Part shown: one piece after another, positions 1 to 64,000 of the stretch | Position numbering within the stretch: position 1 is the first letter of the stretch | Layout: each line of letters opens with the position of its first letter | DNA from: Desulfobacterales bacterium | GTDB taxonomy: Bacteria; Desulfobacterota; Desulfobacteria; Desulfobacterales; SURF-7 | Direction of reading: 5' to 3' | DNA length: 64,000 nt | Assembly (NCBI GenBank): GCA_028277765.1 | Contig: JANQFQ010000129.1 | Location: forward strand, 1 to 64,000 | The notes under the pieces: generated by a model | Told to the model about the DNA's origin: nothing | The model's input: only the letters and a program-made list of their open reading frames with translations | Database searches by the model: none | Translations under genes and position numbers: made by a program

Positions 1-99
1 CGTTTGAATAGTAAACGACACTATTCAACTCAGCTTTATACCGAAAATGGCATAAGTTTCGTTTGAATAGTAAACGACACTATTCAACTCAGCTTTATA
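1..99. repeat. Two tandem copies of a palindromic dispersed repeat
   Basis: A unit containing GAATAGT-aaacgac-ACTATTC, followed by CAACTCAGCTTTATA, occurs at 1-40 and again at 60-99. The second copy is preceded by GGCATAAGTTTC. A diverged third copy, including the same CATAAGTTTCGT lead-in, lies at 24419-24470. The 7-bp arms can form a small hairpin. The second copy ends exactly where the next reading frame starts, so it forms that gene's immediate 5' region. Function is unknown; it resembles REP-like intergenic elements. Confidence 0.75.
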
Positions 100-1332
100 A
101 TGAATACTACCATTTTTAAAAACAAATCTATAGCATTTAAAGCAGCATTATTATCCTTCTGTTTTCCAGGATTGGGACAGTGGTACATCGGCCAAGGCGG
201 TGTGTTTGTCTTTTATATCTCTGTTATTCTTGCCTTCTCTACAGGTACTTATGACTGCTTTACGAGATGGGATCCGGATTCGTTTTTTGATGACCACTTT
301 CTCACTTGGAGTATCCTCGGCATTGTTATTATCTCACTTATCTGGATAATCAATTGCATTGATGCCTATTTTCGAGCCAGCCGTTCATCTCTCCAAAAAT
401 CCGAAGAAACTCAAATAAATCCATGGACGGCCTCGTTTCTATCTTTAATTGTCCCCGGCCTTGGTCAGCTTTTCAGTCGCAGGTTTTTACTCGGGGTATG
501 GATTATCATCCTGATCGGTTTTTTAAGCATGCTGTCATGGACCTTCATGCCCAAACATGAGCCAGAATATTACAAACAGTTTACTTTCAGCATGTTTAAA
601 CATGACTACTGGCTACATTACAAAACCAGTATAAACTTACGTTGGATCATCAGTATCCTATGGATATCCAATGCAATTGAAGCTTTTTTTCACGCAAACC
701 TCCAAGGGGTTATTCCTGAAAAGATTTCAAAATATATAACCCTGGGACGGATCAGGAATGCCTGGCCGGAGTTTTTGTGGGCTTCAGGATTTTTCTTGAT
801 TGAATTTCATGCCCTTGACAGCTGGTGGTCAAAGCCGGTCTTTTTGATTACCTATCTGAAATACTGGCTTATGTATGAATCTCTGGCCATAATCGCCATT
901 CTTTCCGCTATCTTAATTATGGAAAAAAGACGTCTGGAAAAAGACTATATTGCGGCAGTACCCGGACTTATGGTTGTCTTTACTATTCCCGCGCTTATCA
1001 TGTTTTTAACCGAACAGGTCTCTTTTACATGGGTATTGCTGACATTTACGGCAGTCTTTATTCCCAGAATTATTCATGTTCTGTTTTTACATACAGACTC
1101 CATAGAATTGTTAAAAAAAATTGTGCGTGCTGCTTTTAGCCTGATTGCTGCCGGCATCCTCCTGATCCTCGCGTTTATCTTCTGGAAAACTGTTAATCCC
1201 TGGTTTTACAAACACCTTGTTATGACGCACGGTCTGTACTCTTTAGGTTTCTTTTTTTACTTCATTTTAGGATGTGTGGAATTAAAGTTCGCCCAGTATC
1301 ATCAACCGTTTTATAAGTCTTCAAATAATTAG
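100..1332 (+). CDS. Polytopic membrane protein with duplicated PGLGQ motif
   Basis: A 410-residue, strongly hydrophobic protein with roughly ten predicted membrane segments. Two N-terminal stretches each carry a PGLGQ motif followed by an aromatic residue and a glycine/arginine turn (FPGLGQWY near residue 24 and VPGLGQLF near residue 119). This suggests an internal duplication of a TM2-like two-helix unit; the remainder is hydrophobic without a recognised catalytic motif. No good Shine-Dalgarno is visible because the start codon directly abuts a dispersed repeat, yet the first PGLGQ unit begins soon after the start, so a later start is unlikely. Function is unknown. It converges on the chemoreceptor gene downstream with a gap of 23 nt. 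Confidence 0.7.
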   Translation: MNTTIFKNKSIAFKAALLSFCFPGLGQWYIGQGGVFVFYISVILAFSTGTYDCFTRWDPDSFFDDHFLTWSILGIVIISLIWIINCIDAYFRASRSSLQKSEETQINPWTASFLSLIVPGLGQLFSRRFLLGVWIIILIGFLSMLSWTFMPKHEPEYYKQFTFSMFKHDYWLHYKTSINLRWIISILWISNAIEAFFHANLQGVIPEKISKYITLGRIRNAWPEFLWASGFFLIEFHALDSWWSKPVFLITYLKYWLMYESLAIIAILSAILIMEKRRLEKDYIAAVPGLMVVFTIPALIMFLTEQVSFTWVLLTFTAVFIPRIIHVLFLHTDSIELLKKIVRAAFSLIAAGILLILAFIFWKTVNPWFYKHLVMTHGLYSLGFFFYFILGCVELKFAQYHQPFYKSSNN

Positions 1333-1355
1333 AAATTGTGAGCTTCGTGGTGAGA

Positions 1356-2648
1356 TTAGTCTGTTAACACAGAAAACTTTGCCACACCGCCCTGTAATTG
1401 CTCAGCTACTGTTGACAACTCTTCTGCACTTAATTTTAATTCTGAACTACTCTCAGACATTTTACCTGCATTTTGATTTGCCTCAAAAATATCTTTGGCA
1501 ATGGTTTCCGACACGTTTAAATTTTCAAGAATATTTGTATTAATGCCATACATGCCCTGAGATGCCTGGTTGATATTACCCGCTATTTCATTCGTGGTAA
1601 CCGATTGCTCCTCTACTGACGCGGCTATATTGGACACAATATCATTCCCGTCATTAACAACCTTGGTAATCTGTCCGATCTCGGTAACCGTATCAACGGT
1701 TATATACTGAACCCCTTCGATCATTCCCTTGATTTCCTGGGTCGCTTCAGCTGTCTGGCGTGCCAGTTCTTTTATCTCACCAGCCACTACGGCAAAACCC
1801 TTGCCTGTCTCTCCTGCCCGGGCAGCCTCAATTGTCGCGTTTAAAGCCAGAAGGTTTGTCTGTTCAGATATGTCTGTGATCGTCTCTGTCACTTTGCTGA
1901 TTTCATTAGCGGCCTTTCCTAGTTCTTCAACTTTTTTTGAAGCGTTCTTTGCTTTTTTCACCGCATCATTTGTTATAATTCGGGCTTTTTCAGAACTCTT
2001 TGCTATCTCATTGATAGTAGCCGTGTTTGATGCTAACGCAGTTGCAACCATGTTAATATTATTAGACGTCATGTCAATTGTTTCAGCCATGGCCTTCATG
2101 CTGGCATTCATTTTTCCTGCCCCCTCTGTAGCGGTGGCTGTCCTTTGAGACGTATCTGCTGCATTTTCATCAATTTGTACAGACAGGGCAAACAGTTTTT
2201 CAGCCATTTTCACATTTCCTGCGGAGCTAGACTTGATAGAATTCACAAGCACGGAAATCTCAGTGATCATTGTATTAATCTTTTCAATCATCTCTGCGAT
2301 TTCATCTTTAGATGTTATCTCCATTTTTACTGAGAAATCCCCCTGGCTGAGATCCTCCAGGCATTCAATTATCCGTTTCATTGGATCAGTTAAAAAACGT
2401 ACCATCCAGATGGTTGCAATAGAAGAAGAAATACCGTAAACAGCACAGGCCACAATAAAACTTACAAAATTAATTTCTGAGTAGAACAGATATGCCCCGC
2501 AATAAAGCATTGTCGCGCTCAGGACAATCACAATTAATGCGAACTTGCTCCGGAGCTTCCATTTATACAACCAATAAATAATTATCATCCCTAAAATACA
2601 GAAGAAAAAATGACAGATGCATATGATGTAAATTTGATCTTTCGGCAT
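1356..2648 (-). CDS. Methyl-accepting chemotaxis protein, 3-TM type
   Basis: A 430-residue chemoreceptor. Three hydrophobic segments (about residues 5-28, 36-56 and 63-85) are separated by short loops. The positively charged KWKLRSK loop between TM1 and TM2 predicts an N-out topology. A HAMP linker follows (about 86-140), then a signalling hairpin with the hallmark [18 protein letters not shown] and [11 protein letters not shown]. There is no periplasmic ligand-binding domain and no C-terminal CheR-binding pentapeptide. AAGGGA precedes the ATG. It belongs to a four-member paralogous family in this window (also at 16170, 25276 and 26607). The stimulus is probably sensed within the membrane or by a partner; that is inference. 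Confidence 0.93.
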
Positions 2649-2906
2649 AAGATTTCCCTTTCATTATAACCTGATCGTTTAAGCATCATTCAAAAGCATT
2701 TTTGGTCAAGAAAAGATTTCTAAGTAATAAGTATAAATTACCATTAATATTAAATGCTTGTCAAATCCAGAATATAGAACATAGAGAAATTAGACAGAAT
2801 CTTTTCAAGTAGTATAATAAATCCCACTAAAGCTTGACCGGCTCCAATTTTAATGCTATCGGAGTATCACATATCATACACATCATATGAAACCAGGGAG
2901 GGTATC

Positions 2907-3062
2907 ATGTTAGTACTGTCACGAAAATTAAACGAAGTCATTCACATCGGCGACAATATTGAAGTCAAGATTGTCGAAATCACCAAATACAAAGTTAAAA
3001 TCAGTATTGAGGCACCAAAAGATGTCAAAATATCAAGAGATGAGTTGCTTGGCAGGAAATAA
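2907..3062 (+). CDS. csrA: Carbon storage regulator CsrA
   Basis: CsrA/RsmA RNA-binding regulator of translation, a small dimeric beta-strand protein that binds GGA motifs in mRNA leaders. The 51-residue product begins [16 protein letters not shown] and contains the family-typical [13 protein letters not shown] strand/helix. The ATG at 2907 was chosen because AGGGAGG lies just upstream and the family always starts with M-L-x-L-(T/S)-R-(K/R); the reading frame is open further upstream but carries no homologous residues. It is slightly shorter than usual CsrA (about 60 residues) at the C-terminus. In motile bacteria csrA often sits near fliW and flagellar genes; here it stands alone next to a chemoreceptor gene. 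Confidence 0.93.
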
Positions 3063-3222
3063 AGCAAATTTTGAAAACAAAGATAGATTAAACTGTATTG
3101 ACCAGCACTTGATTTTACAGGATTAATACTGGCCCTGCCCCTTATGCTTGATTTATTCCGCCCGGGCTGATACTTTTACATATCTGATACATCTCTGCAT
3201 CATAATTATCAGGACCGGAATT

Positions 3223-3993
3223 GTGATAAAAAAAACAGCTTTACTACTAGCCGTTCTTCTTGCAATAAATACCATCCCTGCCCCTGCCTTTTCTCAATCG
3301 ATTGAAAAGTCACTCACACCAAAACAGATTCTCGATAAGGTTGATGATCTGTGGAGGGGCGAATCAAGCTATGGTAAAATAAACATGACCATCACAACCG
3401 AGCATTGGTCACGGTCCTTGACATTAGAAGCATGGAGCAAGGGGAAAGACCGGTCGCTGATAAAAATTCTTTCGCCAAAAAAAGAAAAAGGGACCGCCAC
3501 CCTCCGGTACGGCAATAATATCTGGAACTACCTCCCCAAGGTCAAACGGGTTATCAAGCTCCCTTCATCCATGATGGCTTCCGCGTGGATGGGGAGTCAC
3601 TTTACAAACGATGATCTTGTTAAAGAGAGCAGGATGGCCGACGATTATACGTTTACAATCACTTTTGACGGAGAAAAAAACAGGAAGAAGATTGTTGAAG
3701 TGACCTGCATCCCTAATCCTGAAGCAGCCGTTGTATGGGGCAAGGTCGTTGTTATTGTCGACCGTGTCACCTATCTTCCTCTGACAATAAATTATTATGA
3801 CGAAGACATGAACCTTGCCCGGATCATGACTTTCATGGATGTCGGCCCTTTAGGTGGGAAGGACCGCCCGAGGAGAATGAGCATTGTCCCGGCTGACAAC
3901 TCTGACGAATCAACGACGGTTCATTATTCCGAGCTTGAATTCAATCCTGATATAAGTGACGCCCTGTTTTCAATACGGTCACTTCAGAAATAA
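3223..3993 (+). CDS. Outer membrane lipoprotein-sorting (LolA-like) protein
   Basis: A periplasmic protein of the LolA-like 'outer membrane lipoprotein-sorting' family, predicted to carry a hydrophobic ligand between inner and outer membrane. A GTG at 3223 preceded by AGGA gives VIKKTALLLAVLLA, a signal peptide ending near AFSQ; an ATG at 3148 would put a long unlikely leader before it. The mature part has the family's LTPKQILDKVDDLW opening, the MTITTEHW strand and a NIWNYLPKVKRVIKLP segment. About 256 residues. It precedes two FtsX permeases, an ABC ATPase and a beta-barrel protein, so the five genes probably form one transenvelope export system. The cargo is unknown. Confidence 0.85.
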   Translation: MIKKTALLLAVLLAINTIPAPAFSQSIEKSLTPKQILDKVDDLWRGESSYGKINMTITTEHWSRSLTLEAWSKGKDRSLIKILSPKKEKGTATLRYGNNIWNYLPKVKRVIKLPSSMMASAWMGSHFTNDDLVKESRMADDYTFTITFDGEKNRKKIVEVTCIPNPEAAVVWGKVVVIVDRVTYLPLTINYYDEDMNLARIMTFMDVGPLGGKDRPRRMSIVPADNSDESTTVHYSELEFNPDISDALFSIRSLQK

Positions 3994-4003
3994 AAGAGTG
4001 CGC

Positions 4004-5221
4004 ATGACCATTTTCCGCTATGCATGGCGAAATCTCTGGCGAAACAAGCAGAGAACCATTATCACCATTGCAGCTATATCCCTGAACACAGCGATCCTGA
4101 TCATCAGCTACGCCCTTATGGACGGCATGATAAAACACACCGTAAATAATATGACAAACATGGTTGTTGGTGAGGCGCAAATACACGGCAAGGGATACCG
4201 TGATGACCGTTCATTTTATAAATCCCTGCCGAATCCTGAACAGCTGATCCAATCAGCCGGCAATCAAAATATCGGAGCAGCACCAAGGAGCTATGGATAC
4301 GGACTGATTTCGGTTGGCACAAAATCAGCAGGCGCTATGTTCTGGGGGATAAATCCTGATATTGAGATGAACGTATTTGACCTCCCTAAACAGATACAGC
4401 ACGGTCAATATCTCTCAATTGAAGCTGAAAAAGGGCTGGTCCTGGGTAAAAAGCTCACCCGCTCCTTAAACGCAGGTGTGGGCTCTGAAATTATTGTAGT
4501 GGTCCAGGCCGCGGACGGATCCCTTGGCAATGATCTGTACACGGTTACAGGAATATTAAAAACAGCTGGAGACTCTATCGACAGGAGCATGGCCATCATG
4601 CACAAGGATGATTTCAGGGATCTGTTTGTATCTGGAGGCCGAATCCACGAAATCGCGTTGAATACAAAGGGAAAGCTCGAAACCTGTGAACTGGCTGAAC
4701 GAATGAGGCCTGATGAAGGAGAAGGGGAACTTAGAACATGGCGGGAGCTATTGCCCATGCTTTCTGATATGGTTAATATCTTTGATGTGGTCATCTGGAT
4801 TTTTGGCGCCATATTTTTTCTGGCCGCCGGTCTTGGGGTAATGAATACCATGCTCATGGCCACCTATGAACGGATCCGAGAGTTTGGTATTCAAAAGGCC
4901 CTTGGAACATCTCCGCTGAGAATCGTCGGGAACATGGCGGCAGAAGCATTTGTACTTTCACTGTTTTCAGCTGTACTCGGAACGTTTTTTGGTCTTATTG
5001 GATCGTACTACCTGCAGGAAGTGGGAATAGACACAAGTATGTTTGCCGGCACATTCTCTTTTTCCGGTATCGCTTTTGATCCTGTGTGGCGGGCTGTTAT
5101 CAGTGCACAGGGGGTCATTTTTCCTGTATTGGTCATGTGCATAACCTGTACCGCTGCATCTTTGTATCCGGCAATCATCGCTGCACGGCTTGATCCGGTA
5201 AAAGCGATTTATCATGTATGA
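4004..5221 (+). CDS. ABC transporter permease, FtsX/LolE type
   Basis: A 405-residue inner-membrane permease of the MacB/LolCE superfamily. The start YAWRNLWRNKQRTIIT is the amphipathic elbow and first membrane helix typical of the family. A large periplasmic domain (about 50-270) follows, then three C-terminal helices (about 275-300, 325-350 and 370-395) with the FtsX signature LGVMNTMLMATYERIREFGIQKALG. The ATG at 4004 lies 10 nt after the stop of the LolA-like gene. An in-frame ATG at 3956 would overlap that gene and add non-family residues. Probably pairs with the permease at 5539 and the ATPase at 6777. Confidence 0.88.
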   Translation: MTIFRYAWRNLWRNKQRTIITIAAISLNTAILIISYALMDGMIKHTVNNMTNMVVGEAQIHGKGYRDDRSFYKSLPNPEQLIQSAGNQNIGAAPRSYGYGLISVGTKSAGAMFWGINPDIEMNVFDLPKQIQHGQYLSIEAEKGLVLGKKLTRSLNAGVGSEIIVVVQAADGSLGNDLYTVTGILKTAGDSIDRSMAIMHKDDFRDLFVSGGRIHEIALNTKGKLETCELAERMRPDEGEGELRTWRELLPMLSDMVNIFDVVIWIFGAIFFLAAGLGVMNTMLMATYERIREFGIQKALGTSPLRIVGNMAAEAFVLSLFSAVLGTFFGLIGSYYLQEVGIDTSMFAGTFSFSGIAFDPVWRAVISAQGVIFPVLVMCITCTAASLYPAIIAARLDPVKAIYHV

Positions 5222-5538
5222 GTACAAAAGTGCCTAAAATGCCTAAAGTGCGCTAAAGTTGATGTATCGCTTCGCTCTATCAATTTTAAAAAAAATCGTA
5301 GTCATGATCGGGATAGAAGAAGTTACAAGTGACTTGTGGAATTCGACAATTTTTATATAAAAACATTGCTATCACAGACACAAAGAGCTGGGAGGAAGTT
5401 TTGAACATTTGAAAATTCGGATTTTAGATTTGTTTCGTGCTTCGATATTCGGATTTCGGATTTCATCAGCACCTGTATTGTGAGTGATGGTGAATAAATA
5501 AAATTTTAGTTCTCGTAGATTAAACTTGGATAATAAAC
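5222..5538. repeat. Repeat-bearing spacer between the two permease genes
   Basis: This 317-nt spacer holds no gene. At about 5229-5280 are repeated GCCTAAA(G/A)TGC words followed by CTAAAGTTGATGTATCGC; the same block occurs in reverse orientation at about 24384-24412. At about 5405-5466 is a TTTCGTGCTTCG...ATTTCGGATTTC block shared with 38366-38412 (reverse) and 38671-38741. The spacer interrupts what otherwise looks like a single operon, so repeats seem to have inserted between co-functional genes. Confidence 0.7.
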
Positions 5539-6768
5539 ATGTTAATACGTCTTGCATGGCGAAGTATCTGGCGAAACCGTCGCCGAACGATTATTACGGT
5601 TACATCCATCGGTTTTGGCCTGGCAATCGCCATTTTTTTCATATGTCTTGCTGAAGGGGTCTATGCTCAGCTTGTCAGGGACGGTGTAAGGCTTCAAAGC
5701 GGCCACATAACACTTGAACACCCGGAATATCGGAATGCGCCGGCAATTGATCTTTTTCTTGATAGGCCGGATTCATTGCGGGCAGAAATAAACACGTTTT
5801 CAGATGTAGCGTTAACAAAGCTCGTTATCCTGGGCCAGGGTGTAGCAAAAACCGGAACCGGGAGCGTTGGAGTGGCAGTAATGGGAGTTGAACCATCAGT
5901 CGAAGTTCTTCTGTCACCTATTATCAAAACAATTATTTCAGGCAGATACCTGGTAGATAGCGACAACTCAAAAATTGTCATTGGCAGCAAACTGGCAAAA
6001 CGTCTCCATCTAAAGGAAGGGAAAAAACTAGTCCTAACCACCAATGATATCACCGGCGCCCTTACAGAAGACCTGTGCCGTGTAGCAGGTATTTTTGAAA
6101 CCGGTTCAGAAGAAATTGATGGCTACATTGTTCATGCGCCGATCCGATTTTTAAGGGCTCTTTACAACATGCCGGAAGGGAGCGCCACCCAGTTAGGTAT
6201 CGTACTTTCCGCTCCTGAATCCCAGAATAAAATTAAAAAGAGAGTTGAAGCGCTTATAATAAATAAGCATATAACTGCTTATCCCTGGCAGGAAATTCTT
6301 CCTGAGCTTGCCTCATATATTAAACTGGACAGGGGATCAAACCTGATATTTCAGGCAATTCTTATTTTTTTAATCCTTTTTACCATATTTAACACTATTT
6401 TTATGTCCGTACTGGAACGGAACAGGGAATTTGCCATGCTTTTGGCCATAGGTACACACCCTGCATTGCTGAAATACCAGCTTCTGCTGGAGTCTTTTTT
6501 TATCGGGCTTATCGGCTGCTGCGCTGGGCTAATATTCGGAGGTACCGCTTCATATGCGCTTCAGGCCAAGGGCTTTGATCTTGCTAACCTCTACACAGCA
6601 GAAGGTGCCAGTATATCAGGTGTGGTCCTTTCATCCGTCATCCACGCACGGGTCACACCAATGATACTCCTTGGAACCAGCGGAATCGTCCTGGCAGCCA
6701 CGCTTTTGCTAAGCATGGTTTCAATGAAACGGATAGACACGATCCAGATAACGGATACGCTAAGATAG
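5539..6768 (+). CDS. ABC transporter permease, FtsX/LolC type
   Basis: Second permease of the system, 409 residues. It starts with RLAWRSIWRNRRRTIITVTS, matching the amphipathic elbow of the first permease, has a long periplasmic domain (about 45-270) and ends with three membrane helices containing FNTIFMSVLERNREFAMLLAIG, the FtsX signature. It is paralogous to the permease at 4004, so the complex is probably a LolC/LolE-like heterodimer. The ATPase gene starts 8 nt downstream. Substrate unknown; lipoprotein or lipid extraction is the family-based guess. Confidence 0.88.
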   Translation: MLIRLAWRSIWRNRRRTIITVTSIGFGLAIAIFFICLAEGVYAQLVRDGVRLQSGHITLEHPEYRNAPAIDLFLDRPDSLRAEINTFSDVALTKLVILGQGVAKTGTGSVGVAVMGVEPSVEVLLSPIIKTIISGRYLVDSDNSKIVIGSKLAKRLHLKEGKKLVLTTNDITGALTEDLCRVAGIFETGSEEIDGYIVHAPIRFLRALYNMPEGSATQLGIVLSAPESQNKIKKRVEALIINKHITAYPWQEILPELASYIKLDRGSNLIFQAILIFLILFTIFNTIFMSVLERNREFAMLLAIGTHPALLKYQLLLESFFIGLIGCCAGLIFGGTASYALQAKGFDLANLYTAEGASISGVVLSSVIHARVTPMILLGTSGIVLAATLLLSMVSMKRIDTIQITDTLR

Positions 6769-6776
6769 GAGATTTT

Positions 6777-7463
6777 ATGAATCCGATTGTCAAACTTCAG
6801 GGTATAACAAAGGATTACGGTCAGGGAGATATCATTGTCCATGCACTGCGCGGAATTGATATTACCATTAATCCCGGTGATTTTACGGCCATGGCCGGAC
6901 CCTCTGGTTCAGGTAAAAGCACCCTTCTAAATATCATCAGCGGCCTTGACCGTCCAACATCCGGAACAGTCGAAATCGAGAACCTCACCATCAATACCAT
7001 GTCTCGTACAGAACTGAGCCGCCTTCGCCGGGATCGGATCGGACTGATTTTTCAAAGCTATAATCTCATTCCCGTGCTTACAGCCCTTGAAAACACAGAG
7101 TATATCCTGATGCTCAAGGGGATGCCTGTAAAGGAGCGACAGGATATTGTGCGGGAACTTTTAAAAGAGGTGGGACTCGAAGGCATGGAAAACCGTTTTC
7201 CGCGTGAGCTTTCAGGGGGCCAGCAGCAGCGGGTTGCCATTGCCCGCGCGATTGCTTCAGAGCCGGCACTGGTACTTGCGGATGAACCAACTGCAAACGT
7301 AGATTCCAAAACAGCTTCCGGCCTCCTTGATCTCATGGAACGCCTGAATAAAGAAAAAAAGATCACGTTTCTGTTTTCAACACACGACAAGAATGTTATG
7401 GCCAGGGCAGATAAGCTTTTGTGGCTTAAAGATGGGAAAATTAATGATTATAGAACCGCTTAA
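6777..7463 (+). CDS. ABC transporter ATP-binding protein, LolD/MacB type
   Basis: A 228-residue ATPase with Walker A GPSGSGKST (about residue 42), Q-loop FQSYNLIPVLTALEN, signature LSGGQQQRVAIARAI, Walker B LVLADEPTANVD and the switch histidine in STHD. LNIISGLDRPTSGTVEI is characteristic of the LolD/MacB/FtsE branch. AGGAG precedes the ATG and the gene follows its permease by 8 nt. It should energise the two FtsX-type permeases by the mechanotransmission mechanism known for MacB and LolCDE. Confidence 0.92.
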   Translation: MNPIVKLQGITKDYGQGDIIVHALRGIDITINPGDFTAMAGPSGSGKSTLLNIISGLDRPTSGTVEIENLTINTMSRTELSRLRRDRIGLIFQSYNLIPVLTALENTEYILMLKGMPVKERQDIVRELLKEVGLEGMENRFPRELSGGQQQRVAIARAIASEPALVLADEPTANVDSKTASGLLDLMERLNKEKKITFLFSTHDKNVMARADKLLWLKDGKINDYRTA

Positions 7464-7496
7464 AAAGCTTTTAATTGTAATAATACATAGTCGTTT

Positions 7497-8810
7497 ATGA
7501 AAATTTTAAGCTTCATAATCCTATTTATTTGTTGCCTCTGTTACCCGTCCCCCGTGTTTGGGCTAGTAGGTGACACTGAAAAATCCTTTGGCATAGACGG
7601 CAGCCTTCGTACAACAGCTGCACGAATCAATATAAGCCGGCTGCCGTCGTTTTTTACGGAAAACATTACACAGGACCATTCCCTTCAGACAATTCTCCGT
7701 CTCATTGCAGCGGGCCGCCCTTCTAACAGTCTCTCCTATGAAATACATCTTGTGCAAGGCCATTTTGTCCCGCCTTATTATGATGTGGCTGACTTGACAA
7801 TTATTCCAGAAAAAACACGTTATCAAGCCATCGATCTTTCACAGAACTGGTATGAAGGCGAAAATTCAAGGGCCACGCTCTGGTTTGACCGGTTCAACGC
7901 TAAATTATCACTATCATCTGCTGATGTGACCATTGGCAGACAGGCGATTACTTTTGGAAAAGCGTATTTCTGGAACCCGCTTGATATTTTTTCTCCTTTT
8001 TCACCCCAGCAACTGGACAGGGACTACAAGGCAGGTGTTGATGCCATACGTCTGGATATTCCCATGGGGAATTTTTCCGGCTTCAATCTCATCAATGTCT
8101 TTGGCCCTGAGATCCCACCACCCTGGCAGCCTGATACTGATGATAAAAACATTGATATGGATTTATACGGCTCGGCTGTACTTGCGCGACTATATACCAC
8201 GATCGCTGATTGGGATTTTTCTTTGCAATTTGGGAAAATATACGGCGGCGGACACCTGGGGTTTGGCGCAACAGGTGAAATAGGGTGGCTTGAAACCAGG
8301 TTTGAAGCAGCAATGTTCACAGCCTCTCAAAACAGCTCTTTTCCGGATAATACGTCTGAGGCACTATATGAAGATTATACCACAGTGGTCTTAGGCGTGG
8401 GCCATCGTTTTGAAAACAGTCTGACATATGAAATCGAATATCTGTATAACGGGGCAAGTGATGACAATGACTTGGAAACATCGTTAAAGCGGTTTACATA
8501 CGGTGGTGCGCTTCATATCAGCGAACAGCTGGTGGGCGGGATAATCAGTTATGAATTTTTGCCCATTGCCATCGGGCAGATAGCGTGTATCTATTCCATT
8601 TCAGACCGCTCAATCCAGATTCAGCCGTCGTTTTCTGTTTCTTTGACTGATGAAGTTGACCTTCTTGTTGCAGGGACCTTCAGTCGAGGCGATCGCCCGT
8701 ATCAGCAGACAATTCAAATAGGGCCATATCAAATAATACAGACCCGGATTGCCAGTGAATTTGGAACATACCCTGATGTTTATTATATAGAGCTGAAATT
8801 CTATTTTTGA
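7497..8810 (+). CDS. Outer-membrane beta-barrel protein, porin-like
   Basis: A 437-residue exported protein: signal peptide (about 1-23, cleaved near VFG), then alternating hydrophobic/polar strands rich in aromatic residues, ending in YYIELKFYF with the C-terminal phenylalanine typical of Omp85-assembled barrels. The stretch TIGRQAITFGKAYFWNPLDIF resembles segments of large porin-like barrels seen next to LolA-like/RND systems. It lies 33 nt downstream of the ABC ATPase and is probably the outer-membrane component or recipient of the system. No enzymatic motif is visible; the specific substrate is unknown. Confidence 0.7.
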   Translation: MKILSFIILFICCLCYPSPVFGLVGDTEKSFGIDGSLRTTAARINISRLPSFFTENITQDHSLQTILRLIAAGRPSNSLSYEIHLVQGHFVPPYYDVADLTIIPEKTRYQAIDLSQNWYEGENSRATLWFDRFNAKLSLSSADVTIGRQAITFGKAYFWNPLDIFSPFSPQQLDRDYKAGVDAIRLDIPMGNFSGFNLINVFGPEIPPPWQPDTDDKNIDMDLYGSAVLARLYTTIADWDFSLQFGKIYGGGHLGFGATGEIGWLETRFEAAMFTASQNSSFPDNTSEALYEDYTTVVLGVGHRFENSLTYEIEYLYNGASDDNDLETSLKRFTYGGALHISEQLVGGIISYEFLPIAIGQIACIYSISDRSIQIQPSFSVSLTDEVDLLVAGTFSRGDRPYQQTIQIGPYQIIQTRIASEFGTYPDVYYIELKFYF

Positions 8811-8860
8811 TCTGGTTCACACCAGTTGCAAAGATAAAATAAGCTATGCAAGTGTAAACA

Positions 8861-8910
8861 AAACAATCCATTGTTTTTGATAAATAATCATAAAACAACC
8901 GGTTGTTTTT
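8861..8910. terminator. Twin hairpins between convergent genes
   Basis: Two similar short hairpins followed by T-runs: AAACAATCCATTGTTTTT at 8861-8878 and AAAACAACCGGTTGTTTT within 8892-8910. They lie between convergent genes (stops at 8810 and 8948) and can act on both strands. Stems are AT-rich, so efficiency is uncertain. Confidence 0.55.
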
Positions 8911-8947
8911 GACATTTATGTCAATATTAACAGGTTTAAATTGACCT

Positions 8948-9607
8948 CTATTCCTCTTCCAATATCGTAGTAAGACGGTCCAGGTCATTAATTTTCCGCC
9001 AATTGCCACCGCGCTTAGTGACGATCTCCTCCCACATGTTCAGCCGATCATAATATTTCTGGGGATTGGCCTGGTCAGGAAGCAGTTTTGTGACATTAAG
9101 GGCGATAATATTATACCCATTAAGATCAAGATCGATCTTGTTTAAATCCCGTGTATGTCCCTCTTCAAGGTCTTCCTCAAGATCAGAAAATATAAGAACA
9201 TATTTTTTCCCTGGCTTTGCTTCTTCTAAATATTCCACAGCCTGTAGCAGTCCGCCTGTAATATCTGTATGTGCGCTTCCTTTGACAGAGGTAATAAAAT
9301 CAGATACGGTTTTCTCAAAAACACGTTTCTGCTTAACGGCAACTGAAGGGCGCTGATCAAAGGTCGCTTTGGCGATAATATCCTTTTCACTGAAGCTGCC
9401 GCTGTCTATACGCGCTACCGCCAGTGTATCTCCTGGGTTAAGCGTTCCCAGCAGGTAATTGATGATCCTTTTTGCTTGTTCAAGCTGCTTTGTATAGGTG
9501 CCAGAGGTGTCCATTAGCATATAAACCCCGATGGTTGTGGGTGTATCTGTACAGCCGTGCAAAGAGAATAATATGCCTAAAATAAAAATAATTATTATTT
9601 TTTTCAT
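8948..9607 (-). CDS. VWA-domain lipoprotein
   Basis: A 219-residue lipoprotein: hydrophobic leader with lipobox LHGC (Cys19), then a von Willebrand factor A domain. The MIDAS-type motif is D-T-S-G-T in VYMLMDTSGTY, with a supporting threonine in HTDITGGL and an acidic strand LIFSDLEED. VWA domains bind metal and mediate protein-protein contact. Its ATG overlaps the stop of the upstream coiled-coil membrane protein by one base (TAATG), so translation is coupled and the two products probably interact. Its role is not established. Confidence 0.85.
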   Translation of the reverse strand: MKKIIIIFILGILFSLHGCTDTPTTIGVYMLMDTSGTYTKQLEQAKRIINYLLGTLNPGDTLAVARIDSGSFSEKDIIAKATFDQRPSVAVKQKRVFEKTVSDFITSVKGSAHTDITGGLLQAVEYLEEAKPGKKYVLIFSDLEEDLEEGHTRDLNKIDLDLNGYNIIALNVTKLLPDQANPQKYYDRLNMWEEIVTKRGGNWRKINDLDRLTTILEEE

Positions 9608-11052
9608 TAGAAAACCTCCTGTTTGATTTCTGTTTTTTCTATATCTTTCTTTTTGCCTTTTATCAGATCTTCAATCCATAGTGGTAGAAAAATAATAACA
9701 TCATACAAATTTATTAGAAAGACACCCAGGTGTCGGATAATATTTCCCACCAAGCGGAGACAAAAAGCAAGGCATCGCAGAAAAGCAGAGAACCCTTTAC
9801 CAATAACTGTTCTTAATGAAGCGACAAAAGATTCAAGTGGTATGGCCACAAAGGCCAAAGCAAAGGGGAGAATAAAACCCATGACCATCTGCCCCACAAG
9901 GGGTATCCAGCTGACCTGGGATACACCTGTTTCACCTCCAAGGGACTTTATCAATGCCTGCCTGTCTGCTGCAATCTGGTCCCGCAAAAAAGCCAGCGCA
10001 GATTCAATGCCCGCAAGAATGAAAAGAAAGCTCAAGGTAATCCAGATCATACGGTATCGCATTCGGTCATCCATATGTCCGATTACTGGAAACAGTTTTG
10101 TAATACGTAATGCTTCCATTAAATAAAGCCCCATGGCAACTTCAACCATAATGATGACCATGGCAGCGACATCAGCGATTCTGAATTTTATAAACCATAA
10201 ATTCATAAATTTGCCTGCACCAACCATTTCCGACATGGGCTCTGCTATGAGATGAAAATTAATATAAGCGCCTAAGATCGCTATAATCAAAGCAAACCCG
10301 GAAATAAAAAACTGGGTAAGGGATGAAGAGGTCAGCATCCGTTCAGCTGTATCTGTTTTGGACCGGATTTGCTCGTACTCTTCCATCCTGTTATCAATTA
10401 TTCTGGCCCGTTCATGTATGCCGGTTATGGTCTTTCCAACCTCATCAAGTGTTTGGGTAACTTTTCGCCAGTAGGGGAGTAATTTGTTCAGCTTGGCATG
10501 ATGTATCCCTACGGCTCTCTGATATTCTGCCATTATATTTTTATACTGTTGTGTTGTGGTTTTATGGATTTCTTTTAAGATATTTAAAACTGATGAATCC
10601 CCTTTTGAAGGGAGTTTTGCCACACCTTCGACAGCTTTAAGCCATTCAGGTGGTGGCGGGGCAAGTTCAGAACTGGCCTGGTAATCTTCATCTATGAGGC
10701 TTACCTGTTCAGCCATGGCCCGCTGAAGGACCGGAAACCCCCCGAGATCACGCTTGACAACCGCATCAACACGATGAAATTCCCGCTCAATCACTCGTTC
10801 TACAGACTCTTTACCGGCATTGATCAGGACCTCTTTGTTTCGAGCGGATACTCTTTGCTCTGCAAGTAATGCAGACTTTGCCATTAAACGCAAACCATCG
10901 GACATAACGCGGCAAAGTGATCGTATTAATTCATGCCCTTGTTTTCTGGCGCCATATAGCACAAGCACGGCCACTACAATGCCACAAACAACAAATTGCC
11001 AATTCGCGTACAACCATTCGGCCCATGACATAATTAACTCTGACCATGTCAT
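9607..11052 (-). CDS. Coiled-coil polytopic membrane protein
   Basis: Not a family I recognise. 481 residues with one N-terminal membrane helix (about 18-36), a long hydrophilic, largely helical region (about 50-245) with heptad-like patches, then about five membrane segments between 250 and 465 and a basic C-terminal tail. AAAGGAGG sits 7 nt before the ATG. It is translationally coupled to the VWA lipoprotein gene. A plausible reading is a membrane scaffold whose periplasmic part is contacted by the VWA protein, but this is inference only. Confidence 0.75.
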   Translation of the reverse strand: MTWSELIMSWAEWLYANWQFVVCGIVVAVLVLYGARKQGHELIRSLCRVMSDGLRLMAKSALLAEQRVSARNKEVLINAGKESVERVIEREFHRVDAVVKRDLGGFPVLQRAMAEQVSLIDEDYQASSELAPPPPEWLKAVEGVAKLPSKGDSSVLNILKEIHKTTTQQYKNIMAEYQRAVGIHHAKLNKLLPYWRKVTQTLDEVGKTITGIHERARIIDNRMEEYEQIRSKTDTAERMLTSSSLTQFFISGFALIIAILGAYINFHLIAEPMSEMVGAGKFMNLWFIKFRIADVAAMVIIMVEVAMGLYLMEALRITKLFPVIGHMDDRMRYRMIWITLSFLFILAGIESALAFLRDQIAADRQALIKSLGGETGVSQVSWIPLVGQMVMGFILPFALAFVAIPLESFVASLRTVIGKGFSAFLRCLAFCLRLVGNIIRHLGVFLINLYDVIIFLPLWIEDLIKGKKKDIEKTEIKQEVF

Positions 11053-11328
11053 AACTGACCTCCTTTAGCCCTGATTTTTAAAGTATTATTTGCCCCCCAT
11101 TTTGCCTAACCCGGATTTCTCATAAATCCTGATTGGTTCATTTGCAAGACGTCCGGGGTGAAGATGTGAATGTATAGCTTAAACACCGCGTAACATAGTA
11201 AACGATCATACCAAATTTTGCCTCAAGTGGAAAGCATTTGTTTTCAATAATTGAATTATTTATTAAATAGTTTGTCATCTGCATAATTCATCCAATATGC
11301 TAATAATTCTTTTTATGAAAAATGGGAG

Positions 11329-12063
11329 CTAAGACTTCGCTTGCTTCTCTTTAATAAAACGGAATGTCTGTTTATGATATTTTTCACGTTTTATTATTTG
11401 TCGCAATTTCTTCAGCGTTTTGTAAGGATAGTTTGTTAAGGCTTTTTTGCCGAATGATCGTGAAATCCAGGCAGGGATGTTGCCGCCAGGATCTGCATAG
11501 CCTCGGAAAGTTACTTCAACGTTTCCGTCTTCCTTTGGAATCAGTTTCCAGAAAGATTCAATTGTGTTTATTCTTACATAATCTTTTGTTTCAGGAATAT
11601 AATCAGGAACTGAAGTTACCCTGGAGGTTATTATAAGGGTTTTAGGATCCTGTTTCGTCACTGTATGTATGATGCCATCTCTGTTTTTTAAAGGAAAAGG
11701 GGTTGAGCTCACTGTATACACATAATACTCACATTCTGAAACCTTTTTAAGAAGCTCTACTTTTTCAGCTCTATCAAGCCACTGGGGAATGGTGTCTACG
11801 TCCTTAAAAAGCGCTATAAAACTGTTTAATGAACTTTCAATACATGTGACACCCTTAAATTCAAGATACCCTGTTTCTGTTTTACGAAAACAGACGGTTA
11901 TGTTTTCATCTTTATCTTCCAGAAGCTGCTTCCACTCTGAAGCAATAACATTATCTGAGAAAATTATTAAGAAACATATGGCCAGCAGAATAACCTGCCG
12001 TGGGTATAGTTGTTTTACAACCATCAGCTTTGACGTGCCTTTAAGTGACTGTTTTTTTAACAT
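11329..12063 (-). CDS. START-domain lipid-binding protein, exported
   Basis: A 244-residue protein with an N-terminal membrane/signal segment (about 18-41, VILLAICFLIIFSDNVIA) followed by a START (StAR-related lipid transfer) fold: FKGVTCIESSLNSFIALFKD, DIPQW-type helix, SSTPFPLKNRDGI and a C-terminal helix after GGNIPAWI. START domains bind lipids or other hydrophobic molecules in a closed cavity. GGAGGAAG lies directly before the ATG at 12063 and fixes the start. It is divergently transcribed from the RND exporter at 12349, which fits joint handling of a lipid-like substrate. Confidence 0.82.
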   Translation of the reverse strand: MLKKQSLKGTSKLMVVKQLYPRQVILLAICFLIIFSDNVIASEWKQLLEDKDENITVCFRKTETGYLEFKGVTCIESSLNSFIALFKDVDTIPQWLDRAEKVELLKKVSECEYYVYTVSSTPFPLKNRDGIIHTVTKQDPKTLIITSRVTSVPDYIPETKDYVRINTIESFWKLIPKEDGNVEVTFRGYADPGGNIPAWISRSFGKKALTNYPYKTLKKLRQIIKREKYHKQTFRFIKEKQAKS

Positions 12064-12348
12064 TCTTCCTCCAAAGGGGAATGTTTTTTTACAGTACTGG
12101 CATTTTATTTGGGCAAAAGCTTGTGCACTATAGGACTACAAGTTTTATGCCAAAAGCAGTCAGAAAGATAACTGGCTGTATTGTCATGAAAATATAACAG
12201 AAGACAATTTCGTGTGTCTAATGATATCGCCAATATTTCGATGCAGGTTATTATATTTCGTCATTATCAGCAAATACCATCATTTCAATTGAAAATTGAT
12301 TTATGAACTCAAGAATGATATCCTTTTTCGTTATAGAAGGACTAGTTC

Positions 12349-14772
12349 ATGAGAAAGGCTATTGAAAATTGGTTTGAAAAATCCGGTTACGTGATTTTCA
12401 GACACCGATATACTGCTGTAATCCTGATGTTCGCCCTGACAATGGTACTGGGATTCCAGATGCTGAATATTGTCATGGATACATCTTATGAATCAATGGT
12501 AAAGGTAGATGACCCTGAAAGGATCACTTACAATGAATTCCGTGATCAATTTGGCGGTGACCAAATCATCGTTGTTGCCGTCAAAACGCAGGAAATATTT
12601 AATATCGATTTCCTGAAAAAACTCCAATCCCTTCATAATGACATTGAAGAACAAGTTCCATACCTGGAAGAAATAAACAGCCTTATTAACGCGAGAAACA
12701 CTTACGGCAAAGACGACACCCTGGTAGTCGAAGACCTCATCGGTGACAGGCTTGATCTGGAACAGGCCACAGAGCAGACCATAGACCTTGTGAAGATAAA
12801 ATCAATCGCCCTTAAAAATCCTGCCTACCTGAATAATTATATATCCGAAGACAGCAAAACAACGGCAATCATCATTAAACTTCAGGGAATAATCGTCGAA
12901 GAAAATGACGCAGTAATAGAAGATGAATTTCTATTTGATGAAGGGCGTGGCCGGGAGACTCATTATTTAGGCGAAAAAGAAAATAATATGGTTTTCCACG
13001 CCCTGCAGAAAATCGCAGATCATTATAATAAATCAGATTTCAAAATCGCGATTACAGGAGCGCCGTATGTTGAAGAAACAATGAATTTTACTGTAAAAAA
13101 AGCCGCATTGCAGCTGGTCCTGGTATCATATCTTCTGATGAGTGTTATCCTGGCACTATTTTTTAGACGGGTGGCTGGCGTTATCCTACCCATGGTCATC
13201 GCGCTCATGTCAATATCATCCATTTTGGGATGCATGGCTGTTTTCAATATTCCTTTTACCCAATGCTCACTGTGCCTTCCGACGTTTCTGATCGCCATAA
13301 GCACTGCTGATGCTATTCACATACTTACGATTTTTTTTCGCGGATATAACAAGGGTGAAAGCAAGGAAGAAGCCATTGCTCATGCCCTCGCTCATTCAGG
13401 CCTGCCCGTGGTGTTAACAACCCTTACCACAGCCGCCGGATTTTTATCATTCGCGTATTCTGAACTGAGGACCATTGGAGAGCTTGGCATTTTCTCTGCC
13501 GGCGGCGTATTGTTCGCATTATTATATACGTTGGTCATGCTACCCGGGTTAATCGCGATTTTTCCGATTAAAAAATTCGAAACCGGGCCTGAAAAAAAAG
13601 CATGCCTCCTCGACAATATCCTTATCTCTATTGGCAATTTTGCCACTGGCCATCCTATAAAAATCATTATTGTATGCACCATCGTATTCATCACGTTTTC
13701 CGTGTTTATGTTTAAGCTCCGCTTCTTTGTAAATATTGTTAACCAGTTTCCTGACAATTCAACAATTAAAAATGACACCTTGTTTATTGATAAAGAATTA
13801 AAGGGAGGACTGGCCGTGGAAGTTATTGTGGATACAAATAAAGAAAACGGTCTATATGAGCCTACAATAGTCAATAAAATTGAAAGGCTTTCAACTTACA
13901 TGGAAGCATACCAAACACCTGATATTTTCGTGGGAAAGGTTTTTTCCATTAATGACATTATCAAGGAAACAAACCGGGCGCTTCACAATAATAATGAAGC
14001 ATATTACAAGATCCCCCAAAACCGTGACCTGATCGCGCAAGAACTCCTTTTATTTGAAAACACTGGAGCAGAAGATCTTGAAAAAATTGTAGATTCTCAG
14101 TTCAGCAAAACACGTGTTACATTAAAAATCCCTTATGTTGACATCTTTGAGATCGGAACCCTTACAACACACATCAAGGATAAATTTCAGGAAGCATTCC
14201 AGGAAAAAGCGACCATCACTGTAACAGGCATCGGCCGGTTAATGGGGACTGTTATGCCTAAAGCTATTTATAGTATGTCGAGAAGTTATGTGATCGCTTT
14301 TTCAATAATAACCATCATTATGATCCTGCTCGTGGGAAACGTAAAAATCGGCACCATTTGCATGGCACCTAATTTACTCCCTATCTTAATGGTCATGGGC
14401 TTTATGGGCATGACAGGCCTCCCCCTTGATTTAAATGCCATGCTGATTGGGGCGGTCGCCATAGGACTAGTGGTTGATGACACCATGCATTTTGTTTACA
14501 ACTTCAGAAAATACCATGACCGCTTTGGCACTTCCAGGAAAGCAGTGGAAGAGACCCTCCTCGGCACTGGCCGGGCCCTGCTGATTACAACCATAGCACT
14601 ATCCACAAATTTTCTGTCAACCGGTTTGTGTGGCAAGCTGAGCACGGTTGTCATGTTCGGAGTCTGCACCGGGCTGGTGATTATTCTGGCCCTTGCAACT
14701 GATTTTACCCTGCTGCCAGCGTTGTTAACGGTTATTAAAAGAAGAGAACAAAATCATGTAAAAGCCCTATGA
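12349..14772 (+). CDS. RND/MMPL-family exporter
   Basis: An 807-residue inner-membrane transporter. It has the RND two-fold layout: TM1 (about 24-42), a periplasmic domain to about 240, TM2-6 (about 245-400), TM7 (about 435-455), a second periplasmic domain (to about 640) and TM8-12. Both halves carry the MMPL/SSD-type TM4 motif with acidic residues: STADAIHIL in the first half and GLVVDDTMHFVYNFRKYHDR in the second. Relatives export lipids or hydrophobic compounds, and LolA-like proteins like the one at 3223 frequently accompany them. Substrate unknown. Confidence 0.9.
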   Translation: MRKAIENWFEKSGYVIFRHRYTAVILMFALTMVLGFQMLNIVMDTSYESMVKVDDPERITYNEFRDQFGGDQIIVVAVKTQEIFNIDFLKKLQSLHNDIEEQVPYLEEINSLINARNTYGKDDTLVVEDLIGDRLDLEQATEQTIDLVKIKSIALKNPAYLNNYISEDSKTTAIIIKLQGIIVEENDAVIEDEFLFDEGRGRETHYLGEKENNMVFHALQKIADHYNKSDFKIAITGAPYVEETMNFTVKKAALQLVLVSYLLMSVILALFFRRVAGVILPMVIALMSISSILGCMAVFNIPFTQCSLCLPTFLIAISTADAIHILTIFFRGYNKGESKEEAIAHALAHSGLPVVLTTLTTAAGFLSFAYSELRTIGELGIFSAGGVLFALLYTLVMLPGLIAIFPIKKFETGPEKKACLLDNILISIGNFATGHPIKIIIVCTIVFITFSVFMFKLRFFVNIVNQFPDNSTIKNDTLFIDKELKGGLAVEVIVDTNKENGLYEPTIVNKIERLSTYMEAYQTPDIFVGKVFSINDIIKETNRALHNNNEAYYKIPQNRDLIAQELLLFENTGAEDLEKIVDSQFSKTRVTLKIPYVDIFEIGTLTTHIKDKFQEAFQEKATITVTGIGRLMGTVMPKAIYSMSRSYVIAFSIITIIMILLVGNVKIGTICMAPNLLPILMVMGFMGMTGLPLDLNAMLIGAVAIGLVVDDTMHFVYNFRKYHDRFGTSRKAVEETLLGTGRALLITTIALSTNFLSTGLCGKLSTVVMFGVCTGLVIILALATDFTLLPALLTVIKRREQNHVKAL

Positions 14773-15164
14773 TCCAGAAGTGAGTCGAATAATGCACGGA
14801 TAACACTGATAAAACGGATTTTCATGGATTAATAACCTTTTTATAACGACGTCCGCAAAAGACACAATTTGACGCGAATAAAAAGTTTTCAGCCTTCCTG
14901 CGGGTAAATTCTGCCTTAGCACTAATTTCTATCTGTTTAATCCTACCCTATGAGACTGATTAAAGCTTTTTCCACGGCATATCCTTTGGGTATTGGCCAG
15001 TACTTGATTTACATAAAATGTAAAGTCTCATCGTGTCTTATTTGTTTTTGACAAAATTCCGTATCCATATTAAAAGGAAATTGAAAAAAATCAAATTTGT
15101 CAGGACAGAGCAAACGTGTAGATTGAAACCTCCTGGCAAATGAAAGAGCACTTGTGGTCAAGCG
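14773..15164. other. Gene-free spacer with repeat-like fragments
   Basis: No coding region is supported in these 392 nt. The sequence GATAACACTGATAAAACGG followed by a TTTTCATGGATTAA tail resembles dispersed intergenic repeats. A GGTAAATTCTGCC word near 14905 is similar to a word inside the inverted-repeat element at 39991-40183, possibly a remnant. No convincing promoter or structured RNA was recognised. Confidence 0.4.
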
Positions 15165-15896
15165 ATGATAAAAGTTGAAAAAATCTCAGATCCCAAATAT
15201 GTTGACGCGGTCAGACATAATCTTGAAAACAGTTTATATTACCCATCTTTACGCTTGGTATTATCCAGATTTGAAAAATTTCCCCTTTTTTTATGGGGGG
15301 GTGCTGTACGAGAACCTGTCTTAAAAGTAATCTATCCTGATTTGAATAATTCCGAGATATCTGATTTTGATTTCATTGTTGATGATTCTGAAAACAAAGT
15401 TGTTTTTGAAAATCATCTTAAGGATATAAAATCCGTCGTCCTTAACAGGTATGGCCATCCTAAATGGAAAATAAAAAAATACCTGGAAATCGATATCGGT
15501 CTTTTTTCAGATGCAAACAAATTAAGACGTGGTGAAGATGCGGATATCTGTATTGAAACCGTTGTTGAAGGTGCTGATCTCGATACCAGCGCCATAGCAT
15601 ATGATATAAAAAATCAATGTATTTATAGTTACGGCGCTTTTGAAGCGTATAAAAAAAAAGAGGTGGACATCAATTATCCTGAGGGTAATGATCCCCTGGC
15701 ACAAATGATCCGGGCCATATTGCACGCAGAAAAGCTGGGCTTTCGTCTTGGAAAAAAAGCCGTTCAGCTCATCCAAACAAAATATTCTCCAGAATTAAAA
15801 AAAGATATCCGGTATATGCTCATGTATTGGCAAAAACAGATGAAGTATGATTTTCTCATTTCCAGCCTGGAAGCCATCAAGGGAAACAGGATTTAA
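15165..15896 (+). CDS. Nucleotidyltransferase-like protein (poly(A) polymerase head-like)
   Basis: A 243-residue protein with the two hallmarks of the class II nucleotidyltransferase head: FLWGGAVREP (residues about 42-51) and SDFDFIVDDSEN, matching the GGxVRD and DxDxxV motifs of tRNA nucleotidyltransferases and poly(A) polymerases. A third acidic residue may be in EIDIGLFSD. It lacks the RNA-binding body and tail domains (usual full length is about 400 or more), so it is a head-only, stand-alone enzyme or a degenerate relative. The substrate cannot be told from sequence. It stands alone between a repeat-like spacer and a chemoreceptor gene. Confidence 0.65.
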   Translation: MIKVEKISDPKYVDAVRHNLENSLYYPSLRLVLSRFEKFPLFLWGGAVREPVLKVIYPDLNNSEISDFDFIVDDSENKVVFENHLKDIKSVVLNRYGHPKWKIKKYLEIDIGLFSDANKLRRGEDADICIETVVEGADLDTSAIAYDIKNQCIYSYGAFEAYKKKEVDINYPEGNDPLAQMIRAILHAEKLGFRLGKKAVQLIQTKYSPELKKDIRYMLMYWQKQMKYDFLISSLEAIKGNRI

Positions 15897-16169
15897 ACTT
15901 GATAGACAAAAGCAAATACCTGTTTCACACACCCTTTTCTTACTGTTTTAACACGATTTAAGCTTGTTTTCATAATACCTTTTTTGTAATATTAATAGAA
16001 TTCTCTGCTCTGCCGGTCACATTTTCTACCAGAGTTTTTTTAACAGAGACAGGGCTTATGCAAAACGAAAGCATCACTCACGGGAACAAAGTGGAGATGT
16101 ACGGTTAATTGTTTCACGGTTCTATTTTTTACGGTTATCTGATTATTTTATGTTATTATTGGAGAGAAA
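15897..16169 (+). other. Leader of chemoreceptor gene with two small hairpins
   Basis: Within this 273-nt leader, 16058-16100 can form two adjacent hairpins: ATGC-aaaacgaaa-GCAT, then CTCAC-gggaacaaa-GTGGAG with one bulge. Short words (GCAAA, CGAAAG, ACAAAG) recall parts of GEMM-type cyclic dinucleotide riboswitches, but the diagnostic ACGCAAAGCC core is absent. The identity is unproven. Confidence 0.2.
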
Positions 16170-17477
16170 ATGGAAACTAAAGGCATTTTATTATGTTTGA
16201 TAGTATTTTCTGTGGGTGGAATTGTCGGCGCGATCATCTGTTACAAGATGTATCAATTCACGTTCAGATTTAAAGTCATCCAGTTTTTGACAATAGTGGT
16301 AGGTGTTGTTTTTTTCAGTGCCGTAGCTGTTTGCACAGTTGGTTTTAGTTATCCCACCTTAATTATACTCTGCCTCGTTATAGGCCTCAGCAGCTATGGC
16401 GGTGTTGAATGGTTCATGAGAAAACTTATCCAGCCCATAAAAGAGATAAGTGTTTGTATAGAAGCACTATCAAAGGGCGATTTTACACAGAGCATTGATA
16501 TGGAAACAAAGGATGAACTTGGAGAAATTATTGGCAGTTTAAACATCATGATTTCTGATATTTCTGCACTTATTTCTTCAATCAAAAACAATTCATTAGA
16601 AAATCTCAATACAGCTTCAAGTTTATCAGAACTTTCAGTTACAATGTCAGAAGAAGCTGAGTATACATTGAAAAAAGCAAGCGCTATTAGCACATCTTCC
16701 GAACAAATGAACCTAAACATGAAGATTGTTGCGGAAACAATTGAAACAGCGTCCAGTAATATCAGTATGGTTGCGGCATCAGTAGAGGAGAACACAACGA
16801 CGATTAATGAAATCGCACTTAATTCTGATAAAGCAACTGTCATAACCAGTGACGCTGTTAAAATGGCCCAAAGCACTTCCCAGGATGTTAAAGCACTAGG
16901 TGAAGCAGCTATCGAAATAAACAAGGTTACTGAAACAATTACCGAGATTTCTGAACAGACCAATCTACTTGCGTTAAACGCTTCTATTGAAGCTGCACGA
17001 GCAGGTGGTGCCGGCAAAGGGTTTGCCGTTGTTGCAGGCGAAATAAAAGAATTAGCCGGTCAAACTGCTGAAGCTATCAATGACATAAAGGGAATGATTG
17101 AACTAATCCAGAAGACAACCAGCGGTACCGTAAATAATATTGAGGACATCAGAAAAATTATTACCAACAGCAATGATATAGTGACAAGTATCGCAACATC
17201 AGTGGAAGAACAATCTGCAGCTGCCCGGGAGACCGCAGTTAATGTAACGTATGCTTCTAAAGGATTGAAAGAGATAAGTGAAAACGTTACCCAGAGCTTA
17301 ACCGTAACGCAAACAATAACTAAAGATATTTCCGAGGCTAATCAAAACATCAGTAAAATAACAAAAAGCAGTTCACACATAAAAATGAGTTCTGAGAAAT
17401 TATCTGAGTTTGCTGAAAAGCTCAAAAACGGTATATCGAATTTTACAATATTAGACAATCCGACCAAGGCTTTGTGA
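16170..17477 (+). CDS. Methyl-accepting chemotaxis protein, 3-TM type
   Basis: A 435-residue chemoreceptor paralogous to those at 1356, 25276 and 26607. Three membrane segments (about 6-27, 36-56 and 60-82) with a basic/aromatic YQFTFRFK loop after TM1 are followed by HAMP and a signalling hairpin with [18 protein letters not shown] and [11 protein letters not shown]. No extracellular sensor domain and no pentapeptide tether. GGAGAG lies just before the ATG. This copy differs from its relatives in having [16 protein letters not shown] at the hairpin tip region. Confidence 0.93.
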
Positions 17478-17783
17478 GAAATAAGGTCTGTTTTTTCTCA
17501 ATAGAAAACATGGTGAGAATATAAGTAAAACCTGAAAAACCTTCAGGATTATGAATTTTTAAGTAAGAACCTTCCAAACACTCCCTTTTCCTACATTGGG
17601 TATTTTACACCCCCAAAAACTCCCCAACTTTAGAGGGTTGTCAAAAAAATTGACTGTATGTATCGTCAATTAAATCATAAACAAATCGGGTTGTCAGGTT
17701 TAGTTATACAGACAACCTTTAGGATTTAATACTGTAGTTATAAGTTTCAGACAATTTTTTGTATAAAAACAAGGAGAGAGGCA
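17478..17783. other. Gene-free spacer
   Basis: A 306-nt AT-rich spacer. CCTGAAAAACCTTCAGG near 17530 is a weak hairpin that could end the chemoreceptor transcript. TTGTCAGG and TTGACTG words near 17650-17700 could belong to a promoter for the lipoprotein gene, but no clear -35/-10 pair can be assigned. Confidence 0.35.
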
Positions 17784-17999
17784 GTGATTAAAAAATGTTA
17801 TAAAGGCTGGTTGATTGTCGTTTTTATTTTATGTTTTGGAATAACAACCATAGCAGGATGTTCTGGGGGTGGTTCTGGAGGTGAGGACCGTAGCAATAGC
17901 AAAAAAAATCCGACAAATTCATCCTCAACATTAAATGATACAAATAGTGCTTCAGATGAAGAAGCATTAATGGTTATAAATAGTTTACTTTTAGAATAA
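17784..17999 (+). CDS. Small lipoprotein, low-complexity
   Basis: A 71-residue protein starting with GTG after AAGGAGAG. A basic N-terminus and hydrophobic segment lead to the lipobox TIAGC (Cys26), followed by GGGSGGE and a Ser/Asn/Thr/Asp-rich linker ending in a short hydrophobic tail. Only the lipoprotein nature can be asserted. The next small exported protein follows by 11 nt with its own GGGGGG-type ribosome site, so both are probably co-transcribed. Confidence 0.7.
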   Translation: MIKKCYKGWLIVVFILCFGITTIAGCSGGGSGGEDRSNSKKNPTNSSSTLNDTNSASDEEALMVINSLLLE

Positions 18000-18010
18000 A
18001 GGGGGGACGC

Positions 18011-18352
18011 ATGAAGAAATTAATAAGTTTTATAATTGTTGTTTGTGTACTATGTTCTGTTTCAAATTGCTTTGCAGGAACTTTTATTTGTCAAGGGAGT
18101 GAAATTGAGTTGGCTGTTAATGGCTCTCATTTTACGATAACTTATGAAGATTATACCGTATTGTGTTCAAATCCAAAAGTAACATATTCCAGTCAAGTTG
18201 GTGGTGCAACAAATGATCAAATTAAGAGTTCCACTGGATATAAATCAATTTTGGCTTTAGTGTATTTGGCTATAGTAAAGGACAAAACCCTTGAAGTAAA
18301 TTTTAATGATAATAATAATCGCTTAACATCATTAACCGTACTGCCCGATTAA
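18011..18352 (+). CDS. Small secreted protein of unknown function
   Basis: A 113-residue protein with a clear signal peptide (MKKLISFIIVVCVLCS, cleavage near CFAG) and a mature part of about 90 residues, rich in beta-type residues and containing two cysteines (FICQG and VLCSN) that could form a disulfide. No family recognised. It sits in a probable operon with the small lipoprotein upstream. Codon use is AT-rich compared with neighbouring hut genes, which may hint at a different origin. Confidence 0.65.
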   Translation: MKKLISFIIVVCVLCSVSNCFAGTFICQGSEIELAVNGSHFTITYEDYTVLCSNPKVTYSSQVGGATNDQIKSSTGYKSILALVYLAIVKDKTLEVNFNDNNNRLTSLTVLPD

Positions 18353-18426
18353 AAGTGTATAAGGCGAATACGTTATCAGTTAACGGTTGTTAATAAACGA
18401 CTTAGCCGTTAAATAGATATTAAAAA

Positions 18427-19956
18427 TCACTTCAATTTACCGACAGCTTTTTCCACTGCAGTAAGTATATCGCCGTTTTTCATAAGCTTAACCATTGCTT
18501 CAATATCTGTTGACAGTATCCTATCTTTTTCTAAATTCGATATGTGCTGACGGATAACCTTGTAGGTTGCCAGCGTTCCCTGCCCAGGTTTGATATTGGT
18601 AAATAGGTCCAGCCCCTGGGCCGCGCATAACAATTCAATGGCAATCACATTTTCGGCATTTTTGACAATATCCCGTGCTTTTCTGGCAGAGATCGTTCCC
18701 ATAGACACATGATCTTCTTTGTTTGCTGATGTGGGTATGGAATCCACACTGGCTGGATGTGAAAACACCTTGTTTTCCGATACCAGGGCAGCGGCTGTAT
18801 ATTGGGCAATCATAAATCCGGAATTTAAGCCACCGTCCTTTACCAGAAAAGCCGGAAGGCCACTTAGTTTGGGATTAACCAGGCGCTCAATTCTTCGCTC
18901 GGAAATATTTGCCAACTCAGAAACCGCCATACAGAGAAAATCCATAGCAAGGGCAATGGGCTGGCCGTGAAAATTGCCGCCAAGAAGATATTTGTTGTTT
19001 TCATAAAAAAACAGCGGATTGCTGGTGGATGAATTCATTTCCGTTTCCACTACTTTGCGGGCATAACCAATCGCGTCTCTGCTGGCGCCATGTACTTGCG
19101 GCGAACAGCGCAATGTATATGCATCCTGTATTCGGCAGCAATCTTTATGGGATGTAATGATATCACTGTTTTTGGTAATTCTAGCCATATTATTAGCTGA
19201 GGCTGACTGGCCAGGATGAGGCCGGACTTTTTGAATGTTAGGATTAAATTCCATTCTGCTCCCCATGAGGACCTCAAGGCTCATGGCTGCCGCAATATCG
19301 GTCAGTTTATTTAATTGGATGGCATCATGAATGGTAAGTGCACTGATGGCTGTCATGGGCTGGGTGCCGTTGATCAGGGCAAGCCCTTCTCCGGCTTCTA
19401 ACGTAAGGGGCTTCATACCAAGTTTTTTCAGGGCTGTTTTAGCTGTAATTTTTTTTCCTTTAAAAAAAACATCTCCTTTTCCGATCAACGCCAGAGAAAG
19501 ATGCGCCAGAGGGACTAAATCGCCGCTGGCACCCACAGACCCTTTCTCAGGGACAATAGGAGAGACGTCATGGTTCAGCAAATCAATGATTCTTGAAACT
19601 GTTTGAAGCCTTATGCCGGAGTGGCCGCGTGCCATGTCTTTGATACGGAGCGCCATAATACTGCGAACGGTCTCTCTGTCCAGTATATCTCCCACACCAG
19701 CAGCATGGCTTAAAAGAATGTTTTTTTGAAGTATTCGGATATCCTTGCTTGAAATAATGACATCACTTAAAGCCCCGAATCCAGTAGTAACACCGTAAAC
19801 GGTTTTTTTATCCTGAACCATTCGGTCGACCATTTTTCGGGTTTCCTGGATCCGCTTTTTTGCGTTTTTTGTCAGGCAGACATTCACCTTGTCGCGAGCT
19901 ACAGTTACAAGGTCATTAATGGTCATTCCGTCCATGCCGAGCGGGATTTTTTTCAT
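18427..19956 (-). CDS. hutH: Histidine ammonia-lyase
   Basis: Catalyses the non-oxidative deamination of L-histidine to urocanate and ammonia, the first step of histidine degradation. 509 residues, normal for the family. The self-forming MIO prosthetic group would come from Ala143-Ser144-Gly145 in GSVGASGDLVPLAHL. YGVTTGFGALS near residue 54 supplies the catalytic tyrosine loop. It is divergent from hutU with a 126-nt shared control region, unlike the usual single hut operon. Confidence 0.96.
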   Translation of the reverse strand: MKKIPLGMDGMTINDLVTVARDKVNVCLTKNAKKRIQETRKMVDRMVQDKKTVYGVTTGFGALSDVIISSKDIRILQKNILLSHAAGVGDILDRETVRSIMALRIKDMARGHSGIRLQTVSRIIDLLNHDVSPIVPEKGSVGASGDLVPLAHLSLALIGKGDVFFKGKKITAKTALKKLGMKPLTLEAGEGLALINGTQPMTAISALTIHDAIQLNKLTDIAAAMSLEVLMGSRMEFNPNIQKVRPHPGQSASANNMARITKNSDIITSHKDCCRIQDAYTLRCSPQVHGASRDAIGYARKVVETEMNSSTSNPLFFYENNKYLLGGNFHGQPIALAMDFLCMAVSELANISERRIERLVNPKLSGLPAFLVKDGGLNSGFMIAQYTAAALVSENKVFSHPASVDSIPTSANKEDHVSMGTISARKARDIVKNAENVIAIELLCAAQGLDLFTNIKPGQGTLATYKVIRQHISNLEKDRILSTDIEAMVKLMKNGDILTAVEKAVGKLK

Positions 19957-20082
19957 GTTTTCCCTTTTTATTTCCCGATTTGATTATATGGGTTTGAAAT
20001 AATAAAAAAACTTTAATATACTTAGACAATAATTTCAATGACTGTTTCTATTAAAAATTTGATTTAATGGAGATTTTCCATA

Positions 20083-22119
20083 ATGCCGGATAAAAACCGT
20101 TCTCGTACTGCTATCATTCAGCTGGATGACATTTTTCCCCGGCTGCCTGGTAAAAAGATCTTTAAAAAAGGGATTAGAAGGGCACCTAAACGGCGGCTGG
20201 TATTGAATAAAGATGAGGTCGGTCTGGCATTAAAAAACGGCCTCCGGTATATTCCTGAAAAATGGCATCCTATTCTTGCAAAAGAATTTATAGATGAACT
20301 CATGACGTTAGGAAGAATTTACGGTTATCGGTTCCGCCCCAGAGGGCATATAAAAGGGAGGCCGATCCATATGTATAAAGGGAAATGCCTAGAAGGAAAG
20401 GCATTTCAGGTGATGATTGATAATAACCTGGATGTTGATGTGGCGCTTTATCCTTATGAATTGGTAACCTATGGTGAAACCGGTCAAGTCTGCCAAAACT
20501 GGATGCAGTATCAACTGATTAAACGATATCTAGAAACCATGACGCAAAAGCAGACCCTTGTGGTGACATCGGGTCATCCAATGGGATTATTTGAATCCTC
20601 ACCAGATGCGCCCAGGGTAATCATTACCAATGGATTGCTTGTGGGATTTGCCGATGATCAGGAAAACTGGCATCGGGCTGTTTCTCTTGGTGTCACCAAT
20701 TACGGTCAGATGACAGCTGGCGGATGGATGTATATTGGCCCACAGGGGATTGTGCATGGCACATACAGCACGCTATTAAATGCCGGCAGACAAAAATTGA
20801 ATATTCATGATGACCAGGATTTAAGGGGACATCTGTTTGTCTCTTCAGGTCTGGGGGGTATGAGCGGTGCCCAGGGAAAGGCCGTCGAGATAGCCAATGG
20901 TGTAGGCATTATCGCTGAGGTTGATTACTCTCGCATTAAAACACGGCTTGATCAGGGATGGATTAGTAGCGTCATCAAAAATCCTGCAAAAGCCTTTAAG
21001 TTGGCAAAAGCATATCAAAAAAATCAAAAAGGAATAGCCATTGGGTTTTACGGCAATATTGTGGACCTTTTGGAATATGCCGTAAAAAACAGCATAGATA
21101 TTGACCTATTGTCTGATCAGACCTCTTGCCATGTTGCCTATTCTGGTGGTTATTGTCCCCAGGGGTTTACCTTTAAAGCGCGCACTCAATTACTGAAAAC
21201 AAATCCTGCCCTGTTTCGAAAAAAGGTTAACATATCATTACAAAAGCATTATCACCTGATTAAACAACTGGTGAAAAAGGGTGCTTATTTTTTTGACTAC
21301 GGAAATAGTTTTTTAAAAGCCGTGTTTGATAGTGGTGTAAAAGAGGTTTGTAAAAATAAACAAAATACAAGAGATGGATTTGTTTTTCCTTCTTATGTTG
21401 AAGACATTATGGGGCCGGTTTTGTTTGATTATGGTTTCGGCCCGTTTCGCTGGGTCTGTCTGAGCGGCAAAAAAGAAGATTTAGCCAAAACAGACCAGGC
21501 AGCCATGGCATGTATTGATCCGAAAAAAAGATTTCAGGATAAGGATAATTATGTTTGGATTAAAGACGCGCATAAAAATCGACTGGTGGTCGGCACACAG
21601 GCCAGAATACTATATCAAGATGCTTTAGGCAGAATGAAAATCGCCCTAAAGTTTAATCAAATGGTAAGAAATAAAAAGATCGGGCCGGTTATGTTAGGCA
21701 GAGATCATCATGATAGTGGTGGTACGGATTCTCCCTTTCGTGAAACCGCAAATATTAAAGACGGCAGCAACATTACTGCGGACATGGCGGTTCATTGTTA
21801 TGCCGGCAATGCTGCCAGAGGTATGAGCCTGGTAGCCCTTCATAACGGCGGCGGCGTCGGTATCGGAAAAGCGATCAACGGCGGTTTTGGTCTGGTTCTT
21901 GACGGCAGCCGGCGAGTGGATCAAATTATCAAAAAAGCCATCCCTTGGGATGTCATGGGAGGAGTAGCACGACGCGCATGGGCAGGAAACAAAAATGCCA
22001 TTGAAACAGCATCTCAATATAATAAAATGAAGAGTAGAAAAGATCATATAACACTGCCGCATGAGGTAGATGAAAAGCTGGTTAAAAAATTAATTGATAC
22101 GGCGTATAAAAACAATTAG
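20083..22119 (+). CDS. hutU: Urocanate hydratase
   Basis: Converts urocanate to 4-imidazolone-5-propionate using tightly bound NAD+. 678 residues, closer in length to the animal enzyme (about 676) than to the common bacterial HutU (about 555). Recognisable blocks are VVTSGHPMGLFES, TAGGWMYIGPQGIVHGTY, the NAD-binding LGGMSGAQ, DQTSCHVAYSGGYCPQG with the conserved cysteine region, and GRDHHDSGGTDSPFRET. First gene of a plus-strand run hutU-ftcD-hutI-fchA. GGAG lies upstream of the ATG. Confidence 0.95.
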   Translation: MPDKNRSRTAIIQLDDIFPRLPGKKIFKKGIRRAPKRRLVLNKDEVGLALKNGLRYIPEKWHPILAKEFIDELMTLGRIYGYRFRPRGHIKGRPIHMYKGKCLEGKAFQVMIDNNLDVDVALYPYELVTYGETGQVCQNWMQYQLIKRYLETMTQKQTLVVTSGHPMGLFESSPDAPRVIITNGLLVGFADDQENWHRAVSLGVTNYGQMTAGGWMYIGPQGIVHGTYSTLLNAGRQKLNIHDDQDLRGHLFVSSGLGGMSGAQGKAVEIANGVGIIAEVDYSRIKTRLDQGWISSVIKNPAKAFKLAKAYQKNQKGIAIGFYGNIVDLLEYAVKNSIDIDLLSDQTSCHVAYSGGYCPQGFTFKARTQLLKTNPALFRKKVNISLQKHYHLIKQLVKKGAYFFDYGNSFLKAVFDSGVKEVCKNKQNTRDGFVFPSYVEDIMGPVLFDYGFGPFRWVCLSGKKEDLAKTDQAAMACIDPKKRFQDKDNYVWIKDAHKNRLVVGTQARILYQDALGRMKIALKFNQMVRNKKIGPVMLGRDHHDSGGTDSPFRETANIKDGSNITADMAVHCYAGNAARGMSLVALHNGGGVGIGKAINGGFGLVLDGSRRVDQIIKKAIPWDVMGGVARRAWAGNKNAIETASQYNKMKSRKDHITLPHEVDEKLVKKLIDTAYKNN

Positions 22120-22192
22120 TTGCCTCAGTGCCTTTGCTTGCAGATCGTAGCTTTAGCGAAGTTCTGTGGTGAAAAGTAAAAAAAGGCCATCT

Positions 22193-23089
22193 ATGAAAAA
22201 AATAATTGAATGTGTACCAAATTTCAGTGAAGGTAGAAATAACCATAAAATCGAAAAGATCATCCGAGCGTTTAAAAACAAAGACAATGTGAAGTTGCTC
22301 GATTGTCAGCAGGATAAAGATCATAATCGAATGGTTGTTACTATCGTGGGTGAACCAAAAGCAGTTACATTTTCGGTAGTTGAATCGATCCGTATTGCTG
22401 TTGACATTATTGATATGCGCAAACACCAGGGACAGCATCCAAGAATGGGTGCCGTGGATGTGGTGCCATTTATTCCTGTAAAAGAGATGAACATGCAAGA
22501 TGCAATAAAGCTTTCAAAGGATGTGGCAAAAAAAGTTGCAGACAAATGTGATCTGCCGGTTTTTTTATATGAAGCATCGGCATCCCGTGATCATTGCCAA
22601 AATCTTTCTGAGATTCGAAAAGGTCAGTTCGAGGGAATGGATGAAAAATTAAAATCCCAAAAATGGCGGCCGGATTTTGGCCCTTCGCAAAAACATCCTA
22701 CAGCTGGTGTTACAGCGATTGGTGCTCGTATGCCCCTTATCGCGTTCAATGTGAATCTGGATACAGATAACCTGAATATCGCTAAGAAGATTGCTAAAAA
22801 AATCCGCTTTTCCAGCGGAGGGCTTCCGTTTTGTAAAGCCATAGGCATCGATCTTAAAGATAAAGGCATGGTTCAGGTTTCCATGAACATGACCGATTAT
22901 ACGCAAACAGGTCTTTTTGAGTCGTTTAATCAGATAAAAAAAGAGGCGGACAAACATGGTGTAAGGGTCTGCGGTAGTGAAATCGTGGGCCTTGTGCCCA
23001 TGGCCGCATTAATGAACACGGCAGAGCACTATCTTGGCTTACAAGGTTTTTCGATGGAGCAAATTTTAGAAGCCCGAATTATGGAATAG
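22193..23089 (+). CDS. ftcD: Glutamate formimidoyltransferase
   Basis: Transfers the formimino group of N-formimino-L-glutamate to tetrahydrofolate, giving glutamate and 5-formimino-THF. The 298-residue product equals the transferase half of mammalian FTCD: it begins KKIIECVPNFSEGRN and carries DMRKHQGQHPRMGAVDVVPF, the conserved His/Arg block. The ATG at 22193 fits the family start; a GTG at 22166 would add nine unrelated residues. The cyclodeaminase partner is a separate gene (24511). hutI follows almost directly. Confidence 0.94.
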   Translation: MKKIIECVPNFSEGRNNHKIEKIIRAFKNKDNVKLLDCQQDKDHNRMVVTIVGEPKAVTFSVVESIRIAVDIIDMRKHQGQHPRMGAVDVVPFIPVKEMNMQDAIKLSKDVAKKVADKCDLPVFLYEASASRDHCQNLSEIRKGQFEGMDEKLKSQKWRPDFGPSQKHPTAGVTAIGARMPLIAFNVNLDTDNLNIAKKIAKKIRFSSGGLPFCKAIGIDLKDKGMVQVSMNMTDYTQTGLFESFNQIKKEADKHGVRVCGSEIVGLVPMAALMNTAEHYLGLQGFSMEQILEARIME

Positions 23090-23111
23090 TTATTTGCGCG
23101 GAGCCATACGT

Positions 23112-24374
23112 ATGAATGGAAATATGCTGATTAAAAATGCGTCTCAGCTTGTTACCTGCAGCGGGTTTGCAGCAAAACAGGGTAAAACAATGTCAAATCT
23201 TCATGTGATTGAAGATGGGGCCGTTGTCATTGAAAACGGTTTCATTACCCATGTAGGGCCAACCAGTGATATTCTATCAAAGGTAGATGAAAAACAATTA
23301 CAGAAACAATCATTTGATATTATTGATGCTACAAACAAGGCTGCTCTGCCAGGATTTGTAGATTCCCACACGCATTTAGTGTTTGGCGGATATCGAGCAG
23401 AAGAATTTTCATGGCGGCTAAAGGGTGACACCTACATGGATATCATGAAAAAAGGTGGAGGGATTGTTAAAACAGTTGCGGCCACACAAAAAGCATCAAA
23501 GGCAGAACTGATCAAAATTGGTTTAAGACGATTAGACGCCATGGTGGCCTTTGGCGTAACCACCATTGAAAGCAAAAGCGGATACGGTCTGGATAAAGAT
23601 ACAGAAATAAAACAGCTTGAAGTTATGGCTGAACTGAACAAGCAGCATCCTGTTGATGTTGTCAGCACCTTTCTGGGCGCCCATGCCGTGCCTGGTGATT
23701 ACAAGGAAAAGAAAGACGATTATATTACGTTTATCATTGACCAGGTGTTGCCGACCATAGCCAAAAACAGACTTGCGGAATTTTGTGATGTGTTTTGTGA
23801 AAAAGATGTGTTTTCCATTAACCAATCAAGGCGATTGCTTTTAAAAGCCAAAGACATGGGCTTTAAAACCAAAATACATGCTGATGAAATAACACCCCTA
23901 GGCGGTGCCGAACTGGCAGCTGAAGTTGGCGCGGTTTCTGCCGACCACCTGCTGAGTGCTTCAGATCAGGGGATACAGGAAATGGCAAAAAAAGGCGTGG
24001 TCGCCACACTGCTCCCTGGAACAGCTTTCAGTCTTAATGAACCGTATGCCCGGGCCCGGTATATGATTGATCAAAACTGCGCTGTAGCCCTTGCCACGGA
24101 CTTTAATCCTGGCAGCTGTTTTACTTATTCCATTCCACTGATAGCCGTGCTGGCAGCACTGAGAATGAAGATGACACCTGAAGAAGTAATCAGCGCTTTG
24201 ACCATTAATGCTGCTGCTGCCCTGGACAGGGCTGACCAGATAGGGAGTATTGATGCAGGAAAAATTGGAGACCTGGTTATCCTCGAATATCCATCGTATG
24301 AGTTCATACTGTATCATATGGGTGTTAATACTGTAGAAACGGTTATTAAAAAAGGAACCATTATTAAAAAATGA
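23112..24374 (+). CDS. hutI: Imidazolonepropionase
   Basis: Hydrolyses imidazolone-5-propionate to N-formimino-L-glutamate, the third step of the pathway. A 420-residue amidohydrolase-fold enzyme with the metal motif DSHTHLVFGG, the GVTTIESKSGYGLD block, a metal-binding histidine in TKIHADEITPLGG, and AVALATDFNPGS with the catalytic aspartate. The ATG at 23112 was preferred over a TTG at 23094 because it has a GGAG upstream and removes a non-conserved extension. Directly after ftcD, so that FIGLU passes between adjacent gene products. Confidence 0.94.
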   Translation: MNGNMLIKNASQLVTCSGFAAKQGKTMSNLHVIEDGAVVIENGFITHVGPTSDILSKVDEKQLQKQSFDIIDATNKAALPGFVDSHTHLVFGGYRAEEFSWRLKGDTYMDIMKKGGGIVKTVAATQKASKAELIKIGLRRLDAMVAFGVTTIESKSGYGLDKDTEIKQLEVMAELNKQHPVDVVSTFLGAHAVPGDYKEKKDDYITFIIDQVLPTIAKNRLAEFCDVFCEKDVFSINQSRRLLLKAKDMGFKTKIHADEITPLGGAELAAEVGAVSADHLLSASDQGIQEMAKKGVVATLLPGTAFSLNEPYARARYMIDQNCAVALATDFNPGSCFTYSIPLIAVLAALRMKMTPEEVISALTINAAAALDRADQIGSIDAGKIGDLVILEYPSYEFILYHMGVNTVETVIKKGTIIKK

Positions 24375-24383
24375 AAGGGCGGA

Positions 24384-24494
24384 GCGATACATCAACTTTA
24401 GACACTTGCACCACAAAGGCATAAGTTTCGTATGAATAGTAAACAACACTATTCAGCTCAACTTTATAACTTAAGGCACTTTAGGCACTTTTTT
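24384..24494. repeat. Composite dispersed repeat inside the hut operon
   Basis: Between hutI and fchA lies a composite of two repeat types: GCGATACATCAACTTTAGACA (reverse copy of the block at about 5246-5270), then CATAAGTTTCGTATGAATAG with ACTATTCAGCTCAACTTTATA (a diverged copy of the element at 1-99), and finally two GGCACTTTAGGCACTT words that recur at 37383-37425. It splits the two halves of a functional operon without disrupting a gene. Confidence 0.7.
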
Positions 24495-24510
24495 TAAAGG
24501 AGGAACAATC

Positions 24511-25128
24511 ATGTTTTCTGCCTTAACCATTAAAGATTTTTTAAAAAAGACCTCATCTAATTCTCCTGTACCAGGCGGTGGCAGCATAGCCGCCCTAAGT
24601 GCTGCAGGAGCTGCCAGCCTTACGGAGATGGTGGCAAATCTGACCATTGGCAGAGAAAAATATAAGATTGTTGAAGATGAAATGAAAACCATTGCCGAAA
24701 AAGCAGCTCAGCTCAGGAAAAAATTGATTCAAGATATTGATAATGATGCTGATGCGTATGATCAGGTGATGACAGCGTATAAGCTTCCTAAAAACAGTCC
24801 TGAAGAAAAGAAAGCCAGGAATAAGTCAATTCAGTATGCTTTAAAAAAAGCATGTGAAGTCCCTTTGGGTGTGGCAAAAGATGCGTTTGATTTAATGGGG
24901 CTTGCGGTAATTGTTATTGAAAAAGGCAACAAAAATGCAATTACAGACGGAGCGGTTGCTGCGATGACAGCAAGAACAGCTGTATTGTCTGCTTTATATA
25001 ATGTTAAAATTAATTTAGCTTCTATTAATGACAAAAACTATGTTAATACCGTCAATGCTCAGGTGCGTAAGCTTGAAAAAGAAGCCATTCAAAAAGAGAA
25101 TAAAATTATTTTAAAAATTGAAATATAG
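24511..25128 (+). CDS. fchA: Formimidoyl-THF cyclodeaminase / methenyl-THF cyclohydrolase
   Basis: Converts 5-formimino-THF to 5,10-methenyl-THF plus ammonia (FTCD C-terminal domain family); FchA relatives also hydrolyse methenyl-THF to 10-formyl-THF. 205 residues, mostly helical. The signature SSNSPVPGGGSIAALSAAGAA near the N-terminus is diagnostic. AAAGGAGG precedes the ATG. As last gene of the hut cluster it feeds the folate one-carbon pool used by the methylene-THF reductase operon at 40-48 kb. Whether it acts mainly as cyclodeaminase or cyclohydrolase cannot be told from sequence. Confidence 0.92.
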   Translation: MFSALTIKDFLKKTSSNSPVPGGGSIAALSAAGAASLTEMVANLTIGREKYKIVEDEMKTIAEKAAQLRKKLIQDIDNDADAYDQVMTAYKLPKNSPEEKKARNKSIQYALKKACEVPLGVAKDAFDLMGLAVIVIEKGNKNAITDGAVAAMTARTAVLSALYNVKINLASINDKNYVNTVNAQVRKLEKEAIQKENKIILKIEI

Positions 25129-25275
25129 CGAACACGATAAAGACAAAATTTAACAAGGATTTACAGGATAGACAGGACAAAAAAATCCTTCCTATTTCAT
25201 ATTAATAGCTCTCTGCCTCTGTGAGAGTCAAACTTCTCTTCTCTCTTTGCCCCAAGCTTCCCTCTTTAAACTTAT

Positions 25276-26580
25276 TTACAAAGAAGCAGCCTTTTCCAGG
25301 ATACTGAATTTCGCTGAGGCCACCTGGAGCTTACCGGCCAGTTCCGATAGAAACCCGGCGTTTTGTTTAACGCTGGAGCTGATTCCTGAAATCTTTCCAG
25401 CATCCTGGTTTACATCTGAAATATCCCTGGCAATCAATTCCGATACAGAAAGACTCTTGGATGCATTTTCATTGATTTCTTGGATTCCTTTTGATGTTTG
25501 CCCCACATTGTTAGCGATTTCCCGAGTGGTGACCGCCTGCTCTTCCACTGAGGCGGCAATATTTGATACAATTTCGTTTCCCTGGTTAATGACATCGGTA
25601 ATTTTTTCAATGTCTGACATGGTTCCTTTAGCTGAATCCTGAATGCCATCTATCAGCGACTTTATTTCCTGTGTGGAAGTCGCGGTCTGCCTGGCCAGTT
25701 CTTTGATTTCGCCGGCAACCACGGCAAAGCCTTTACCTGATTCACCGGCCCTTGCCGCTTCAATGGTGGCATTCAAGGCAAGAAGATTAGTCTGTTCAGA
25801 GATCTCAGTAATGGTTTCAGTGACTTTGCTCACATTTCGAGCTGCCTTGTCCAACGCATCAACTCTTGTAGACGCTAACCGGGCCTGAGCAACCCCTTCA
25901 TCTGTTATGGTCCTGGCCTTCTCAGAATTCTGGGCGATTTCATTTATAGTGGCCGTGTTTTCCTCCACAGCGTTGGCAACCATTTCCACATTCCTTGATG
26001 TCTCGTGTATGGCAGTAGCAACAGCCGTCATATTGTTGTTCATGCCTTGGGCTGCGTCAGACACAGTGTTTGCTTTTTGTGATGTTCCATAGGCGTTATC
26101 AGACATCTGAGCTGAAAGATCTGATAGATTTTCAGCCATTTGAAGGTTCTCAATAGAAGTCTCTTTAATAGATGAAATCAGGACAGACATTTCAGTAATC
26201 ATCTGATTGAACCGTTGATATATCTCTCTAAATTCATCACGGCTTTTAACGTCCATTTTTACATTGAAGTCACCCTCGGAAAGGGATTCCAGGCTTTTGT
26301 TAATTGCATTGATGGGAATGATTAAATTACGGATGAACGAGATAGTGACTGCATGATTGATGGGGCCCACAAAAGCGCCAAGAACGATGAATCGTGTCCA
26401 GGAAAATTCATCATAGGTAAGGTAAACAGCCGCACTAAACGTGACAACAGAAACAATTGTTTGACCAATGGCGAATTTAAATTTCAGGCTCCATTTCCAG
26501 ACAAAAAAGCAGATAACAAGAGAAATCACGCATAAAATAAAATGACCGACACAGACATATATTGTTTGATCTAGAGGCAT
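25276..26580 (-). CDS. Methyl-accepting chemotaxis protein, 3-TM type
   Basis: A 434-residue chemoreceptor with three N-terminal membrane segments (about 5-28, 36-55 and 62-85), the KWSLKFKF basic loop after TM1, HAMP, and a signalling domain containing [18 protein letters not shown] and [18 protein letters not shown]. It lacks a periplasmic sensor domain and CheR tether. The neighbouring paralogue ends 26 nt upstream of its start, so the two are probably one transcript. It is closest in layout to the receptor at 1356. Confidence 0.93.
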
Positions 26581-26606
26581 TGTACGTTTCCTAAGTTATA
26601 TTAATT

Positions 26607-27902
26607 TTAAACTTCAGCCAATACATTAAATTTTGCAATACCTGTTTGAAGCTGACTGGCCAAAACAAATAAGGTTTCAGCATTTGACTTTAATGTGGAA
26701 CTGCTTGCAGACATCTTGCCTGAATCCTGATTGACATTGGAAATATCTTCTGCGATTTGCTCGGATACTTTAAGGCTCTGAGCAATATCTTCATTTATTT
26801 CAGCAATACCATTGGATGCCTGGCCGACATTCCCCGCGATTTCTTTGGTGGTAACCGCCTGTTCCTCTACTGATGCTGCAATGTTTGATACAATATCGTT
26901 ATTATCGTTAATGACGTTTGTGATGTCTTCAATATCATCAATGGTTCGGGTGGAAGTTTCCTGAATGCCTGTAATCATTTGTTTTATTTCCTGAGCAGCT
27001 TCAGCCGTCTGTCTGGCCAGTTCCTTTATTTCAGTTGCCACAACCCCAAATCCCTTACCGGATTCACCGGCACGTGCAGCTTCAATAGTAGCGTTTAATG
27101 CCAGCAGATTGGTTTGTTCAGAAATTTCATTAATTGTTTCAGTGACTTTGCTGACATTTTGAGCGGCATTGCCAAGCTCTTTCACGCGTTTTGAGGCTGC
27201 TTTTGCTTTGGTGACGGTATTATCTGAAACAAGTCTGGCTTTTTCTGTGTTTTGTGAAATTTCATTAATCGTAGTTGTATTTGATTCCACAGCAGTCGAT
27301 ACAATCTCCATGTTATCTGCAGCAAGTTCCATGGCAAAGGCAACATTTTTCATGGTAATACTCATTTCCTCAGCAGATGTTGAGACAGTGTTTGCTCTTT
27401 GAGATGTTTCACCGGCGTTATCAGACATATGGTTGGAGAGCTCGGACAGTTTTTCAACCATTTGGAAATTATCAGTTGAATTGGTTTTAATGATATTAAT
27501 CAAATTCGAAATTTCTTTGGTTACGATATTTAATTTAAGAAATATTTCAGCCAGTTCATCGGTTGACTGTGCTTTAACTATATTTGAAAAGTCACCTTTG
27601 GAAAGATAGTCAAGGCATTCATTTATCTTTCTGACCGGCACAATTAATGTGCGCATAAAATATTCTACTGCTAGAATACCGCTGATGCATAAAATTGCGG
27701 AAACGATGATGACGCTGGTCCAGGAGAAAGTAAGTGAAAAAACAGGTGCACCTGAAAAAAAACAGACTCCAGAAAAAATTGTGGTAGCAATTATAAATTT
27801 AAAACGAAATGACATCTTATAGATAAAGTAACTTATAATAATCCCAACAATAGCAGAAGATGTCCAGATGACGATTAATGCATACAATGCTTTTTGATCC
27901 AT
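26607..27902 (-). CDS. Methyl-accepting chemotaxis protein, 3-TM type
   Basis: A 431-residue chemoreceptor. The start at 27902 ([16 protein letters not shown]) is chosen because TAGGAG lies a few bases upstream and the length then matches its three paralogues; an in-frame start at 27995 would add about 31 residues forming an extra hydrophobic segment. Three membrane segments with a YKMSFRFKF loop, HAMP, then [18 protein letters not shown] and [18 protein letters not shown]. First gene of a two-receptor operon. Confidence 0.9.
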
Positions 27903-28128
27903 AATTTCTCCTAACTGTATATTTTGGAAACAGTAAGAAATGACACAAAAAATCGTATCGATTATACCATATAATATACTTTTTAAAATGTTCAACTGTT
28001 TTATAATTCAGGATAGACATTTTCTGTACCTCATGGTAGAATTGAAACTTATGTTTCTATATAAAATATCAAGATAGAATGTTGATGGAAAAATCTAAAA
28101 GTAGGTAACTCTTTATAAGAGCAAAACC

Positions 28129-31100
28129 TTGCCAAAAATAAAAGGATACAAAATTGAAGAAATTATCTATGAAAGTAACAAGTCACTAATATATCGCGCC
28201 TTAAAGACAAATGACAACACGCCTGTGGTCATTAAACAATACAATAATAAATATCCAACCACTGAAGAAATTTCAAAATTTAATCAAGAATATGAGCTGA
28301 CCAAGATGTTTACAAATGAGGGGGGCATTCGGGCATATGAAATGTCGAAGGTCAATGATTCCCCTGCGATCATTATGGAGGATGTTGGCGGACAATCTTT
28401 AACGGATATACTAAAATCAAGAAAACTCAACCTAGATGAGTTTTTATGTGCTAGCATGCGTATTGCTGGAATTGTTGGAAATATTCACAACCGTAATATT
28501 ATTCACAAAGACATCAATTCTTCCAACATTATCTGGAATACTGAAAAGGATATTTTCAGAATCTTAGATTTTGGCATTGCAACAGAACTTTCTCGAGAAA
28601 TCACATCTGTAAAAAATCCTGAAATTCTGGAAGGTAGTCTTGCTTATATCTCTCCTGAACAGACAGGCCGCATGAATTGTTCTGTAGATTATCGCACTGA
28701 CTTTTATTCCCTTGGTGTGACTTTTTATTGGATGTTAACCGGACGCCTTCCTTTTGAATCAAAAGATCTTCTGGAACTGGTACACAGTCATATTGCCATA
28801 CAACCGACACCTCCTCATGAGATTGATGAAAACATTCCTGAGGCAATCTCCGCGATTGTCATGAAATTAATGAACAAAAATGCAGGGGACCGCTATCAGA
28901 ACGCTTACGGCCTTAAAGCAGATTTAGAACGCTGCCTCAAAGAATTCCGGTCTGCAGGGACCATCAAAACCTTTGAATTGGGTCAGAAGGATGTGTCCGA
29001 TCAATTTCATATATCTCAAAAATTATACGGCCGGGAACAAGAGATAGAAATACTTATGTCCGCGTTTGAACGGACAAGAGAGGATGATGCTGAATTGGTG
29101 CTTGTTTCAGGATTTTCAGGTATTGGAAAATCCATGTTAATCAATGAGATTCACAGGCCCATGGTTAAACATAAGGGATGTTTTATCTCAGGAAAATTTG
29201 AGAGAGATAAAAAGTACATACCTTACAACGCCATTGTTCAAGCTTTTACCGGACTTGCCAAACAGATCCTTGCTGAAGGGGATGATAAAATTGCTGAATG
29301 GAAGGAACATATTTTATCTGTACTTGGACCCAATGGCAAAATTATATCGGATATTATCCCTTTGTTTGAGTTGATCATTGGTAAACAGCCAGAGGTTCCG
29401 TTAGTTGGGCCGGTTGAATCTCAAAACAGGTTCGATCTAACATTTCAGGGATTCATAAAAGTCTTAGCGAACAAAGCACATCCCCTGGTCATATTCCTTG
29501 ATGATCTGCAATGGGCTGATTTGGCCAGTTTACATTTACTTAAACTGTTTTTTACTGATTCGAAAATAAAACATCTATTATTGATGGGCGCCTACCGCCA
29601 CAATGAAACCCCAGATACGCATCCATTGATTCTGACACTGAATGAAATTAAAACTACCGGTGCAATAATAAATAATATATTTCTGCAGCCCCTGAATGAA
29701 GAACATGTAAGCCAGTTACTTGGGGATACCCTAAATTGTCCGAAAGAAGAGACAACTCCTTTGGCAGAACTTCTGGTTCACAAGACCAGGGGCAATCCAT
29801 TTTTCATAAATGAATTCTTAAAATCTCTTTATAAAAAACGTCTAATTGAGTTTTCCCAAGAGCATGGCTGGTCATGGCATATAAAAGGGATTGAAGAGAT
29901 GCGAGCGACTGATAATGTTGTGGACCTTATGGTAGGAAAAATTACTGAACTTCCTGAAAATTCTCAAACACTTTTAAAACTGGGCGCCTGTATTGGCAGT
30001 TATTTTAATCGTAAAAACCTGGTATCCGTATGCGGAAAATCAGAGGAAGCTATTCGACAGGAACTTAATGAAGTTATGCAGGAGGGTATGATTAATAGAA
30101 TTGATAATATGTATTTGTTCAGTCATGACCGCATAATGGAGGCTGCTTATTCTTTGCTTCCAGATGAAGAGAAGGCAAGACAACACTATCGCATTGGGAG
30201 TCTGGAGTTAAACAATACAGATAAAGAAGAATTACAACATAAAATATTTTATATTGTTAATCAATTAAACGCCGGGATGAATTTGGTTAAGGACGGATAT
30301 GAAAAACATACCCTGGCTGAACTGAATCTTTTGGCCGGAAAAAAAGCCCTGGCTTCGAACGCATATACTTCTGCATTGAATTATTTTAAGACAGGGATTG
30401 GGCTTCTGAATGAAAATTGCTGGGAGGAGAACTATGCTTTTACGCTGAAAATATATCAGGAAGCGACTGTCGCAGCTCAGCTCTGTGCTGATTATGCTAT
30501 GATGGATAAATTTGCAGAAGAAGTTTTCCAAAACTCACAGACAATTCTTGATACAGTTAAAGTTTATGAGGCTAAAATTTTCGCTTCTGTGGCTCAGAAT
30601 CAACTTTTGGACGGGATAAGAATTGGGCTGCATGTTCTTAAAAAACTTGGGATCAGGCTGCCTGAAAAACCGGGAAAATTACGGATTGTTTATGAGCTTT
30701 TGTTGGTGAAACTGTCTTTAACAGGAAAATCAGTTAAAAATCTGATCAATCTTTCGGAAATGAAAGATCCCCATCAATCTGCTGTCATACAAATTCTATC
30801 AAGTATTTTTTTATCTGCTTATCTTGCCGCTCCAGATCTGTTACCGCTGATAATTCTTAAAGCTGTTAAACTATCAATTAAATACGGCAACAGTATTTAT
30901 TCAGCCTATTATTTTGCTGCTTTTGGAATGATTCATTGTGCTGTTCTTGGAAATATCAACACCGGTCATGAGTGGGGCAAACTTTCCCTGAGTATTATTG
31001 AAAAGTTCAATATCAAAGAATCCAAATCAAGAGTTTTGGCTGTTGTCTGGTATTTTATCAATCACTGGAAAAGATCCCTGCGGGATTCAATAAATCCGTT

Positions 31101-33261
31101 GCTTGAGGGATATCAAATAGGACTGGAAACAGGTGATCTGGAATTTGCAGCAATAAATGCCAGTTGTTATTCTTATTCATTATTTATTTTCGGCACCAAA
31201 CTGCCAAAGGCAGATAATGAAATAGCAAAATATGCTGAAACCATCAAAAAACTCAATCAGGATACAATACTTAACTATCATCTGATGCTTCATCAAACAA
31301 TTCTAAATCTCCAGGGAACATCCAAGAATCCCTGTAAATTAATTGGATCCTCGTATGATGAAAGCAAAATGATGCCTATACACAAAAAAGCAAATGATGT
31401 CACTGCCATGTTTTATGTGAATTATTTTTTGTTAAACCTTAATTATCTTTTTGAAAATTACAAAGAAGCGCACAAAAATGCAGAATTGGCCAAACCATAC
31501 TGTGATATACAAATATCAAATCCTCTTGTACCACTATTTAATTTCTTTGACTCTTTGACCCGACTCGCACTTTATCCAGCAGAAAACAAATCAGAAAAAA
31601 AGAAATTTTTAAAAAGAATAACTAAAAACCAGAAAAAAATGAAAAAATGGGCTTTTCATGCCCCCATGAATTACAGTCACAAATACCACCTTGTGGAAGC
31701 AGAGATTGCCCGTATACAGGGGCAGAAACAAAAAGCAATGGATCATTATAAACAGGCCGTAAAATTATCCCACGAAAATAGTTTTATCCAGGAAAAAGCC
31801 CTGTGTCTGAAACTAACAGCACAATTCTGGCTTGATCAAAATGAAGAAAAAATTGCCATGTTATACATGTCTGAAGCACATCACACTTATCGTATGTGGG
31901 GCGCCATCGCTATGGTGAAACATATTGAAGAAAAATATGGGCACTTACTTAAATTAAACACAAAAGTAGCTGACTCATCTTCAAAATCTTCAATCCCCAG
32001 CGCGACCAGCACTTCAGAATCAATTGATCTATCCACAGTAATAAAGACATCACAAACCCTATCAAGTGAAAGGGATATTGGCAGGCTTTTAGAAAGAATA
32101 ATGAAATTTTCAATTGCAAACGCCGGTGCTCAAAGAGGATTTTTGATCATAGAGAATGACGTCAATAAGAAACTCTATATTGAAGCAGAAGGTGAGTCAG
32201 ATAAAGATATTAAAGTGCTTGAGTCGGTTCCTGTTGAAAAAAATACCAATCTCTCATCTACAATAGTAAACTATGTTAACAGAACGGGTCAAAACATAGT
32301 ATTAAATAACGCTCACAAAGAGGGAGAATTTTCAGAAGATCCTTATATAAAAAGAAATAAAACAAAATCACTTCTCTGTGCGCCAATCACCCATAAAGGA
32401 AAAACATCGGGAATCCTTTATCTTGAAAATAATTTAACAAAAAACTGCTTTACAGATAACCGGTTAGCACTGTTGCGAATCCTCTCTTCTCAGGCTGCGA
32501 TTTCTATTGAAAATGCCAGACTATATGAATATTTGGAGGAAAAGGTAATAGAGAGAACCGCTCAATTGGAACAAGCAAATGAAAACTTTAAGGAATTGTC
32601 CCTTAATGATCCTTTAACCTCATTACGTAATAGAAGATATATTTATGAGGTTGCAACGGAATTGTCAGAAAATTTTATCAATCATCAAGGCAGTCTATCT
32701 AATAATTATGAAAAAAGAGATTTAACTATTAAAGGCAAGTTTTTTGGTGTTTACTTAATTCATATTGATTATTTTAAAAATGTTAATGATACTTATGGTC
32801 ATCAGGCAGGGGATCAAGTTTTAATCAAAATATCTGAGACATTAAAAAAACTAATTAGAGCAGATGATATTATAGCGCGCTGGGGCGGTGAAGAATTTTT
32901 AATCATATTACAAAATACTAAACCGGAATATTTAAAAATCTTTTCAAAAAAAGTAATTGATACTATCAAAAAGATCCCGCTCAAAATATCGGATGAAAAT
33001 ACAATATTTAAAACTTGTTCTATCGGATGCGCAAAGATACCTTTGTTCCCAAAAGAACCAGACCTTCTAACGCTTGATCAAACAATACATTTATGTGATT
33101 TTGCCTTATATACTGCAAAAGAAAAAGGAAGAAATCAAGCTGTTCATTTTGAATTAAAAGACCAGGATAATATTGATGATAAAATTAAACATTATCTGTT
33201 GAATTTATCAAAAGATGCTGAAATTAATAATGATTATATTAATATACAATATGTGATATAA
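28129..33261 (+). CDS. Ser/Thr kinase-AAA ATPase-GAF-GGDEF signalling protein
   Basis: A 1710-residue cytosolic multidomain protein. Kinase domain about 5-270 with ATP-binding Lys36 (VVIKQY), catalytic Asp128 in IHKDINSSN and DFG Asp147. An AAA/STAND-type ATPase starts near 300 with Walker A GFSGIGKS (about 328) and Walker B LVIFLDDLQWAD (about 453-465). A long helical-repeat region (about 700-1290), a GAF domain (about 1315-1475), a short coiled coil, then a diguanylate cyclase with intact RWGGEEF (Gly1586). Related PknK-like proteins usually end in a histidine kinase; here the output is c-di-GMP synthesis. The TTG start with MPKIKGYKIEE fits the family; no ATG lies close by. Confidence 0.9.
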   Translation: MPKIKGYKIEEIIYESNKSLIYRALKTNDNTPVVIKQYNNKYPTTEEISKFNQEYELTKMFTNEGGIRAYEMSKVNDSPAIIMEDVGGQSLTDILKSRKLNLDEFLCASMRIAGIVGNIHNRNIIHKDINSSNIIWNTEKDIFRILDFGIATELSREITSVKNPEILEGSLAYISPEQTGRMNCSVDYRTDFYSLGVTFYWMLTGRLPFESKDLLELVHSHIAIQPTPPHEIDENIPEAISAIVMKLMNKNAGDRYQNAYGLKADLERCLKEFRSAGTIKTFELGQKDVSDQFHISQKLYGREQEIEILMSAFERTREDDAELVLVSGFSGIGKSMLINEIHRPMVKHKGCFISGKFERDKKYIPYNAIVQAFTGLAKQILAEGDDKIAEWKEHILSVLGPNGKIISDIIPLFELIIGKQPEVPLVGPVESQNRFDLTFQGFIKVLANKAHPLVIFLDDLQWADLASLHLLKLFFTDSKIKHLLLMGAYRHNETPDTHPLILTLNEIKTTGAIINNIFLQPLNEEHVSQLLGDTLNCPKEETTPLAELLVHKTRGNPFFINEFLKSLYKKRLIEFSQEHGWSWHIKGIEEMRATDNVVDLMVGKITELPENSQTLLKLGACIGSYFNRKNLVSVCGKSEEAIRQELNEVMQEGMINRIDNMYLFSHDRIMEAAYSLLPDEEKARQHYRIGSLELNNTDKEELQHKIFYIVNQLNAGMNLVKDGYEKHTLAELNLLAGKKALASNAYTSALNYFKTGIGLLNENCWEENYAFTLKIYQEATVAAQLCADYAMMDKFAEEVFQNSQTILDTVKVYEAKIFASVAQNQLLDGIRIGLHVLKKLGIRLPEKPGKLRIVYELLLVKLSLTGKSVKNLINLSEMKDPHQSAVIQILSSIFLSAYLAAPDLLPLIILKAVKLSIKYGNSIYSAYYFAAFGMIHCAVLGNINTGHEWGKLSLSIIEKFNIKESKSRVLAVVWYFINHWKRSLRDSINPLLEGYQIGLETGDLEFAAINASCYSYSLFIFGTKLPKADNEIAKYAETIKKLNQDTILNYHLMLHQTILNLQGTSKNPCKLIGSSYDESKMMPIHKKANDVTAMFYVNYFLLNLNYLFENYKEAHKNAELAKPYCDIQISNPLVPLFNFFDSLTRLALYPAENKSEKKKFLKRITKNQKKMKKWAFHAPMNYSHKYHLVEAEIARIQGQKQKAMDHYKQAVKLSHENSFIQEKALCLKLTAQFWLDQNEEKIAMLYMSEAHHTYRMWGAIAMVKHIEEKYGHLLKLNTKVADSSSKSSIPSATSTSESIDLSTVIKTSQTLSSERDIGRLLERIMKFSIANAGAQRGFLIIENDVNKKLYIEAEGESDKDIKVLESVPVEKNTNLSSTIVNYVNRTGQNIVLNNAHKEGEFSEDPYIKRNKTKSLLCAPITHKGKTSGILYLENNLTKNCFTDNRLALLRILSSQAAISIENARLYEYLEEKVIERTAQLEQANENFKELSLNDPLTSLRNRRYIYEVATELSENFINHQGSLSNNYEKRDLTIKGKFFGVYLIHIDYFKNVNDTYGHQAGDQVLIKISETLKKLIRADDIIARWGGEEFLIILQNTKPEYLKIFSKKVIDTIKKIPLKISDENTIFKTCSIGCAKIPLFPKEPDLLTLDQTIHLCDFALYTAKEKGRNQAVHFELKDQDNIDDKIKHYLLNLSKDAEINNDYINIQYVI

Positions 33262-33520
33262 TTTGTGAAAGCTAAGATTAAACTTTATATAGATTTTATT
33301 ATCGTTGGCCGGGCCGACCCAATAAGACTTGTCAAACCAGCAAAAATGATATATTAAACAATATCAGATCAAATGATCTGTTTGAATCAACTAATTACTT
33401 AAGACTGTATAAATAATTTATTACAGTATATTCAGCTTGGTGAAGTAAATCGAATTTGGATAGCCAATCCTTTATTGAATAAACAGCAGCCATTCAGCCA
33501 TTCATTAACAGAGGAAAAGT

Positions 33521-34789
33521 ATGAATAAGACAGCAAAAAAAGTTTTAGTTGTCGAGGATAGTCGTTCCGTAAATGAACAACTGGTACTCAGTATAGGGTC
33601 GCAACTCTATATTGATGTTGAAGCTGCATACTCCTTGGAGGAAGCCAAACAAATTCTTGATACGCAGAGTGATAAATTTTTTGTTGCGGTTCTTGATTTA
33701 AACCTTCCTGATGCACCCAATGGCGAAATCGTTGATTTTGTTCTAGATATCGGCATACCCCCTATCATTCTCACAGGCAATATTTCAGATGACCTCCATG
33801 ACACAATGATGAACAAACCGATTATTGACTATGTCCTTAAACGCAACCTAAATGAAATTGAGTATGTTGTCGAAATAATAAGACGCTTACGGGATAACAG
33901 AGGGCGAAAAGTACTGGTTGTTGATGACTCAAACTCAGCCCGAGAACTTATGGTCTCATTGTTACGGCGCTACAATCTTGAAGTGTTTGAAGCAAGTAAT
34001 GGCCATGATGCGCTTAAAATACTAGATGATAATGATGATATTATCCTGATTATTACAGATTACAATATGCCAAAAATGGATGGCATGCAGCTAACTGCCA
34101 AGGTGCGTAAAAAGTTTTCGCGTAATGAATTGGCCATCATTGGAATTTCTACAACTGGATCAGGAACGATTTCTTTAAACTTACTAAAGTCAGGTGCAAA
34201 TGATTTTCTCCCTCGCCCATTCATACACGAGGAGTTTTATTGCCGGGTAAACCAAAATATCGATGCGGTTGTAAGTTATCGCATTTTAACGGATGCTGCG
34301 GATCGCGATTTCCTGACAGGCCTTTTCAATAGAAAATATATTTTTAAGACCGGTGAAAAACTGTTTCAAAATGCAAAACGTAGTAATTTTACTTTAACGG
34401 TAGCCATGATTGATATTGATTATTTCAAGATGATTAATGATACATATGGTCACCAGGTGGGTGATATGGTGCTAAATAATGTTGCTTCAATATTTTTTGA
34501 ACAGCTTCGTGCAGCCGATGTTATTGCACGTATCGGAGGTGATGAATTCTGTCTCCTCTGTGTCAATATTGATAAGGATTCTGATGCAGAACTTCTGTTT
34601 GAGCGCTTACGAAAGATGATAACAGATTATCCTCTGGAAATAAAAGATCAAACTGTTTCGGTAACAGTGAGTATCGGTTATACCACGGTATTAAGAGATA
34701 CACTTGACCATATGATAAGAGATGCTGATACGGCATTATATGAAGCAAAAGAAAAGGGGCGCAATAAGGTGGTGCGTTTTATGGAATAA
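33521..34789 (+). CDS. REC-REC-GGDEF response regulator (PleD-like)
   Basis: A 422-residue protein. REC1 (about 5-120) has VVEDSRS and the phospho-acceptor in VLDLNLPD. REC2 (about 127-245) has VVDDSNS, ITDYNMPKMDG and the lysine-equivalent site replaced in LPRPF. The diguanylate cyclase domain (about 260-420) has LTGLFNRKY and an intact RIGGDEF (about 338-343). The double-receiver plus GGDEF layout equals PleD. The organisation suggests c-di-GMP production on phosphorylation. It follows the kinase-GGDEF gene by about 260 nt and may belong to the same signalling circuit. GAGG lies before the ATG. Confidence 0.92.
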   Translation: MNKTAKKVLVVEDSRSVNEQLVLSIGSQLYIDVEAAYSLEEAKQILDTQSDKFFVAVLDLNLPDAPNGEIVDFVLDIGIPPIILTGNISDDLHDTMMNKPIIDYVLKRNLNEIEYVVEIIRRLRDNRGRKVLVVDDSNSARELMVSLLRRYNLEVFEASNGHDALKILDDNDDIILIITDYNMPKMDGMQLTAKVRKKFSRNELAIIGISTTGSGTISLNLLKSGANDFLPRPFIHEEFYCRVNQNIDAVVSYRILTDAADRDFLTGLFNRKYIFKTGEKLFQNAKRSNFTLTVAMIDIDYFKMINDTYGHQVGDMVLNNVASIFFEQLRAADVIARIGGDEFCLLCVNIDKDSDAELLFERLRKMITDYPLEIKDQTVSVTVSIGYTTVLRDTLDHMIRDADTALYEAKEKGRNKVVRFME

Positions 34790-34796
34790 GTCACTG

Positions 34797-35147
34797 CTAC
34801 TGTTTCACCAGCCAGTTTAAAGCCTCATCATATGTTTTAGCAAAATACACATCCCTGTAAATAATCTCAACAATAATTTTTAAGATACCTGAAAGGCCAA
34901 CAGCAGCAACAGCTTTCAGATGATCCTTGGTCCGCAATCTATGGAATCTGGCTTTCCGAAGAATACCATCTGTAATATTTCCATGAGAAATAGTGACTAC
35001 ACTCAAAATAGAATTCTTTGGTTGCGTTAACAAGATTTCACGGACCTTATCAACTGTCTGGCAGTATTCTTCTTCTGATAGTCCTGAATAGTCCAATTTG
35101 AGGATGCTTTTCCCTTTATGCTGAATCCATTCAATTCTATTAGGCAT
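34797..35147 (-). CDS. SpoIIAA/STAS-like small protein
   Basis: A 116-residue cytosolic protein resembling SpoIIAA-like (STAS/SEC14-type) proteins: HKGKSILKLDYSGLSEEEY near the N-terminus, an alternating beta/alpha pattern, and a terminal YFAKTYDEALNWLVKQ helix typical of this group. These domains act as anti-sigma antagonists or phospho-switches, but no partner gene is visible. Converges on the REC-REC-GGDEF gene with a 7-nt gap. Function unassigned. Confidence 0.6.
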   Translation of the reverse strand: MPNRIEWIQHKGKSILKLDYSGLSEEEYCQTVDKVREILLTQPKNSILSVVTISHGNITDGILRKARFHRLRTKDHLKAVAAVGLSGILKIIVEIIYRDVYFAKTYDEALNWLVKQ

Positions 35148-35224
35148 GATTCCTCCTCAAAGATAAAACAATTATAACACAATTCAAAGAAAAACAAACG
35201 AATCAAACTTGTGAAAAATGAGGA

Positions 35225-36364
35225 TTAGGCCCTTAAGCTCTGAACACCTTTTGCGATCATTTCAATTGCCCGGTCAATTTCGTCTATGGATATCATATGG
35301 CTGGTGCTGAACCGGATGGTCCCTTTTGCCCATTCCATGGGAACATTCATGGCTTCAAGCACATGGGAAATTTTTACATCTTCTGCGTGGCAGGCTGCGC
35401 CGGCTGATGCGGCCACTTCAGAACCAATCTCTTCAAGGAGGCGGTTTGCTTCAATCCCTTTGAAAGAAATACTGAGGGTGTTGGGGAGACGGTTCTCAGG
35501 ATGGCCGTTGATCCTTGTTTTCAGAATCTGTTTTGTCAATCCTTCCTGAAGACGGTTACGGGTTGACCGCATATGACCAACATTGGTTTCGTTGTAGCAA
35601 GATGCCAGTTCACATGCTTTTCCCAGCCCTACAATTTCAAGCACGTTTTCCGTGCCTGACCGTTTTCCAAGCTCCTGGCCTGCGCCATAGCACAGCTTTT
35701 CTGGATCAGCGCCTTCTCTTATATATAGGACACCAATTCCTTTAGGAGCATAAAGTTTGTGCCCGGCAATCGACAGCATATCCACGCCAAGCTCGTCCAC
35801 AGCGGTTTTTAATTTCCCTGCAGACTGGGCTGCGTCTGTGTGGTAGGTGATACCATTCTCTTTTGCCAGAATAGATATCTCTTCTATGGGCTGTATGGTA
35901 CCCACTTCATTGTTGGCATGCATGATAGAGATGAGAACGGTATCTGCCTTAATCGCGTCTTTTACATCATCCACCTGAACACGTCCATATTCATCAACCG
36001 GAAGATACGTGGTTGTAAAGCCAAATTTTTCAAGATACCTGCAGACATTCAGCACTGCTGGATGTTCAATCACACTGGTGATAATATGCTTCCCCTTCTC
36101 CTGCATGGCAAATGCAGTTCCCCTGATGGCGTGATTATTAGACTCGGTCCCTCCGCTTGTAAATATCACTTCTTCGGGTTTGCAATATAAAAGGCTGGCA
36201 ACCTGTTTGCGGGCGTTTTTCACAGCCTCTCTTGGTCCGGTCCCGTACCAGTGTGAACTGGAAGGATTACCAAATTCTGTTTCAAGAAACGGCCGCATCG
36301 CCTCAATCACTTCCGGTGCATGAGGCGTTGTCGCATTATAATCAAGATATATCGGTTTTTTCAT
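35225..36364 (-). CDS. Cysteine desulfurase, NifS/IscS family
   Basis: A 379-residue PLP enzyme that removes sulfur from cysteine to give alanine and a protein-bound persulfide. PLP lysine is Lys203 in SIAGHKLYAPKG; the HTDAAQ block precedes it; the persulfide-forming cysteine is Cys325 in ASAGAACHAED. NNEVGTIQP is also conserved. It supplies sulfur for Fe-S clusters, and family members can release selenium from selenocysteine. Given the Fe-S and Sec load of the operon at 40-48 kb that is a tempting but unproven connection. An inverted-repeat element follows upstream at 36389. Confidence 0.93.
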   Translation of the reverse strand: MKKPIYLDYNATTPHAPEVIEAMRPFLETEFGNPSSSHWYGTGPREAVKNARKQVASLLYCKPEEVIFTSGGTESNNHAIRGTAFAMQEKGKHIITSVIEHPAVLNVCRYLEKFGFTTTYLPVDEYGRVQVDDVKDAIKADTVLISIMHANNEVGTIQPIEEISILAKENGITYHTDAAQSAGKLKTAVDELGVDMLSIAGHKLYAPKGIGVLYIREGADPEKLCYGAGQELGKRSGTENVLEIVGLGKACELASCYNETNVGHMRSTRNRLQEGLTKQILKTRINGHPENRLPNTLSISFKGIEANRLLEEIGSEVAASAGAACHAEDVKISHVLEAMNVPMEWAKGTIRFSTSHMISIDEIDRAIEMIAKGVQSLRA

Positions 36365-36388
36365 AGTTGATTTTAATGAACTAATTAT

Positions 36389-36536
36389 TCACCACCAGGG
36401 CACGAAGAACACGAAGGAAAGATGTTTTTTTCTTCACAATAAACAGAAACTATTTTGTGTTGACACAATTGGAGCAGAATTCACCTTTGTCCGGAGGACA
36501 TTAAACAAACCCTTCGTGTTCTTCGTGCCCTGGTGA
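36389..36536. mobile_element. MITE-like inverted-repeat element, copy 1
   Basis: A ~150-nt non-coding element with long terminal inverted repeats: CACCAGGGCACGAAGAACAC at the left and GTGTTCTTCGTGCCCTGGTG at the right. Its interior, read on the minus strand, matches the interior of the element at 39991-40183 read on the plus strand (shared GGGTTTGTTT, AATTCTG and TTGTGTCA words), so these are two copies of one family in opposite orientation. No transposase in the window. Confidence 0.72.
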
Positions 36537-36560
36537 AAATATTTTTTTTATATCTTTTGT

Positions 36561-37340
36561 TTAAATCATAGCCTTTTCAACGACTTCCCTATAAGCTGTC
36601 AGCGCAACTGAATCAGCGGGCAGGTCGGTTATGGGTTTGCCCACCAGGTCATGTTCTGCAATTTTCTCATCAAAAGGGATAATGCCCAGCATCTCAACCC
36701 CGATTTTTTCTGCAGACTGTTTCAGGATATCTTCATTCCCCATAACACGGTTAAAAATGATTCCTAGTTTATTGCACTTCATGACTTTATCCTCTTCAAT
36801 CATCTTTCTGATCATATCGCCTGTTTCGATCCCCCTTGAAGACGCGTCACTGATAATCATGAGAGTATCAAGCTTTTTGATGATCTGCCTGCTGATCTGT
36901 TCGAGGCCTGCTTCTCCGTCTATCAGGATGGTATCAAAATTTCCGGAGAGCGTTTCGATCGCCCCCCTTAAAATTGTATTCACAGGACAGAAGCATCCCA
37001 GGGTCTCTGTACGCCCCATGGCAAGAAGTGCGAATTCATCAAGTTCGGTCAGGGCCTCAAAGGTCATGTAATCAATCATATCACTCATCCGTTCTTTTTC
37101 CTCAATGCTCCCTTTTTTAGCGGTATTAATGATATTTTCCCTAACCTCGCCCATGGTCCTTAAGGCTTTCTGGCCAAGCGCACTTAAAAGTCCCATGGCA
37201 GGATCTGCATCAATCAAAAGGAGGTTCCCGGCTTTTTTACTTTCATAAAGTGCCCTAGCCATCATGGCTGTTGAAGCTGTCTTCCCTGTGCCGCCCTTTC
37301 CGCATACCGCCAGTATTTTCGTTCCCCTCTCTTCAGACAT
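36561..37340 (-). CDS. CooC-like ATPase (CODH/ACS maturation factor)
   Basis: A 259-residue MinD/ParA-fold ATPase with deviant Walker A CGKGGTGKT (residues 13-21), the LLIDADPAMGL Walker A' region and a DGEAGLEQ Walker B segment. The overall pattern matches CooC/AcsF-type proteins that insert nickel into CO dehydrogenase or acetyl-CoA synthase. It contains a cysteine pair region (LGCFCPVN) like the metal-binding CxC of CooC. It is next to an AcsB-like gene, which supports a role in CODH/ACS assembly. The catalytic CODH gene itself is not in the window. Confidence 0.85.
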   Translation of the reverse strand: MSEERGTKILAVCGKGGTGKTASTAMMARALYESKKAGNLLLIDADPAMGLLSALGQKALRTMGEVRENIINTAKKGSIEEKERMSDMIDYMTFEALTELDEFALLAMGRTETLGCFCPVNTILRGAIETLSGNFDTILIDGEAGLEQISRQIIKKLDTLMIISDASSRGIETGDMIRKMIEEDKVMKCNKLGIIFNRVMGNEDILKQSAEKIGVEMLGIIPFDEKIAEHDLVGKPITDLPADSVALTAYREVVEKAMI

Positions 37341-37382
37341 ATTCGCTCTTCACCCCCTAAAAAAATATAATGTTAGAATTCC

Positions 37383-37425
37383 TCAACTTTAGGCACTTGT
37401 AACTTATAACTTTAGGCACTTTCTT
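37383..37425. repeat. Dispersed CTTTAGGCACTT repeat forming a gene end
   Basis: Two direct AACTTTAGGCACTT words occur at 37385-37425, matching words at 24384-24494 and in reverse orientation near 5229-5262. The second word supplies the stop codon and last codons of the minus-strand AcsB-like gene (stop at 37412-37414), so the insertion or repeat appears to have set the C-terminus of that protein. Confidence 0.6.
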
Positions 37426-38218
37426 TACTATCCTCCCTCCGCTTCACAAGCTTTCTGTCAATTTTGTCCGACTGTTTTTTGATAACATCCCTAAGGTCAT
37501 CACAAACATTTTTATCTCCGCAGGAACTACAGTCATAATCACAATCCAGATCATACCCTTTTGCCTTCCATGCTTCCCTGACGATCTCCCTGCTGATATC
37601 CTTTGCTTTTGAAGCAATAGACTCCAGGTTTTTTACATCCTCTTTACCGGACGTGATAAATGCGATCTGAACAGCCTCGGTTTCAGGCACCCTGGTCTTG
37701 TAAAGGGCAATCATTGCCTTTCCAAGGATTTCAAAGGAAAATCCTTTTTCTGCAGCTGCTTTACTCACCCTTCCCCAGGATGTATAGTCCAGAGAACTCT
37801 TCAGCATATATCCTTCAATATCACCTGCTGCCCGCTGGTTATGGACAAGAGAATTGTGTTCAAGATCAGGAAATTTTTTCCCTGCTGCAAGGAATATCTG
37901 CCCCAGTGGAATGCTATCCTCTCCAGCCTCCTGGATATCAGGCCCAAAAAGAGTAATCTTGCCGTCGTCAATTTTTGACATATCATCTGTCCATAAAAAA
38001 ATAGAACAAGATCCCTGAAGCGGATTACCCAGCTCAATGAATGTATCGCCTCTTAATATAATGCCTGGATTAGCGCCTTCGCCGACGTTTACCGGTATCT
38101 TCTTTTTAATGTCATCTGCAGAACCCTTGCACTCATAATCCCTTATCTGAACATTACTTCCCCTTAGCTTTTCAATATAATCCTTAACCTGCACGATGTA
38201 TTCGTCGAAAACAGCCAT
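37412..38218 (-). CDS. AcsB/CdhC-like protein lacking the A-cluster domain
   Basis: A 268-residue protein similar to the central domain of acetyl-CoA synthase (AcsB/CdhC): PVNVGEGANPGIILRGDTFIE, GSCSIFLWTDDM, ITLFGPDIQEAG, GYMLKSSLDYTSWGRVSKAA and AFITSGKEDVKNLE follow the order of that domain. The nickel-containing A-cluster domain is absent, but a separate C-terminal cluster of cysteines is present (C-x3-C-x2-C-x5-C in DCDYDCSSCGDKNVCDD). It may be an accessory or regulatory paralogue rather than an enzyme. Located just upstream of a CooC-like gene on the same strand. The C-terminal residues come from a dispersed repeat. Confidence 0.75.
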   Translation of the reverse strand: MAVFDEYIVQVKDYIEKLRGSNVQIRDYECKGSADDIKKKIPVNVGEGANPGIILRGDTFIELGNPLQGSCSIFLWTDDMSKIDDGKITLFGPDIQEAGEDSIPLGQIFLAAGKKFPDLEHNSLVHNQRAAGDIEGYMLKSSLDYTSWGRVSKAAAEKGFSFEILGKAMIALYKTRVPETEAVQIAFITSGKEDVKNLESIASKAKDISREIVREAWKAKGYDLDCDYDCSSCGDKNVCDDLRDVIKKQSDKIDRKLVKRREDSKESA

Positions 38219-38742
38219 AAGATTACTCCTTTATATTAAGATATGATTTCTTAACATAATTACAAAATACATGCCATACATTTTATCCGCCCTGCCCGGC
38301 ACTCGGTTTTTACATAAATTATAAGATCTCATAGAGTTTAATTTGTTTCTAAATTTTAAATCCGAATATCGAAATCCGAAACACGAAACAAATTCGAAAT
38401 CCAAACCTTCAAAGGCTCAAAGCCATAACTCATTAATATTTAAAGCTAATCGCCCCTTTTTTGTAGAAATTTATATTTTAATCATTTGATATTATTTAAC
38501 ACAGTGAGAGACCATGCATTTATTTCGAGCTTATTTAATATTTGTTTAGAAGCTCATTATGTCAAGCAAGACCTGCTTTCTTAGTATTTACCGGAAATCC
38601 GGCTTGTTTCACAACAGTTTAAACATGAAACAACTCTGTACCACATAAACAGAAAGCTGAGAGAAAGGGATTCCAAATTTTGAAATTTGGATTTAGGTCA
38701 TTTGATATTGTTTCGGATTTCGTGCTTCGGATTTCGGATTTA
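38219..38742. repeat. Long spacer with inverted copies of a TTTCGGATTTCG repeat
   Basis: No gene is supported over 524 nt. Two copies of a repeat built of TTTCGTG(C/T)TTCGGATTTCG words face each other: minus orientation at about 38366-38412 and plus orientation at about 38671-38741, with another at about 5405-5466. The copies flank about 260 nt of AT-rich sequence without recognisable features. This may be an inserted unit, but no target-site duplication could be assigned. Confidence 0.6.
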
Positions 38743-39477
38743 TTAATGATAGGTCGGTCTGTCATCATCATCATCTTTTTTAAAACCAACAATCACATTA
38801 AATCTTGAGCGCTTCTTTTTGAGTTTCCACTCAAGATATTTAATGTAGAGCCATCTTGGAGACAAAGCACCCGGTCCTTTGAGATAGACATATCCGAAAA
38901 GAATGCCGCCAAGATTATATATCGCGTGATCCGCCTTTGCCAGAAACATCACTAAGGCGAGGATAACTGTCACATAACTAATATATTTTGCCTTAAGCGG
39001 TAAAACAAACATAAAAAAAACAGTTGCTTCAGGATTTAGAAGCCCAAAAACCACAATAATTGCCAGCAGGCTCGGCATCATGCCAAACAGGAGCGCGTTA
39101 AAGCCAAACAATCTGCCGAAAAGCAGACCGCATATAGCACCGCCAAGAGCGGAAAGATAAAAAAGGATCAAAAACCCTTTTCTACCAAACACCTTTTCAA
39201 CATGCCCCATGAAAAAATAAAGAATAAGGCAGTCAATTAAAAACCATAAAGGGTCTGAGGGATGATGGATGAAGGGATGGGTGATAATCTGCCAGATATG
39301 AAAATATGGAGAATTAAAGGGCCAAAGGGCCAATGTTGCAAACACAGGCAGGCCAACCCAGTGTTCTAAAATAAGATGAAAAATATAAATCGTCACATAG
39401 ACAATCAATAAAATTTTGCCTGTCTGGGTCAGGCCACTGCCGAATTGAAAAGAAATACCTTGCCGCTGATACTGCAT
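38743..39477 (-). CDS. Rhomboid-fold membrane protein, probably catalytically inactive
   Basis: A 244-residue membrane protein with the rhomboid fold: WQIITHPFIHH and GHVEKVFGRKGFL correspond to the WR...T..F.H and E...G blocks, and six membrane helices are predicted. The active-site serine motif GxSG is replaced by GMMPS, and the catalytic histidine in the AHxxG motif is replaced by Asn in YNLGG. It therefore looks like an inactive rhomboid, perhaps a membrane-protein chaperone or binder. The C-terminal tail is basic, then acidic (DDDDD). Confidence 0.75.
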   Translation of the reverse strand: MQYQRQGISFQFGSGLTQTGKILLIVYVTIYIFHLILEHWVGLPVFATLALWPFNSPYFHIWQIITHPFIHHPSDPLWFLIDCLILYFFMGHVEKVFGRKGFLILFYLSALGGAICGLLFGRLFGFNALLFGMMPSLLAIIVVFGLLNPEATVFFMFVLPLKAKYISYVTVILALVMFLAKADHAIYNLGGILFGYVYLKGPGALSPRWLYIKYLEWKLKKKRSRFNVIVGFKKDDDDDRPTYH

Positions 39478-39670
39478 ATTCTCTGCTCCCTGAAAAAAAG
39501 TTCAATTCCAAACAGAGTTAAATATGCACCAAACAGATACAATGTGTCAAGTTAAGGAAAATTAAATATTGTTTTTTATACCAGGATTTGAGATGGTGTC
39601 TCTTTTTAGTATTGAGTACTGCTGGTTAGATATTGAATATGGCCTGGAAACTACTGAAAGGAACCTACTG

Positions 39671-39967
39671 ATGATCAAGCATATTGTCTTACTGAAAATA
39701 AAAGAAACTCAGACGTCGGAAGAAATACATAACCTTTTTGAAAAGATCAGCGCGCTTCAGGATAAGATCCCTGGCATTATGGAATACAGCAGCGGTGCAT
39801 ACTCAAGTCCTGAAGGGCTTAACCACGGATACACCCACGGGTTTATTATGACCTTCAAATCCGCGGAATCCCGTGACTCCTACCTGAAAAATCCTGAGCA
39901 CGAAAAAGTAAAAGAAGAGATTCTAACGATGATTGACGACGCGTTGGCGTTCGATTTTGATATGTAG
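39671..39967 (+). CDS. Dabb-family (stress-responsive A/B barrel) protein
   Basis: A 98-residue ferredoxin-like alpha/beta barrel protein of the Dabb family: starts IKHIVLLKIKE, has LQDKIPGIMEYSSGA with the family's NxS/SGA region, HGFIMTFKSAESRDSYL and HEKVKEEI. These form dimers and are often small-molecule binding. The ATG at 39671 is preferred because it follows AAAGGAACC and gives the normal family length; the open frame upstream (from 39569) adds unrelated residues. Its role here is unknown. Confidence 0.85.
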   Translation: MIKHIVLLKIKETQTSEEIHNLFEKISALQDKIPGIMEYSSGAYSSPEGLNHGYTHGFIMTFKSAESRDSYLKNPEHEKVKEEILTMIDDALAFDFDM

Positions 39968-39990
39968 TCTGCTTTAGATAAAAAATCTCA

Positions 39991-40183
39991 TTCACTACGA
40001 AGGGCGCGAAGAACACGAAGGGTTTGTTTTAATGCCCTTCGGGCAAAATTCTTTTACGTTCATTTATTTCACTAAAATTCATGGTTAATTCTGCCCTAGT
40101 TGTGTCACTACACAATAGTTGCTGTTCATCGCGGAGCGAAAGAAAAACATTTTTTCTTCGTGTTCTTCGTGCCCTGGTGGTGA
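39991..40183. mobile_element. MITE-like inverted-repeat element, copy 2
   Basis: A ~190-nt element with terminal inverted repeats (GCGAAGAACACGAAGGG at the left, CTTCGTGTTCTTCGTGCCCT at the right). In the interior, GGGTTTGTTTTAATGCCC and ATTCTGCCCTAGTTGTGTCA correspond to the reverse complement of the copy at 36389. This copy is diverged and about 45 nt longer in the middle (extra TTTTACGTTCATTTATTTCA). No coding capacity. Confidence 0.7.
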
Positions 40184-40203
40184 AAAAAATTTTTTAAAAC
40201 AAC

Positions 40204-40235
40204 AAAAGCCGACCTGATTACCCAGGCCGGCTTTT
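40204..40235. terminator. Bidirectional intrinsic terminator of the met/hdr operon
   Basis: AAAAGCCGACCTG-attac-CCAGGCCGGCTTTT forms a stem with one A·C mismatch on the plus strand, but a full G-U-paired stem on the minus strand (GCCGGCCTG/CAGGTCGGC). T-runs flank both sides. It lies 20 nt beyond the metF stop, at the end of the minus-strand operon. Confidence 0.85.
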
Positions 40236-40255
40236 AAATTTTTTTATCTTTGCTT

Positions 40256-41188
40256 TTATACTTCAGGCCGCGGCAGGACTTTTGCCCTTTCGGCAATTTC
40301 AGGGACCTTATGTTCCCATTCAATCGCCATCATATGAACACCAGCAACGCCTTTCATTTCCTTGAATTCTTCAACCTGTTCGCACGCTATTTTAATACCT
40401 TCTTCAGCAACCTTACCTTTGCCAGCCCCCTGAAGCCGTTTAATCAATTCATCAGGAACATCCATTCCAGGAACTTTGGCTTTCATGTATTTTGCCATAC
40501 CAACACTCTTCATGGGTGTAACGCCCGCCAGGATGTAACATTTTTCCGTAAGACCCATATCATTTGCTTTGCTGATAAATTCGCGGAACCGTTCCATGTT
40601 GTAAATACACTGTGTCTGGATAAAATCCACGCCAGAAGCAATTTTCTTGGCCAGACGGTGTACCCGCCATTCATAAGGATCCGCAAACGGGTTGGACGCG
40701 GCACCAATAAACATTTTAGGTGCACCATGCAGTTCTTCACCGGCCAGGAACTTGCCCTCATCGCGCATTTTCTTTACCATCTGTATGAGCTGCATGGAAT
40801 CAATATCAAACACACCCATGGCTGTAGGATGGTCGCCGAACATAGGGTGGTCGCCTGAAAGGCAGAGCATGTTTCGGACACCGTGCGCGTACGCGCCAAG
40901 AATATCCGCCTGCATGGCAAGACGGTTCCTGTCCCTGCAGACCATCTGAAAATTCGGTTCGATCCCTTCCTGGATTAATATGAGACACGCTGCCCAGCTG
41001 GCCATACGCACAACAGATGTCTGGTTGTCCGTAATGTTAACGGAATCAACATTCCCTTTCAGATACTGGGCTTTTTCCCTTACTTCCTCCGCATCAGCAC
41101 CGCGGGGAGGACCCAGTTCACCTGTAAATGCAAAATGACCGGCCTTCAGTACTTTTTCTAGATTGCTTCCTGATTTCAGATCATCCAT
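40256..41188 (-). CDS. metF: Methylenetetrahydrofolate reductase MetF
   Basis: Reduces 5,10-methylene-THF to 5-methyl-THF, the last methyl-branch reaction of the Wood-Ljungdahl pathway. A 310-residue TIM-barrel flavoprotein: FTGELGPPRGADAEEV with the catalytic Glu, DNQTSVVRM, MLCLSGDH, and FIQTQCIYNMERF. The start at 41188 is chosen because AAGGAAG precedes it; an upstream ATG at 41212 has no such site. It ends the hdrA-mvhD-hdrCB-metV-metF operon. As in acetogens with MetFV, it lacks a recognisable pyridine-nucleotide domain and presumably receives electrons from MetV and the Hdr module. Confidence 0.93.
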   Translation of the reverse strand: MDDLKSGSNLEKVLKAGHFAFTGELGPPRGADAEEVREKAQYLKGNVDSVNITDNQTSVVRMASWAACLILIQEGIEPNFQMVCRDRNRLAMQADILGAYAHGVRNMLCLSGDHPMFGDHPTAMGVFDIDSMQLIQMVKKMRDEGKFLAGEELHGAPKMFIGAASNPFADPYEWRVHRLAKKIASGVDFIQTQCIYNMERFREFISKANDMGLTEKCYILAGVTPMKSVGMAKYMKAKVPGMDVPDELIKRLQGAGKGKVAEEGIKIACEQVEEFKEMKGVAGVHMMAIEWEHKVPEIAERAKVLPRPEV

Positions 41189-41254
41189 ATCTTCTTCCTT
41201 TATGTTGTTCAATTATATTGATATATATTCTCTTACTAGGATAAAAACAAACAA

Positions 41255-41929
41255 CTATGATTCTTCCTTCACTTTTTCATATCCCGGCTGAACAACCGTA
41301 CGCGGTTTCTGATTCTCCCAGTCCTGGGCGGGAACCACCTCAAGGATTTCATCCAGGCGTCCTTGTTTTTCAAGCCTCTCATAGATCTGGTACCACGCGC
41401 ACGGCTGGTCCGCGCTGATCTCGCATTTTCCCTTATTTGTGCCGCCACAGGGACCGTTAAAAACGCCCTTAGCGCACATGGTTACCGGGCATACACCTGC
41501 GGTCATACCGAGCACGCAGCTGCTGCATGAACGACATCTTTCTTCGTACCATCCAACATTCTGGTTGATTCCGATAAAGGTTGTATTCACCGCCGGGTAA
41601 ACCGGTATCTCAGGATACCGCTCGGCCAGGAACTGGATTCCTGCGCCGCAGGCCATGGACAGAAGCGCTTCATAATCCTTTACCATATCATCAAGCGCCT
41701 CCAGGTATTCCCTGTCACACTGCCTTTCAATAGTGATCTTGTCGATCTCGATGGGATTCTCATCCATCTTTCTGGCCATCTCTATCTCGGTTGTCAAGAC
41801 ATCGACTTCTTTTTCTCCGCCAGCCAGGCAGACAGCCACGCAAGTCCCGCATCCAATATTGAGGACCTTTTTGCGTTCCTTGATCATCTCCTTGATTTCA
41901 TCAAACGGTTTTCTTTCGGCAACTATCAT
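41255..41929 (-). CDS. metV: MetV, cysteine-rich partner of MetF
   Basis: A 224-residue protein with the MetV features: CGTCVAVCLAGGEKEVDVL near the N-terminus, the C-rich MetF C-terminal-domain-like segment ERCRSCSSCVLGMTAGVCP, then GPCGGTNKGKCEI. These cysteines bind zinc and/or an Fe-S cluster in MetV of acetogens, where MetV and MetF form the reductase core. It lies 66 nt upstream of metF, with hdrCB on its other side. Binding mode of the metal here is inferred from the family. Confidence 0.9.
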   Translation of the reverse strand: MIVAERKPFDEIKEMIKERKKVLNIGCGTCVAVCLAGGEKEVDVLTTEIEMARKMDENPIEIDKITIERQCDREYLEALDDMVKDYEALLSMACGAGIQFLAERYPEIPVYPAVNTTFIGINQNVGWYEERCRSCSSCVLGMTAGVCPVTMCAKGVFNGPCGGTNKGKCEISADQPCAWYQIYERLEKQGRLDEILEVVPAQDWENQKPRTVVQPGYEKVKEES

Positions 41930-41962
41930 ATTCCCTCCTGCTGCACCCTTTGGATGCTCAAT

Positions 41963-43282
41963 TTACATTGCTGTCTCAGGATGAAAAACCCAAACATCCT
42001 TAAGGTCGTCTCCAAGGTATTCACGTTCATTCGGCCCGAGTACGCCAAGAGAAAGGGCCAGGATGGTCCAGAAATGAACAACCGGGTAGTTCCCGCCGTA
42101 ATGCTCACTCAATTCATGTATCTGCGCGTGACAGTTATGACAACCCGCGATACAGTAATCAGCACCCGAGTTCTTAATCTGCTCATCTTTAATCCTGCCG
42201 TATTCGAGGCGCTGTTCTTTCAAGCCTGACTGGAGAAATCCGCCACCCCCGCCGCAACAGTAATTGTTTGACTTGTTCGGCTGCATTTCAACAAAATTCT
42301 CTTCACCAACAACCGCTTTAATGGCGTAGCGGAAATCCTCCGCAATATCATCACCAAAACTTTTTCTTACAATCTGACAGGGATCCTGACAGGTAAACTT
42401 GATGCCGAGATCCTTGTTCCAGTCAGGGTTCGGTTTCAGCTTTCCTTCCCTGATCCATTTGGCGTAATATTCATAGATATTTTTAACATCAAAATTATGC
42501 TCAATTTTGAATTTGTTCAGTCCGGCCCGGACTGCAAAGGTAATGTGACCTCACTCCGTATTCAAATATGTCTTACAGCCGAGCTTCATGGTCTCCGCTG
42601 CCTGGGCACGAACAATATGCTCCCATCCCGCGTTATCCGCTATGAACAGGCAGTAATTTTCACCTGCCCAAGCCTTGCTGCCGTATGTCCAGTCAGCCCC
42701 GGCCAGGTGAAGAATTTTCCATAATGGGACCATTTCATCCGGCTCCGTAACAGGCTCCCTTGAGTTCTGGTTTAAAAAGAATTCCGCGCCTTCCTTATCG
42801 ATGGGCGCCTGCATGTCGGCGAATTCAGGTTGCTCTTCCTGGTACTGTTCGAGCACATCCTCAACTACAAACTTAAAATCTTCCACCGGAGCGCCCATGG
42901 CGCTGAGGGTTTCATTTTCCAGCGCGATGTTGCAGGAGTTTAGCATACCCTTTGGCCGTTCATCCCTGGGTCGCATTGACCTGATATTGAAAATAAGCTG
43001 TGGGATGTCGATTTTCATGGGGCATACACGGACACATCTCTGGCACATGGTACAGCACCACGGCCAGTTTGATGCCAGAATTTCTTCGTCCATTCCGAGT
43101 GCTGCCATCCGCAATAACTTCCTGGGGTCACAGTTTTCCAGGCCAGTAGCCGGGCACCCGGAAGAACAGAGACCACAGGTCAGGCAAAGGTTCAGATTCC
43201 CGCCCTCCGGCAGGATCTCCTTTACCGTCTCTATAATACCGCTTTTTCTTTTACCACTGATTTTCAGTGCTGGTTCCGCCAT
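41963..43282 (-). CDS. HdrC-HdrB-like Fe-S fusion selenoprotein (in-frame UGA)
   Basis: A continuous 439-residue reading frame once TGA at 42551-42553 (codon 244) is read as Sec. The N-terminal HdrC-like part has two [4Fe-4S] motifs (CLTCGLCSSGCP and CCTMCQRCVRVCP). Before and after the TGA the frame reads NTE-U-GHITFAVRAG, matching the ECGH motif of the HdrB/HdrD/DsrK-type CCG families; a complete CCG site follows (C...CCGGGGG...CHNC). If the TGA were a stop, a headless CCG fragment would start at an internal ATG with no RBS. Predicted role: the HdrBC-type electron-transfer subunit that couples MetFV to HdrA. A hairpin lies just downstream of the TGA. Confidence 0.9.
42518..42553 (-). promoter_or_regulatory. 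UGA codon and SECIS-like hairpin in hdrCB
   Basis: On the minus strand TGA is followed after 16 nt by CAGTCC-GGGCC-GGACTG, a perfect 6-bp stem (7 if G/C at the loop base pair). The apical loop begins 23 nt after TGA and starts with G, which meets the bacterial SECIS spacing and loop rule. This is a structural expectation, not a demonstration. Confidence 0.7.
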
Positions 43283-43304
43283 ATTTTGTTCCTTTTTGGC
43301 TTTG

Positions 43305-43718
43305 TTATTTATTCTTCAATGGATTTGGTCCAAGATTTTTAATATGTTCTGTCATCTCCTTTGCGTATTCCGCGAAGGTCGGGCCCTCTCCTGATGACAG
43401 GTTGTACATCCTGACCCTGTCCCTTTCAATACCAACTTCTTCGAGAATTGTCTGTACATGATTGACACGTTCTTTGCATCTAAGGTTCCCTTCATTATAA
43501 TGACATGAACCTTCAAGGCATCCAACACAGTATACGCCGTCAGCCCCTTTATTAATGGCGCCCAGCATGTGCATGACATCCACTTTCCCGGTACAGGGCA
43601 CCCTGATAATTTTAATATTTGTCGGATAATTCAGTCTCATGGAACCTGCCAGGTCCGCAGCAGAATATCCTCAATATTCACAACAAAAAGATATGATCGT
43701 TGGTTCAAAATCCGCCAT
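43305..43718 (-). CDS. mvhD: MvhD/FlpD-like electron-transfer selenoprotein (in-frame UGA)
   Basis: A 137-residue [2Fe-2S]-type subunit that passes electrons between HdrA and its partner. The full frame starts at 43718 (MADFEPTIISFCCEY) and contains TGA at codon 16 (43671-43673) within CCEY-U-GYSAADLAG, where cysteine is found in relatives (CCNWCSYAGADLAG type). Later motifs: IIRVPCTGKVD, ADGVYCVGCLEGSCHY. Without recoding the product would begin at an ATG after the first cluster ligands. It starts 3 nt after the hdrA stop, so the two are translationally linked. Confidence 0.9.
43641..43673 (-). promoter_or_regulatory. UGA codon and SECIS-like hairpin in mvhD
   Basis: After TGA and 14 nt on the minus strand, GGACCT-GGC-AGGTTCC can form a six-pair stem with one bulged T. 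The loop starts 21 nt after the TGA and begins with GG. This hairpin is weaker than the one in hdrCB and would need testing. Confidence 0.6.
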
Positions 43719-43720
43719 TA

Positions 43721-46700
43721 CTATCCCTCCGCAAGCAAAGCATCTATCTTGCTCATTAATTGATCATCCTCATAATTGCTTAGCTGAATTGTCTGCCGCG
43801 GGCATACGCAGGCGCATACGCCGCACCCATGACAAATCGCCTCGTCAATTTCAATAACCTTTACTTCTGTATTAAACGCCGGGACCTCAAAAGGACACGC
43901 CCGAACACATGTCAGGCACTTCACGCAATGGTCTGTTTCCACCTTGGCTGTGATGGCTGAAAGCTTCAGTGAATCCTGTGATAACATGGTGATGGCACGT
44001 GAAGCAGCTGCCTGTGCCTGAGCGATGGATTCAGAAATCAGTTTCGGCCCATGTGCAGTTCCGCACAGAAAGACTCCATCGCTCGGCATATCCACAGGCC
44101 TGAGTTTTACATGCGCTTCAATAAAATACCCTTCGGGATTCCGATTAAATTTCATTATGCCGCTCAATTCCTCTGTATCCGCGGGCCTAACGCCGGCGCT
44201 AAGGGTCAGAAGATCAGCGGTAATCTCAACATCCTGTTGCAGAACATGGTCTTTTACTGTAACACTGATTCCGTCTGAAGACTTATCCACAACAGGCGGA
44301 TTGTCTGCGTCATAACGGATAAAGATAACCCCGGCTTTTCTTGCTTCCTGGTAGTAATCTTCAAGAAGCCCGTATGTTCTTATATCCCGGTTCAGGATAA
44401 ACACTTGTGTTTCCGGGTTCTGTTTTTTTATAGCCAACGCGTTCTTGACTGCATTCTGGCAGCATATCCGGGAGCATTCCTGCATCTCTTCGCCACGGGA
44501 GCCCACACACTGGATCATGACCACCGTATCAAGGTCGGAAGTGCCCTTGTCTTCAAGCAAATCCCCCAGCTCTACCTGTGTTACGATCCGGTCATCATCA
44601 CCGTACAGGTATTCTGTTGGTTTATATTCCTTCGCGCCTGTGGCAACGATAATTACACCATGGTCAACCGACTGAAAATCTTTTTCCGATCCAACCTCAA
44701 TATTAGTTGTAAAGTTGCCCTTGTATCCCTCAAATGCTGTAAGCCTGGCATCTGTTAGTACCTTCACTTTATCATTGCCTGTAACGTCTTCTTTCAGCTT
44801 ATTGATATACGCCTGGATATCGCCGCCTTCAATGGTATGATGAAGGTTCCTGGCCATACCGCCCAGTTCTTTCTCCTTTTCAACAAGCACAACCTCAAAT
44901 CCCTGGTCTGCAATGCCCAGGGCAGCGTTCATGCCTGCAGGACCGCCGCCGATAACAAGGGCCCGTTTATTAACAGGAATGACTTTCTCTTCAAGGGATT
45001 TCAGAGTGATCGCTCTGGCAACAGCCATGCGAACAAGTTCTTTTGCTTTTTCCGTGGCTTTTTCCGGATCATGGGAATGACTCCAGGAATCCTGGTTCCT
45101 GATATTCGCCATTTCAAAAAGGTACTTGTTCAGACCGCAATCTTCCAGGGTATCCATGAAAATCGGTTCATGTGTCTTGGGGCTGCAGGCAGAGACAACA
45201 ACACGTGTGAGGTTGTTCTCTTTTATCATTGTCTTCATATTTTCCTGAGAGTCCTGGCTGCAAGTAAACAGGTTCTCAGTAGCAAACACGACATTCGGTA
45301 ACGTCTGCGCATAATCCACAAGTTCTTTGACATCAATAATTCCGGCAATATTTACGCCGCAGTTACAGACAAAAACACCAATACGCGGGTCCTGCTCGGA
45401 CACATCTAACTGCTCAGGTTTTTCAACCTTTTTGGTACATGTATCACGACCTTCAGCCAGCTTGCCACCAGCAGCACATGCCGCAGCGCTTGCCTCGGTA
45501 ACAGAACTAGGAATATCCTTGGGTCCCTGGAAAACACCGCTGGTATAAACCCCGGGACGAGATGTTTCCACCGGTGAAAAAGGATCGGTTGCCGCGAACT
45601 TATGCTGATTCAATTCAATGTCAAGCCGTTCTGCCAGTTCAACCGTTGAATCACTTATCTGGAGCCCCACGGAAAGGACGACCATATCAAAAGTCTCATT
45701 CTGGATATTACCGGATTCATCAGCATACCTTATAATAAGATCACGGGTTTCCCGATCTTCTGTTATGGTGTGTACCCGCGCTTTGACAAAACGGACACCG
45801 TCTTTGTCTCTTGCCCGCAGATAATATTTCTCATAATCTTTTCCAAATGTACGGATGTCCATATAAAAAACAGCGCAGTCAAGGTCCTCCCCTGCATGTT
45901 CCTTGGCGATCATTGACTCTTTGACCGCGTAGGTACAGCAGACAGATGAACAGTAGCTGTTGCCGCATTGGTTCTGGTCCCTTGAGCCCACGCACTGGAG
46001 CCAGGCAATCTTTTTCGGTTCTTTTTCATCTGACGGCCTTACCAGGTGTCCCATTGTGGGACCGGACGCACTCAGGATTCTTTCAAACTCAAGACTAGTC
46101 AATACATTGGGATTGGAATTGTAAAGGTAGAATTCATCCAAATTTGAAGGATCGTAAATATTATTCCCGGGGCAAAGGACAACGGATCCTATGTCTATCT
46201 CTTTTTCAACGATCTCTTGACTATGGTCAATGGCGTTTGCCAAGCAGGCGTCTACGCACTGGTAGCACTCACAGCAGTATCCGCAGTTCAGGCATCGGGC
46301 TGCTTCAGACTTTCCGGCACCTTCCTCATATCCTAGTTCAACCTCATTAAAATTGCCTTCACGTTCCTTGACCGGCAACTCCGGCATTTTTGCCCTTGCC
46401 TGTTTTTCTTCATTATCAGGAACCGGCCGGTAAACCGGGTTTTCATTTACAATCGGCTCACGGCCTTCGGCCATGTCTTTTCCTTCAATATAACGGGTAA
46501 TCGATTCTGCGGCCTCCTTACCGGCAGCAATGGCGCCTATGGCTACCCACGGTCCGGTTTGCAGATCACCGCCCGCAAAGACCCCTTCGCATCCTGTGGC
46601 ATAGGTTACAGGATCGACTTCCGTGGTCCCCCATCTTGAAAAATCGATATCAGCGATATCTTCAATAGCCGAAAGATCCGGTCGCTGTCCGATGGCAGGG

Positions 46701-48151
46701 ATAAGCTGATCAATCTCAATATCATACTCGCTGCCGGGAATTGGAACCGGTCTTCTCCTGCCGGAGGAATCCGGTTCACCCAGTTCCATTTTAATACAGC
46801 GAACACCTGTTACCCGGCCGTCTTCCACAAGTATCTCCTGGGGAGCGGCAAGGTATGTGAGCTGTGTACCCTCTGCCTCGGCAGCCAGGATCTCTTCTTC
46901 CCAGGCTGGCATTTCAGCACGTGTTCTCCGGTACAGGATCGTAACCTCTTCTGCGCCCATACGCACCGCTGAACGGGCCACGTCGATGGCCACATTCCCG
47001 CCGCCGATAATCGCTACTTTCTTGCCGACTTCCACGTTTCCGGTCAGGTTTAATTCTCTTAGAAAATCAACTCCCTGGCGGACTCCGTTTGCGTTTTCGC
47101 CCGGAACACCCAGCTCAATCCCCTTATGGGCACCCAGTGCGAGGTAGACAGCCTTGTAGTCTTTTAAAAGGTCCTCAACCGTCATGTCCGGACCAAGCGG
47201 GGTTTCGGTTTTAATCTCAACACCAAGGTTGGTAATAATCTCTATATCCTGATCCAGCACCTCTGGAGGAAGACGATGATCCGGTATGCCTACTCTCAAC
47301 ATGCCGCCTGTCTGCGGGAGGGATTCAAAGATCGTGGACATTATTCCATTTTTTGCCAGTTGATAGGCAGCGGAAAGACCTGCCGGGCCGGAGCCGATAA
47401 TCGCTACTTTTTCATCCCGTTTCTCCGCGCACTCGATCTCAATTTTACGGGGATCAAACTGGTCAGCTGCCAGCCGTTTTAAATCCCTGATCGCCACAGG
47501 ATCGTCTACTTCACATCTCCGGCATGCGTCCTCACAACCATGGGGGCAGATTCTGCCGAGAACCCCGGGTAGGGGGAGATCTTCCATGATGATATCCAGG
47601 GCCTCCTTATATTTGCCCTCTTTAACCATCTGGACATACCCCTGTACATTCAGACCCGCGGGACATGCCAGCCGGCATGGCGCCTTATCTGCTTTCTGGA
47701 TTCCAAAAGCGCCGGGTATTGCCTGGGCATACTGCTTGTAAGTCGCCTTGCGTGTTGAAAGCCCCTCGTCATAGTCACTCGGAAGTTCCACGGGGCAGAC
47801 TTTTTCACAGTCTCCGCAGCTGGTGCATTTAGTAAGATCTATAAAGCGGGGTTGCTGCTGAATTTTTGCTTTAAAATTACCTGGTTCGCCTTCAAGGTTT
47901 AAAAGTTCTGTTCCTGAAAGAAGTTCGATGTTCAGATGCCGGCCGACCTCGACCAGTTTCGGTGAGATAACTCACATGGCACAGTCGTTGGTGGGAAACG
48001 TTTTGTCAATCTGAGACATCAAGCCGCCGATGGCAGGCGACTTTTCAAGAAGATATACATAGTATCCTGAATTTGCAAGATCCAGGGCGGACTGCATACC
48101 TGCAATACCCGCGCCTACGACCATTACTGAGCCTTGGACTTTTTCTGCCAT
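43721..48151 (-). CDS. hdrA: HdrA-type flavin/Fe-S selenoprotein with NADPH-GltD-like insertion (in-frame UGA)
   Basis: A 1476-residue protein starting at ATG 48151 (AGGAG six nt before). HdrA FAD site [10 protein letters not shown] (about 11-20). TGA at codon 60 (47972-47974) in [18 protein letters not shown], the known Cys/Sec site of HdrA. An Fe-S motif [13 protein letters not shown] (about 106-119) follows, then a GltD-like FAD/NAD(P) region ([24 protein letters not shown]), more HdrA sequence ([11 protein letters not shown]), a second HdrA-like FAD site ([13 protein letters not shown]) and two C-terminal ferredoxin motifs ([24 protein letters not shown]). HdrA is the flavin-based bifurcation/confurcation site; here it should link NAD(P)H, ferredoxin and MetFV. 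Three times methanogen HdrA size. TGA as stop would discard the conserved N-terminal site. Confidence 0.93.
47939..47974 (-). promoter_or_regulatory. UGA codon and SECIS-like hairpin in hdrA
   Basis: After TGA and 15 nt, CTGGTC-GAGGTC-GGCCGG can form a 6-bp stem (two G-U pairs) with a six-nt loop containing GGUC, similar to the loop of E. coli fdhF. The loop starts 22 nt after TGA, within the bacterial range. Confidence 0.7.
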
Positions 48152-48480
48152 TTAATGCTCCTGGTTAAAAGTGTAAAAAACAATTCATACCAAAAAAATA
48201 CAAAGAGATCTTTATCTATTATTGTGAATAATTTGTCAACCAAATATTTTCATCTCTTTATTAAGACAAACTGATTTGGGACAAAAAATACTCTTTAATA
48301 ACAAATGGATATGCTAGGATAGCCTATGGGTATTGTAGGAATTTACCGTGACCTGCCAAGCCAGAATTGCCTTGAAACCAGCAATACCCCGTGTTAATGT
48401 CCTAAAAATTAATTTATCAGGATATTTATAACCCGATCATATATATTATCCTGTTTAAAATAGCATTAATTTGGAAATCC
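48152..48480. promoter_or_regulatory. Divergent control region hdrA / histidine kinase, with probable hdrA promoter
   Basis: This 329-nt region separates the minus-strand hdrA operon from the plus-strand kinase gene. On the minus strand TTGACA (48234-48239 on the plus strand as TGTCAA) and GATAAA (48211-48216 as TTTATC) are 17 nt apart, a fair sigma-70 promoter about 60 nt upstream of hdrA. GGGTATTG near 48327 and CAATACCCC near 48383 are inverted repeats that could form a long-range hairpin or an operator. No gene is present. Confidence 0.5.
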
Positions 48481-50061
48481 ATGGCTGAAACAAAACCATC
48501 AATAATTAATATCGCTTTTGTAGGAGGCGGTACCGACTGCTTGGAACTTCTTGAAAAAAGCTCCATTGATTACCGGCAGGGTGTAGTTAACTCCCGGATA
48601 ATCGTGATCGCTGATACAGATCCAGAAGCGCCCGCGTTAAAGATGGCGGAAAAAATGGGCATCGCAACGGTAAATGATTTCCATGATATCTATAAATCTG
48701 AATATGACATACATTTTATTTTTATTCTAACCCCTGCAGATGGGATCCTGGAAGAGATCCTCACCACAAAACCGGGTCATATCCGTGTCCTTTCCTATGA
48801 GGCGTTTACCCTTTTCAAAGAGCTTATTGGGATTGAAGAAACCAAGCTGAAAAAAAGAAATGAAGAGATAGAAACCATTTTAAACGGTATTCAGAATTTT
48901 ATTGTAGTTATCAATCCAGATATGGAAATCGTGGAAGTAAATGATGTGTTTCTTGAAAAAATGGAGTACAAACATGATGAAGTGATCGGACAAAAATGTT
49001 ACAAAATATTTTATGACCGTGATCAACCCTGTGTTTCAACAGATACGTTTAAATGTGCCTTAAATGAAGTGATTCGGAACAAAATGCCTTTTCAGCAGAC
49101 CATCATAAGGGATAAACCTAGAGGCAACCCACGTTATGTTGAACTCAGTACGTTTCCTGTCTGGGAAAAATCTGGTAAAATATCCAAATTTGTTGAGATC
49201 AGCCGAGATGTTACACAAAGAAAGCAGGAGGAAGAAGGGATAACCCGGCGCCTTGAAAAAATGGTGGATGAACGGACAAAAGAACTTGAAAATACACACG
49301 AACAGCTGCTTCACCAGGATAAAATGGCCTCCCTGGGTAAACTGTCCGCTACAGTGGTCCATGAGATCAATAATCCGATTACAGGCATTTTAAACCTGAA
49401 CCTGTTAATGAAAAGAATTATTGAAGAAGGGGATGTTGGTGAAAAAGATCTGGAACAGTTCAGCCAATACCTGGAACTCATGGAAACTGAAACCCGCCGA
49501 ATTAGCGGTATTATATCCAACTTACTGACTTTTTCCAGGCAGTCCAAAATAGAACTGAAGCGTATCAGTGTTAACATGTTATTAGAAAAAACACTGCTCT
49601 TGAATTCAAACCTTTTTAAATTAAACAATGTGGATGTTATAAGAAAATTTTATACCCAGATCCCCTCCATCGTCGGATCAGGAGACCAGCTTCAGCAGGT
49701 ATTCATGAACTTTATTTCAAATGCAGTCGAGGCCATGGAACCTAAACAAGGGGGCACACTGCTAGTGGAAACAGATTATTCCAAAGAAGACCAAAAGGTG
49801 ATTGTCAGAATAAAAGATACTGGTGTGGGGATGCCCCGAGAAAATTTAACACGGCTTTTTGAGCCTTTTTTTACAACAAAAACCGATGGTAAAGGTGTAG
49901 GGCTTGGTCTTTCAGTGGCATACGGCATCATAAAAGAACATGGTGGTACGATTTACGTAAATTCAAAAAAGGAAAAAGGAACAACCTTTAAAATAAAATT
50001 GCCCCTTGAATTTTCAAAAAAATCAAATGGATGGCAGGGAGGTATTAATGGGGAGCGTTAA
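48481..50061 (+). CDS. Sensor histidine kinase with Rossmann-like and PAS domains
   Basis: A 526-residue soluble kinase. Residues about 5-110 resemble a dehydrogenase Rossmann fold (AFVGGGTDCLELLE, ADTDPEAPALKMAEKMGI, LTPADGILEEIL), lacking any membrane segment. A PAS domain follows (about 125-240), then HisKA with His294 (VVHEINNPITGI) and HATPase_c motifs (NFISNAVEAM, DTGVGMP, GVGLGLSVAYGI). Divergent from hdrA and overlapping by 14 nt the NtrC-type regulator that is surely its partner. The Rossmann part suggests sensing a nucleotide cofactor or redox state, perhaps NAD(P)H; this is inference. Confidence 0.9.
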   Translation: MAETKPSIINIAFVGGGTDCLELLEKSSIDYRQGVVNSRIIVIADTDPEAPALKMAEKMGIATVNDFHDIYKSEYDIHFIFILTPADGILEEILTTKPGHIRVLSYEAFTLFKELIGIEETKLKKRNEEIETILNGIQNFIVVINPDMEIVEVNDVFLEKMEYKHDEVIGQKCYKIFYDRDQPCVSTDTFKCALNEVIRNKMPFQQTIIRDKPRGNPRYVELSTFPVWEKSGKISKFVEISRDVTQRKQEEEGITRRLEKMVDERTKELENTHEQLLHQDKMASLGKLSATVVHEINNPITGILNLNLLMKRIIEEGDVGEKDLEQFSQYLELMETETRRISGIISNLLTFSRQSKIELKRISVNMLLEKTLLLNSNLFKLNNVDVIRKFYTQIPSIVGSGDQLQQVFMNFISNAVEAMEPKQGGTLLVETDYSKEDQKVIVRIKDTGVGMPRENLTRLFEPFFTTKTDGKGVGLGLSVAYGIIKEHGGTIYVNSKKEKGTTFKIKLPLEFSKKSNGWQGGINGER

Positions 50062-51394
50062 GATTCTAATTGTTGATGACGAACTGATCGTCAGAGAATC
50101 GCTCGGAGGATGGCTGGAAAGAGACGGCCATAGTGTGGATAAAGCGCCCAGCGGAGAAGAAGCCCTGGAGATGTTACAGTCGGTCAAATATGATATTCTT
50201 CTGCTCGATATTAAAATGGGAGGAATGAGCGGGCTTGATGTCTTGAAAAAGGTTAAAGAACAGGATCCAGATATGGTTGTGGTGATGATTACCGCTTACG
50301 GATCAATCCCTTCTTCCATCGAAGCCATGAAAAACGGTGCTTATGATTATCTACTAAAACCGTTTGATCCTGATGAACTCGGGATGCTCATAGAAAAAAT
50401 TATCGATCACCAGGAAAAAATTCGAGAAAACCTTTATCTTAAAGAAAAACACAAAGAACGCGACCGGTTTGAGAGCATGTTGGGCCAGTCCCAGCCTATG
50501 CAAAAAGTCTTTGATATAATTGAAGATATCGCGCCGGTTAATTCAACGGTTCTTATAACCGGTGAAACAGGAACCGGCAAGGGGCTTGCTGCTAAGGCCA
50601 TTCACACTAAAAGTTCCCGCAATGATGGCCCTTTTGTGGTGGTCAACTGCGGCGCCATACCTGAACACCTCATGGAGAGCGAATTGTTCGGTCACCAAAA
50701 AGGCGCCTTTACCGATGCCAAAGAGACAAAAAAGGGGCTTCTTGAGCTGGCACATGGCGGCACGCTCTTTCTTGATGAAATCGGTGAAATCAGTATCAGG
50801 ATGCAGATCGATCTGTTACGGGTACTGGAAGACCGGGTCTTCTACCGGGTCGGAGGCACCCAGCCGATTGAGGTGGATTTCAGGGTTGTCGCCGCTTCAA
50901 ACAGGGATCTCAAAGACGCTATCAAAGAAGGAAGCTTCCGTGAAGACCTTTTTTACCGTCTTAATGTTATCTCTTTTGATATGCCCCCTTTAAGGGAACG
51001 GAAAGAAGATCTTCCTCTTCTGGCTGATTACTTTTTACGAAAATATACCCATGAAACCAACAAACAGGTAAAAAAAATCAGCAGGGATGCCCTTGATGAA
51101 ATGATGCTGTATGAATGGCCAGGGAACGTCCGGGAACTGGAAAATGCCATTGAAAGAGGTGTGGTTATCGCAAAAGGCACTGAAATTGTTACTGAAAACC
51201 TGCCGATTTTTAATCCCGGACAGGTGTCCGTGCCCCCTGCTGCGCAGTCTCTCAAGGAGATGGAAAAACTGCATATTACCCAGGTGCTTATAAACAAGGA
51301 ATGGAACATATCAAAAAGCTCTGAAGTCCTTGGTATTGACCGGTCCACCCTTTACAACAAAATCAAACTCTATAACATCCAGAAGATAGATTGA
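50048..51394 (+). CDS. NtrC-family response regulator
   Basis: A 448-residue regulator: REC (1-120; VDDELIVRES, LLLDIKMGG with the phospho-Asp), sigma-54-type AAA+ domain with Walker A GETGTGKG, Walker B GGTLFLDEIGE and the loop motif GAFTDA instead of the canonical GAFTGA, and a C-terminal Fis helix-turn-helix (SEVLGIDRSTLYNKIKLY). The GAFTGA loop contacts sigma-54; Gly-to-Asp at position 5 could alter but need not abolish it. The start at 50048 follows GGGAGG and overlaps the kinase gene by 14 nt. Confidence 0.92.
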   Translation: MGSVKILIVDDELIVRESLGGWLERDGHSVDKAPSGEEALEMLQSVKYDILLLDIKMGGMSGLDVLKKVKEQDPDMVVVMITAYGSIPSSIEAMKNGAYDYLLKPFDPDELGMLIEKIIDHQEKIRENLYLKEKHKERDRFESMLGQSQPMQKVFDIIEDIAPVNSTVLITGETGTGKGLAAKAIHTKSSRNDGPFVVVNCGAIPEHLMESELFGHQKGAFTDAKETKKGLLELAHGGTLFLDEIGEISIRMQIDLLRVLEDRVFYRVGGTQPIEVDFRVVAASNRDLKDAIKEGSFREDLFYRLNVISFDMPPLRERKEDLPLLADYFLRKYTHETNKQVKKISRDALDEMMLYEWPGNVRELENAIERGVVIAKGTEIVTENLPIFNPGQVSVPPAAQSLKEMEKLHITQVLINKEWNISKSSEVLGIDRSTLYNKIKLYNIQKID

Positions 51395-51948
51395 CAGTTT
51401 CACAGGAACATACTATCGCCATCTCTCCTGTTGGGGATATTGACCAGCACTTGATCAACACTTTAGGGATGGATATTAACCGGGTCTTTGGTGTTAAAAC
51501 CGAAGTGCTTAAGATCATAGATGATCTTGAATTCGCACAGGATCCAGAACGGAATCAGTATCATTCTACTCCCATACTTGAAAAACTGGCATTTTTAGCC
51601 CCCCAGCGGGTAATCAAAGTACTGGCAATTACAAAAGTCGATCTATTCATACCCATTCTTACGTTTGTTTATGGTGAAGCCCAGCTTGGCGGTAGAGCCT
51701 GTATCGTATCCTTAAACCGCCTTCGCGAAAATCTTTCCGCGGTTACACAGCAGAAAATATTTTTTGAACGGGTAATCAAAGAAGCCATACATGAATTAGG
51801 GCATACTTTTAATCTCCGACACTGCAAAGACCATTCATGTATTATGCACTACTGCAGGCGTATAACAGATGTGGACCGGAAGTTGGACAGCATGTGCCGG
51901 TATTGCAAGATCTTTCTGGACGATGATATTAAACAGCTGGTGAAATAA
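51391..51948 (+). CDS. Archaemetzincin-family zinc metalloprotease
   Basis: A 185-residue protein with the archaemetzincin signature HELGHTFNLRHC followed by C-x-M, C and a terminal C-x2-C (the HExxHxxxxxHCx4CMx17CxxC pattern). The first three histidines and Glu form the metzincin site and the cysteines bind a second zinc. TTG start overlaps the regulator's stop codon (TTGA), so it is the third gene of a kinase-regulator-protease operon. Metzincins of this branch have few known substrates; a target linked to the two-component system is possible. Confidence 0.9.
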   Translation: MTVSQEHTIAISPVGDIDQHLINTLGMDINRVFGVKTEVLKIIDDLEFAQDPERNQYHSTPILEKLAFLAPQRVIKVLAITKVDLFIPILTFVYGEAQLGGRACIVSLNRLRENLSAVTQQKIFFERVIKEAIHELGHTFNLRHCKDHSCIMHYCRRITDVDRKLDSMCRYCKIFLDDDIKQLVK

Positions 51949-52371
51949 TTATTTTATGTAGTATCCTGATACTCGCCAAACACCATCCTTGTCCAGCATG
52001 GGAGTAACTGTTTCCACTGCTGATTTCTTGTTTTCAAATGAAGTCTCAAATTGGATGACGACATATTCTCCATCTGGAGCGCCAGGTAAAGCCTTTGCAT
52101 AGGTTTTTGTTTTCACCTTTCTTGAAACAAGTTTACCCAGGGGCTTTCGAACCGCCTGCATCATTTGTTCCCATTGCTGGGCTGAAACTGCATTTCTGAA
52201 TAATTCAGCGTTTTCTTTCCAGCTTTCCGCGTATTGTTCTTTATCAATCATAGCGAGCCATTTTTGGGCGGCTGAAAGAGCAGCGGCTTTTTTTTCCGTT
52301 CTTCCCGCCATGGCAGTAACTCCAGAGACAATTAGTCCAATTATTAACAGATATACTATTTTTCTAATCAT
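51949..52371 (-). CDS. DUF4019-type exported protein
   Basis: A 140-residue protein with signal peptide (MIRKIVYLLIIGLIVSGV, cleavage near AMAG) and a mature region with AAQKWLAMIDKEQYAESWK, QWEQMMQAVRKPLGK and GEYVVIQFETSFENK, the DUF4019 pattern. The function of the family is not known; its fold is predicted to be a small NTF2-like or alpha+beta domain. It converges with the metalloprotease gene with no gap between stop codons. Confidence 0.8.
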   Translation of the reverse strand: MIRKIVYLLIIGLIVSGVTAMAGRTEKKAAALSAAQKWLAMIDKEQYAESWKENAELFRNAVSAQQWEQMMQAVRKPLGKLVSRKVKTKTYAKALPGAPDGEYVVIQFETSFENKKSAVETVTPMLDKDGVWRVSGYYIK

Positions 52372-52492
52372 CGTTGTTTCCTCCTTTCACTATGGCTCTT
52401 CCGCCAGTTGAATATCTTTTTCTTCATTGTTCGGCTCTACATCAAAGAGCATTGATTTAAACTAGAATTGTTCCATTGTGTAAATAAGGCCA

Positions 52493-52837
52493 TCATAAAG
52501 ATTTCCTGAGCGCTTCCAGCATCTGCCTGTTCTCAGGACTTAGTCCTAAAAACCTTTCCAGTGTTTCACACCCATATTCATCACAATGGGCACAGGTTTC
52601 CACGCCTTTTTTCTGGCCGCATGTTTTTATCTCGCACATACTGCAATAAAAGAACAGTGGTCCACTGTCTGATTTACAGCCGGCACAGTTTATCTGTTCC
52701 GGCTTAAAGTCCCCATTGAACTTTTTTGACCAGTTGTCGGCAATTTCCTTTCTTTTTGCATCATCGTCGTTCTTTGTGGCAATGTAAGTAAGGCAATTGC
52801 CACATCGAACGCCACAGAAAGCGGTCATTTCTGACAT
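52493..52837 (-). CDS. DUF3795 cysteine-rich protein
   Basis: A 114-residue cytosolic protein with ten cysteines: FCGVRCGNCLTYI at the start, INCAGCKSD, FYCSMCEIKTCG and ETCAHCDEYGC in the middle, matching DUF3795. These cysteines are likely to bind zinc or iron. The family has no assigned biochemical function. It follows no recognisable operon partner; its nearest co-directional neighbour ends at a strong terminator at 52971. Confidence 0.85.
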   Translation of the reverse strand: MSEMTAFCGVRCGNCLTYIATKNDDDAKRKEIADNWSKKFNGDFKPEQINCAGCKSDSGPLFFYCSMCEIKTCGQKKGVETCAHCDEYGCETLERFLGLSPENRQMLEALRKSL

Positions 52838-52970
52838 TTTATTCTCCTTAAACCCTTTTGATTAATATTCATATTTCTTACAATATATAGAATGGTAAAT
52901 CCTCGATTAGAATTAAGTTTTTACATATCACATATCCACCTGCTTTAAAAGATCATGTTATTCTCCAAAA

Positions 52971-53004
52971 AAAGAGCCGGCGGAACAATTTCCGCCGGCT
53001 CTTT
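52971..53004. terminator. Strong intrinsic terminator
   Basis: AAAGAGCCGGCGGA-acaatt-TCCGCCGGCTCTTT is a perfect 14-bp stem. On the minus strand it is followed by a T-rich run (TTTTTTT), so it ends the minus-strand transcript of the gene with stop at 53023. Confidence 0.92.
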
Positions 53005-53022
53005 ATAATGCTTATGACTGAG

Positions 53023-53967
53023 TTAGTTGTGAAGAAATAGTTTCGTCAGTTTATCCCATTTAAGTTGAGGTATTTTTCCAAAAATATCTTCGGTCAGCAG
53101 GCCTCCGTCAGCTGCCAGAGGACCGGCTTCCTCTTCAATTACATTGTGAAGGCTTCTTACCTCATTTTTAATATACTCACCGGTTTCATTTCCTATCAGC
53201 AGATGTTTAATGTCATCGCGTAAAGAATTGGAATGAATCCGCATGACCCATCCTTCAGTATACGGATCAGTCCCAGCCATCCGGCCGTCTTCCATCAATT
53301 TATGGTTAATTGCCGTGACAACACCGCTGACCGGAGAAAGGACTTCCGCTTTATACTCTCCGCGGTTTATCTTTATACCGCCGACACCCTGGCTGACCTC
53401 CTTGCCTACAAGCGGAGATTCAATCCTGTCCAGGGGACCGAGCAGGCGGAGAGAGAAATCATCCAGCCCCACCCGGACCTCCGAACCTTCCTCAAGTTTC
53501 ATCCATGCGTGTCCCCTGTGGAGATAGTACCCTTGCGGTATTTTAAAACCCTGGACACTAAGAACATCTACCGGTTTTACAACTGCGTGAACCGTATGCT
53601 GGTCATGAAAATACTGGTCAAATTCACAGTCCCCGCAAACATATTCATTAGTGCAGGACCTGAATTCTATCCGTTGTTTCATGTGGTGAATACACGGCCG
53701 TCTTGAAAGCGGCAGATCTTTTAACCGGTCTTTCCAGAAAACCACATGGCTGTTTGCACCCTTGAGGATGTCTCCTCTTTCCCTTCTCTTTCTGTTTTTT
53801 TCAGCGATCCTGCGCATATCAATATCATATGAACAAGGGGCGCATTCATAGTCACTGTCGCAGACCTTTTCTTGAACCACCCCTGCTTGGGTCCAGAGAC
53901 AAAGAAGATCTTGTGCTTCATTAATATCTTTTATGCGGTTTGGTTCCATTTCGCTTACCCTTATCAA
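53023..53967 (-). CDS. Cys-rich GcvH-like protein, paralogue 2
   Basis: A 314-residue protein. The N-terminal half carries two C-x12-C-x5-C-x2-C modules (starting LCLWTQAGVV and PCIHHMKQRI), each followed by YD or FD. The C-terminal half (about 145-280) has the GcvH fold (HRGHAWMKLEEGSEVRVGLDDF, LSPVSGVVTAIN, DPYTEGWVMRI), but the residue eight positions before the Pro of SPVSG, where GcvH has its lipoyl lysine, is Glu. It is therefore probably not lipoylated. 20 nt downstream of a paralogue (53988), in one operon, with a terminator behind it. Function unknown; likely a metal or Fe-S binding signalling or carrier protein. Confidence 0.8.
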   Translation of the reverse strand: MIRVSEMEPNRIKDINEAQDLLCLWTQAGVVQEKVCDSDYECAPCSYDIDMRRIAEKNRKRRERGDILKGANSHVVFWKDRLKDLPLSRRPCIHHMKQRIEFRSCTNEYVCGDCEFDQYFHDQHTVHAVVKPVDVLSVQGFKIPQGYYLHRGHAWMKLEEGSEVRVGLDDFSLRLLGPLDRIESPLVGKEVSQGVGGIKINRGEYKAEVLSPVSGVVTAINHKLMEDGRMAGTDPYTEGWVMRIHSNSLRDDIKHLLIGNETGEYIKNEVRSLHNVIEEEAGPLAADGGLLTEDIFGKIPQLKWDKLTKLFLHN

Positions 53968-53987
53968 TATGCAGTGTTATTATACGA

Positions 53988-54977
53988 TTATGATCTGAGA
54001 AAACGTTTGGTCAGGTTGTCCCAACCCAGGTCCGGCAGATTGCCGTAAATATCCGTTGTCAGAAGACCGCCGTCTGTTGCCATGGGGCCGGCTACTTCTT
54101 CGATCATATTTTCAAGGCCTGATACTTCATGGTTCATCCATTCCAGGCTGCTTGAATTGGTCATCAGTGTTTTTACGGTTTTCTTGATATCAGGGGTGCG
54201 TACTATGAAAAGCCATCCATCACTGTAAGGTTCATTGTTTGCAATTTTCGGATTTTCCCTTACTTTTGAATTCACTTCCATAATTACCCCGTTAACAGGT
54301 GAGAGGACATCAGCCAGGTTGTCTTTCCGTTTCAGGCCCCAGCCGGCTTTGCCCTGGTCGAGTTCCTTGCCCATGAGGGGAAGGTCAAACGCGTCTGCTT
54401 CACCTAGAAGTTTGAGGGCAAAATCATCCAGTCCGATTCTGATGTATCCGCCGCTCTCTATCCGGGCCCAGGTATGGCCGTCATGGAAGTGATATTTCAT
54501 AGGTACGTCAAATCCTTTTACATTTTCTATCTCAACTGGTATCGTCCTGGTTTTCGTAGACATGACATCTTCAAAAAGCTGATCAAAGTCACATGTGCCG
54601 CACTCATAGTCATAAGCGCATGAGCGGTTGTCAATCCGGTTGGTAAGGCTGTGTCGGCAAATCCTGTCCAAAGCCGGCCTTGCTTTCAATGCATCCTGCC
54701 AGCTGATATGCTTCCCTTTTTCAACCTGTTTCACCATACCAGCATCGTATTTACAGGTAGTACAGTCATAAAAATTATTACAGCTTTTATTTGCCACAAC
54801 ACCAGCCTGCATCCAAATGCATGGATTAGCGGCTTTTGCCTCCTTATCCGGTTTTATCATCCAGACCTGTCCACCTAAAACAGTTCCGATACCGCCTTTA
54901 TCAAGCTGTCCGCCCTTTGTGTAGTTTGAACCAAATCCAACCCTGCTTCTGCGATCATCTTTCATTTTCTCAGCCAT
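53988..54977 (-). CDS. Cys-rich GcvH-like protein, paralogue 1
   Basis: A 329-residue protein with the same layout as its downstream paralogue: a basic N-terminal tail, two C-x12-C-x5-C-x2-C modules (PCIWMQAGVVANKSC..., ICRHSLTNRIDNRSC...), then a GcvH-like domain (HDGHTWARIESGGYIRIGLDDF; DVLSPVNGVIMEVN; EPYSDGWLFIV). The lipoyl-lysine position is Asp in ADVLSPVNG context. First gene of the operon driven by the sigma-54 promoter at 55046. The strong conservation of cysteine spacing in all four modules argues for a functional metal site. Confidence 0.8.
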   Translation of the reverse strand: MAEKMKDDRRSRVGFGSNYTKGGQLDKGGIGTVLGGQVWMIKPDKEAKAANPCIWMQAGVVANKSCNNFYDCTTCKYDAGMVKQVEKGKHISWQDALKARPALDRICRHSLTNRIDNRSCAYDYECGTCDFDQLFEDVMSTKTRTIPVEIENVKGFDVPMKYHFHDGHTWARIESGGYIRIGLDDFALKLLGEADAFDLPLMGKELDQGKAGWGLKRKDNLADVLSPVNGVIMEVNSKVRENPKIANNEPYSDGWLFIVRTPDIKKTVKTLMTNSSSLEWMNHEVSGLENMIEEVAGPMATDGGLLTTDIYGNLPDLGWDNLTKRFLRS

Positions 54978-55045
54978 CTTCTCACTCCTTTGTTTAATGT
55001 TTATCTGTTTTAAAAAAATTTTTTGTTAAAGTTGGGCTGTAATAT

Positions 55046-55061
55046 TGCAACGCAGATGCCA
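55046..55061 (-). promoter_or_regulatory. Sigma-54 (RpoN) promoter
   Basis: On the minus strand TGGCATCTGCGTTGCA carries the -24 GG and -12 GC with exact consensus spacing (TGGCAC-N5-TTGCW). It lies about 70 nt upstream of the paralogue 1 start codon. It fits the presence of a GAFSGA-type activator next door. Confidence 0.8.
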
Positions 55062-55156
55062 GTTGAACAAAAAAAATTAAAAATTTGATAAGCATTTGAT
55101 ATTAATCAATATGTTTGCAAGGATATTAAAGCGTGACCATGGGTGGGCGATCTTTA

Positions 55157-55183
55157 TGTTGTGTTGGATTGTCCAACACAACA
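55157..55183. promoter_or_regulatory. 12-bp inverted repeat, probable activator operator
   Basis: TGTTGTGTTGGA-TTG-TCCAACACAACA is a perfect 12-bp dyad with a 3-nt spacer. It lies about 100 nt upstream of the sigma-54 -24 box, a usual position for an enhancer site. Related half-sites (ATCCAACGCA and TTCCAACACA) occur further upstream. Confidence 0.75.
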
Positions 55184-55418
55184 ATGATTGGGTTTTATTT
55201 TAATCAAGAAATATTTTAAATATTAGCTTATAAATCAAGCGGTTGTTGGTGCTGTAGAAAAATCCAACGCAGAGTCTAAAATTCCAACACATGATGGAGG
55301 GGCAACCATTAACTTTGAAAATCACGACCTGCTGATAGCGGAGCAGATCTGGCCACGACCGCACCTATAATGATATCCTAAAATGTTATACGAAATACGT
55401 GTTAATTCTTTGAATTAA

Positions 55419-56969
55419 TTATTTGTTTTTAATTCCGAGCCGTTTGATCCTAGAATCAAAGGTTGAACGGTTTAACTTGGCATCCTTTGCAGCGTTGGTA
55501 ACATTCCAGTTGTTTTTCTTAAGCAGGTAAAGTGCGTAACCTCTTTCAACCTCTTCCCAGGAAAGATCAGTGAACTGAATGTTTTCAGTTTCCCGGAGTT
55601 CTAACTGATCCGCAGACACTTCCCTGTCCTCGAACATACGGGTGGTCTCGGGAAATGATTTTTCCGTCCTCTCCTGATTGAAAGGGATATCTTGCAGTTC
55701 GATGTAGTCACTGTCGGTTGAAACCAGCAGGTATCGCACGAGATTTTCAAGCTCCCGAATATTTCCGGGCCAGTGGTAAGAGAGGAGAAACTGCATGGCA
55801 TCTGAGCGGATCGATTTTATATCGATCTCGAGCTTTACTGATTCTCTTTTAATAAAATGATTAAAAAGCAGGGGGATATCCTCTTTTCTTTCCCTTAAAG
55901 GGGGGAGATGCAGGGGAAGGACAGAAAGCCTATAAAAAAGATCCTGCCTAAATTCGTTGTCCGCGACCATATTTTTAATATTGCGGTTCGTGGCCGATAT
56001 AACTCTTATGTTAATATTCTTAATCCGTGTATCTCCGAGCGGCTTGATCTCCATGTTCTGGATCACCCGTAATATTCCCGCCTGCAGATTGATCGGCATG
56101 TCACCGATTTCATCCAGAAAAACGGTCCCACCGTGAGCTGCCTCAAAAAGCCCTGGCTTGTCCTTTGACGCACCGGAAAACGCACCTTTTTTATAGCCGA
56201 AAAGTTCGCTTTCTAGCAGAGATTCCGGTATGGTACTGCAGTTTTGTACCAGGAAGGGATTCTCTTTCCTGTCGCTCAATTTATGGATCTTATTGGAAAC
56301 CAGCTCCTTGCCTGTTCCGCTTTCACCTGTAATCAGTACGGGAAAGTCTGTTTTGGCGTAACTTTCAGCCAGCTCAAGGCTCTTTTTTAAAGCCGCGCAC
56401 TGGCCGACAATGACCTCCTCTTCCTGGATTCTGTTCAGGGTATCCCTTAAGTTTTGAGTCTCTTTCAGCTGTTTGCTATACAATACCGCGTTGCCTAGAG
56501 CTATCGATCCGATATTAATAAGGTCCTGAAGGTAGCTTAGATACTCTTCGTCAAGATTCAAACGGCTTTTTTCAGGATCTGTATCGATTACTTGGACAGC
56601 CCCATATACCTCTTTGCTCCTAAGAAAAAGAGGGAAGCATAAAATCAGACTGCTCTTCACCGCGAGTTTCTCTTCAAGTTCCTTGTAATGGCGGGCATCA
56701 GTCTTCGGCTCAGCCATGGTCATTTTACCGTTTTCAATTACCCATCCCACAATACTTTTATGATCAGCGCTAATGCTAACCCCTTTAATATTTTCGCCAT
56801 AGCGCCCAACAGCCTCTATGCAGAGGTATCGATCATCTTTTTTTATCCATATAGAGCCGCGCTCAACTTTTTGAAGCTTAAGCAGAGACTTAAGAAATTT
56901 ACGCTGAAGCCTATCTGGATCAAGCTCTTCTGAAAAAGATTTAAATAGATTTACAGCTGATTCAAACAT
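55419..56969 (-). CDS. GAF-domain sigma-54-dependent transcription activator
   Basis: A 516-residue activator: N-terminal GAF sensor (about 20-165; GSIWIKKDDRYLCIEAVG, SADHKSIVGWVIENG), AAA+ domain with Walker A GESGTGKE, GAFSGA loop (a tolerated variant of GAFTGA), Walker B GGTVFLDEIGD, then a Fis-type helix-turn-helix (AAKDAKLNRSTFDSRIKRLGIK). The GAF domain may bind a small molecule or Fe. It should activate the divergent-neighbour GcvH-like operon from the palindrome at 55157. GAF-less truncation is not seen. Confidence 0.92.
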   Translation of the reverse strand: MFESAVNLFKSFSEELDPDRLQRKFLKSLLKLQKVERGSIWIKKDDRYLCIEAVGRYGENIKGVSISADHKSIVGWVIENGKMTMAEPKTDARHYKELEEKLAVKSSLILCFPLFLRSKEVYGAVQVIDTDPEKSRLNLDEEYLSYLQDLINIGSIALGNAVLYSKQLKETQNLRDTLNRIQEEEVIVGQCAALKKSLELAESYAKTDFPVLITGESGTGKELVSNKIHKLSDRKENPFLVQNCSTIPESLLESELFGYKKGAFSGASKDKPGLFEAAHGGTVFLDEIGDMPINLQAGILRVIQNMEIKPLGDTRIKNINIRVISATNRNIKNMVADNEFRQDLFYRLSVLPLHLPPLRERKEDIPLLFNHFIKRESVKLEIDIKSIRSDAMQFLLSYHWPGNIRELENLVRYLLVSTDSDYIELQDIPFNQERTEKSFPETTRMFEDREVSADQLELRETENIQFTDLSWEEVERGYALYLLKKNNWNVTNAAKDAKLNRSTFDSRIKRLGIKNK

Positions 56970-57187
56970 AGCCGATATTTAATAAGAATTATGAAATATA
57001 ATTAATTGTTATGAAATTTAGTTTGATGGTTTTATTTTTTTAATTCTAAAAAAAGTTCTTTGAACATTTTATGTAATAATTTCGAAAAGATCAATGCTTT
57101 TTTAAAAAATTGGCACGAAACATGAAATATCATATTAACAAATCGCCACCAAACAGGCAAACTCAAAAAAAACAAGGAGAACAATTA

Positions 57188-57529
57188 ATGATGCAGAGAA
57201 AAATAGGATACTGTCATTGGTGCTGCAAACAGAGAATGCTTGTTAGAAATTATAATAATTTCATTCATTTTATAATTTTCATGGCTTCATTTGGATTATG
57301 GCTGCTGCCATGGGTTTTGCTTAACCGGTTTCAGAGTTATAAATGCCCCATCTGCCACAGCATTGATGTTACGATCAGAGAAGATCAGGTCATGACTGAA
57401 ATGATTACCAGCCAAAAAACAAGTATCAGCAATAAAGAAAAAGTCGTCCTTGAAAATGGCACGAATGAACTTACATTGCGTTATACCGGAGAAAAAGACT
57501 GGCTGGATGTCCCAGTCAGAAAATTTTAA
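57188..57529 (+). CDS. Membrane zinc-ribbon-like protein
   Basis: A 113-residue protein. It begins MMQRKIGYCHWCCKQRML with a CxxCC motif, has one long hydrophobic segment (about 30-52), then YKCPICHS, a second Cys pair, so that two CxxC knuckles could bind zinc across a membrane-hairpin. The start at 57188 follows AAGGAGAACAATTA; an earlier in-frame ATG (57110) adds an unlikely N-terminus. Function unknown. It is followed by a strong hairpin and the PilZ gene. Confidence 0.55.
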   Translation: MMQRKIGYCHWCCKQRMLVRNYNNFIHFIIFMASFGLWLLPWVLLNRFQSYKCPICHSIDVTIREDQVMTEMITSQKTSISNKEKVVLENGTNELTLRYTGEKDWLDVPVRKF

Positions 57530-57592
57530 AAAATTCTTAAAACCCAAAAAAAGGAAAGAAGTTCCGGACAACGCAATTAAAATGCCGTGCTT

Positions 57593-57632
57593 GGGCAGTC
57601 GGAAGACCTCCTCCCCCCGGTTCCGACTGCCC
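57593..57632. promoter_or_regulatory. Perfect 12-bp hairpin between two genes
   Basis: GGGCAGTCGGAA at 57593-57604 and TTCCGACTGCCC at 57621-57632 pair perfectly over 12 bp, with a C-rich loop (CCTCCTCCCCCC). No T-run follows, so it is not a standard terminator on the plus strand. It lies just before the PilZ start and could control its translation or processing. Confidence 0.5.
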
Positions 57633-57666
57633 GATGCCGGCAACAAATTTTTCAAAACAATCTTTC

Positions 57667-58032
57667 ATGGAAAATAAAAGAAAAGAAAGAAGAAAATATA
57701 AAAGATATTTAGTTGATAAAGGCGCTTTCGTCGCGGAGAACTGTTCCAGCATGCGGGGACGGATTTTTGATATAAGTAAAGGCGGTCTCTCTTTTACCTA
57801 TGCCGACAGCGGGAATAGACCAAAAGAGGCTTTTGAACTGGTTATATATTTCGCCGGAGAAGAGCGCTCACTTCCAATAATAAAATGTAGGACTGTTTCC
57901 GACTTTGAAGTGCCCAATCAAAACGATAATAACATGCGCAGGTGCTGCGTTGAATTTAAGGAGCTGACGCGCATGCAGTTTGTCTTTCTTCAGCAGTTTA
58001 TAAAGGAACGAACAACCTACGGACAAGCCTGA
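57667..58032 (+). CDS. PilZ-domain protein
   Basis: A 121-residue single PilZ domain, the standard c-di-GMP receptor: RRKYKR near the N-terminus provides the RxxxR motif and DISKGGLSF the (D/N)xSxxG motif. The ATG at 57667 places RRKYKR within the first 15 residues, as usual; the upstream extension from 57634 lies over the hairpin. It probably reads out c-di-GMP made by the three GGDEF proteins in this window. Partner unknown. Confidence 0.88.
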   Translation: MENKRKERRKYKRYLVDKGAFVAENCSSMRGRIFDISKGGLSFTYADSGNRPKEAFELVIYFAGEERSLPIIKCRTVSDFEVPNQNDNNMRRCCVEFKELTRMQFVFLQQFIKERTTYGQA

Positions 58033-58359
58033 TCCAAAGTTTCTCATAAACAACCATGTTCGTGGGATCACAACGAAGCAGGAAATATTTTCATTTTCAT
58101 ACAATAATCCTCCTCCTCCCCTCTTTTTCAAAGAGGGGCTGGGGGAGATTTATCAAGTTAAACCTTTTTTTTAAGTCAATATTGTCTCCTGACAGGATAG
58201 GATATAAACCGTCTTTCATACAAACAAAGATTGTTTTCAAAATATAGAAATAAAAAACGCCAGATCAGTAAAAAGATCTGGTATTTGTATAGTTAATGAT
58301 GTTCAACGAAACAGATTTGTAATGCCGGTTCGAATATGTATAGATAACAAAGTCTCAGT
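58033..58359. other. Spacer with a common hairpin repeat
   Basis: 327 nt without a gene. CCCCTCTTTTTCAAAGAGGGG followed by CTGGGGGAGATTTATC near 58118-58155 is a hairpin type that occurs as a widespread dispersed intergenic repeat in many bacteria. A minus-strand terminator ends the region (58249-58281). Confidence 0.5.
58249..58281 (-). terminator. Intrinsic terminator for the mini-desulforedoxin genes
   Basis: On the minus strand CCAGATC-tttttact-GATCTGG forms a 7-bp stem followed by CG and a TTTTTTATTT run. It lies about 80 nt beyond the stop at 58360. Confidence 0.7.
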
Positions 58360-58500
58360 TTAATCAGATGACGGAAGTTCTCTTGCGCCTTTTATCGGCA
58401 TCTCTTTGCCGCAGCACTCGGGAATCGTTTCAGCCGCTTTTGTGCAGAGAATTTCAGTTCCGCAATCTTCACATTCATATCTTTTTCCAAGCTCACCCAT
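58360..58500 (-). CDS. Desulforedoxin-like mini-protein (46 aa)
   Basis: Too short for standard ORF detection but clearly coding: MGELGKRYECEDCGTEI, then IPECCGKEMPIKGARELPSSD. The C-x2-C and adjacent C-C spacing equals desulforedoxin and the N-terminal domain of desulfoferrodoxin, in which four cysteines bind a single iron. The C-terminal PLPSSD-like tail resembles small relatives in sulfate reducers. Co-directional with the paralogue at 58548 and ended by the terminator at 58249. A good GGTAACACC-type upstream region is present. Confidence 0.82.
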   Translation of the reverse strand: MGELGKRYECEDCGTEILCTKAAETIPECCGKEMPIKGARELPSSD

Positions 58501-58547
58501 GGGTGTTACCTCCTGATAATAAAAAAATAATCATAGTTTTTTTAAAT

Positions 58548-58670
58548 CTATTTAGCCTTTATTTCCATTGCCTGACCGCAGCATTTAAGTTCACCTTCGC
58601 CGCCTTTTACAACAACATATTCGGCCCCGCATTGAGTGCACGCATAACGTTTTCCAACTTCATTTGCCAT
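58548..58670 (-). CDS. Desulforedoxin-like mini-protein (40 aa)
   Basis: A second short rubredoxin-type protein: MANEVGKRYACTQCGAEYVV, GELKCCGQAMEI, with the same C-x2-C...C-C arrangement and length close to authentic desulforedoxin (36 residues). GGAGGAGC precedes the ATG. It is a paralogue of the 46-residue protein 47 nt downstream. Likely an electron carrier or iron-binding module; partner enzymes are not adjacent. Confidence 0.83.
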   Translation of the reverse strand: MANEVGKRYACTQCGAEYVVVKGGEGELKCCGQAMEIKAK

Positions 58671-58742
58671 TGTTTTGCTCCTCCTTCAAAAAATTCAAGT
58701 TACCATACAGAAATTTAAAAAAAATATCAAACTAAATGTGGA

Positions 58743-60293
58743 CTAACCATACTGCTCACGGAGTTTGACCTTCAATACTTTACCCACCTGGTTCCGGGGA
58801 AGCTCATCAACAAAAACCACTGACTTTGGCCGCTTAAAACCAGCTAAAGAACTGCAGTGTCCGATAATGTCAACCTCCGTCGCTTTTTCACTCTCTTTTA
58901 GAACAACGATCGCTCGGCATTCCTGGCCCCATTCAGGATCTGAAATGCCGATCACCACTGCTTCTTCGACACTTGGGTGGGAATCAATGACATCTTCAAC
59001 TTCCTTTGGTGATATATTCTCCCCGCCTCTTATAATCAGGTCGTCTGCCCGGCCCGCAAGATAAATATACCCTTCATCATCAATATATCCTTTATCCCCG
59101 GTTTTGAGCCAGCCGTCTTCTGTAAACGCCTCAGCGGTTTTAGCTTCATTTTTCCAATACCCTGACATGATCCTCGGGCCCTTGGCAAGGATTTCTCCCA
59201 CATCATAATTTTCCAGTGTTTTCCCTTCGCTATCTATAATTTTAACCTCCACATCTGGCAAAGGTTTTCCGATAGAACTTGTAAGCCGTTTCAGCTTTTT
59301 CTCTTTTTCTTCTTCTGTCCCCTCGATAATATGGTCATCCGGTCCCAGGAATGTGATTGTAGATGCGGTTTCAGTCTGGCCAAACGCATTGATAAAACGG
59401 GCTGTTGGCAATAGTTCAATCGCTTTCTTGATAACTTCATATGGCATAGGTGCTGCGCCATAGGTTATTACTTTAAGGCTCGAAAGGTCGTATTTATCAA
59501 AATCAGGATGATCCACAATCCATTTCAACATGGTTGGTACAAGCATGGCCCTGTTTACTTTTTCATCATTGACCAGCTGAAGCCAGTCCTCCACCTTGAA
59601 TTGACTCATAAGGGCCATGGTCCGCCCGCCATAAACAGCGGCCATCATGGCCTGGATTCCAGCCACATGATATAGGGGTACCGTAAGGATATTTTTTTCT
59701 TCAGTAATTGGGTCGGGCGGATCCACGTTCCCTGTGATATAACTGTCAAACCCGCTATGTTTCAAGGGAACCCCTTTGGGACGGCCAGTTGTGCCAGCCG
59801 TATACATGAGGATTGTCATGTCATCATCATCAATTTCAGTAAAAACATCTTCTGGTGATGCGTCACTAATGAGGTCTTCATAAAAAAGTTTGCCGTCACA
59901 CTTTTCATCTATGCAAATGCAGTTTTCAACACTCGGCAGATTCGGAAGCATGTCGTCAACCATCCCTACGTATCGGCTGCCCATTAACAGGAGTTTGGCT
60001 TCTGCGTTATCAAGCATATAGCTCAGTTCATCAGCCTTTGCCCGGAAATTCAGAGGGACAAATATCGCGCCGAGCTTTGCAGCCGCAAAATATGTTTCAA
60101 TATACTGGTTGCAGTTTACCTGAAGAATACCTAACCGGTCACCTTTTGTTATGCCAAGGCCTGCAAAGGCATTCGCCAGCCTGTTAATTCTTTCAGCAGC
60201 TTGATCAAATGTCCATTGCTGCCCCTGGTAAATCATTAACGGCCTATCAGGGCAGATAGCTGTAGCTATTGTTAAAAAATCGGTTGTGTTCAT
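58743..60293 (-). CDS. Acyl-CoA ligase (AMP-forming)
   Basis: A 516-residue class I adenylate-forming enzyme: P-loop-type MYTAGTTGRPKGVP, the A5 NAFGQTETAS block, GWLKTGDKGYID and the C-terminal catalytic lysine region PRNQVGKVLK. It activates a carboxylic acid as acyl-adenylate, then to the CoA thioester. It ends a minus-strand cluster with two crotonase genes and a TetR gene. Substrate cannot be told; short/medium-chain or aromatic acids are plausible in this setting. Confidence 0.9.
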   Translation of the reverse strand: MNTTDFLTIATAICPDRPLMIYQGQQWTFDQAAERINRLANAFAGLGITKGDRLGILQVNCNQYIETYFAAAKLGAIFVPLNFRAKADELSYMLDNAEAKLLLMGSRYVGMVDDMLPNLPSVENCICIDEKCDGKLFYEDLISDASPEDVFTEIDDDDMTILMYTAGTTGRPKGVPLKHSGFDSYITGNVDPPDPITEEKNILTVPLYHVAGIQAMMAAVYGGRTMALMSQFKVEDWLQLVNDEKVNRAMLVPTMLKWIVDHPDFDKYDLSSLKVITYGAAPMPYEVIKKAIELLPTARFINAFGQTETASTITFLGPDDHIIEGTEEEKEKKLKRLTSSIGKPLPDVEVKIIDSEGKTLENYDVGEILAKGPRIMSGYWKNEAKTAEAFTEDGWLKTGDKGYIDDEGYIYLAGRADDLIIRGGENISPKEVEDVIDSHPSVEEAVVIGISDPEWGQECRAIVVLKESEKATEVDIIGHCSSLAGFKRPKSVVFVDELPRNQVGKVLKVKLREQYG

Positions 60294-60566
60294 TGATACC
60301 TCTCCTTTTACCTGTTATCTTCCAGCGAAAACCAATTTTAAAACGCCCCTTTTAGCAGATTTCAGCATCATATACAAGCTTTTATTGTTAAAAAAACCGG
60401 TCAAATGGGGATTCGGGAAGAAGGATAGAATTAAAGTATTAGAAGTATTAAGTAAAGATTCTGGAATTAAAGGGTTAGAGGAATATACAGTTTAAGGATA
60501 AGTTAGGGGTAGGATTTCCCCGCCCCATAGACCTTCATCCAGCATCTAGTATCCAGCATCCAGTAT
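60294..60566. other. Spacer with short tandem CCAGCATC words
   Basis: No convincing gene. Near 60534-60568 are direct repeats of CCAGCATC(T/C)AGTATCCAGC type, a simple-sequence tract often seen in intergenic regions. A 69-codon open frame on the plus strand here has no family features and no ribosome site. Confidence 0.5.
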
Positions 60567-61295
60567 TTAGGTCAGTTCTGCATTTACACGTTCTGCCAGC
60601 CTTTTCTCAAGGTCAAGCCCCTGTGCCATGTTCAGGTCAAGTCCTCCATTGACTGCTTTTTTTAGCGCAAGCACCGCTTCCGGCCGGTATGAAACTATTT
60701 TTCCGGCTATCTCTTCCACTTCTGTAAGGAGTTGTTCTGACGGCACAATCCTGTTGACCAATCCAGCTTCACACGCTTCCGGCGCCTTGATCCAGCGGTT
60801 GGTGAGAAGCATATCAAAGGTCATGCTCTGGCTGACAGCTCGGGGAACGGTCTGGGTACCACCCGCGGCCGGGATGATCCCCAGGTCGACTTCAGGCAGG
60901 CCGAATTGGGTGTTGTCTGCGGCAATCCTTATATCACAGCACATGGCCATTTCAATTCCCGACCCAAGGACATAGCCATGCAGGGCGGCTATTACCGGCT
61001 GGGGTATACTCAAAAACAGACCCCATACATCCCGCTCCCACCTTATGCTCCTGGCAGATACAGGAGGAGGGGCAGTCAGAAACTCGCTCAGGTCAGCGCC
61101 AGCGCAAAAAGCCTTCTCGCCTGCGCCTTTTAAAATGACAGCCCTTACTTCACGGTCACTTTTCACGGCCTCGAGGACCTGGAAAAGATCGTTCCGCATT
61201 TGAACATTATAGGCATTAAGCGCTTTGGGCCTGTTTAGCGTGATATACGCAATCCCATCTTTTATTTCATAAATCACTGTCGCGAAACCAGTCAT
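60567..61295 (-). CDS. Enoyl-CoA hydratase/isomerase family
   Basis: A 242-residue crotonase-fold enzyme. Oxyanion hole and active-site segments are present: KAFCAGADLSEF, HGYVLGSGIEMAMCCDIRIA with the first catalytic Glu, and FGLPEVDLGIIPAAGGTQ with the second catalytic Glu. Both residues are intact, so a hydratase is likely. It precedes the acyl-CoA ligase gene by about 270 nt and lies 36 nt from its paralogue. Acts in fatty-acid or other acyl-CoA degradation. Confidence 0.9.
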   Translation of the reverse strand: MTGFATVIYEIKDGIAYITLNRPKALNAYNVQMRNDLFQVLEAVKSDREVRAVILKGAGEKAFCAGADLSEFLTAPPPVSARSIRWERDVWGLFLSIPQPVIAALHGYVLGSGIEMAMCCDIRIAADNTQFGLPEVDLGIIPAAGGTQTVPRAVSQSMTFDMLLTNRWIKAPEACEAGLVNRIVPSEQLLTEVEEIAGKIVSYRPEAVLALKKAVNGGLDLNMAQGLDLEKRLAERVNAELT

Positions 61296-61331
61296 GGTCT
61301 CATTATCTACCCTATAGTTTAGGTGTTTGTA

Positions 61332-62102
61332 TTATTTGCCCTTGAAGTCAGGCTCCCTTTTATCACGGAACGCTTTTATCCCTTCTGTCCTATCCTCGGT
61401 AGTGTGGAGAAGATAGTAGAGATCCGCTTCAAGCTGAAGCCCCTGGGATAGGGTCATATCCAGCCCCTTGTTAACAGCCTCTTTGGCATATTTTAAAGCA
61501 ATTGGTCCTTTTGATACGATTTTCCTGGCCATTTCCTTGGCATGAGAGAGAAGTTCTCCGTCAGGGACGATCCTGCTTACCAGGCCTTTTTTTTTGGCTT
61601 CTTTTGCGTTAATTGGTTCACCGGTAAGAAGCATTTCCATCGCCCCAGCCCTGCCGATCAGGCGGGGAAGCCTCTGGGTTCCTCCGCCTTGAGGAATTCT
61701 GCCGTCTTTTATACAGGGGAAAGAAAAGGAAGATGTTTCAGAAGCGATTCTTATATCGCAGGCCAGAATAATTTCCATGCCAGGCCCGGACACGTTTCCA
61801 TTAACAGCCGCAATCACTGGCATATCAAGCCCTGCTATTGAATCTGAAATATTCAGAGGACTACTTCCCGTATCAATATTAACCGAATCAGGGGCTGTTG
61901 TAATTGATTCAATGGAGAAAGAATCCTTGTTGCTGCCGGTTAGGAGCGTTAACAAAATTTTTTTATCAGATAGAATTTTCGCACAAACATCATAAAGTTC
62001 AACTGAAAGCCGTTCTTTTTTTTTTTGCGAAACAGGATGAGCCAGAACGTTAATAATCACGATACCTTTCTCTTTTTTATAGTCAATTGTATCGTAACGC
62101 AT
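61332..62102 (-). CDS. Crotonase-fold protein with altered second catalytic residue
   Basis: A 256-residue crotonase-family protein. The first Glu is present in GPGMEIILACDIRIA, but the second (PEI in hydratases) is replaced: FPCIKDGRIPQGGGTQR has Cys in its place. It may therefore catalyse isomerisation, hydrolysis or another thioester reaction rather than hydration. The N-terminal segment (about 45-80) is less conserved. Located between a paralogous hydratase and a TetR-type regulator on the same strand. Confidence 0.85.
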   Translation of the reverse strand: MRYDTIDYKKEKGIVIINVLAHPVSQKKKERLSVELYDVCAKILSDKKILLTLLTGSNKDSFSIESITTAPDSVNIDTGSSPLNISDSIAGLDMPVIAAVNGNVSGPGMEIILACDIRIASETSSFSFPCIKDGRIPQGGGTQRLPRLIGRAGAMEMLLTGEPINAKEAKKKGLVSRIVPDGELLSHAKEMARKIVSKGPIALKYAKEAVNKGLDMTLSQGLQLEADLYYLLHTTEDRTEGIKAFRDKREPDFKGK

Positions 62103-62142
62103 AGTATTCAGTTTCCCTATACCAATAACGTCTGTATACCGC

Positions 62143-62760
62143 TTATGTCTTTTCTATTCCAGGAAAAATCAGCTTGCACAAATCTTCGGTAAGCGCGTCA
62201 GGAGAGAACTCACGATTGAAAACAATTCCCGGGAGACAAAGGTGTTCCGCAGCTCCAAAAATAATTCTCTTGATATTTCCAGGTGAGATATCATCTCTGA
62301 TTTCCCCCTTTTGGACCCCTTCTTTAATAATATCAAGAAGAATATTATCGTACTGCTTTATTATTTTGTAAGACTGGCTGCTATAATAACCCGCAAAATT
62401 CCGGACTTCAAGCGTAAGGATCCTGGAAAACACCTTGTCCGCGTTACAGGCGTTAATCTGAGACCAGATAAATTTTCTCAGTTTGTTAAGGGCACCGTCA
62501 ATACCCTTCAGAGCAAATTCAATCTCTTTCATATACTGTTCAAGATATTCTTCCAGGACCTGATGCAGAAGGTTGCGGCTGTCTTTAAAATATTTATAAA
62601 TCAGCCCTTCATTGACTTCAGCTGTTTTGGCAATCTCAGCCCATGTGATGGAATTGAAGTCCTTTTCTTTTAGAAGGATTTTTAACGCCTTAATAATTTT
62701 TATACGCCCTGGAGGCTGGGGACGAACGCCCTTTTTTGCTTTGTTCTCTTCCCTGACCAT
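62143..62760 (-). CDS. TetR/AcrR-family regulator
   Basis: A 205-residue regulator: N-terminal helix-turn-helix (ITWAEIAKTAEVNEGLIYKYF) and an all-helical ligand-binding domain. The ATG at 62760 (MVREENKAKKG) with AAGGG upstream was preferred; a TTG at 62811 would add a hydrophobic stretch unlike the family. As the first gene of the acyl-CoA cluster it probably regulates it, sensing an acyl-CoA. Family members of this FadR/PsrA-like type repress in the absence of ligand. Confidence 0.87.
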   Translation of the reverse strand: MVREENKAKKGVRPQPPGRIKIIKALKILLKEKDFNSITWAEIAKTAEVNEGLIYKYFKDSRNLLHQVLEEYLEQYMKEIEFALKGIDGALNKLRKFIWSQINACNADKVFSRILTLEVRNFAGYYSSQSYKIIKQYDNILLDIIKEGVQKGEIRDDISPGNIKRIIFGAAEHLCLPGIVFNREFSPDALTEDLCKLIFPGIEKT

Positions 62761-62907
62761 AATTTCAACTACCCTTAACAATAAAAAAGTAGGGATTACA
62801 TAATTTTCCAACTACTTGTATTTTTATCTTAATCCTAAACAAAATACCATGACTTATTCAGCAAGGAAAAAGTATTACATAATGTCTGCGTCTCTTTGTC
62901 AAGAGAA

Positions 62908-63867
62908 TTACGCTTCCTCTTCTATGATCTCAATTCTGTTTCTGCCGTTCTGTTTTGCCTTATAAAGGGCCTTATCAACCTCTAATATCAGGTCTGACGG
63001 CTCAGAGCGCCTTGACGGAGAGATGCTCCCCACGCCAAGACTGATAGTAACATGATCAGAAACCTTGGAACTCTCATGTTTCAGCTTAAGATCAGACACA
63101 TTCGCTTTCATATTTTCAGCAACGACCATAGCACCGGCTAAATCTGTATTGGGAAGAACCGCTACGAATTCTTCTCCGCCGTATCTTGACACAAAGTCAC
63201 CAGACCTTTCCAGTGCGTCATCAAGCGCCCTTGCGACCTCTTTAAGACAGTCGTCACCATCCTGATGGCCGTATGTATCATTATAAAATTTGAAATAATC
63301 TATATCTATCATGATTATTGAAATCGGCGCACCTTCCCTGGCAGCTCGTCCCCATTCCGTATAACTTGTATTATCAAAATAACGCCGGTTTGTTATGCCT
63401 GTCAGACCATCGACAAAAACCATTCTTGCAAGTTCTTTATTTTTCTGTTCAAGGTCTTTCATAAGCTGTATGTTCTGCATTTTAAGCTGGTGTTTTTCCA
63501 GAACTTTTTCAGCTGATATCGGAATTGTTTCCTGTATATTCTCATCCTTTAACAGGTAATCATTGGCCCCAATTTTCATTGCTTCTATGGCGGTTGAAAT
63601 CTCATCGTTGCCTGTCAGCATTATTATCGGGACTTCCAATTCAGCCCCACGGAGTTCTTCTATTAATTCAAGGCCGCCCATTTCAGGCATATTCATGTCG
63701 GAAATTATCAGATCGATATCTGGTGAGGAATCAGCCAGCTTTAGTGCTTCAAGCCCATTTTCAGCTGTATCCACATCATAGTCATACGATTCCAAGATCG
63801 AAGCAAGCATCTCTCTGACAAAGGAATCGTCATCAACTACAAGAATTTTTATTTTTTCTTCATCCAT
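62908..63867 (-). CDS. REC-GGDEF response regulator
   Basis: A 319-residue diguanylate cyclase: receiver (1-120) with Asp57 (IISDMNMPEMGG) and the lysine Lys107 (YLLKDEN), a short coiled coil (about 125-150), then GGDEF with DGLTGITNRRY, DIDYFKFYNDTYGHQ and RYGGEEF (230-234) intact. Predicted to make c-di-GMP when phosphorylated. It is followed upstream on the same strand by the end of a further gene (63942-64000), perhaps a partner kinase/receiver. Confidence 0.92.
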   Translation of the reverse strand: MDEEKIKILVVDDDSFVREMLASILESYDYDVDTAENGLEALKLADSSPDIDLIISDMNMPEMGGLELIEELRGAELEVPIIMLTGNDEISTAIEAMKIGANDYLLKDENIQETIPISAEKVLEKHQLKMQNIQLMKDLEQKNKELARMVFVDGLTGITNRRYFDNTSYTEWGRAAREGAPISIIMIDIDYFKFYNDTYGHQDGDDCLKEVARALDDALERSGDFVSRYGGEEFVAVLPNTDLAGAMVVAENMKANVSDLKLKHESSKVSDHVTISLGVGSISPSRRSEPSDLILEVDKALYKAKQNGRNRIEIIEEEA

Positions 63868-63941
63868 AATCTGGTTTTAAAGATCTTTTTTTTTATTGAG
63901 ACTAAACCTTTCCTTTCCTGATATGTCAAACAGAAATTTTT

Positions 63942-64000
63942 TTATCCCACAAGGCTCTGTATCGCCTCCAGCAGGTTGGTCTGATCAAACGTTCCTTTAA
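63942..64000 (-). CDS. C-terminal end of a gene, probably a receiver/hybrid kinase
   Basis: Only the last 19 codons are in the window: KGTFDQTNLLEAIQSLVG then TAA. The pattern (K-x-F-D-x2-x-L-L-x-A-I) is like the end of a receiver domain (alpha5), so the gene may be a hybrid kinase or response regulator upstream of the REC-GGDEF gene. Identity is weakly supported. Confidence 0.45.
   Translation of the reverse strand, partial: KGTFDQTNLLEAIQSLVG

Follow-up and report, generated by a model that had tools for sequence, protein, structure and literature searches.

Among described systems, the closest analogue of the two proteins considered here, A and B, is LbpA of sHdr sulfur oxidation, a GcvH-like protein that is genetically tied to Hdr-type complexes and yet lipoylated; LbpA keeps the lipoylated lysine and mostly two conserved cysteines, whereas the family of A and B has no conserved lysine and eight conserved cysteines (PMC6067878). 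With GcvH itself (PF01597, TIGR00527), A and B share the fold and the core motifs (HxW, GxxD and the P-x-x-G hairpin region), but they lack the lipoyl lysine, carry added cysteine modules and a C-terminal extension, and have no gcvT or gcvP partners. A gcvH gene also occurs beside metVF in acetogens, where a role for it has been discussed and judged unlikely (PMC8760232). The NCBIfam model for a GcvH-related protein (NF045810), whose name points to sulfate reducers, describes proteins that are GcvH-like as A and B are, but the two score 26-32 bits with it, and its cut-off is 150. Archaemetzincins (PF07998, NF033823) have been studied in the cited literature as stand-alone proteases; the one encoded next to A and B (M54) shares their catalytic and Cys4 motif, but its gene belongs to a conserved quartet. 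Bacterial relatives of the archaemetzincins can be regulatory, as CarG of Myxococcus illustrates (PMC3427221). The Hmc complex is resembled, below cut-off, by subunits that are encoded with GcvH-like proteins at distant loci, but HmcB and HmcC are absent beside the pair A-B. HdrL, finally, has been described from Desulfobacterium autotrophicum (PMC2702500).

The 64,000-nucleotide stretch of DNA analysed here (the window) comes from an anaerobic, sulfate-reducer-like bacterium, and its genes A and B appear to form an operon, preceded by a putative sigma-54 promoter and enhancer (Table 1). Past the GcvH domain, both proteins continue into a conserved extension (DGG...DIYG...GW), a further mark of the family. 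The open reading frame listed for B (53023-53967, minus strand) gives 314 residues from a TTG at 53967; the start is probably the ATG at 53949 instead, since a purine-rich stretch precedes this codon and the resulting 308 residues are the length of many B orthologues. The TTG start listed for the response regulator is also probably too early. A DUF3795 Cys-rich protein (52493-52837) and a DUF4019 protein (51949-52371), both on the minus strand, sit between the two halves of the quartet and are without clustered relatives at other loci.

Table 1. Coordinates of the features of the locus within the window.
Feature	Position	Strand	Remarks
MetF-type methylenetetrahydrofolate reductase	40256..41212	-	
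MetV-like ORF	41255-41929		upstream of MetF; recognised by eye, no NCBIfam match
HdrC/HmcF-like iron-sulfur protein	42551..43282	-	
MvhD/VhuD-like subunit	43305..43640	-	
HdrL-type HdrA/glutamate-synthase-like fusion	43721..48151	-	in-frame TGA
PAS histidine kinase	48481..50061	+	N-terminal about 120 aa Rossmann-like by eye
Sigma-54 response regulator	50006..51394	+	candidate activator of A-B
Archaemetzincin (M54) metallopeptidase	51391..51948	+	intact HExxH...HCx4CxM...CxxC motif
Terminator-like inverted repeat	52971..53004	-	perfect, 15 bp, with T run; just past the B stop codon
Protein B	53023..53949	-	same architecture as A; Glu at the lipoyl Lys position
B GcvH-fold domain	53164..53520	-	
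B Cys module 2	53626..53694	-	residues 92-114, numbered from TTG
B Cys module 1	53833..53901	-	residues 23-45, numbered from TTG
Protein A	53988..54977	-	329 aa; two Cys4 modules, GcvH-fold domain, C-terminal DGG...DIYG...GW..L...FL extension
A GcvH-fold domain	54135..54488	-	Asp219 at the lipoyl Lys position
A Cys module 2	54591..54659	-	C107, C120, C126, C129; residues 107-129
A Cys module 1	54753..54821	-	C53, C66, C72, C75; residues 53-75
Sigma-54 (-24/-12) promoter-like site TGGCATCTGCGTTGCA	55046..55061	-	84 bp upstream of A
Palindromic enhancer-like site TGTTGTGTTGGACAATCCAACACAACA	55157..55183	-	core TGTTG-N7-CAACA at 55162-55178

Pfam GCV_H matches A with 76 bits and B with 63 bits (cut-off 22.2), and the AlphaFold2 model of A, built from 84 family sequences (pLDDT 85), is predicted with the GcvH fold: Foldseek superimposes it on solved H-proteins with TM-scores, by target length, of 0.82-0.92 in 21 of 22 significant matches and of 0.73 in the remaining one. 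The fold signature that an earlier note had read from the DNA is borne out by both results, the second of them the kind of structure prediction it had suggested, except that the HxWxR it quoted reads HxWxK in B. The same note had found Glu or Asp in place of the lipoyl lysine. This column indeed holds Asp219 in A and Glu in B, as well as Asn in a third paralogue (contig C1); lysine is replaced in 79 of the 84 relatives and occupies the position in only 5, while the Arg two residues before it is conserved in 79. One residue ahead of the canonical position, 21 of 30 A-type proteins have a lysine (Lys218 in A); in B-type and solo paralogues no conserved lysine was found in the hairpin. Neither protein reaches the cut-off of the GcvH equivalog TIGR00527 (76.8 bits for A and 56.2 for B, against 115.85). 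The true gcvH of the genome is flanked by gcvT and gcvP and lies on a different contig (C96), and no relative of gcvT or gcvP was found in the neighborhoods of the family loci tested.

The cysteine modules are as regular as the earlier note had described them: all four in A and B have exactly the spacing C-x12-C-x5-C-x2-C, followed by x-[YF]-D. Its proposal to look for the module in other genomes yields 160 modules with exact spacing in the 84 relatives, next to 7 with one extra residue (x13). Of the eight cysteines, seven occur in every one of these relatives and the other in 83 of 84, a degree of conservation that is not chance. The same spacing occurs in the single-module GcvH-like proteins of distant clusters (L104, L105, L217), and the Desulfobacterales proteins may have gained their second module later, by duplication. 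Modeled alone, the cysteine region is predicted confidently (pLDDT 89); Foldseek found no match to this model in the PDB at E-values up to 10, the profile of the region found none among PDB sequences, and no Pfam or NCBIfam family covers the modules of A or B. The search for a known metal-site family returned weak matches to the zf-CHY profile of Pfam, in 58 of the 84 members (best E 5e-4), and was otherwise empty. The family, referred to here as Cys-GcvH, thus combines a GcvH fold that is already known with a module whose modeled fold is absent from the PDB; a role in metal binding or redox chemistry is plausible, as predicted from the invariant Cys4 modules and from the Hdr and Hmc fusions and operons described below.

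The partners of A and B are a histidine kinase, a sigma-54 response regulator and the archaemetzincin. The N-terminal region of the kinase, about 120 residues long, matches nothing in Pfam or among PDB sequences. Among 62 non-redundant loci, many of them on truncated contigs, M54 occurs within 6 kb in 41, the response regulator in 42, and the full set of kinase, regulator and M54 in 34. Of 297 genomes sampled from the phylum, 67 are family-positive at E <= 1e-25; 64 of these contain M54, compared with 46 of the 230 others (Fisher p 6e-31, with genomes treated as unrelated), and in 58 of the 64 genomes with both, M54 lies within 10 kb of a family gene. This linkage is not a general property of M54: among 20 M54 loci taken from genomes that lack a strong family match, 18 have no GcvH-like neighbor, and the remaining 2 are of the same cluster type as the family loci. 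The motif HExxH...HCx4CxM...CxxC is intact at 35 of 35 loci (allowing a spacing of 14-20 before the last CxxC), and the M54 of the window passes the NCBIfam model NF033823 (154.2, cut-off 145). The quartet of Cys-GcvH, kinase, regulator and M54 seems largely inherited as a unit, because the distances of the regulator and of M54 track those of the Cys-GcvH proteins (Mantel r 0.71 for each, and 0.95 between regulator and M54; permutation p 0.0005) and because paralogous quartets stay separate: where a genome has two of them, as four genomes do, each clusters with quartets of its own type from other species. The present genome also holds a second complete quartet (G000:C1:22566-25916; loci L003 and L035), of a separate paralogous type; it has the sigma-54 site, and the TGNNG-N7-CNNCA enhancer is absent.

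Co-occurrence with a sigma-54 activator, which the earlier note had proposed to check, depends on which activator is meant. The response regulator (about 50006-51394) is conserved, the closest regulators from other A-type loci being 70-74% identical to it, and adjacency and co-inheritance make it the likely activator of A-B. The GAF/sigma-54 activator directly upstream of A-B (55419-56969, minus strand) was set aside as a conserved regulator, having no full-length relative at the other loci examined; it may be a species-specific extra.

The control region of A-B has, as judged from sequence, the features of a sigma-54-dependent operon, a -24/-12 promoter and an upstream enhancer. With a scoring cut-off of the analyst's own choice, a -24/-12 site precedes 39 of the 58 family genes that stand first or alone at their loci. 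At this cut-off it appears in 0.5% of sequences from Markov shuffling, before 0 of 30 genes in second tandem position and before 1.3% of 527 further genes from these loci. The enhancer-like palindrome TGNNG-N7-CNNCA, often paired with sites about 90 bp apart, lies no more than 450 bp ahead of the gene for 38 of 57 first genes. Because the regions that suggested its consensus are also those used for the count, shuffled sequences (2.9%), second genes (0 of 30) and a genome-wide search serve as controls. In this last, a pattern search, the composite of enhancer and promoter has a single match in the 4.9-Mb genome, which lies ahead of A; across 59 genomes it has 17 matches, 12 of them directly before A orthologues, and the reversed control pattern has 1. 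An enhancer with a single target makes the regulation directly testable. At the other end of the operon, the terminator-like repeat was read from the sequence and is absent from the scan's list; an Rfam search of the region gave sub-threshold matches only, mostly over this hairpin.

On its other side, the quartet of the window adjoins genes for MetF, a MetV-like protein, an HdrC/HmcF-like protein, MvhD and HdrL. The HdrL frame contains a TGA at about 47972-47974 (NDCAM-U-VISP); reading it as selenocysteine extends the protein to the ATG at 48151 and to 1476 residues, and this codon is a probable selenocysteine. A short hairpin follows it on the 3' side (-13.6 kcal/mol), for which no SECIS family match was found. 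Elsewhere in the phylum the GcvH-like domain is fused to such subunits: to an HdrC-like domain at L165, with HdrA and an HdrB-like protein as neighbors (HdrB by eye), and to an HdrA/MvhD-like protein at L169 and L171, the latter neighbored by MetF-, MetV- and HdrA-like genes (MetV and MetF by eye). The distant clusters L104, L105 and L217 combine membrane-anchored and single-module GcvH-like proteins with an iron-sulfur protein, a protein of NrfD type, a kinase carrying CxxCH-type motifs, a response regulator and M54; at L104 and L105 the best NCBIfam matches of the iron-sulfur and NrfD-type proteins are HmcB and HmcC, below cut-off (325/420 and 424/550). As open reading frames in GC-rich loci were called naively, some neighbor descriptions (L173-L184) are incomplete. 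At one further locus (L166:5512-9802), three GcvH-like genes stand in a row beside those of a helical protein and of what looks by eye like a sulfide:quinone-reductase-like flavoprotein; M54, regulator and kinase lie upstream. In a MAG of candidate division WOR-3 (L102), a two-module Cys-GcvH protein lies directly ahead of a NuoL/MrpD-like membrane protein (by eye), a possible further link to a redox complex.

What A and B do is best read from these associations together. Their Pfam match could make them ordinary paralogues of the glycine cleavage H-protein, but this explanation is practically eliminated: their scores fall far below the equivalog cut-offs, and a part in glycine cleavage is ruled out because the lipoyl lysine is missing, no gcvT or gcvP lies nearby and a separate gcvTHP set exists, in agreement with the earlier note, which had seen in them a reused H-protein scaffold. 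A one-residue shift of the lysine abolishes lipoylation in E2 lipoyl domains. This bears on a carrier whose lipoate would sit on a displaced lysine (Lys218 in A) and which would work as LbpA does in the sulfur-oxidizing sHdr pathway, for which the lysine at -1 in A-type proteins and the tie of LbpA to Hdr-like complexes could be cited (PMC6067878); as the canonical lysine is kept in all LbpA (PMC6067878) and the B-type and solo paralogues have no such residue to offer, it is highly improbable. Less far-fetched, but still improbable, are proteins that store or traffic zinc or another metal, for example to supply the metallopeptidase or metalloenzymes, with the H-fold as a structural platform only. 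Eight conserved cysteines per protein, the zf-CHY matches and the adjacent zinc peptidase would fit; the HdrC/HdrA-type fusions and the HmcBC-like operons would be left unexplained.

The reading given about an even chance is that A and B are lipoate-free H-fold proteins that act as accessory or electron-carrier partners of Hdr/Hmc-type complexes and that bind a metal, Zn or Fe-S, through the paired Cys4 modules. It takes in the fold, the loss of the lysine, the Cys4 modules, the sigma-54 and enhancer sites, the co-inheritance of kinase, regulator and M54, the Hdr fusions and the HmcBC-like operons, and is the most economical account, although we infer the biochemical role from associations between genes; against it count that A and B of the window are not themselves fused to an Hdr subunit, and that HdrL-like genes lie near only 22 of the 62 family loci. 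The main rival is a signaling or stress cassette, in which the Cys-GcvH proteins would sense redox state or a metal, as outputs of kinase and regulator or as their feedback partners, M54 would act as protease or regulatory partner, and no electrons would be transferred directly. The constant partners, being kinase, sigma-54 regulator and M54, suit such a role equally well; A-B is the only composite enhancer/promoter target in the genome, and CarG, a bacterial archaemetzincin homologue, is a component of a transcription regulator (PMC3427221). The fusions to Hdr-type subunits and the HmcBC-like neighbors speak against it, as does the active-site motif of M54, which is intact throughout, unlike that of CarG, and we consider it rather unlikely. 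Within the reading of A and B as partners of Hdr/Hmc-type complexes, the kinase would sense a redox or energy cue, the regulator would bind the TGTTG-N7-CAACA site and switch on A-B, A and B would dock by their H-fold on an Hdr-type complex, with Zn or Fe-S predicted in their Cys4 modules, and the archaemetzincin would mature or turn over one of the partners. That all of this holds jointly is a tentative proposal with a less than even chance: lipoate-free H-fold carriers, their Cys4 a new metal-binding module, would serve Hdr/Hmc complexes under a dedicated sigma-54 two-component system with A-B as essentially its sole target operon, M54 would act on the carriers, and the whole would be a system of redox control not described before.

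In the open-access literature no description of the Cys-GcvH family was found, most subscription papers lying outside the scope of that search. The quartet with kinase, response regulator and archaemetzincin, the sigma-54 promoter with its enhancer, and the Hdr/Hmc links are new relative to the earlier note, and the genes of A and B with their regulators and metalloprotease point to an undescribed redox-related system rather than to glycine breakdown. If this is true, it would explain the extra 'glycine cleavage H proteins' that occur without cleavage enzymes in sulfate reducers and their relatives; it would give the bacterial archaemetzincins a defined genetic context; and it would provide a candidate protein carrier or adaptor for Hdr/Hmc-type energy conservation, whose physiological partners are often unknown.
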